Shown: one piece after another, positions 1 through 25,831 of the stretch
Layout: each line of letters opens with the position of its first letter
How positions within the stretch are numbered: position 1 is the first letter of the stretch
Source of the DNA: a virus
Strand: one strand, 5' to 3'
Virus record (IMG/VR): IMGVR_UViG_3300035228_001327
Span: 1-25,831 of that record
Length of the DNA: 25,831 nt
Position numbers and translations under genes: made by a program
The notes under the pieces: generated by a model
Database searches by the model: none
What the model was told of the DNA's origin: nothing
Seen by the model: the letters and a program-made list of their open reading frames with translations, nothing else

Positions 1-150
1 AAAACAATCACATCCCCATTCACCTTCTGTATTAGAACCATTCTTTTTAAAATACTCCTCAAAGATAGTAGGTAGGAGGTTCTTCTTATAATCAGAATGT
101 CCTTGTAACTGTTTTTGAAAGAGAAAGGGAGAAAATATGTTATTAATCAT
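1..150 (-). CDS. N-terminal fragment of a phage protein, cut by window edge
   Basis: An open frame of 50 codons runs from an ATG at 150 off the left edge of the window without a stop. The protein begins MINNIFSPFLFQKQ and contains EEYFKK and, near the edge, GEWGCDCF. The ATG overlaps the stop of the upstream gene (ATGA), which suggests translational coupling and supports this start. The opening 'phage protein N-terminus, then W-x-C-D-x-F' loosely recalls cyanophage 2OG-Fe(II) oxygenase-like proteins. That is only an impression: the catalytic HxD and H residues would lie outside the window. Confidence 0.6.
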   Translation of the reverse strand, partial: MINNIFSPFLFQKQLQGHSDYKKNLLPTIFEEYFKKNGSNTEGEWGCDCF

Positions 151-410
151 GCGGGTGGGAGTTCAGAAATTTCATCTAATTCTACTGGAAATAATAATGG
201 ATGGAGTTCTTCCATCATAAGATACTCACTGTTCTTTGTCAATTGCTCAACATCGATAGCATCTTCAGACCCTGACATTGCTTTTACATAAGGATCATTT
301 CTTTCTTCTTCCGAAATATCATCATAAACAAATGGCATTCCGTTTAAGTAGTAGACAAGAACAATTCCTATGTAATTAACATGTCTGTAATCACATCTTA
401 ATTTGTACAT
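147..410 (-). CDS. small conserved-type hypothetical protein
   Basis: An 87-residue acidic protein that I do not recognise. It has a short hydrophobic stretch near the N-terminus (YIGIVLVYYL, about residues 13-22) and an acidic C-terminal half ending in a proline pair. It lies 9 bases downstream of tRNA-Leu and overlaps the next gene by the four bases ATGA, so it probably belongs to one co-transcribed unit with the tRNA. No strong Shine-Dalgarno sequence precedes the ATG at 410; an alternative start is the internal ATG at about residue 25 (MPFVYDD), preceded by CGGA. I cannot assign a function. Confidence 0.6.
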   Translation of the reverse strand: MYKLRCDYRHVNYIGIVLVYYLNGMPFVYDDISEEERNDPYVKAMSGSEDAIDVEQLTKNSEYLMMEELHPLLFPVELDEISELPPA

Positions 411-418
411 TTCTTTAA

Positions 419-503
419 TAGGAGCGGGGGGACTTGAACCCCCACGAGTTTAATACTCAGCGGATTTTAAGTCCGATACGTCTACCGATTCCGTCACGCT
501 CCC
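419..503 (-). tRNA. tRNA-Leu (anticodon UAA)
   Basis: An 85-base gene on the minus strand folds as a class II tRNA. The acceptor stem is GGGAGCG/CGCTCCT, with a G-U closing pair and discriminator A as expected for leucine. It has a D-arm with GGTAGAC, the anticodon loop ACTTAAAAT giving UAA, a long variable arm typical of leucine tRNAs, and a GGGGG-TTCAAGT-CCCCC T-arm. The 3' CCA is not encoded. It would read UUA codons, which are abundant in this AT-rich genome. It sits 9 bases after the stop of a small gene, behind the promoter at 720-748. Confidence 0.95.
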
Positions 504-512
504 AAGAAATAG

Positions 513-692
513 TTAGAAATCATAATTGATTTCAAATCGTTCGGAATTTTCACGTACCAAACTTAAAACCTGCTGAAACTCATCAGGTGTTCTACAATCA
601 ACGCTTAACTCTCTGCCCAGATCAGAATGAAGTGTAATTAACCGTTTGGTAATACTCACCTCTACCCGGCAAACAGATTCGTCAGTAAACAT
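513..692 (-). CDS. small hypothetical protein
   Basis: A 59-residue reading frame from ATG at 692 to TAA at 513-515. It begins MFTDESVCRVEVSITKR and ends ERFEINYDF, with alternating polar and hydrophobic residues suggesting a beta strand followed by a helix. The frame stays open and protein-like upstream of the ATG (WYTYRVHKNTYT) back to a stop near 757, but no start codon is present there. The gene may be a shortened version of a longer ancestral protein. It lies about 20 bases downstream of the predicted start of the 720-748 promoter and just upstream of tRNA-Leu. No strong ribosome binding site is visible. Confidence 0.5.
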   Translation of the reverse strand: MFTDESVCRVEVSITKRLITLHSDLGRELSVDCRTPDEFQQVLSLVRENSERFEINYDF

Positions 693-719
693 AGTGTATG
701 TGTTTTTGTGGACTCTGTA

Positions 720-748
720 AGTATACCATGGGAATTGGTCGTTGTCAA
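720..748 (-). promoter_or_regulatory. sigma70-type promoter upstream of tRNA-Leu unit
   Basis: On the minus strand the -35 box TTGACA (743-748) is followed by a 17-base spacer and TATACT (720-725). This near-consensus arrangement should be read by the unmodified host RNA polymerase early in infection. It lies directly after the stop of the 292-residue tail protein gene and would start RNA near 713, ahead of the 59-residue gene and tRNA-Leu. Confidence 0.75.
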
Positions 749-753
749 CCCCC

Positions 754-1632
754 TTAGTTCAAGTACACTCCGGTCAGACAATCCACATCAAGATATGGAC
801 CGCCAGCAAAGATGTTACCGACTCCCAGAAGAGCGTTCATACTGATGCCACCCAGAGCAGTTGTAACCGCAAATGCAGGGGTTAAAGGACCCAAAGCACC
901 CGATGGTGATACACCAGCAATAGTGTGCCTCTCAACACCACCAACATTAAAGATAACATCGGCAAGGACATTTACTTCAAAATTACCTGCACCATTGAAA
1001 CTAATCGTAGATCCAGGTGTCAATGTATTCACAATAAATCCTCCAGCATAATTAAAAGTAATTGCACCACCAGCAACTGTAGTTTCTACATTTTGACCAC
1101 TGGTTGCCATTTTGTTTGCTTCAACCTGATATGTACCTAAGCACTTAAAACCAGCATCATTAGCATTGATGACGTACTTATTCTTAACGTTAAGAGTATA
1201 AGTACCGTCAACGGTTTCAAACTTATCACCTTTAACATGTTGATGCATATCACCCTCTACTAAAAGGTGAGCATTACCAACCACATTAATACATAGGCGA
1301 TCACTTAGATCTTTTTGTTTAGAATCTACCTTTGATCCTGCCTTAATGTTAATATGTCTTGCGGCAATAACATTAACATCTCTTACTGGAGAATGAACTT
1401 GAACATCGCCATTTGCAAACATTTTAATGTATGCACCAGTAATACCATGTCTGAGGTTAATGTATTCATTACCATCAGTTTCATTCATCTCCCATTTATG
1501 ACCAATGGCAGTTACTTTCTGCTTATTATCAGGATATTCTCTACTATCATTAGTATTATTATCATCTATCTTATCAACTGCACTTTTTGTTTTACTATCA
1601 TAATTAGATGTATCCCTATTAGTGTGTGCCAT
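754..1632 (-). CDS. beta-rich spike-like tail protein
   Basis: A 292-residue protein whose first ~45 residues are polar and probably disordered. They are followed by a segment around KWEMNETDGNEYINLRHG and a long series of short beta-strand repeats (for example VHSPVRDVNVIAARHINIKAG and AHLLVEGDMHQHVKGDKFETV), the style of the triple-stranded beta-prism of T4 gp5 C-terminus and VgrG spikes. The C-terminal third is rich in G, A, V and T. It starts three bases after the gp5 stop. I infer that it forms or caps the membrane-piercing needle below the gp5 hub, a part that T4 encodes within gp5 itself. This rests on sequence style and position, not on a recognised catalytic domain. Confidence 0.65.
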   Translation of the reverse strand: MAHTNRDTSNYDSKTKSAVDKIDDNNTNDSREYPDNKQKVTAIGHKWEMNETDGNEYINLRHGITGAYIKMFANGDVQVHSPVRDVNVIAARHINIKAGSKVDSKQKDLSDRLCINVVGNAHLLVEGDMHQHVKGDKFETVDGTYTLNVKNKYVINANDAGFKCLGTYQVEANKMATSGQNVETTVAGGAITFNYAGGFIVNTLTPGSTISFNGAGNFEVNVLADVIFNVGGVERHTIAGVSPSGALGPLTPAFAVTTALGGISMNALLGVGNIFAGGPYLDVDCLTGVYLN

Positions 1633-1635
1633 AAT

Positions 1636-4005
1636 TTATTCTCCTGGGTGTCCTACACAATCAATAATTTCTCTGAATTCATTATAGTTATTGAGATAAT
1701 CCTTAGCATCTTTTCTAGGAATAAATTTCAAAATTGGTTTGATGATTGCCTTTCTTTGTTGACCTAATCCAATTCCAGATCCACAAGACATATACATCTT
1801 AGGTAAATCAGTAAAACCAAAACCTTCTTTTACAACTTGAACTCCCACTAAGAATCCATTTTTAATAATAGGTTTTAATTCTGGGAGAACTACTTCATTT
1901 TCTTCATTTTTTCCTGGTTCTACAATAATTGCACAACTTTCATCATAAGTGTTTCCACTAGTAACAACCACAGGTGGACTATTATCAGTGATAATCCCTA
2001 ACCAATAATCATTGCCAGGATATATCCCAGGAATCTTTTCATAATTTGGATCTCCATTTTCATCAGTAGATACTACTTCAGAAGTAGAAACAGATCCATC
2101 AAAATAAGGATAACCCCCACCTGAATTTGTTACAATAAGATCTTTAATACCACCGTTATCATCTAAGATAGATGTCATTTCACCTCCACTACCCCACCCT
2201 GGAGCAGGATATATGGTTACATTAGGTGGATTTATTAATCCGAATCCTGGATTAGTAACAACTCCACCAATAAGTTGTCCATAAGAATTAATTACTGGAA
2301 CTGCATACGGTGTTGGATTACTAGAATCATAATTTGGTTTAGGATAGATATCATCACTGACAAGATCTTTAACTGAACTACCACCTGATCCAGATCCACT
2401 ACCTGATCCAGAACTACTACCTAATCCAGATCCACTACCTGATCCAGAACTACTACCTGATCCAGAACTACTTCCACTACCACCATTTCTAGATCCTGGT
2501 TCATAATTAATGATACTTCCTTTAAGTACAAACTTATCTAATTCACTTTGAATACCAGTGAAGAATAAGTTTGGGATCATAGGAAAATTGAAAGATGTTG
2601 CTTTACTGCAATCTAAAGATCCTTTAGCAATGTTTCCATTACTATCCCTTAATTCTATACCTTCAATTGAAGATAGAAAAGAATCTGATCCGTAGAGACC
2701 AGTATTAACTGAATCTGGCAATCCACCAAAAGTTTCTAATCTATTGAAGAATGCATTAATTGCATTGTCTGGTCGATCACCAACACCAGTAGTATAATCT
2801 CCAATGCCTAAGATACATGAAAGACCACCATCACAGAACATTGAGATCAATTTACCAATTGATGCTAAGAAATTGCCGTTAAATGCACCACCAAAATCCT
2901 TAACTAATGAAGTAATCTGACCGAGAGCACTTAATGCAGTTCCAATTCCATCTTCAATTTCTTTAACAATACCCTTTAAGATATTACTAACCTGACAAAA
3001 TGCAGTATTCAAGACATCTTCAACTAATGTAGTAAGGATGTCCAGAAGAAGATTGTATACTTTCTCAAGAATAGTTTGAAAAATACATTTTACAATTTCA
3101 AATAATACTTCAGAAAATTCCATCCCTGCAGTGATTGCAATCCCTCTACCATTTGAAAGAGGCGAAAGTGCTGTGATTATAGGAAGAAGTGTCTTTTCAA
3201 ATAGATTTTTAAGTTCATTAACTACAAGTGTTTTGATATCTCCTAAAAGACCATTAACAGAGTTTGCTAATCTGCCAAAATATCCTGTAATGATATCTGC
3301 AGTTCTAGTGATATTACCTGTTAATTTATCAACTAACAATCCACCAACATTCTCTTGATTACTAAGAAATTTAAAAAGGTCTCCTAATATTCTAGAAATT
3401 TCATTCTCAGGTCTTGGTCCACATTTTCCATTAGAAACTGCGATAGTTACCTTTTCATTATCAGATTGCCTCTGATCAGCAGCACTTGTAGTTCCTCTTT
3501 TACTACCACGACCTGCTGCACCATGACCACCAGGAGATTTGTTTTGATCTCTAGTTTTTAGTACCTTTTCAGTTGGGATGTAGTTATTAGTGCCACCAAT
3601 GTCTTCTAATCTATCTTCAAATGGTTGATTTTTATCGACAATACCAAGTGAACCCATAACCAATGGTTGTTGGGCACTCTCTCCATCCATAAACATACCA
3701 AGTACCCACATACCATTCTCTAGACCATGAGTACTACCAGCACCATCTCTAGTAACAGTTTCAGTAGTTGGCATCATTACAGATGCCCATGGGAGATCCT
3801 TAGGAGGTAAACCTGACTTTTCAGATCTACTCCTAGTATGATATCCCATAATCCTAACTTTGACACGGAAGGTTTCATCTTCATCAGTAGATTCAGTGCC
3901 ATCGATGAGAGTTCTCCCATCACCTTCAACCTGACCTACCCAAAGACGGTTACCCTGTGCTCCAAACCAATAGTTAGATTCTAATGTAGGTGCTGCGCCT
4001 AACAT
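1636..4005 (-). CDS. 5: baseplate hub protein gp5 (OB-fold, no lysozyme domain seen)
   Basis: A 789-residue gp5-family hub protein. The N-terminal ~130 residues (NRLWVGQVEGDGR, FRVKVRIMGYHT, LPWASVMMPT, GMWVLGMFMDG) match the OB-fold of T4 gp5 and VgrG proteins, which sits under the gp27 trimer. The middle (~230-400) is helical and amphipathic. A Gly-Ser tract follows at ~508-545, encoded by an 18-base tandem repeat, and then a beta-rich C-terminus with repeated 'GGGYPYFDG' and 'GFGL' turns. T4 gp5 carries a lysozyme domain after the OB-fold; I see none of its catalytic signature here. The ATG at 4005 is preceded by GAGG at about 11 bases. It lies between the 75-residue gene and the spike-like gene in the hub operon. 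Confidence 0.85.
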   Translation of the reverse strand: MLGAAPTLESNYWFGAQGNRLWVGQVEGDGRTLIDGTESTDEDETFRVKVRIMGYHTRSRSEKSGLPPKDLPWASVMMPTTETVTRDGAGSTHGLENGMWVLGMFMDGESAQQPLVMGSLGIVDKNQPFEDRLEDIGGTNNYIPTEKVLKTRDQNKSPGGHGAAGRGSKRGTTSAADQRQSDNEKVTIAVSNGKCGPRPENEISRILGDLFKFLSNQENVGGLLVDKLTGNITRTADIITGYFGRLANSVNGLLGDIKTLVVNELKNLFEKTLLPIITALSPLSNGRGIAITAGMEFSEVLFEIVKCIFQTILEKVYNLLLDILTTLVEDVLNTAFCQVSNILKGIVKEIEDGIGTALSALGQITSLVKDFGGAFNGNFLASIGKLISMFCDGGLSCILGIGDYTTGVGDRPDNAINAFFNRLETFGGLPDSVNTGLYGSDSFLSSIEGIELRDSNGNIAKGSLDCSKATSFNFPMIPNLFFTGIQSELDKFVLKGSIINYEPGSRNGGSGSSSGSGSSSGSGSGSGLGSSSGSGSGSGSGGSSVKDLVSDDIYPKPNYDSSNPTPYAVPVINSYGQLIGGVVTNPGFGLINPPNVTIYPAPGWGSGGEMTSILDDNGGIKDLIVTNSGGGYPYFDGSVSTSEVVSTDENGDPNYEKIPGIYPGNDYWLGIITDNSPPVVVTSGNTYDESCAIIVEPGKNEENEVVLPELKPIIKNGFLVGVQVVKEGFGFTDLPKMYMSCGSGIGLGQQRKAIIKPILKFIPRKDAKDYLNNYNEFREIIDCVGHPGE
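2376..2482 (-). repeat. tandem repeat encoding Gly-Ser linker in gp5
   Basis: About six imperfect copies of an ~18-base unit (plus strand: actacctgatccagaact and close variants) encode the serine-glycine tract of gp5. Units differ mainly by cct-gat versus cct-aat and by gat-cca versus gaa-ct substitutions. It encodes a flexible linker between the helical middle and the C-terminal beta region. Confidence 0.85.
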
Positions 4006-4011
4006 ACGCTA

Positions 4012-4239
4012 TCAATCCTCGTAAATTCTACATTCGTCTGCGTCTGGTTCCATTTCACAAAACAATTCTAAAGGTGAGGGATCATGATGATCTCCTGCTT
4101 CAATCTCTGCTTTGTGATTTTGTGCATAAAATTCAAGTTCTTGTAATTCACCTTCAATGTGACGACGTTGATTAGGTGAAGTCATAGGATTGTCAAGAAT
4201 CTCCTTATCCTTGGCAATGTGTGCTTCGATGTTTTCCAT
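4012..4239 (-). CDS. small acidic hypothetical protein in the hub operon
   Basis: A 75-residue, strongly acidic protein that begins MENIEAHIAKDKEIL, followed by a helix (SPNQRRHIEGELQELEFYAQNHKAEIEAG) and a cysteine-containing acidic tail (FCEMEPDADECRIYED). It starts just after the gp27-like gene stop and ends six bases before gp5. Its place between two hub genes suggests an assembly helper or minor hub component. No family is recognised. Confidence 0.65.
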   Translation of the reverse strand: MENIEAHIAKDKEILDNPMTSPNQRRHIEGELQELEFYAQNHKAEIEAGDHHDPSPLELFCEMEPDADECRIYED

Positions 4240-4240
4240 T

Positions 4241-5554
4241 TTAGAGTCCGAATGAGTCCCTTATAAGTGTGAGATTGGTTTTAAATTTGTCCTCACTTCT
4301 AGTATATATGTGAGTGAGGTCTGCGATTACATAGCGTCCCGAATGATTTGAGTCAAGATTTCCTTGAGAATCGAAAAATTCGATAAAAATGGGATCCGCT
4401 GCATGTAGGTTCATATTACCAATAGAACACGTAACTGTCAAGACCTGACTCATAAAAACGCCTAATCTAGACACTGACTGGAGTACTGTATCTTGAAATT
4501 GTGACAAATCATCCTCTTTAGACGAATCTAATGTAGCAAACAAATCACTATTATAAGCAACCATCATATTTCTAGTGGCATAAGGACTATGAATTTGAGG
4601 CGAATTATCTCCTTTAGGTTCCAAGTCAGATTTAAGTGCAGGACTATTCATAGATCCTAGATAATCTCCACCAGCAATCTTTTTCCATTTAGGATACAGT
4701 TCTTTTAAAGTATACTTTTTAGTAGTCATTGTGCAGTTGACTACATCAAAAAATTCAATCTGTCCAGAATAAAATCCTCTATCAAAATTTCTTACCATGT
4801 CAATGCTATTTTCAAATCTAGGATTTTCAACTCTAAAAGCATCTTGGTTAGTGCTTGTGCCTGTTCCTGTTGTTAATACTACCTTATAATCTCTCTGTCT
4901 AGCAATCCTATCAATAGAAACATAATTGTAATGTTTATACGTTTCATAAAATAAAAATCCAGCACTACAATATTCCTTATCCGGTGTTTGATCTTCACCT
5001 ATAAATTTACTTCTTGCCCAAATTAGAACATCAAGAGGTCTAGAATTTGGAGGAATAAACGTAAGTTTATTTAAACTATTGGTTGCACGAATACTTTTCT
5101 TTTTATTACCAAGTTCATTTTGAATGATTTCACCAACTAAGGTAGAAGATGTAACCTCTTTATATTTTTTACAAACTCTTTTTTGCATAGAAAGAATTGC
5201 ATCTTTCCTGCATAACTCAACTACAAATGATTTACCAGTGTCATTAATACTCTTACTATGAATATTGTACGCATATAGAGGTCCATTTGTAGAATTTGTA
5301 GTAAATTCAAACTTTACACCACTCTTCACATCAGTAAAGACAACCTCAAACATTTCCATACCTATAATGACATTTGAAATCAATGCCGTTGTATCCATAA
5401 TGTTGAGTGTAACTGTCAAGAACTTATGAAATAATCCTTCCCTATACTCTAATTGTAAAATAGATCCCTTATCAATATAAACAGCAGATCCATCATTAAA
5501 TCTTACTCCTACAGAGTCAATTATAAAATTTTTAGTTTGGTATGGTGATGTCAT
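4241..5554 (-). CDS. gp27-like baseplate hub protein
   Basis: A 437-residue protein with the layout of gp27/VgrG-type hub proteins. The N-terminal half opens with a beta strand (FIIDSVGVRFNDG), a 'LQLEYREGLFHKFLTVTLNIMDT' region and a second barrel-like part. The middle contains RPLDVLIWARSKF followed by AGFLFYETYKHYNYVSIDRI, a signature common to phage hub 'D-like' domains. In T4, gp27 forms the trimeric torus that joins the tube to the gp5 spike; the position directly upstream of gp5 fits that role. The assignment rests on motif style and gene order, so I leave the symbol blank. The ATG at 5554 directly follows the upstream stop. Confidence 0.65.
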   Translation of the reverse strand: MTSPYQTKNFIIDSVGVRFNDGSAVYIDKGSILQLEYREGLFHKFLTVTLNIMDTTALISNVIIGMEMFEVVFTDVKSGVKFEFTTNSTNGPLYAYNIHSKSINDTGKSFVVELCRKDAILSMQKRVCKKYKEVTSSTLVGEIIQNELGNKKKSIRATNSLNKLTFIPPNSRPLDVLIWARSKFIGEDQTPDKEYCSAGFLFYETYKHYNYVSIDRIARQRDYKVVLTTGTGTSTNQDAFRVENPRFENSIDMVRNFDRGFYSGQIEFFDVVNCTMTTKKYTLKELYPKWKKIAGGDYLGSMNSPALKSDLEPKGDNSPQIHSPYATRNMMVAYNSDLFATLDSSKEDDLSQFQDTVLQSVSRLGVFMSQVLTVTCSIGNMNLHAADPIFIEFFDSQGNLDSNHSGRYVIADLTHIYTRSEDKFKTNLTLIRDSFGL

Positions 5555-5556
5555 AA

Positions 5557-8145
5557 TTATGATCCTGGTTGAAGTGGAGATGACCTTCCTACTGGAGTAG
5601 AAAAGGATGGAGGAGTAAATTCAGGTTCTTGATTTGTATTAGGTGGTGCAGTTAATAATCTAAGCATATCTACTGTTGGTTTTGGTTTAGCACCCGGAGG
5701 AGATGGAGTTGCCGGTGGTCTAGCACCCATTGCATCAACTCTTCTAAAATGTGCTGCCCATTCTTCTGGTGATGAGTTTTCATCTGGCATCTCACTCAAA
5801 GGAACAGTATGTTGTTGTGGAGAAGCGGGAGCAGTTTCTACTTTAGCACCAGGGGTAAGCATTTTAGCATTACCAGCAGTGTTAAATTGATGTCCACCTA
5901 ATCTAGTAGGATTAACATCTTGAGATGCATCATACCTTGCAGAATGAGTTCTAAATCCAGTAGATGCCATAATATTGTTAATACCACTAGCATCCATACC
6001 AGATGCTTCTAGATTAGCACGTAATGATGCTTCGTCACGTGCCATCTCAAGTGCTTTCATTGCTCTTGCTCTCTCTCCTTCTGTTAATCCTCTTTTTAGT
6101 TTTCCTTCTCTAAACGGTTGATACTGATTAGTTCCTTCAATAACATCTTTAATACTACCACTCTCTGCCATAAATTGACCAGCACCAACTTCCCCACTTT
6201 GAATAAGACCTGCTCTATTAAGAACAGATCTTCCAACTGCTGCCATTCCAAGTTCATCTTCACCACCTGCCTCAGCAATCATTAGACGCATTAAGTATTC
6301 TTCTTCATCACCAGAAATAGTTGGGTCAGTCATACCGCCGCCAGGACCAGGACCAAAACCAGGACCATAATATTCACCAGGAGCAGGTGAAGGATCATCA
6401 CTTGTACCTAGTAATGATTTAAGAATATCATCTATAAATTTCTTAATCTTTCCAAATATATCTGAGGATTTACCCATCTCCAATTTCATTCCAGATAGAC
6501 CTGACGATTTAGCAACGTCATTGTAAACATTCTGCATAAATTGTCTACCAGATTCTGGCAAAAATGCCGAAAATGGAGAAATGATACTATTTGCAAATGA
6601 TAAGACACCAGCAGCAGCCGCTTTTTGAGGTAATGTTACTACAGAACTAAGAGGTTTAGTTAATTTAGCGACAAGAGATGATTTTTTGGGTTTTTGAGAA
6701 AGCGGAGCAAGTGGTCTATGCTGACCACCAGTAAATTTACCACCTTGGGCAGCTGCCCTCATTGGCATAGAAGGACCCTTATATCCAGAATCACCAGGAA
6801 TATTGGTATCACGTGCTGGAATTGGCGCAACAGGAGTTGGACGTGTCTGTGGGGCAGGCGTAGGTGCTTCTGATCCTGATGGGGATCGTGTAGGAGTACT
6901 TTCGTTCTCCGGTGAGTCATCTACTGGTTCTGTAGGTTGTGGTGCTGGTGCTTGCTCTTCTTCCTCAGCAGGTTTTAATTCTGCTTCCTCATCTAAATCT
7001 TTTTTAATTTCATTAGGAAATAAATCTAAGAAATCCCACCATTGATTATCACCTTCATTTTCCCTATCACGCATAATAAATGGTCGTAATCCTTCAATTA
7101 CAAGTGGCAATGCTACCATTACAGCACCACCAACCAAAGATGCTATTAACCCTTCCTTAATAACATTCTTTTTCTTCTTCTTCTTTCCTTCTTTCTCTTC
7201 ACCAGGTTTTAAGTTTTCATCAGAACCTGAAGGTTTTTCTATCTGCTTTTCTCTAAGTTTTGCCTGTAGAGAAGCAGTTAGGTTCTTATCAATCTTTTTC
7301 TTAAATTCAAATCTTGCCTTTGTAACTTTATAAAGATCAAATAATGCAACTCTAGTTTCAACAACATTCTTCATAATTTCACTAAGAGATGCACCTACAC
7401 CCATCTCTTTGGCATCTATTCTAGCACTCTTTCTTTGAAGTACCTTTTTACCCTTGGTTTTTCTTCTTTTAGTTTTAGCAGGTTGAGGAAGAGGTTCATT
7501 TCTTACCTGCTCTAGAACATCATCTAACTTACTACCAAGTTGATCTTCAACTTCACCTTCCCAATCTTCATCATTCTCAGGAGAAAATGTTTTCTTAGGA
7601 GGTTCTTTTGGTCCCTGCATCGCTTGAGGACCAATAGGTTTATCATACTGTTTTCCTAATATTTCTTTTTTTCTTTGTTCTACCTGATAATCTTGTATCT
7701 TTTTATCTACATCTTCACTGAACTTTTTTTCTATCGCTTCTTGTTGTTGCTTTTTAAAATCTTCAAACTTCTGCTTATCTGCTGCAATGAGTTCATCAAT
7801 TGCATCCATAATCTTGTCAGATGTTTTCTCTAACTCCTGCTTTTGTTTCTCTTCCGCTTTCTCAACAATATCATCTACAAACTTATCATCAGGTTTGTAT
7901 ACAGAAAGTGTTCCACCACCACCACTATCCTTTTTTTCGGCAATCAAACTTTCTGCCATTTCATGCAGTTCAGTATTATTCCTTCCTTGAATAATCTTAC
8001 TATCGAGAGCACTCGACTCTGCATCACTCAAAGAGTTATAGTACTTAGAGATAAGACCAATCTGTTCATTAGTAAGTTGGTCAGCAAGTTTCTTACCAAG
8101 TTTGGCTTCGTATGCCTTTCTTAATACCTTAGGATCTCTTGCCAT
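5557..8145 (-). CDS. large tail-hub protein with SleB-type cell-wall hydrolase domain
   Basis: An 862-residue protein. The N-terminal ~300 residues are charged and helical, with coiled-coil stretches rich in K, E and Q. A Lys run (KKKKKK) precedes a hydrophobic segment at ~330-350 (EGLIASLVGGAVMVALPLVI). A Pro/Glu/Ser-rich linker spans ~390-460. The C-terminal part at ~615-755 resembles the SleB/CwlJ cell wall hydrolase family: EYLMRLMIAEAGGEDELGMAAVG-type opening with the expected AEA-GE catalytic glutamate, then SVLNRA and VIEGTNQYQPF. I infer a tail-borne peptidoglycan hydrolase that opens the wall during DNA entry, standing in for the lysozyme domain not seen in gp5. It lies between the tape-measure-like gene and the gp27-like gene. 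T4 gp29-like roles cannot be excluded. Confidence 0.7.
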   Translation of the reverse strand: MARDPKVLRKAYEAKLGKKLADQLTNEQIGLISKYYNSLSDAESSALDSKIIQGRNNTELHEMAESLIAEKKDSGGGGTLSVYKPDDKFVDDIVEKAEEKQKQELEKTSDKIMDAIDELIAADKQKFEDFKKQQQEAIEKKFSEDVDKKIQDYQVEQRKKEILGKQYDKPIGPQAMQGPKEPPKKTFSPENDEDWEGEVEDQLGSKLDDVLEQVRNEPLPQPAKTKRRKTKGKKVLQRKSARIDAKEMGVGASLSEIMKNVVETRVALFDLYKVTKARFEFKKKIDKNLTASLQAKLREKQIEKPSGSDENLKPGEEKEGKKKKKKNVIKEGLIASLVGGAVMVALPLVIEGLRPFIMRDRENEGDNQWWDFLDLFPNEIKKDLDEEAELKPAEEEEQAPAPQPTEPVDDSPENESTPTRSPSGSEAPTPAPQTRPTPVAPIPARDTNIPGDSGYKGPSMPMRAAAQGGKFTGGQHRPLAPLSQKPKKSSLVAKLTKPLSSVVTLPQKAAAAGVLSFANSIISPFSAFLPESGRQFMQNVYNDVAKSSGLSGMKLEMGKSSDIFGKIKKFIDDILKSLLGTSDDPSPAPGEYYGPGFGPGPGGGMTDPTISGDEEEYLMRLMIAEAGGEDELGMAAVGRSVLNRAGLIQSGEVGAGQFMAESGSIKDVIEGTNQYQPFREGKLKRGLTEGERARAMKALEMARDEASLRANLEASGMDASGINNIMASTGFRTHSARYDASQDVNPTRLGGHQFNTAGNAKMLTPGAKVETAPASPQQHTVPLSEMPDENSSPEEWAAHFRRVDAMGARPPATPSPPGAKPKPTVDMLRLLTAPPNTNQEPEFTPPSFSTPVGRSSPLQPGS

Positions 8146-8146
8146 A

Positions 8147-10960
8147 TTAGTAACCTACTCCGTTTAAAGAATATCCCCAGGCGGGAGTGACGAATTGTTG
8201 ATAAGGAGAAGTATTTCCACTGCCCACTGGAATCGGCATTGGAACAATAGTTGGCGAAGATCCTTTACCTGCATTAAGTTCTCTCTGTAAAAGCATTGCC
8301 ATCACATTTTCATCTACAAAATCGTTAGGATCTTCACCTACTGCATCATCTTTATTTAGTGCTGATACATCAACACTTCCTGATCTTGTAGTTCGTGAAT
8401 CACCATGACCTGTTTTTAAAACAACTCTTCCTTGATCATCTACTAGTGTAATATATCCACCATACCCTCCTCCTTTAGCATAGTTTACCTTGGAACCACC
8501 AATAGTTGGAATAAGAATATCATGACCTACTACACTATCTCTAAATCTACCTTTACCTCCAGTAGCTTGAGAATCTGCAGCAAGAGGAGCATAGTAATCA
8601 ATACTATTGAAACCACCTTGATCAATAGCACGTCCTCTAGGAAGATTATGTGCTTCAAATGCTCTTTGCAATAAGGCAATCTTGTCTTCCATAGAAGCCT
8701 TAGGATCATATACTATATTTTGAACCGCCTTATTAGAGAATTCAATATTTCTACCTTGAGCAGCATATCCTGCTGCAAGTTGATCCATCATTGCTACCTT
8801 TTCTTCCATAGAAAGAGAAGCATTAAATTTAGTGTCAATGTGGTAATCAGAAGATCCACCAATATATGCTGCTTTACCAGTTTTCATTTTTGTATTAAAT
8901 ACTCCATCTGCAGACATTCCTGATAAATCAAGATTAAAGTCACCCATCCCTGCTGCTGCAGCAGGTCTTCCACCAAATATATGAGCACCTATAGCACCAA
9001 GACCTTTGACTATTGGATTATTAAGTACATTCTCCTTTACCCAATTAAATATTCCCTTAAGCGGATTTAAAATACTTTCAAATCCTTCATAAAGAAACTT
9101 TAAAATTGTATCAGCAATATTATCAACACGTATTCCTGAAGGAGAAATACCCTTAACATGATTAGTAACTACATATGGCAACTCATTTGCAAATGAAAGT
9201 TCTTTAATTCTAGATGCTTGACTTCCAAGACCTGCTTTATTAATATAATCCTTTACTGTAGAAAGTAATTGCGATCCTCCAAAATTTAAGAAGTCAAGTG
9301 CTTCATCACTTCCAAGGAAGTATGAAAGTTTACTTTTGGGAACAATATACTCCTCTTCTCCACCATCTCCAACAATAACAAGTTGTGGTGTATTACCAGT
9401 AACCATGCCATCTGCTGCCATGGGAACACCGGCAATATCATTACCCCCTGCATTCTCCATAGGAGTGATTGCTGTGTCAACCCCAGATTTGATACCTGCA
9501 TTTCTCTCCTCTTTATTCATCCCAGTAATTTGGGATACCATACCTTCATAAGATTTTGGAAATAAATCCCTCAAAATATCAACAACAACAGCAATTAATC
9601 CAACAACAGGAATAGCACTAAGAGCAGCAATAGCAGCACCCTCATAATCACCTTCAGTCCATCTCACTACCATATCCCATAATGCTAAGATGGTGGCAAG
9701 ACCAACAACCATCCTACCTATTATTTTTATTAATACTTTCTTACCACCTTTTTGTATTATTTTTTCAGTTATTTTCTTACCAATTTTACCTTCTATTAAC
9801 TTCCTAAACTGGGGTGTGCCTGCTAACCAAGCAAAGAAATCATCATACAGTTTTTTTGTCGCACCCTTTACATTCTTCCATGCTGTAGCTGCTCCATTTT
9901 TAATTGATGCATAAGTTTTTGGATCAGTTAAAACATTTTTCCATCTACCAACTGTAGCACTAACTGATTTAACTACTTTACCACCAAAAGTTGTAACAGC
10001 ATCAAGACCACCTAAAACAGCATTTCTACCTTGTTTAAATTTTTCACCCATTCCAGTAAATCTACCAAAAAATCCTCCTCCGCCACCACCACCAAATGAT
10101 GGTAATTTAGGACCTTTAAATCCAGCACGACCTAACATATCACGGGCAAAGTTTACCCCAGATCTTACTTCATTATATCCACTAACTGCAAATTTTCTTG
10201 CTTGATTAATCTTATTTCCAGCAAATTGCCTTGCTGTTGCCATGCCAGCAGAGGCAAATTGTTTCGCTTGACCAAATGCACGTTGAGTTTGTTGCAGTGC
10301 TCTTCTAGGATCTCTAACTAATGTTTGAGCAAATCTTTTTCCTTGTCTAAATGGTCTGGTAAGATTTCTTCTAAATCTTCTAAATCTTGTTCCAACACTA
10401 CGTCTAAATGGTTGAGTAAATCTTCTAAGTTGTCTAAATGGTCTAGTGAATTTTCTCCACTGTTTTTTAATATTGACCTTTACTCTTCGCTTAAACTTAT
10501 TTACTCTTTTACGTAATAATCTACCACGTGCCCTAACTCTTTTAGGAATAAATTTCTTAAAGAGTTTCTTAATTAATCTCCTTAACCCTCTACCTAATCT
10601 TCTTAACCATCTAGAGTTTTTCTTTTTCTTCTTTTTATCTTCCTCTTCTTCCTCTCCATCCTTACTACCTTCTTCTTCTGAAGATTTACCTGGAGCGAGG
10701 TATGCATCTAAATTGGATAATCTACTCTTTTCATACTTAAATATATTCTCTGCAAGTTTTAAATTTAAAACTGCAGTATTTCTAAGACGAAGAGTTTCTT
10801 TTACAAGTGTGCCAGTTTTAGGTTTTGCTTTCTTAGTAGCCGCCTTAGGTTCAGGAGCATTCTTTTTTAGTGCCTTAGAAACATTGACAATAGGATTTGC
10901 ATCATACACTGATAAGATGATGTCATTATATTCTGTTAATCCTACTTGCTTTGATTTCAT
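8147..10960 (-). CDS. tape-measure-like tail protein
   Basis: A 937-residue protein read from the ATG at 10960 (MKSKQVGLTEYND). That ATG overlaps the stop of the -1 frame of the gp26 gene as TAATG; a start at 11047 would overlap that frame by 88 bases. Residues ~113-213 are extremely basic, with repeated TRPFRQ/TQPFRR units. Hydrophobic segments lie at ~413-433 and ~440-463. At ~530-542 is VGDGGEEEYIVPKSKL, a motif seen near the ends of many phage tape-measure proteins. Residues ~807-857 (GHDILIPT, GGGYGGYITLVDDQG, LKTGHGD) recall a degenerate M23/LytM endopeptidase. I infer that it sets tail length and passes into the host envelope. It follows the chaperone gene, as tape-measure genes normally do. 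Confidence 0.75.
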   Translation of the reverse strand: MKSKQVGLTEYNDIILSVYDANPIVNVSKALKKNAPEPKAATKKAKPKTGTLVKETLRLRNTAVLNLKLAENIFKYEKSRLSNLDAYLAPGKSSEEEGSKDGEEEEEDKKKKKKNSRWLRRLGRGLRRLIKKLFKKFIPKRVRARGRLLRKRVNKFKRRVKVNIKKQWRKFTRPFRQLRRFTQPFRRSVGTRFRRFRRNLTRPFRQGKRFAQTLVRDPRRALQQTQRAFGQAKQFASAGMATARQFAGNKINQARKFAVSGYNEVRSGVNFARDMLGRAGFKGPKLPSFGGGGGGGFFGRFTGMGEKFKQGRNAVLGGLDAVTTFGGKVVKSVSATVGRWKNVLTDPKTYASIKNGAATAWKNVKGATKKLYDDFFAWLAGTPQFRKLIEGKIGKKITEKIIQKGGKKVLIKIIGRMVVGLATILALWDMVVRWTEGDYEGAAIAALSAIPVVGLIAVVVDILRDLFPKSYEGMVSQITGMNKEERNAGIKSGVDTAITPMENAGGNDIAGVPMAADGMVTGNTPQLVIVGDGGEEEYIVPKSKLSYFLGSDEALDFLNFGGSQLLSTVKDYINKAGLGSQASRIKELSFANELPYVVTNHVKGISPSGIRVDNIADTILKFLYEGFESILNPLKGIFNWVKENVLNNPIVKGLGAIGAHIFGGRPAAAAGMGDFNLDLSGMSADGVFNTKMKTGKAAYIGGSSDYHIDTKFNASLSMEEKVAMMDQLAAGYAAQGRNIEFSNKAVQNIVYDPKASMEDKIALLQRAFEAHNLPRGRAIDQGGFNSIDYYAPLAADSQATGGKGRFRDSVVGHDILIPTIGGSKVNYAKGGGYGGYITLVDDQGRVVLKTGHGDSRTTRSGSVDVSALNKDDAVGEDPNDFVDENVMAMLLQRELNAGKGSSPTIVPMPIPVGSGNTSPYQQFVTPAWGYSLNGVGY

Positions 10961-11846
10961 TAACTTTGATGTTTTTGTTGTTCGATTCTTTGTCGTTCCT
11001 CTTCCAGATACTGTTTCAATAATGCAATGTAGATATCTTTTTCCCAAGGAATAAGACCATCAAGTTCAGTTAAACTATACTTATGATGTTGCATTAATGA
11101 AAAGTTAGTTCTGTAATAATTCTCTAAAGAATTGTGGAAGAGGCTTATCCGAAAAAATTAGAAAGTCCTTCAATAACATACTTTGATTCAACCTTTGTAT
11201 TTGGATTAGTGAATTTTACTTCATGCTTCAATGAAGGCATGGATTCAAAAAACTTCTGAATATCATTAAACTGCTTACTACTCATATTTTCAAGAAAACT
11301 TACTAATTCATCAACAGTTGTAGTTGAACTGTCCCAAACATCCTCGTCATTATACATTTTATCAATTGAGTTTGCAACAAAAATAAATGCATCATCAATA
11401 TTTTCTTGAGGATTAGTGAAACTCTCAAGACCAGGATACTTCATTTCAACCCAGAGATTATCAGAAATTTGAATCTTGTTAGAATGATCCTTTTCAAATT
11501 TTACTTTAACATCATCAATATTAAAACTAACCTTTACCTCCGTTTCATTATCATCTGGACAGATAAGAAGAAGATCTATAACTTCACCAACTGATTTACC
11601 TCTAATATTTAAGAAAATATACTCAATATCAAATGTTGCCAATTTATCAAATTTAAAATCTTTTGTAGTCACACATGCAACAATAATAGATTTAAGTGCC
11701 TCTGCAATTTCTTGATCATTTTCAGATTCAAGTGCCATAAGAAGAACTTTCTCTTCTTTTACAACAAAAGGTCTATACTTAATTCTCTGTTTTGTAGATG
11801 GTATAGTCAGATTATACGTTGGCGTATTTAAAGATGGTAAAGACAT
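10960..11846 (-). CDS. predicted -1 frameshift product of the gp26 gene (295 aa)
   Basis: If ribosomes slip -1 on T TTT TTC (11151-11157), base 11151 is read twice and translation continues for 63 residues to TAA at 10960-10962. The extension starts RISLFHNSLENYYRTNFSL and contains LTELDGLIPWEKDIYIALL, then a charged C-terminus (EEERQRIEQQKHQS). It has no stop codon, and composition and helix pattern resemble the T part of lambda-type GT chaperones. An ATG inside it could alternatively start a separate 44-residue protein (MQHHKYSLTE), but the frame is open all the way from the slippery site. This entry is an inference from sequence architecture. Confidence 0.7.
11145..11846 (-). CDS. 26: gp26-family baseplate hub assembly chaperone
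   Basis: A 233-residue protein resembling the T4 gp26/gp51 baseplate family. It has the N-terminal TYNLTIPSTKQRIKYRPFVVKEEKVLLMALES segment, then a helical domain with LKSIIVACVTTKDFKFDKLATFDIEYIFLNIRGKSVGE, and ends LSNFFG. In T4-type phages this family helps assemble the hub. A ribosome binding site GGAG precedes the ATG at 11846 and a CTAAATA late-type box lies at 11871-11877. The last codons contain a slippery T TTT TTC site leading into a 63-codon -1 extension, so a second, longer product is likely. Its place just upstream of the tape-measure gene matches tail assembly chaperones of other phages. Confidence 0.8.
   Translation of the reverse strand: MSLPSLNTPTYNLTIPSTKQRIKYRPFVVKEEKVLLMALESENDQEIAEALKSIIVACVTTKDFKFDKLATFDIEYIFLNIRGKSVGEVIDLLLICPDDNETEVKVSFNIDDVKVKFEKDHSNKIQISDNLWVEMKYPGLESFTNPQENIDDAFIFVANSIDKMYNDEDVWDSSTTTVDELVSFLENMSSKQFNDIQKFFESMPSLKHEVKFTNPNTKVESKYVIEGLSNFFG
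11151..11170 (-). promoter_or_regulatory. putative programmed -1 frameshift site
   Basis: On the minus strand an AAGGA Shine-Dalgarno-like element (11166-11170) is followed after 8 bases by the heptamer T TTT TTC (11151-11157), in the correct phase with the gp26 frame (AAT TTT TTC). The gp26 stop comes two codons later. An upstream SD-like element plus a slippery heptamer is the arrangement that stimulates -1 slipping in E. coli dnaX. A small hairpin (AATTCT-TTAG-AGAATT) lies 17 bases downstream. Confidence 0.7.
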
Positions 11847-11870
11847 TAATTAAACTCCATATCATAATTT

Positions 11871-11877
11871 TATTTAG
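11871..11877 (-). promoter_or_regulatory. late-type promoter box before the gp26 gene
   Basis: CTAAATA on the minus strand, three bases after the stop of the tail tube protein gene and 24 bases before the gp26 ATG. It matches the other CTAAATA/NATAAATA boxes in this window and is close to the T4 late -10 element TATAAATA, which needs the gp55 sigma factor with gp33. There is no -35 box. Confidence 0.5.
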
Positions 11878-11879
11878 CA

Positions 11880-12626
11880 TCACTGCTTAAGGTCATTTAC
11901 CCGATTTCTTCTTAAAGTTTCTGTTGTGTAGTACTCATAATAAAATGTACTTTGCAATCTTATGGGTTGATTTGGAGCGTTACTTACAGTTAAATCATTA
12001 ATCATATATGGGTATGCATTATGAAGTCGAGTTCTAGTAACTACATTATGAGTATCATAACTACTGTCTGCATTAAACTTTGTCCTAGAACTAGTATTTG
12101 GTTCTAATTTGTCAATGATAATATCTTTGGTATAATTATTGTAATATTGCATTTGTGAATACACTGTTGGATCAACAGAAGTTACATTATCTGCTATACC
12201 TGATGCTGTTTCAAATCCAAATATAAAATCAGACCACAATCTCAAGAATTTTAATGGAGTATGATCCATATCCATCAAAAATGCAATATTCATTTCAGAG
12301 AAATTCTTGGTATGAGCATATCTAGCATTAATGCCAGGAACAAATCCTTTGAAATCTCCAGTCGCAATACTATAACCTGGAATATTAACTTCGTCTGCTA
12401 AAAAACTTAACTTAGTCGCATTATCAACTGCAGTATCATTCTTTCCAAAAAATTCAGGAGAACTAGCACCACCTAAAGTAAATCCTCTATTTGCCATAAA
12501 TGAAGACAAAGTGCCATCAGTATTATTAAGAATAGGGGCATCGAGTTCAAACGATACATGATACTGATTCGACGAAGCTAAACCATAGTCCCCTACTATG
12601 TTCTTTCTTATTCTGTCGATGTTCAT
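11880..12626 (-). CDS. tail tube / tube initiator protein (gp19/gp54 family)
   Basis: A 248-residue protein of the T4 tail-tube fold family. The diagnostic stretch is FLADEVNIPGYSIATGDFKG, then a strand (MNIAFLMDMDH) and KFLRLWSDFIFG, which match the 'IPG…tGd…G…l…F..D….K.F..W' pattern of gp19 and its paralogue gp54. Because the neighbours are hub and baseplate genes, with gp48 divergent next door as gp48 and gp54 adjoin in T4, I favour the gp54 tube initiator; the main tube gp19 normally sits beside the sheath gene. The ATG at 12626 has no clear SD. A perfect TATAAATA late box lies at 12648-12655. Confidence 0.75.
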   Translation of the reverse strand: MNIDRIRKNIVGDYGLASSNQYHVSFELDAPILNNTDGTLSSFMANRGFTLGGASSPEFFGKNDTAVDNATKLSFLADEVNIPGYSIATGDFKGFVPGINARYAHTKNFSEMNIAFLMDMDHTPLKFLRLWSDFIFGFETASGIADNVTSVDPTVYSQMQYYNNYTKDIIIDKLEPNTSSRTKFNADSSYDTHNVVTRTRLHNAYPYMINDLTVSNAPNQPIRLQSTFYYEYYTTETLRRNRVNDLKQ

Positions 12627-12633
12627 CTAAATA
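12627..12633 (+). promoter_or_regulatory. late-type promoter box for the gp4-gp53 block
   Basis: CTAAATA on the plus strand, 37 bases before the gp4 ATG and directly against the start codon of the divergent tube-initiator gene. It faces away from the TATAAATA box at 12648-12655, so both gene blocks could be started as late units from this 44-base gap. Confidence 0.45.
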
Positions 12634-12647
12634 GGACTAGGAACGTA

Positions 12648-12660
12648 TATTTATATTTAG
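12648..12660 (-). promoter_or_regulatory. late promoter for the tail-hub operon
   Basis: The minus strand reads CTAAATATAAATA, a CTAAATA overlapping a perfect T4 late consensus TATAAATA (12648-12655). RNA would start near 12642, giving a leader of about 16 bases for the tube-initiator gene. No -35 box is present, as expected for gp55-dependent promoters. Confidence 0.7.
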
Positions 12661-12670
12661 CGACGTTATT

Positions 12671-13105
12671 ATGGCATATTGTGGTAAGTACAAACCTTTT
12701 AAACCCCAAAAATACAAAGGAGATCCAACTAATATAATCTACCGTTCTCTATGGGAAAGAAAATTTATGGTATGGTGTGATAGTAATGTAAATGTTTTAC
12801 AGTGGGGTAGTGAAGAAATCGTTATTCCTTACATATCTCCTATTGATAATAGAGCACATCGTTACTTCCCAGATTTCTATGTCCAAGTACGAACTACAAC
12901 TGGAGGAACAGAGAAATTTATCATCGAGATCAAACCTGCAAAACAAACAGAACCACCCAAAAAACAACAGCGTCGTACAAAGAGGTATATAACTGAAGTT
13001 ACCACCTATGCAGTAAATGACGCAAAGTGGAAAGCAGCAATTGAATATTGTAAAGATAGAAGATGGCAATTTAAAATCCTAACAGAAAAAGAATTAAAAA
13101 TATGA
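12671..13105 (+). CDS. 4: head completion protein gp4
   Basis: A 144-residue protein matching T4 gp4, the head completion protein (T4 length ~150). The opening AYCGKYKPFKPQKYKGDPTN followed by IYRSLWERKFMVWCD is characteristic. It has a TnsA-like PD-(D/E)XK nuclease layout: E in SLWERK, PDFYV (Asp) and FIIEIKP (Glu-x-Lys). In T4, gp4 acts at head maturation after packaging, before tail joining. The gene is the first of the plus-strand block and overlaps the next by four bases (ATGA). Confidence 0.85.
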   Translation: MAYCGKYKPFKPQKYKGDPTNIIYRSLWERKFMVWCDSNVNVLQWGSEEIVIPYISPIDNRAHRYFPDFYVQVRTTTGGTEKFIIEIKPAKQTEPPKKQQRRTKRYITEVTTYAVNDAKWKAAIEYCKDRRWQFKILTEKELKI

Positions 13106-13563
13106 GCATCATTCAAGAAATAAAAGATGAAAATGCAAATACTGTAGCTAAACAGCGTACAGTAGCATTTAACTATCTTTTCAACAACGCTAAAGATGAT
13201 GTTATGGTGGGTAAGTTTTACTTGTTTGAATATGACCCAAAAACAAAATTAAGATTATCCCGTTGGGACAAATATCCATTAGTATTAGTAACTAACATCT
13301 ATGAAGATGGATTTATGGGGGCAAACTTTCATTATACTACTCAAAAGCAAAGAATGATGCTTGCAAAAAAGTTTCTAAATAATAACGTAAAGATTCCATT
13401 CAAATTACTACATAGATATATTATCAGTAGAGCGGATAATTTATTCTTTGAAGTTCCAGAAGAGGAACTTGTTGAATTTGCTGCGTTGCCTATAGAGCAA
13501 TTTTACGATAGTAAAAATAGATTTGTTAGTAAAAAGAAAGTTCAACTAGGATCACGTAAGTAA
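13102..13563 (+). CDS. conserved-type phage protein of unknown function
   Basis: A 153-residue protein between gp4 and gp48. The N-terminal helix (EIKDENANTVAKQRTVAFNYLF) leads into a compact beta domain: MVGKFYLFEYDPKTK, RWDKYPLVLVTNIYEDGFMGANFHY. The 'YDP…YPLVLV…GF.G.NFHY' pattern recurs in T4-like phages as an SH3-like small protein, but I cannot name its role. It starts within ATGA of gp4 and its stop overlaps the gp48 ATG by one base (TAATG), so it is made together with head and baseplate proteins. Confidence 0.7.
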   Translation: MSIIQEIKDENANTVAKQRTVAFNYLFNNAKDDVMVGKFYLFEYDPKTKLRLSRWDKYPLVLVTNIYEDGFMGANFHYTTQKQRMMLAKKFLNNNVKIPFKLLHRYIISRADNLFFEVPEEELVEFAALPIEQFYDSKNRFVSKKKVQLGSRK

Positions 13564-14594
13564 TGGCAAACACAAGATTACAATATCCAAGAACAAGCGT
13601 AGAGAATACTGGTCTCTTTCTTACGTTTAGAGCATATGATTATGGTAAAGCACCAACTCCATCTGGAGCAATAGCAGATATAAGAGATATTATCTCAAGT
13701 AGCAATTCAGACGTTGATTTGAATGCAGGTACTGTTAATAGTAACTTAGTTAGGGTTTTTGACAGTGCAGCATCAACTGAAACAGTTTCAAATCCAGCAG
13801 TAAGAGCAACTAACACAGAAAATGCTGGTGATAATACTGGGATAGCAAATATTTCACTATATCTTCCTCCTAAGGTTGAATATCAATATGGTGCTGAATG
13901 GCAAAAAGTTTCCTTTGGTGCCTTAGGTAGTGTATTTGGCACAGGTAGTGCAGGTGGATTTGGAACAGCAGTTGCTGGTAATATTGGAGCAATAGGTGCT
14001 AATTTCTTCTTTGATAAACTTAAAGATACTGCAGGATTTCAAGCAATTCCAAAAGTTGATAATATTAGTATAGATACGCTTGTCGGTGCTGCGTTCGGAC
14101 AAACATTTAATGATAATACTTTGCAAACTTTTAATAAAATGCAAACAAGAACTTTTGCATTTGATTATATCATGTTAGCAAGAAGTATTGAGGAAGAAGA
14201 AGAAATTAGAAAAATTATTAAACAATTTAAACTGGGTATGCACCCAGATTCAAAAATACAAGGAAGAAGTAATTCATTATTCTTAAAATACCCTTATATT
14301 TGGAGAATTATTCCAAGTGGATATAAAGGTAAAATGAGAAGAAGATCTAATGGAGTCACTATTGACGTGAATGCAAATACTCCTAAAGTTAGTGATTTCT
14401 TACCAAATACAAAGTACTGTGCTCTCACAGGATTGAACGTTGATTATACTCCAGATAATGTAATGGCATTAACTCAAAGAGGATTTGTCCAAGCAGTCAG
14501 ATTGAGTTTACAATTCTCAGAACTTACAACTCTGGTCAGACAGGATATTGATGGTTTTGAAGATAAAACTATAATGAACGATACTAGAGGTTAA
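13563..14594 (+). CDS. 48: baseplate tail tube cap gp48
   Basis: A 343-residue protein similar in length and layout to T4 gp48 (364 residues), which caps the baseplate hub and, with gp54, starts tube polymerisation. Visible features are LYLPPKVEYQYGAEW at ~100, a Gly/Ala-rich hydrophobic stretch (GSAGGFGTAVAGNIGAIGANF, ~125-150), FDYIMLARSIEEEEEIRKIIKQFK (~200-225) and a tube-fold C-terminus (LKYPYIWRIIPSG, NTKYCALTGLNVDYTP). The last part shows the gp19-type strand pattern expected for a tube paralogue. It is two bases upstream of gp53. Confidence 0.8.
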   Translation: MANTRLQYPRTSVENTGLFLTFRAYDYGKAPTPSGAIADIRDIISSSNSDVDLNAGTVNSNLVRVFDSAASTETVSNPAVRATNTENAGDNTGIANISLYLPPKVEYQYGAEWQKVSFGALGSVFGTGSAGGFGTAVAGNIGAIGANFFFDKLKDTAGFQAIPKVDNISIDTLVGAAFGQTFNDNTLQTFNKMQTRTFAFDYIMLARSIEEEEEIRKIIKQFKLGMHPDSKIQGRSNSLFLKYPYIWRIIPSGYKGKMRRRSNGVTIDVNANTPKVSDFLPNTKYCALTGLNVDYTPDNVMALTQRGFVQAVRLSLQFSELTTLVRQDIDGFEDKTIMNDTRG

Positions 14595-14596
14595 AA

Positions 14597-15220
14597 ATGG
14601 CATATTTCGATAAAGTTCCAGAAATCCTATATTTAAAATACGACAAAAATCCAGAAAATGGTTCATTTATTACCATTAAGAACATTTTTGCTCGTATCAA
14701 ACTTATTGATGATATTGTACCATCAGCAACTATCTTTGATGATTACTTTATAAAGGATGGTGAAAGACCAGATACAATTTCTATGGATTATTATCAAGAT
14801 CCAGGTAATGACTGGATTATTATGATAATCAATAACATTAAAAATTTATATAATGACTGGCCATTGACGCACAGTGCATTTGAAGAGTACATGAACATAA
14901 CCTATGATGATTCAAGTGATATCCATCACTACGAAACTATTGAACAAGTTCACAATGAAAACATAGTTTTACCTGCTGGTCTTCAGGTTGGAGAAGCATA
15001 TCAATTCGTCACTCCAGACGGTAATGTAGTAAGTAAAGAAGAATCTAGAGGTCCAGTATCTAATTACATTTACGAATTACGTAAAAACGACAAAAAACGC
15101 AAGATCTACGTGCTGAGACCTGCGTTAGTTGATCAATTTATTGAAATCTTTGAGAATGAGATGAAATTTACTCCTAGTACAGAGTTTGTAAGTCAATCTC
15201 TTAAGATTAGTAGAAATTAA
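14597..15220 (+). CDS. 53: baseplate wedge protein gp53
   Basis: A 207-residue protein matching the T4 gp53 baseplate wedge family (196 residues in T4). The core signature is TIFDDYFIKDGERPDTISMDYY followed by GNDWIIMIINNIKNLYNDWPL. In T4, gp53 joins the wedges around the hub. The C-terminal half (DKKRKIYVLRPALVDQFIEIF) resembles the end of gp53-type proteins. It ends three bases before the stop of the convergent gene at 15224; no terminator is visible between them. Confidence 0.85.
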   Translation: MAYFDKVPEILYLKYDKNPENGSFITIKNIFARIKLIDDIVPSATIFDDYFIKDGERPDTISMDYYQDPGNDWIIMIINNIKNLYNDWPLTHSAFEEYMNITYDDSSDIHHYETIEQVHNENIVLPAGLQVGEAYQFVTPDGNVVSKEESRGPVSNYIYELRKNDKKRKIYVLRPALVDQFIEIFENEMKFTPSTEFVSQSLKISRN

Positions 15221-15223
15221 TAG

Positions 15224-15736
15224 TTATACCCATTCTGGTTTACGATCTGGCAACCTGAGGTAGTTATCAGATACCCATGGTTTAGATGCAATGTACATCT
15301 TGTATGCTTCCATGGTAGTGATGCTATCGTCTAATTTATACTCGTCAGGCATTGCCCTAACGAATGGTGTGTGACCTTCCCATTTCACATAAGGAATGAT
15401 CTCATCAGCAGCAATAAGAGTCCTATAGCAGGTATGGTTTTTTCCATACCGATTATAATACTCGTCACATAATGCAACGCCATGCTCAAACAACCATCTA
15501 GTATTTTCTATGGTTTCGTTTGCCCAGATAGTGCATGGATGATTACGGAATGCTCCTTTTTCCGTAGCATAGGGTGTGCCGTCTTTCTTGGGTAATGTGC
15601 CATACCCATGTCCCCACTTGTCTGAGGCGATTATAGAGAGCATCTGGCAGGTCTCCAGGGGCATCTTGACAATATGCTTGTCAGGTAGAACCTGTGCCGA
15701 CTTGACTGGACTTTCATTTGTGACGAAAATGTTCAT
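15224..15736 (-). CDS. conserved-type phage protein of unknown function
   Basis: A 170-residue protein starting MNIFVTNESPVKSAQVLPDKHIVKMPLETCQML. The 'MNIF…P..sAq.l.DKH.vKM.LE..QmLs' opening recurs in proteins of many phages; I know of no proven activity. Conserved-looking His, Asp and Lys residues (DKHIVKM, GHGYGT, FRNHPCTIWANE) hint at an enzyme or metal site. It is last in the small-gene chain, and its ATG overlaps the upstream stop as ATGA. It converges on gp53. Confidence 0.7.
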   Translation of the reverse strand: MNIFVTNESPVKSAQVLPDKHIVKMPLETCQMLSIIASDKWGHGYGTLPKKDGTPYATEKGAFRNHPCTIWANETIENTRWLFEHGVALCDEYYNRYGKNHTCYRTLIAADEIIPYVKWEGHTPFVRAMPDEYKLDDSITTMEAYKMYIASKPWVSDNYLRLPDRKPEWV

Positions 15737-15945
15737 ACTAAAAGTTTACTAAAGCTGATTGCTAGGAGGAACATAAGCATTATAACCACATCCCATGATT
15801 TTGTCAGTACAAAATATGGTACTGAAATCATATCTGCAACAAAATGTAATGCAACTCCAAGAGTTGTATTAATGTGAAGAACAACAAAATAGGCAGTAAT
15901 CACTAGGATACTACCAGTTATTCTCATCGGGACAATGATGTTCAT
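15733..15945 (-). CDS. small membrane protein
   Basis: A 70-residue protein with two or three hydrophobic segments (ITGSILVITAYFVVLHINTT, ALHFVADMISVPYF, WDVVIMLMFLLAISF). The layout, with a proline in the middle helix (SVPYF), loosely resembles one half-repeat of MtN3/SWEET-type small transporters, but this is a weak impression. It overlaps both neighbours by ATGA, so all three genes are translationally coupled. Confidence 0.7.
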   Translation of the reverse strand: MNIIVPMRITGSILVITAYFVVLHINTTLGVALHFVADMISVPYFVLTKSWDVVIMLMFLLAISFSKLLV

Positions 15946-16082
15946 TTTTTAGATTTTAACCAACAAGGTTTGCATAACGAATTTACCCAACTGCCATCAG
16001 GTGCTTGGTGTCCAACTTGAGGTGTTTCATTCGCTGGAACCATCTTACCACACTCAGAGCACTTTGTCTCCCACATCTTCAT
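15942..16082 (-). CDS. 46-residue zinc-ribbon-like protein
   Basis: An open frame from ATG at 16082 to TGA at 15942-15944 encodes 46 residues: a CSEC pair near the N-terminus (positions 8-11) and a CKPC pair at 37-40. These make a CxxC-x25-CxxC zinc ribbon, with WVNSL between them and a basic tail. It overlaps the upstream gene (TTATGA) and the downstream membrane protein gene (ATGA). Its place in an unbroken chain of four-base overlaps and the two matched Cys pairs make it a real gene despite its size. It may bind nucleic acid or a protein; the function is unknown. Confidence 0.75.
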   Translation of the reverse strand: MKMWETKCSECGKMVPANETPQVGHQAPDGSWVNSLCKPCWLKSKK

Positions 16083-16384
16083 AATGTTCTCTCTAATCGG
16101 TTTGTTGCTTGGTCTGGAAAATCTCTAGGACGACTATCTAACGCATTATCAGTTCTAGGCGAACCTTCATTTGCCTTCATCGTGTGTTGAAAGTTAATCC
16201 TCTTGTATCTAATGCAGAATGGGTCAGGCATCCAATATGTCACCTGCCAATTAATTAGTGGATTCAACTCAAGATGTTTCTCTACAGAATGATTAAAAAT
16301 GCCAATCTGAATATATCCATCATGAGTGACACAAGAGTTGTCACCGACTGACACGACAAATAGTTGTTTCAAAGAGTTCCTCAC
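16079..16384 (-). CDS. small protein, possible second part of a frame-split gene
   Basis: A frame of 101 codons from a GTG at 16384 to TGA at 16079. The protein-like core begins VVSVGDNSCVTHDGYIQIGIFNHSVEKHLELNPLINWQVTYWMPDPF and the C-terminus is polar. No Shine-Dalgarno precedes the GTG; a later GTG (VSVGD) is an alternative start. The frame overlaps the upstream 52-residue frame by 44 bases and lies in the +1 frame to it, so the two may be halves of one protein. Function unknown. Confidence 0.55.
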   Translation of the reverse strand: MRNSLKQLFVVSVGDNSCVTHDGYIQIGIFNHSVEKHLELNPLINWQVTYWMPDPFCIRYKRINFQHTMKANEGSPRTDNALDSRPRDFPDQATNRLERTL

Positions 16385-16499
16385 TGGGGTTGAGATTTTT
16401 CACAAATTGCACGGGATCCTTTTCGGACTTGTGTACCCAATGATAGCGTACACACTCAAATTCTGGATCCCATGTCTGGATACAGACATAATCTTTCAT
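16341..16499 (-). CDS. 52-residue hypothetical protein
   Basis: An open frame from ATG at 16499 to TGA at 16341-16343. It reads MKDYVCIQTWDPEFECVRYH and continues with WVHKSEKDPVQFV and ends TTICRVSR. The ATG overlaps the upstream stop as ATGA, which supports real translation. It ends inside the next gene's frame. It may be a short independent protein, or the N-terminal half of a longer protein joined with the 16079-16384 frame through a +1 shift. Confidence 0.6.
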   Translation of the reverse strand: MKDYVCIQTWDPEFECVRYHWVHKSEKDPVQFVKNLNPSEELFETTICRVSR

Positions 16500-16630
16500 T
16501 TGCGTTTCTTTCTAGGTTTCCGTTTACCGGTATGCTTCTTTACTAACTTGTTCAATTGTTCTGCATTCAACTTGTTAAGTTGTGCATTGACATACTTTAT
16601 CAATTTCTCTTTACATTCTGTTTTAGTCAC
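16496..16630 (-). CDS. small basic hypothetical protein
   Basis: A 44-residue protein from GTG at 16630 (VTKTECKEKLIKYVNAQ). A GGAG Shine-Dalgarno lies five bases upstream of the GTG, inside the preceding gene; ATG at 16645 is a possible alternative start, while longer starts overlap the upstream gene too deeply. It is helical (YVNAQLNKLNAEQLNKLV) and ends in a very basic tail (GKRKPRKKRK), suggesting nucleic-acid contact. It overlaps the next gene by ATGA. Confidence 0.5.
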   Translation of the reverse strand: MTKTECKEKLIKYVNAQLNKLNAEQLNKLVKKHTGKRKPRKKRK

Positions 16631-16937
16631 GTTGTCTCCAATCATCAGGTTTGTCTTGCTGAAACCAATTCTTGATGTCGTCAGCATCAGTGAATCCCTT
16701 TCTATGGTTGGATGGATCGGGATCACCTAAACCCATCCTATTCAGAAAATCGTCGGTACTGCCTTCTTCAATGTTTTGGGATGCTTGGCGTCTTGCCATC
16801 TTTAACATCTCATTAGCAGATGTATTTGCCTTTGCAAGTTTCTGTGCCCAGATCATATCATCTAGTTTTACATCATCATTATTTGCGATACGTTTACAAA
16901 TAAATTCCAGTCGTAGACGGTATTGTGTAGACAGCAT
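16623..16937 (-). CDS. conserved-type small protein downstream of gp32
   Basis: A 104-residue protein with a helical, charged N-terminal half (MLSTQYRLRLEFICKRIANNDD, LDDMIWAQKLAKANTSANEMLKMARRQ) and an acidic C-terminus containing FLNRMGLGDPDPSNHRKGF and WFQQDKPDDW. I do not recognise the family. It is the first gene after the gp32 terminator and inverted repeat, and a GATAAATA late-type box (16959-16966) lies 22 bases upstream, so it heads its own transcription unit that runs to 15224. Confidence 0.7.
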   Translation of the reverse strand: MLSTQYRLRLEFICKRIANNDDVKLDDMIWAQKLAKANTSANEMLKMARRQASQNIEEGSTDDFLNRMGLGDPDPSNHRKGFTDADDIKNWFQQDKPDDWRQRD

Positions 16938-16958
16938 AAATCTAAATCACATCTTGAT

Positions 16959-16966
16959 TATTTATC
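16959..16966 (-). promoter_or_regulatory. late-type promoter box for the 16937-15224 gene chain
   Basis: GATAAATA on the minus strand matches seven of eight bases of the T4 late box TATAAATA. It lies beyond the gp32 terminator and just before the first gene of the chain (ATG at 16937), so it probably restarts transcription there. Confidence 0.55.
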
Positions 16967-17033
16967 ATCGACCCTTTTGACCAATTTTTTGCCGGGGTTT
17001 TTTTCCCGACTTTTTTGAAACTAAAAGGTCGAT
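16967..17033. repeat. nested inverted repeat between gp32 terminator and late promoter
   Basis: Outer arms at 16967-16978 and 17023-17033 (plus: atcgacccttttg and aaaaggtcgat) pair with one bulged base. Inner arms at 16991-16996 and 17005-17010 (gccggg/cccgac) pair across a T-rich loop. On the plus strand the inner hairpin is followed by cttttttg, a terminator-like shape for rightward transcription, although no plus-strand gene is near. Confidence 0.6.
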
Positions 17034-17044
17034 TTTGTTTTGGC

Positions 17045-17076
17045 AAAAAAAAGGGGATCTTTTTTTAGACCCCCCT
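17045..17076 (-). terminator. Rho-independent terminator after gp32
   Basis: Just after the gp32 stop the minus strand forms an 8-pair stem (GGGGGTCT/AGATCCCC, one G-U pair) around an A-rich loop, followed by eight Ts. This should stop most transcription from the gp32 promoter. Confidence 0.85.
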
Positions 17077-17081
17077 TTATA

Positions 17082-17999
17082 TTACATCTCTTCGTTAGCA
17101 AGAGAGTCGAAGTAACTATAGTTGTCCTCATCCTTTTTAAGGAAAGGAGAACTTGATGTGATATCTGGATCATTAAATCCAGAGTTCAATGTACTCAGTT
17201 CTTCTTTCATAGAAGCAGGAACAGGCATCACTTCACGCTCTTCATCACGAACTTCTGCAGCAACACGGGCACCGCCAAGCACCATCCCAAGACGGGTCTT
17301 CAGTTCATCATATGACTTGAAGTTACTAGAAGCAGTGAACTCATTTAGATCATACATTTTGTTGTAGATCTCTTCCAATTGCTCGTCATCAAAACGACCA
17401 AGTGTTGAAGGGTTACCGAAAGCAGAAGCATCATAGTTCCAGAAACCTGCAACCTTCTTGATGCGAAGATTGAAGTCAGCACCTTGCCAAAGATCAAAAG
17501 GATTGACTGGTTCTTGACCCTTAAATTCAGGTTGCATAGATGCAATGATCTTGTCATGAATCTTCTTACCATACTTATAGAGGAAGACCTGACCTTCGTT
17601 CTGAGGGTTAGCAGGATCATCAATAACATAGATGTTGCTGTAGTAAGACAGTTTACGCTTCTGCTTACGTGCAACTTCCTTATCACTATCAAGACCGCTG
17701 TTCCACAACAGACGATTTGCCTCACTTACAGGATCTTGTTGTCCAAGAGTAGTAAGGGAGTTCTCAATGTACCATCCACCAGGACCTTGGAAAGCATGAC
17801 TCCATACTTTTGCCCAAGGCATATCAGAACCTTCGCTAGGAGGTAGGAATCGAATGATAGCACTACCTACACCATCTTTACCCATGGTAGGTTTCCAGAG
17901 TCGCTCATCGACATAACCTGAAACACCTTCTACCTTATTAATTTCTTTATTAAGCTTCTCTAGAAGAGAACCTTGTGTTTTAAGTGATCTGAAAGACAT
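17082..17999 (-). CDS. 32: single-stranded DNA-binding protein gp32
   Basis: A 305-residue T4 gp32 homologue (T4: 301). The basic N-terminal B-domain (MSFRSLKTQGSLLEKL) drives cooperative binding. The OB-fold core includes SAIIRFLPPSEGS, then KRKLSYYSNIYVIDDPANPQNEGQVFLYKYGKKIHDKI, a clear match to T4. The C-terminus is acidic and ends YFDSLANEEM, the tail that recruits gp59 and other partners. The T4 zinc-binding cysteines are absent; the protein has no cysteine at all. The ATG at 17999 has a GGAG site and its own promoter, and a strong terminator follows. Gp32 coats single-stranded DNA in replication, recombination and repair. Confidence 0.95.
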   Translation of the reverse strand: MSFRSLKTQGSLLEKLNKEINKVEGVSGYVDERLWKPTMGKDGVGSAIIRFLPPSEGSDMPWAKVWSHAFQGPGGWYIENSLTTLGQQDPVSEANRLLWNSGLDSDKEVARKQKRKLSYYSNIYVIDDPANPQNEGQVFLYKYGKKIHDKIIASMQPEFKGQEPVNPFDLWQGADFNLRIKKVAGFWNYDASAFGNPSTLGRFDDEQLEEIYNKMYDLNEFTASSNFKSYDELKTRLGMVLGGARVAAEVRDEEREVMPVPASMKEELSTLNSGFNDPDITSSSPFLKKDEDNYSYFDSLANEEM

Positions 18000-18009
18000 T
18001 TGTATTCTC

Positions 18010-18043
18010 CGTATTGTTTGGATTGTGTCGTATTGACTGGATT
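18010..18043 (-). repeat. direct repeat in the gp32 leader
   Basis: Two copies of the 15-base unit AATCCANNCAATACG (18029-18043 and 18010-18024, 19-base period) lie between the gp32 -10 box and its Shine-Dalgarno. The first copy spans the predicted start of RNA; the second is fully in the leader, next to GGAG. The leader looks unstructured and A-rich, as expected of a gp32 self-binding site. Confidence 0.7.
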
Positions 18044-18072
18044 ATCATAGCATAGTCACTAGTCATTGTCAA
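18044..18072 (-). promoter_or_regulatory. sigma70-type promoter of gp32
   Basis: TTGACA (18067-18072), a 17-base spacer and TATGAT (18044-18049) on the minus strand. The -35 box lies within the last codons of the DUF1825 gene, so gp32 can be made on its own at a high level as well as from upstream readthrough. RNA would start near 18037. Confidence 0.8.
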
Positions 18073-18403
18073 GGAACTGGGAACGCAAGTTCTGAATAGA
18101 CGAGCGACCTAGTTTAAAAATCTCAGGTCCAATCTCCGTGGTGGGCATCCCCATCCTCTTTGCTTGGGTTCTGAAATTTTCCTTTACTGTCTGACTATCT
18201 TCGTCATTGGAAAGATTCACTCTTGTATATAGGATCTCCTGCATATCAATTAATCTTTCCATTTTCTTAAGAAGTTGTTCCTTCTCATCATCTGATTGCA
18301 TTTGTATTAGAGGCAGTGACATATAAATTTCTTTATATAATTCATGCATTGACTCTACTTCTTTGCGAACAATCTCTGATGAGAATAAATTCTTGTCATT
18401 CAT
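18059..18403 (-). CDS. DUF1825-like protein between gp59 and gp32
   Basis: A 114-residue, mostly helical protein. The opening FSSEIVRKEVESMHELYKEIY, then LLKKMERLIDMQEILYTRVNLSND and a KENFRTQAKRMGM segment, match the pattern of DUF1825, a family of short proteins found mainly in cyanobacteria and their phages. Its biochemical role is unknown to me. It lies between the helicase loader gp59 and the ssDNA-binding protein gp32 and overlaps gp59 by ATGA, which suggests a replication- or transcription-linked job and co-translation with gp59. Confidence 0.75.
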   Translation of the reverse strand: MNDKNLFSSEIVRKEVESMHELYKEIYMSLPLIQMQSDDEKEQLLKKMERLIDMQEILYTRVNLSNDEDSQTVKENFRTQAKRMGMPTTEIGPEIFKLGRSSIQNLRSQFLDND

Positions 18404-18972
18404 AGTTTCTGTAGTACCATTTGCTTAATTCGTGTTGGATCCTCCTCAATAAAAGGATCATACTTATGTAGAAGAAACGATAACTGCTTCCAGATAACAT
18501 CATCCTTCAATAAGTTATCATACCTACTAACAAAATCAGTAATTTTGTTTAGCATAATGAGGGTTTCCAACATCACCCTACCACCAAGATATGATTTCAG
18601 TAATTGAGAATGTCCCCTACTACATTTGAATACCTCATTAAAATTTGTTGAAAGAGTAGAAAGATTTTCAATATCCTGCCCAAACAAATAAGTAATACTC
18701 TGCATCTTTCTCTTCCACTCCATATAATTCTTGTCATTCATCTGAAGGACATGAAAATTAGAGTTGACTAGAAAATTAGATACAAAGTATTGTTCTAGTT
18801 CTTCTGCTGTATATTTTCTGGAGAGTTTCTCAAAAAAGTAAACATCATTCCTCTCCATAAATTTTTCTTGAGATACTTTAATACTTCCTTGGTAGTGAAA
18901 GTAATCATATGTTTTACGACTAAAGTGTGTCTTCAGTGCAACATAAATTTGATAAACCTCAAAAGGGTACAT
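18400..18972 (-). CDS. 59: gp59 replicative helicase loader
   Basis: A 190-residue homologue of T4 gp59 (217). Matching features are VYQIYVALKTHF near the N-terminus, VSQEKFMERNDVYFFEKLSRKYTAEELEQYFVSNFLVN (T4 has a closely similar RRDKYFFQKLSEKYKLKEL), LFGQDIENL, and a helical C-terminal domain with VIWKQLSFLLHKYDPF. Gp59 binds gp32-coated forks and loads the gp41 helicase. It starts two bases after gp33, as in the T4 33-59-32 order, and ends in an ATGA overlap with the DUF1825 gene. Confidence 0.85.
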   Translation of the reverse strand: MYPFEVYQIYVALKTHFSRKTYDYFHYQGSIKVSQEKFMERNDVYFFEKLSRKYTAEELEQYFVSNFLVNSNFHVLQMNDKNYMEWKRKMQSITYLFGQDIENLSTLSTNFNEVFKCSRGHSQLLKSYLGGRVMLETLIMLNKITDFVSRYDNLLKDDVIWKQLSFLLHKYDPFIEEDPTRIKQMVLQKL

Positions 18973-18974
18973 AA

Positions 18975-19244
18975 TTAAATAGGTAGAACACCTCTGGTTG
19001 TTTTTTTAATGTAGTTAAGACGAGTTGCCTCTGCCTTAATCTTTTCTTTCAGTGAGGGTGCAATCAATTTTACAACTGATTCAATCTCAAGGTCTTTTGA
19101 ATCACAAAAATCAACAATAGCATCAATGTAATTTAATGTCTTGTTACTATCTTTGACAATGTTTTCAATAGTCATTGAAAACTTGTTCTTGTCCATAAAG
19201 TTCTCGTCAATAAGTTCATTAATGTTTTTGTTTTTAGTGGGCAT
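18975..19244 (-). CDS. 33: gp33 late transcription coactivator
   Basis: An 89-residue protein from the ATG at 19244 (MPTKNKNINEL). The pattern FSMTIENIVKDSNKTLNYIDAIVDFCDSKDLEI followed by VVKLIAPSLKEKIKAEATRLNYI aligns with T4 gp33 (FIIEKMVEEF…YLEATTAFLEEN…EKIQSEA). Gp33 bridges RNA polymerase and the sliding clamp and, with the gp55 sigma factor, switches on late promoters. It overlaps the upstream exonuclease gene by 11 bases and lies next to gp59, the T4 gene order. A TTG five codons upstream is a less likely start. Confidence 0.8.
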   Translation of the reverse strand: MPTKNKNINELIDENFMDKNKFSMTIENIVKDSNKTLNYIDAIVDFCDSKDLEIESVVKLIAPSLKEKIKAEATRLNYIKKTTRGVLPI

Positions 19245-19896
19245 CTTTGTACTCTGCAATGTAATCTTTTAGCAGAGGAACATAATCTTCAGGATCTTTA
19301 ACAAAAATTTGTGTGTCCCCTGTTTGGCATGTGATTAAAGTAACGATCTGATCGACCTTGATACCAGATCGTTCCTCATACATCTTAGCATACCCTGTCT
19401 CTTGAACAAAATAACTTTCAATCCAAGATTCTTTCTTTTCTTTACCAGAAGTTTTAAAATCTATAATTGAAAGTTTGTTGTCAAACTCAGCAATACAATC
19501 AACCCTGCCAGCGATCCCAAACTCATGACTATAGAGAGGTGCCTCTTGGAAATGAATGTTGTTGATTCTACTGAGCATGGACTTTGCTTGATTGAATAGT
19601 ATCAAAGCAAGATAGTCGTTTTTATACTTATCTAAACTAAGATCATTGTTTAGATAATCTTCGACAATACTATGTAGTTTTGTCCCAACATTTGCTGCAC
19701 GGGATGAGATTTTATTTGCTTCCTCATTCCCTACTCTCTTCCTCCATTCTGCAATTGACTTGCGTTTACGATAGGAACAGATAGTAGACATAGATGTATA
19801 CTGACTATCACCTACAGCATAAAATCTCTTTCCACTAGGAGCAGTAGTCGCCTTGATGTCCTCAAGGAGGACACCCATATTAACATGATTAAACAT
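19234..19896 (-). CDS. PD-(D/E)XK exonuclease (RecB/Cas4-like)
   Basis: A 220-residue nuclease of the RecB-like PD-(D/E)XK fold. Residues visible in order: GTKLHSIVEDYL (the H..E helix), HEFGIAGRVDCIAEF (motif II Asp), LSIIDFKTSGKEK (D-x-K) and YFVQETGYAKMYEE (Q..Y motif). These belong to the MGME1/Cas4-type exonuclease group, often found in cyanophages. It probably trims DNA ends in replication, recombination or host DNA breakdown. The ATG at 19896 overlaps the PhoH stop (TAATG). Confidence 0.8.
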   Translation of the reverse strand: MFNHVNMGVLLEDIKATTAPSGKRFYAVGDSQYTSMSTICSYRKRKSIAEWRKRVGNEEANKISSRAANVGTKLHSIVEDYLNNDLSLDKYKNDYLALILFNQAKSMLSRINNIHFQEAPLYSHEFGIAGRVDCIAEFDNKLSIIDFKTSGKEKKESWIESYFVQETGYAKMYEERSGIKVDQIVTLITCQTGDTQIFVKDPEDYVPLLKDYIAEYKDAH

Positions 19897-20651
19897 TAAG
19901 CAAACCCAAGGTGCATTTTACTGATGATGTAACTCTTGATGAGTCCACTTCTTACGATGTCATTGACATCAAATTCAATACTTTCAAACTCATCCATAAC
20001 CTCAAGAATTTTCATGAAGTCAAGGATACCATTCTTCTCATTCGTTTTGATAAGATCAGTTTGAAGAGCATCACCTGCAAAAATAATCTTACAGTTCTGT
20101 CCAACACGTGTAATAATTGAATCTAATTCATGGAAGTTTAGATTCTGACATTCATCAACAATGACAATAGAATTGTCTAGTGTAGTACCACGAAGGAATG
20201 AAGTAGACCAGAACGAAATAGTTTCCTGTGCTTTCAGATTGTCATACAACATGTTATATGCTGGATCATCAGGCATCTTGAACATATGCTCAACCATATT
20301 CTTATATGGAATCTGATACAAATTTGACTTGTCATCATGATCTCCAGGGAGGAAACCAATCTCTCTTGTAGGTACAAGAGATCTAACTAAGTACAGTTTC
20401 TCATATGATGAAGTGCCAGTCAAGATTTCTCTCAATGCTAAGTACATAGCAACAAAAGTTTTACCTGTACCGGCACATCCATAAAGAAACAAATGCTTTC
20501 CTGCATCGTAAGCATCAAATGCTTTAATTTGATTATCAGTAAGAGGTTCAACCTCTCTCAGATGCTCAATATTGATTGGTTTCTTACGTCTCATTTGCTT
20601 TGGAGTGCTGTTAGCAAAATCGAACTGGGTGTCCTTTCTTCTTCTTGGCAT
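19896..20651 (-). CDS. phoH: PhoH-like ATPase
   Basis: A 251-residue PhoH-family P-loop protein. Walker A is GCAGTGKT (about residue 58-65), preceded by LTDNQIKAFDAYDAGKHLFL. LVRSLVPTREIGFLPG is the PhoH signature loop, SIVIVDECQNLNFHEL holds Walker B, and IIFAGDALQTDL the sensor region. PhoH is a core cyanophage gene. Despite the name its role in phosphate stress is not proven, and an ATP-dependent RNA or nucleic-acid function is likely. It begins MPRRRKDTQF, six bases after the upstream gene. Confidence 0.9.
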   Translation of the reverse strand: MPRRRKDTQFDFANSTPKQMRRKKPINIEHLREVEPLTDNQIKAFDAYDAGKHLFLYGCAGTGKTFVAMYLALREILTGTSSYEKLYLVRSLVPTREIGFLPGDHDDKSNLYQIPYKNMVEHMFKMPDDPAYNMLYDNLKAQETISFWSTSFLRGTTLDNSIVIVDECQNLNFHELDSIITRVGQNCKIIFAGDALQTDLIKTNEKNGILDFMKILEVMDEFESIEFDVNDIVRSGLIKSYIISKMHLGFA

Positions 20652-20656
20652 AAACT

Positions 20657-20890
20657 TTAATGAGTGTCGATGTTAGATCTAATGTTTGCTTTTTTAATTG
20701 ACTTCAGAACATCCCTAAACCCGTCAGGAACTTTATTCTTGACGCCAGCATCAGCAACAACACCAGGAAATGAATCATGATACTGTTCAAGATGGGGATT
20801 ATCCAGTTTATATTTATCGAGAACCGTAAAACTCATACGAGTTTCAGTGATCTCTCCAGTGTCTTTATTCCTGAACTGGTACGTCGGCAT
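20657..20890 (-). CDS. MPTYQFR-type small conserved protein
   Basis: A 77-residue protein from the ATG at 20890, preceded by a strong purine-rich GGGGGAAGG ribosome site; upstream starts would overlap the previous gene deeply. It begins MPTYQFRNKDTGEITE, the opening of FmdB-type zinc-ribbon proteins, but lacks their cysteines. The C-terminus (KVPDGFRDVLKSIKKANIRSNID) is a basic helix. Small cysteine-free relatives of this kind sit near phoH in cyanophages. The function is unknown. It overlaps the previous gene by 26 bases. Confidence 0.7.
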   Translation of the reverse strand: MPTYQFRNKDTGEITETRMSFTVLDKYKLDNPHLEQYHDSFPGVVADAGVKNKVPDGFRDVLKSIKKANIRSNIDTH

Positions 20891-21101
20891 CGCCTTCCCC
20901 CTCTTTCGTTTTATTGAATCCAAAAGGACCTGCTGATTTTTCTTCTAGTGCTACCTTTAATGCAACACCACCGACTGCCTCCATACATTTAAGAATGTCT
21001 TCGGTCTTAGCACCTTCACCAAGTTCTTTGGCAATGTACCAATACTTTGGCCAGAATGTTTCTCCTGCCCTTTGATAATCATCAAGTGTTAGTAGTTTCA
21101 T
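20865..21101 (-). CDS. small conserved-type hypothetical protein
   Basis: A 78-residue protein with a compact, probably helical core (LTLDDYQRAGETFWPKYWYIAKELGEG, TEDILKCMEAVGGVALKVALEE) and a charged C-terminus that overlaps the next gene. The gene begins within the last 20 bases of thyX. It is one of a run of tightly overlapped small genes. I do not recognise the family. Confidence 0.65.
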   Translation of the reverse strand: MKLLTLDDYQRAGETFWPKYWYIAKELGEGAKTEDILKCMEAVGGVALKVALEEKSAGPFGFNKTKEGEGDADVPVQE

Positions 21102-21738
21102 GGGTTGTCCATCCTAATGCTTCAGCGACTATTGGAAATTGACCTGCAAACAAACACTTACATTCATTTGCAATGTCCATGTGTTCTTTCTGTGTTCCAT
21201 TAGCGGAACGCAGATCGATATAATGAATCCATGACCGAACTGATCCAGTCATGTAAATTTTGGTTGGTACGGCAAGGGGAAGCACAAAACGAGCACATTC
21301 CTTTGCAATACCTTGGGCAAGCATCTCACGATAAAGATCCATACCTTCAGCAAAATAGTTTTGCATTGCGATTTCAAATCTTTGCCTAGTAAAGGCATCG
21401 ATATCATCGATACTATTCTGCCGGTTCTTTGTATCCTGACGACGAAGTTCTGGTAGAGGAATGACATCCGTCAACATAGAACTGTCAGCATACCGTTGTG
21501 AAAATTCTTGATAGGTGAAGGACCTATGACGCAGTATCTGTGCCGCCAGTCCCCTGGTGGTCTGGATCTCAAGCGTCATGTATGCCTGCTCAAAGACGCT
21601 CCAATGGTTGTGTTTGATGCAATAGGATAAAAGACCAGCAACCTTTGGATTGTCTTGATTGTTAGGGTTGCTCACCCTTGCCACGTACCCCATGTGTGCT
21701 TCAGCATCTGGGGTAACACTAATAACTTTAACCTGCAT
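21082..21738 (-). CDS. thyX: flavin-dependent thymidylate synthase ThyX
   Basis: A 218-residue ThyX enzyme, which makes dTMP from dUMP using FAD, NADPH and methylene-tetrahydrofolate. The diagnostic motif RHRSFTYQEFSQRY fits the ThyX RHRxx(S/T)xxxxSxR signature with Thr at the first variable site. HNHWSVFEQAYMTLEIQTTRG and SWIHYIDLRSANGTQKEHM are further family blocks. It supplies thymidine nucleotides for phage replication and stands in for host thymidylate synthase. The ATG at 21738 overlaps the previous gene by 11 bases. Confidence 0.95.
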   Translation of the reverse strand: MQVKVISVTPDAEAHMGYVARVSNPNNQDNPKVAGLLSYCIKHNHWSVFEQAYMTLEIQTTRGLAAQILRHRSFTYQEFSQRYADSSMLTDVIPLPELRRQDTKNRQNSIDDIDAFTRQRFEIAMQNYFAEGMDLYREMLAQGIAKECARFVLPLAVPTKIYMTGSVRSWIHYIDLRSANGTQKEHMDIANECKCLFAGQFPIVAEALGWTTHETTNT

Positions 21739-21943
21739 AATATGCTAAAAAATACTTTACAATGCCAGACGAACTGACGTGTCCTTGAGAGACCCAATCA
21801 TGACAGCAATTTTGAATACTCTCCATGCTATGCAAAGGTTCTCCATTTTCTTTTGTCAAACCACCATACTTATTAAGAAGAATGGTGTACACCGTTTGGC
21901 GTAGTTCCATACGCTCTTCGTTGTAGCGCCAATCAGTTCTCAT
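21728..21943 (-). CDS. small conserved-type hypothetical protein
   Basis: A 71-residue protein (MRTDWRYNEERMELRQTVYTILLNKYGG…) with a two-helix look, a paired cysteine (NCC) and a hydrophobic C-terminus (GIVKYFLAYYAG). It overlaps the upstream gene by ATGA and thyX by 11 bases, so the three are coupled. I do not recognise it. Confidence 0.65.
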   Translation of the reverse strand: MRTDWRYNEERMELRQTVYTILLNKYGGLTKENGEPLHSMESIQNCCHDWVSQGHVSSSGIVKYFLAYYAG

Positions 21944-22326
21944 TTTTTTTCTTTTTTAGGTTTGTTACCCCATTGCTTCGGATTAATCATACCATACCAT
22001 TGCTCCATTGTCAAGATATGTCCACCTGCTGCTTTTAAAAGATCATAATAGGCATCAAAAATCTTGACGTACTTAGGTCCTGAAACATGATCATGCTTTA
22101 CTTGACCATTAATTACATAAGATACTAGTACTGCATTGTATGGAAATTGTTTCTTATCAATGCTTTCTGGATTGCAATCGTGAGAGAAAACTACTACCTC
22201 ATACTTATTAAGTAATAGTTTTTTATCTTCCTCAGTTAAGTTGAACTGTACTGATGAGTTCTCTGATTCGATCTTCACAGAATCCTGGGTTTGAGAGTAC
22301 GACTCTGTTGAAAGTTTCTCGCTCAT
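21940..22326 (-). CDS. hypothetical protein
   Basis: A 128-residue protein. The first ~30 residues are polar and Ser-rich, followed by a compact domain: LLLNKYEVVVFSHDCNPESIDKK, AVLVSYVINGQVKHDHVSGPKYVKIFDAYYDLLKAAG and a basic tail (NKPKKEKK). The ATG at 22326 has a good AGAGGAG site. It opens the block that runs through thyX. Function unknown. Confidence 0.65.
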   Translation of the reverse strand: MSEKLSTESYSQTQDSVKIESENSSVQFNLTEEDKKLLLNKYEVVVFSHDCNPESIDKKQFPYNAVLVSYVINGQVKHDHVSGPKYVKIFDAYYDLLKAAGGHILTMEQWYGMINPKQWGNKPKKEKK

Positions 22327-22390
22327 TATGCTCCTCTTGTATGCATTTTTTAATCATGTAAATTACCCTAGTTTCATTGACAATGCTCAC

Positions 22391-22816
22391 TCATTCACTC
22401 CAGGTAATTTCAGGAAAAGCTTCTTTGATAACTGCATGAGTGACTCTAAATTTTGTTTGAAGAAGACCATCTTTAGCAAGACAAACAATCTCTGCCTCAG
22501 ATTCATGAAGACCTTCAAGCAATTGAATAAACAACTGCTCTCTCTTCAATCTAGATAAAGAATTAGCACCTTTAACAAATCTCCAAAGATTACGATACTC
22601 TCTTTCTAATACAGTATGCTCTGTACCGATGGGAGCATCGTTTTTATTGAAGGGTACGTCACCTTCAGGTAGATCGGATTGAATATTAACATCATAGTTC
22701 CATTTGAAAATGGAACGAAGTGCTTGAGTATTGTTTTCTTGAAGAATTTTAATCTTCTCGGTTTTTGTTTTGGCATTAGATGCCTTCTTAATAACTTCAG
22801 AAATCAAAAGTTTCAT
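22391..22816 (-). CDS. conserved-type phage protein (DUF6433-like)
   Basis: A 141-residue, largely helical protein (MKLLISEVIKKASNAKTKTEKIKILQENN). The pattern NTQALRSIFKWNYD, LEREYRNLWRFVKGANSLSRLKREQLFIQLLEGLHESEAEIVCLAKDG is the layout of a family widespread in T4-like phages, known to me as DUF6433, with no proven activity. A CTAAATA box at 22846-22852 lies upstream. Gene length and the conserved W and R positions look normal for the family. Confidence 0.7.
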   Translation of the reverse strand: MKLLISEVIKKASNAKTKTEKIKILQENNTQALRSIFKWNYDVNIQSDLPEGDVPFNKNDAPIGTEHTVLEREYRNLWRFVKGANSLSRLKREQLFIQLLEGLHESEAEIVCLAKDGLLQTKFRVTHAVIKEAFPEITWSE

Positions 22817-22845
22817 TAGTAATACAAATAGGTCGTGTGTTTTAG

Positions 22846-22852
22846 TATTTAG
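22846..22852 (-). promoter_or_regulatory. late-type promoter box overlapping a stop codon
   Basis: The minus strand reads GGACTAAATAC. The TAA stop of the upstream membrane protein gene lies inside CTAAATA. RNA would start near 22840, leaving a leader of about 24 bases before the ATG at 22816. Confidence 0.45.
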
Positions 22853-23190
22853 TCCTCGGGAAATGGATCAGTATCAAAGGCATCTCTCTGATCAAATTCT
22901 ACACTGATAAGTTTAGAAACTTGAAAAGGAATAGGGTTACCTTCTTCATCCATCATCTCTGGGTGTGGAGTGTATGCAACCTGCTCTTCTGTTTGTTCTC
23001 CGATAAGAGTATCAACAAAACTAACAAAATATGAGTGAGCAAACCATCCAAATAAAAATCCAAGTAGTGTTCCACCTAGTGTGATTAGTGTAGAAAATAC
23101 TAGAATAACTGAGGTTGTCATCTGTCTGTCTCCGTGCTTAGGTTCAACCGTTTTCGCTATTGGTCCTGGTCGTTTCCTCCTAAGACGCAT
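22849..23190 (-). CDS. small membrane protein with basic N-terminus
   Basis: A 113-residue protein from the ATG at 23190, preceded by AAAGGTGAC at ~8 bases. A start at 23274 would overlap the upstream gene by 71 bases out of frame and lacks a good ribosome site. The N-terminus is basic (MRLRRKRPGPIAK), then a hydrophobic segment (VILVFSTLITLGGTLLGFLFGWFAH, ~35-60), then an acidic C-terminus facing the opposite side. No family is recognised. Confidence 0.65.
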   Translation of the reverse strand: MRLRRKRPGPIAKTVEPKHGDRQMTTSVILVFSTLITLGGTLLGFLFGWFAHSYFVSFVDTLIGEQTEEQVAYTPHPEMMDEEGNPIPFQVSKLISVEFDQRDAFDTDPFPED

Positions 23191-23203
23191 AAATTCGTCA
23201 CCT

Positions 23204-23578
23204 TTATTTATGGGTGACCTTAGTTCTTCGGTTTTTAGTTCCAGGTTTTCGTCCTGGTCTTCGTTCTTGTTCATACTTCCATGCGTCTGTAAGAATTTTG
23301 TACAAATAATCTTTAACTCTACGTGCTTTTGGTATACTTAGATGACCATATGCTTGGTTAGAAATTTCATCTCCACCTTTAATGTAGAGTTCTAAATCAA
23401 ACACAATACTAGACAAGTTTGCTGCAGTAGAACTTTCAATAAAATCTCTAATCTCAAAACGTTTAAACTCAGATTGTTTTACGTAAACATAGAGATCAAA
23501 TAAAAACTTCTCTTCAAAAGCATCATCAATTGATTTCTCTACGAGATAATAGAGTTCATCAGTTTCTTTGAATGTCAT
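23204..23578 (-). CDS. conserved-type hypothetical protein
   Basis: A 124-residue helical protein (ELYYLVEKSIDDAFEEKFLFDLYVYVK, FEIRDFIESSTAANLSSIVFDLELYI) with a basic C-terminal tail (RRPGRKPGTKNRRTKVTHK) that could bind nucleic acid. The ATG at 23578 overlaps the glutaredoxin stop (TAATG), so the two are probably co-translated. No family recognised. Confidence 0.7.
   Translation of the reverse strand: MTFKETDELYYLVEKSIDDAFEEKFLFDLYVYVKQSEFKRFEIRDFIESSTAANLSSIVFDLELYIKGGDEISNQAYGHLSIPKARRVKDYLYKILTDAWKYEQERRPGRKPGTKNRRTKVTHK
23205..23212 (-). promoter_or_regulatory. possible late-type box overlapping a stop codon
   Basis: CATAAATA on the minus strand carries the TAA stop of the 124-residue gene. 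It lies only 14 bases before the next ATG, so a start of RNA there would leave little room for the ribosome site. I consider it weak. Confidence 0.3.
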
Positions 23579-23814
23579 TAGATTAGTTTATTTTCTTGAA
23601 AATAATGAAGGGTATCTTTAAACCCACCAATATGTTTTTCATTGATAGCAATTTGTGGGAAAGTAGCACCTTCACCAAACTCAGCATAGAACTGAGATTT
23701 AGTAAAGTCCCTCTCATACTTATACTCTTTGTAGTGTACGTCCAGGTTATCAAAGAGCATCTTTGCCCTATCACACCACTGACATTCATTCTTTGAATAA
23801 AGAATTACTTCCAT
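23578..23814 (-). CDS. glutaredoxin-like protein
   Basis: A 78-residue glutaredoxin/thioredoxin-fold protein. The start MEVILYSKNECQWC at 23814 is preceded by AAGGAGG, the strongest ribosome site nearby, though it is only 2 bases from the ATG; longer starts reach back into the promoter. The active site is CQWC (about residues 11-14), TFPQI gives the cis-proline and HIGGF the GG motif. It probably reduces ribonucleotide reductase or other proteins, as T4 nrdC does. The promoter at 23840-23868 lies just upstream, and the thyX/phoH nucleotide genes follow. Confidence 0.85.
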   Translation of the reverse strand: MEVILYSKNECQWCDRAKMLFDNLDVHYKEYKYERDFTKSQFYAEFGEGATFPQIAINEKHIGGFKDTLHYFQENKLI

Positions 23815-23839
23815 AACCTCCTTAGGAATTACTGTAGGA

Positions 23840-23868
23840 ATCATAGCATAAAAAAGGAGGGTCGTCAA
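23840..23868 (-). promoter_or_regulatory. sigma70-type promoter whose -35 lies in a terminator loop
   Basis: TTGACG (23863-23868), 17 bases, TATGAT (23840-23845) on the minus strand. The -35 box coincides with the loop of the terminator hairpin at 23857-23873, and the terminator T-run forms part of the spacer. It fires toward the glutaredoxin gene with an AAGGAGG site at its start. Confidence 0.65.
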
Positions 23869-23873
23869 CCCTC
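23851..23873 (-). terminator. terminator after the small membrane protein gene
   Basis: A six-pair stem GAGGGT/ACCCTC around a TGACG loop is followed by CTTTTTT on the minus strand. It lies six bases after the stop at 23880, supporting that upstream frame as a real gene. Confidence 0.75.
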
Positions 23874-23879
23874 TCACAT

Positions 23880-24083
23880 CTAAAAATTTAATTTGTAGCA
23901 AGAAGATCTTGCCAGTTCTGGCGTCTTCTTGAGTGTTCTATACACATGACCATGCACATCTGTTTCTAAACTATGATGTGCTCTAGTGTGAACGATCTGA
24001 ATCAGCAGTAACATACCAATCAACGTAAAGTTAATCATACTTACTGGATGACACAGAGCTTCAAAAATCTTTTTTCCTAGCAT
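23880..24083 (-). CDS. small membrane protein
   Basis: A 67-residue frame with a hydrophobic helix (MINFTLIGMLLLIQIVHTR, ~16-33) and a polar, His-rich C-terminal part (AHHSLETDVHGHVYR). The first ATG (MLGKKIFEAL) follows directly on the upstream terminator without a ribosome site. The second, MINFTLIG, has a weak AGTAAG and gives 52 residues. Terminators on both sides make it a single-gene unit, but I see no clear promoter of its own. Confidence 0.5.
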   Translation of the reverse strand: MLGKKIFEALCHPVSMINFTLIGMLLLIQIVHTRAHHSLETDVHGHVYRTLKKTPELARSSCYKLNF

Positions 24084-24107
24084 AAAAAAAGGGAACCGAA
24101 GTTCCCC
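24084..24107 (-). terminator. terminator after the outer-membrane-like gene
   Basis: GGGAAC-TTCG-GTTCCC on the minus strand, a perfect six-pair stem capped by a stable UUCG tetraloop, is followed by seven Ts. Confidence 0.9.
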
Positions 24108-24122
24108 ATATTCTAGCAGAGA

Positions 24123-24494
24123 TCAGAAGGAATACTTCAGACCCAATTTGGTTCCATAACCACGGTCGATGTCAGAATCACCTGAACCAACGAAGGACAC
24201 TTCACCATATGCACCGAGAGCATCGGTCAAACCGATACCAAGACCTGCCTTACCAGAAGGAACGGTGTCACTTTCGCCGCCATCAGGACTGACAACAGTA
24301 GCACCACCCTGGACGTAGTATGAAGCACTCTCACCGAGTTCGCCTTCATAACCAACGTGAAGGTCGGTAGCAGTTCCATTGTAGCTGGATCCCGTGAATC
24401 CTGAGTTTGCTTCTACGTTAACGTAGGGTCCTGCGAAAGCAGCACCAGCAGAGAAAGCAGTTGCAGACAGTGCTGCGAATACAGATTTAATCAT
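24123..24494 (-). CDS. small secreted outer-membrane-like beta-barrel protein
   Basis: A 123-residue protein with a clear Sec signal peptide: MIKSVFAALSATAFSAGAAFA, cleaved before GPYVNVEAN. The mature ~100 residues alternate in beta-strand fashion with Gly-rich turns (TDLHVGYEGELGES, SYYVQGGATVV, KAGLGIGLTDALGAYGEVSFVG) and end GTKLGLKYSF, a C-terminal Phe signature typical of outer membrane proteins. I infer insertion in the host outer membrane or a periplasmic, surface role. The ribosome site AAAGG lies ~10 bases upstream, and a strong terminator follows. Most phage genes lack signal peptides. Confidence 0.8.
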   Translation of the reverse strand: MIKSVFAALSATAFSAGAAFAGPYVNVEANSGFTGSSYNGTATDLHVGYEGELGESASYYVQGGATVVSPDGGESDTVPSGKAGLGIGLTDALGAYGEVSFVGSGDSDIDRGYGTKLGLKYSF

Positions 24495-24575
24495 TTTGTT
24501 TAATTACCTTTAGTTACTTGCGGAATGGTTACCCGCAGATGAATAGAGACATCGACTTGTCTCGTTGTTAAATAT

Positions 24576-24619
24576 ACAACTGTCACATGCAAAAATACTT
24601 ATTTAAATGTGACAGTTGT
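24576..24619. repeat. 13-base inverted repeat upstream of the outer-membrane-like gene
   Basis: Perfect arms acaactgtcacat (24576-24588) and atgtgacagttgt (24607-24619) flank an 18-base spacer that carries TTAAATA on the minus strand (24600-24606), a late-type box. The arms may be a pair of operator sites around the promoter, or a hairpin in the leader. A shorter pair, tatgtat/atacata, lies at 24624-24646. Confidence 0.75.
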
Positions 24620-24650
24620 AATATATGTATACAAATAGAATACATACACA

Positions 24651-24673
24651 TGTCAGGAGTTAAACACCTGACA
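24651..24673 (-). terminator. hairpin just downstream of tRNA-Ser
   Basis: TGTCAGG and CCTGACA form a seven-pair stem around a nine-base loop, one base after the tRNA 3' end. There is no T-run, so it may be a processing or protection hairpin rather than a true terminator. The rest of the 180-base gap to the next gene holds only the repeats listed above. Confidence 0.5.
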
Positions 24674-24674
24674 A

Positions 24675-24761
24675 CGGAGAGTGAGAGAATCGAACTCTCA
24701 AGGGCTTTAACACCTCGACGCTTTTCAAGAGCGGTTCCGTCACCTATCGGATTGACTCTCC
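24675..24761 (-). tRNA. tRNA-Ser (anticodon UGA)
   Basis: An 87-base class II tRNA. The acceptor stem GGAGAGT/ACTCTCC is fully paired, with discriminator G as in serine tRNAs. The anticodon stem CGCT/AGCG frames the loop CTTGAAA giving UGA. A long variable arm follows, then GAGAG-TTCGATT-CTCTC as the T-arm. No CCA is encoded. It reads UCA codons. The promoter at 24954-24982 lies ~190 bases upstream. Confidence 0.95.
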
Positions 24762-24940
24762 AAGAAAACTTTTTCGTTTTCATATGGTTTTGTTTGACCA
24801 GACCAGAGTTTGTATCCTTCTACAACCTCTGGCAATAACCATCTATGAACGGGAGCACATTGCTCCCAGTTGACTGGTTGAATGCAATTCATTACGACTA
24901 CATTCCAGAACGCTACAAGGTGGATTAATACGCTTTGCAT
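24740..24940 (-). CDS. possible small protein ending inside tRNA-Ser
   Basis: A 66-codon frame from ATG at 24940. The second half looks protein-like (VNWEQCAPVHRWLLPEVVEGYKLWSGQTKPYENEK), with internal ATG at about residue 17 as an alternative start. It runs into the 5' end of tRNA-Ser by 22 bases. No clear ribosome site is seen. The predicted RNA start at ~24948 lies only eight bases upstream, so this could instead be a long tRNA leader. Low confidence. Confidence 0.3.
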   Translation of the reverse strand: MQSVLIHLVAFWNVVVMNCIQPVNWEQCAPVHRWLLPEVVEGYKLWSGQTKPYENEKVFLESQSDR

Positions 24941-24953
24941 TGCTCATGTGGGT

Positions 24954-24982
24954 ATGATACTACATTCAACTCCATTTGTCAA
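24954..24982 (-). promoter_or_regulatory. sigma70-type promoter before tRNA-Ser
   Basis: TTGACA (24977-24982), 17 bases and TATCAT (24954-24959) on the minus strand. The TGA stop of the zincin-like gene lies inside the -35 box. It shares the GGGGGTTGACAA context with the promoter at 720-748 and drives the tRNA-Ser region. Confidence 0.7.
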
Positions 24983-25650
24983 CCCCCCTCAAGGTATCCA
25001 TTTATTTGCAACCACTCACGTGTCTTTGGTGTGGGTGTATAGATCTCCCACATAGCACCACCTTCACATGCTTCGAGTGCTTCCATGGTCATGTTCTCAG
25101 TTTTACCTGCCCAGGTTGCTTCTTTCTCCCATGGCCACGCTGACTCAGGATAGGTACGTTCTACCATTTCACGCCACAGCATTGGAACATTGCCTTCAGG
25201 CATGATAAGAGCAATCATACTATTATCAATGGTGCCTGCCATACAATCTTGTGCAGCGTGCCATCCTTCATGTCTCATCACAGACATAAGAGTAGCAGGA
25301 TCAAACATGTATGAGTCATTCAAATAGAAAGTATTAGTTACCGTATGATAGACACCACGGTGACCTGGTGGGAAATACTTTTCATCAGCAAGATATACTT
25401 GCACGTCAATCATAGTAAGTGCATTCAACATACGTTGAAACTCTTCTGCAACTGGTGCATAATTTGATAGTGGATACTCTTCTACAAGATAATCAATGCC
25501 CCAAACAGGATCTACGTTATCAGTACATTCTCCAAGGAGAAGACACCCAAGAGAATCCATACTCTTGTATCCTTGCGTAATCTTATCGTCGTTAGCGAGG
25601 ACGGGAGATGCCGCCATCATCAACGCAATTAAAACTGACAGTTTCTTCAT
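24979..25650 (-). CDS. secreted zincin-like metallopeptidase (HEGWH)
   Basis: A 223-residue protein from the ATG at 25650, preceded by GGAG at nine bases; a start six codons earlier would spoil the signal peptide. It has a Sec signal (MKKLSVLIALMMAASPVLA, then NDD). The mature domain holds VMRHEGWHAAQDC, an HExxH zinc motif with two helical histidines (about residue 130-140). A downstream acidic helix (WEKEATWAGKTENM) may give the third ligand, a Glu as in gluzincins. I infer a periplasmic or exported peptidase acting on the host envelope or another phage protein. Substrate unknown. Confidence 0.7.
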   Translation of the reverse strand: MKKLSVLIALMMAASPVLANDDKITQGYKSMDSLGCLLLGECTDNVDPVWGIDYLVEEYPLSNYAPVAEEFQRMLNALTMIDVQVYLADEKYFPPGHRGVYHTVTNTFYLNDSYMFDPATLMSVMRHEGWHAAQDCMAGTIDNSMIALIMPEGNVPMLWREMVERTYPESAWPWEKEATWAGKTENMTMEALEACEGGAMWEIYTPTPKTREWLQINGYLEGG

Positions 25651-25831
25651 GTTGTAATACTCCATCAATAAATTTTATAAGTTTCCTCGGTAGAGGAGCA
25701 TAGAGTGTATCCCATTTAGCAGGATATACTTCTATGGTTTTTGAAAGTAAGATAGGACTTACTTTTCCATGATTACCGTTGGGAGTAACGTTCCAACCTA
25801 CTGCTGCATTTATATCAAAGTCAGCAGTTCC
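25592..25831 (-). CDS. C-terminal fragment of a protein cut by window edge
   Basis: Eighty codons enter from the right edge in frame and end with TAA at 25592-25594. The translation (…ADFDINAAVGWNVTPNGNHGKVSPILL…YAPLPRKLIKFIDGVLQ…) is protein-like until about codon 60; the last ~20 codons overlap the start of the zincin-like gene by 59 bases in another frame. I cannot identify it. Confidence 0.55.
   Translation of the reverse strand, partial: GTADFDINAAVGWNVTPNGNHGKVSPILLSKTIEVYPAKWDTLYAPLPRKLIKFIDGVLQHEETVSFNCVDDGGISRPR

Follow-up and report, generated by a model that had tools for sequence, protein, structure and literature searches.

Can one stretch of 34 bases both end the transcript of one gene and start that of the next? 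The question is raised by the junction ahead of a glutaredoxin gene in a virus record of 25,831 bases (the window, by which we mean this whole stretch of DNA), which we regard as a cyanomyovirus contig because its closest matches are mostly T4-like Synechococcus and Prochlorococcus phages. An earlier note had described a hairpin, a T-run, TTGACG, a 17-base spacer and TATGAT at this junction, and all of these parts were found, on the minus strand. In window coordinates, the features are as follows.

23880-24083, minus strand: upstream ORF, 67 aa (PHROG 2587, function unknown)
23873-23840, minus strand: candidate nested element overall, comprising hairpin, T6 and -35/extended -10 (34 bases)
23857-23873, minus strand: terminator-type hairpin GAGGGT-TGACG-ACCCTC, 6 pairs, or 7 counting a T-G pair
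23863-23868, minus strand: -35 hexamer TTGACG, bases 2-6 of which are the hairpin loop
23850-23855, minus strand: T6 run, separated from the stem by one C (C23856) and lying inside the promoter spacer
23840-23848, minus strand: extended -10, TG C TATGAT (TG at 23848-23847, TATGAT at 23845-23840)
23817-23823, minus strand: ribosome-binding-type sequence AAGGAGG, ahead of the glutaredoxin start at 23814
23578-23814, minus strand: glutaredoxin gene, 78 aa (Pfam PF00462, E 6.6e-12), downstream of the predicted promoter

Specifically, the upstream ORF ends at a TAG stop codon (23882-23880), and the hairpin begins six bases further on. It is followed on the minus strand by C, six T, ATGC, TATGAT, a short leader containing AAGGAGG, and the glutaredoxin ATG. 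The 5′ stem arm ends with the first T of TTGACG, such that the loop in the strict sense is TGACG, and the spacer from TTGACG to TATGAT is exactly 17 bases. A GC-rich hairpin with a T-run directly after it is a feature of intrinsic terminators, and the one observed here is a predicted terminator for the upstream gene. The predicted promoter, TTGACG-17-TGC-TATGAT, scores 10 of 12 in a generic scan of 15000-25831, and with the usual spacing between -10 and start it would begin an RNA at about 23833.

In terms of chance, the RNA hairpin of 17 bases has a folding energy of -8.7 kcal/mol, which none of 200 shuffles attained, and the hairpin with its flanks (33 bases) folds at -9.7 kcal/mol, with 2 of 200 shuffles as good. 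One full module is present in the window, as against none in 200 first-order Markov copies of it, and a hairpin with a -10 but no -35 arose in 1 of the 200 Markov copies. The weak points of the window element are a -35 that misses the last consensus base and a hairpin of moderate stability (-8.7).

With respect to other signals in the window, an Rfam search returned tRNA only. A second terminator (GGGGAACTTCGGTTCCC, T7) lies at 24083-24107 on the minus strand, and its T-run abuts the ATG of the 67-residue ORF. With no space left for a ribosome site, that ORF may have its true start further inside or may be read otherwise. A strong promoter (TTGACA, 17 bases, TATGAT with TG) at 18072-18044, also on the minus strand, has ATGCTATGAT in common with the nested one; no such hairpin is listed for it.

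Covariation among glutaredoxin relatives

The decisive evidence for the element, at the level of sequence, is its conservation in relatives. IMG/VR was scanned with the glutaredoxin protein alone, and the best 80 of 206 loci were analyzed. Within these 80, the module was present in the same place in all 36 loci with at least 74% glutaredoxin identity, and none was seen by eye in the 110 bases 5′ of the gene in the other 44 (41-72% identity). S-H38 and Syn9 likewise showed none within 150 bases upstream of their glutaredoxin genes.

The comparison set of 37 sequences, the window included, contains 16 distinct elements. Their stem arms vary (GAGGG/CCCTC, GGGGGG/CCCCCC, GGGGTC/GACCCC, GCAGGG/CCCTGC and others), and all 80 core stem positions, counted in pair registers that we chose for each loop length, are nonetheless standard pairs, 3 of them G-T. 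When the 3′ bases were re-dealt, the number of pairs averaged 65.3 (sd 2.0), and 80 was reached in none of 5000 trials. Registers were set per loop length because the MAFFT alignment is gapless and mixes loop lengths; with a single register applied to every row, 51, 68, 74 and 67 of 80 positions pair (registers 22-25). Across the same 16 elements, TTGAC, TG and TA...T are invariant and the 17-base spacing is fixed. A stem kept by compensation together with a loop kept by sequence is what two overlapping functions would predict. RNA hairpin and DNA promoter have apparently been selected on the same bases with distinct signatures, the stem retaining pairing without sequence and the loop retaining sequence without change.

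Recurrence beyond the glutaredoxin locus

A strict pattern gave 3 matches in 11 named genomes, each with one mismatch, and because it matched so few we adopted general hairpin scans. These covered five complete cyanophages (Syn9, P-SSM4, S-N03, S-H9-2 and ACG-2014f; 931 kb), 80 PhoH-gene neighborhoods from contigs (775 kb) and, for comparison, RB49, T4 and KVP40 (578 kb), with exact duplicate rows removed. A strong or extended -10 stood 5-12 bases past the stem at 24 of 139 terminators in the five cyanophages and at 31 of 172 in the PhoH contigs, as against 1 of 173 in RB49, T4 and KVP40 (none with a -35). Seventeen bases upstream of the -10, the match to TTGACA averaged 3.21 of 6 in the five cyanophages, compared with 1.36 (sd 0.22) for the same position at other terminators, and 4.43 of 6 in the PhoH contigs, compared with 1.57 (sd 0.20); for these means one near-duplicate was also removed (31 to 30). 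The -35 matched in at least 4 of 6 positions in 16 of the 24 cyanophage cases (ACG-2014f 8, P-SSM4 3, S-H9-2 3, S-N03 2, Syn9 0) and was poor in 8. No full module was present in Markov copies of these genomes (five per genome), nor in the whole genome of Syn9. The -10 threshold misses weaker modules, among them one of ACG-2014f at 38058 and that of P-SSM4 before nrdC (TATGTT), which a looser scan lists.

Since geometry alone brings the -35 close to the loop once the -10 is near the stem, the terminator-based offset tally is partly built in, and promoters were therefore also used as the starting point. This count is the freer test, and no T-run was demanded in it. A hairpin lay on the -35 of 17 of 489 promoters in the five cyanophages, 43 of 536 in the PhoH contigs and 1 of 426 in RB49, T4 and KVP40. 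Behind these hairpin promoters a T-run (at least 5 of 8) followed in 9 of 17 cases in the five cyanophages and 40 of 43 in the PhoH contigs, versus 8% for promoters without a hairpin. The glutaredoxin locus itself accounts for 7 of the 43, and the T-run is kept in 33 of the remaining 36. Both cyanophage-type sets show a -10 peak 7-11 bases beyond the stem, which RB49, T4 and KVP40 do not, and the looser scan found 6 weak overlaps in those three genomes beside 25 in the five cyanophages. As a separate observation, hairpin centers in RB49, T4 and KVP40 cluster at distances of 11 and 21-22 bases beyond the -35 center of promoter-like sites (11, 7 and 8 cases).

Within IMG/VR, the TTGAC-loop pattern was found in 70 stretches and a second form in 19, and the first form with a scrambled loop in 1. 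Classified by closest proteins against a small reference set, 88 of these pattern stretches divide into 75 that are mostly cyanophage, 3 from the T4 group and 10 that are neither.

Taken together, the joint conservation and the recurrence give good support to the proposal of the earlier note that one element of about 34 bases combines a terminator and a glutaredoxin promoter, at the level of sequence features. The search in related phages that it had suggested found the module in all 36 loci of at least 74% identity among the best 80 of 206, and again at other loci in four of five complete cyanophage genomes and in the PhoH contigs. Judged by such sequence comparisons, the element is not a product of chance. 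We consider it likely to be a nested terminator-promoter, in which a predicted intrinsic terminator and a predicted host-sigma promoter occupy common bases.

The first pattern also returned 19 stretches from 84,980 bacterial and archaeal genomes. We rejected these as examples of the element, since a stem of at least 5 bp is present in 1 of the 19, versus 33 of 47 distinct stretches in IMG/VR, and 13 of the 19 are Bacillaceae promoters. The Bacillaceae stretches (L342, L344, L345, L347-L349, L351, L352 and L354-L358) have the -35 flanked by a short GGG..CCC and, behind the -10, a TACCC..GGGTA-type repeat that is not terminator-like and that we take to resemble a CsoR-type operator.

Readings of the overlap

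With respect to mechanism, we infer RNA ends, sigma factor, infection timing, termination, initiation and any coupling from the features described above. The transcript of the upstream gene would fold GAGGGU...ACCCUC and then be released in the U-run. As double-stranded DNA, the same bases would present a host sigma-70-type polymerase with a -35 in the loop and an extended -10 behind the T-run. A new transcript, its leader about 19 bases long, would then run from about 23833 and serve glutaredoxin and the genes after it. The sharing of bases would fit both signals into 34 bases, and the downstream unit would be insulated from upstream transcription and have its own start.

The earlier note had also suggested that a passing polymerase could affect the promoter. 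This is plausible, because a polymerase that terminates or reads through would cover the -35/-10 region. A more specific proposal is that the overlap itself is functional, with the polymerase that releases its RNA in the T-run restarting on the same promoter; we regard this as unlikely. The release site does fall between the -35 and the -10. Moreover, purified bacterial polymerase that has terminated intrinsically mostly remains on the DNA and can restart at promoters close by, according to the relevant portions of two reports (PMC6978380, PMC6978322). The situations are alike in that a terminator near a promoter could feed a restart; in the passages concerned, however, the systems are purified and E. 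coli-type and the units stand apart (PMC6978380, PMC6978322), and any coupling at the present element would be putative. Against the proposal, restart is mostly in the reverse direction in the relevant part of PMC6978322, a polymerase sitting on the promoter could equally block it, an outcome as easy to imagine, and genome compactness accounts for the overlap without any coupling. It is similarly doubtful that upstream transcription feeds the downstream gene despite the cut in the RNA. For cyanophages more generally, we attach a low probability to a nested relay, in which polymerase that finishes one transcript is thereby brought to a promoter in the terminator's loop, and think it improbable that chains of small genes are read as coupled but separately cut RNAs, with regulation beyond compaction. 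If the relay were true, it would be a novel form of regulation and more than a way of saving space, and the element provides a natural construct with which to ask whether terminator-released polymerase restarts at an overlapping promoter.

It is very unlikely that the element is a terminator only, with an accidental likeness to -35 and -10 and with glutaredoxin transcribed by read-through or from another promoter. Such a reading agrees with the regional counts, as terminator-like sites in 15000-25831 are in excess over shuffles (18 vs 5.7) and promoter-like sites are no commoner than in shuffles (34 vs a mean of 32.8). It is at odds with TTGAC, the 17-base spacing and TG-N-TA, which stay invariant in 16 elements while the stems vary, and with the scrambled-loop control (1 vs 70 stretches). 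A palindromic operator, in which the inverted repeat round the -35 would be the site of a dimeric regulator rather than a terminator, is highly improbable. Although the repeat is centered on the -35, its arms change while their pairing stays, unlike a sequence-specific site, a T-run stands behind 40 of 43 such hairpins versus 8% of other promoters, and the element comes directly after stop codons. Finally, the DNA cruciform raised in the earlier note, whose extruded hairpins would make the -35 accessible or inaccessible according to supercoiling, is not supported and was set aside as extremely improbable: the repeat is perfect, but its arms are only 6 bp, and opening the 17-bp duplex would cost about 24 kcal/mol (nearest-neighbour sum, without supercoiling) against the 9.3 kcal/mol that two single-strand hairpins return (4.7 + 4.6).

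Neighboring genes and PeSL cassettes

The nested terminator-promoter favored here can be compared with the PeSL (promoter-early stem-loop) cassettes of T4-type phages, which were reportedly described by Arbiol et al. 2010 and Comeau et al. 2014. The details of their definition extend to recombination between copies and mini-circles. In the relevant passages of a study of S-PM2, a PeSL is a stem-loop terminator plus a sigma-70-like promoter, intergenic and tied to gene shuffling, and PeSL-driven gain is judged unlikely for that phage's own ORF-rich region (PMC4503421). Our element is alike in that a terminator stem-loop and a sigma-70-like promoter share one intergenic cassette. Specifically, a predicted stem-loop terminator with a T-run lies upstream of the gene that would be started, and the predicted promoter (TTGACG-17-TGC-TATGAT) has a core that is invariant in relatives. 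The difference is one of arrangement. In RB49 the -35 lies 28-46 bases past the loop center in 12 of 12 pairs found, i.e., in tandem, and the PeSL parts are separate, whereas in our element the loop doubles as the -35 and the T-run falls within the spacer. We read the element as a putative nested PeSL-like variant, the cyanophage form of which would merge the two parts of a PeSL.

In the literature searched, to which most subscription papers and the founding PeSL papers were external, we found no description of a -35 within a terminator loop, and those two founding papers may already describe the nested form. A cyanomyovirus survey, in the part that bears on this point, used one program for promoter prediction and another for terminators (PMC3037559). 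The morons of lambdoid phages are also alike in being exchangeable genes with their own start and stop signals; as portrayed in the pertinent section of PMC1524935, however, a separate promoter and terminator flank the inserted gene, whereas a single element is shared here. A gene behind such an element could take its start signal along when it moves, which has been proposed for the T4-type PeSL cassettes.

In terms of genomic placement, part of the modules were set against annotation, with ACG-2014f, S-N03 and S-H9-2 each represented by a selection. All 7 modules in ACG-2014f at 26-47 kb are at co-directional gene junctions, one overlapping the preceding stop codon, and so are all 4 compared in P-SSM4, which lie after gp32, before a helicase gene, within a small-gene cluster and before nrdC. 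The nrdC module has an unrelated stem (gagacctg/caggtctc) with TTGACA and TATGTT. In S-H9-2, one module precedes a high-light-inducible gene and another overlaps an annotated ORF start. Module-like matches whose loops are weak as a -35 were found in S-N03 (TTAAAG, intergenic) and in S-H34 (TTAAAT, over an annotated ORF start). The element may provide a compact rule for locating transcription-unit borders in cyanophages, whose small genes mostly lack annotation.

Near-identical elements can adjoin unrelated upstream DNA. In pairs of the L027/L030, L029/L033 and L007/L008 type, the elements are 92-97% identical and the genes 92-98%, and the upstream 100 bases are 52-54% identical (48-54% over all pairs of this kind). 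Because random 100-base pieces of the same loci reach this level (49%, sd 4%), homology in these pairs ends at the hairpin, a border at the element of the kind associated with gene shuffling in PeSL. Other pairs keep their upstream homology (the window and L006, 91%; L030/L033, 90%; L018/L025, 100%). Turnover at the element fits the PeSL idea, and recombination may be the route of exchange. The window holds 1 copy in 25.8 kb, and ACG-2014f has 12 hairpin-plus-minus-10 sites, 8 of them with a -35, that share stretches with one another, and parts of its modules recur across the genome. Behind the ACG-2014f modules at 42066 and 45746 (L361; KJ019152, 39.5-55.7 kb) there is also a leader, roughly 25-35 bases long, with 12 further matches ahead of small genes.
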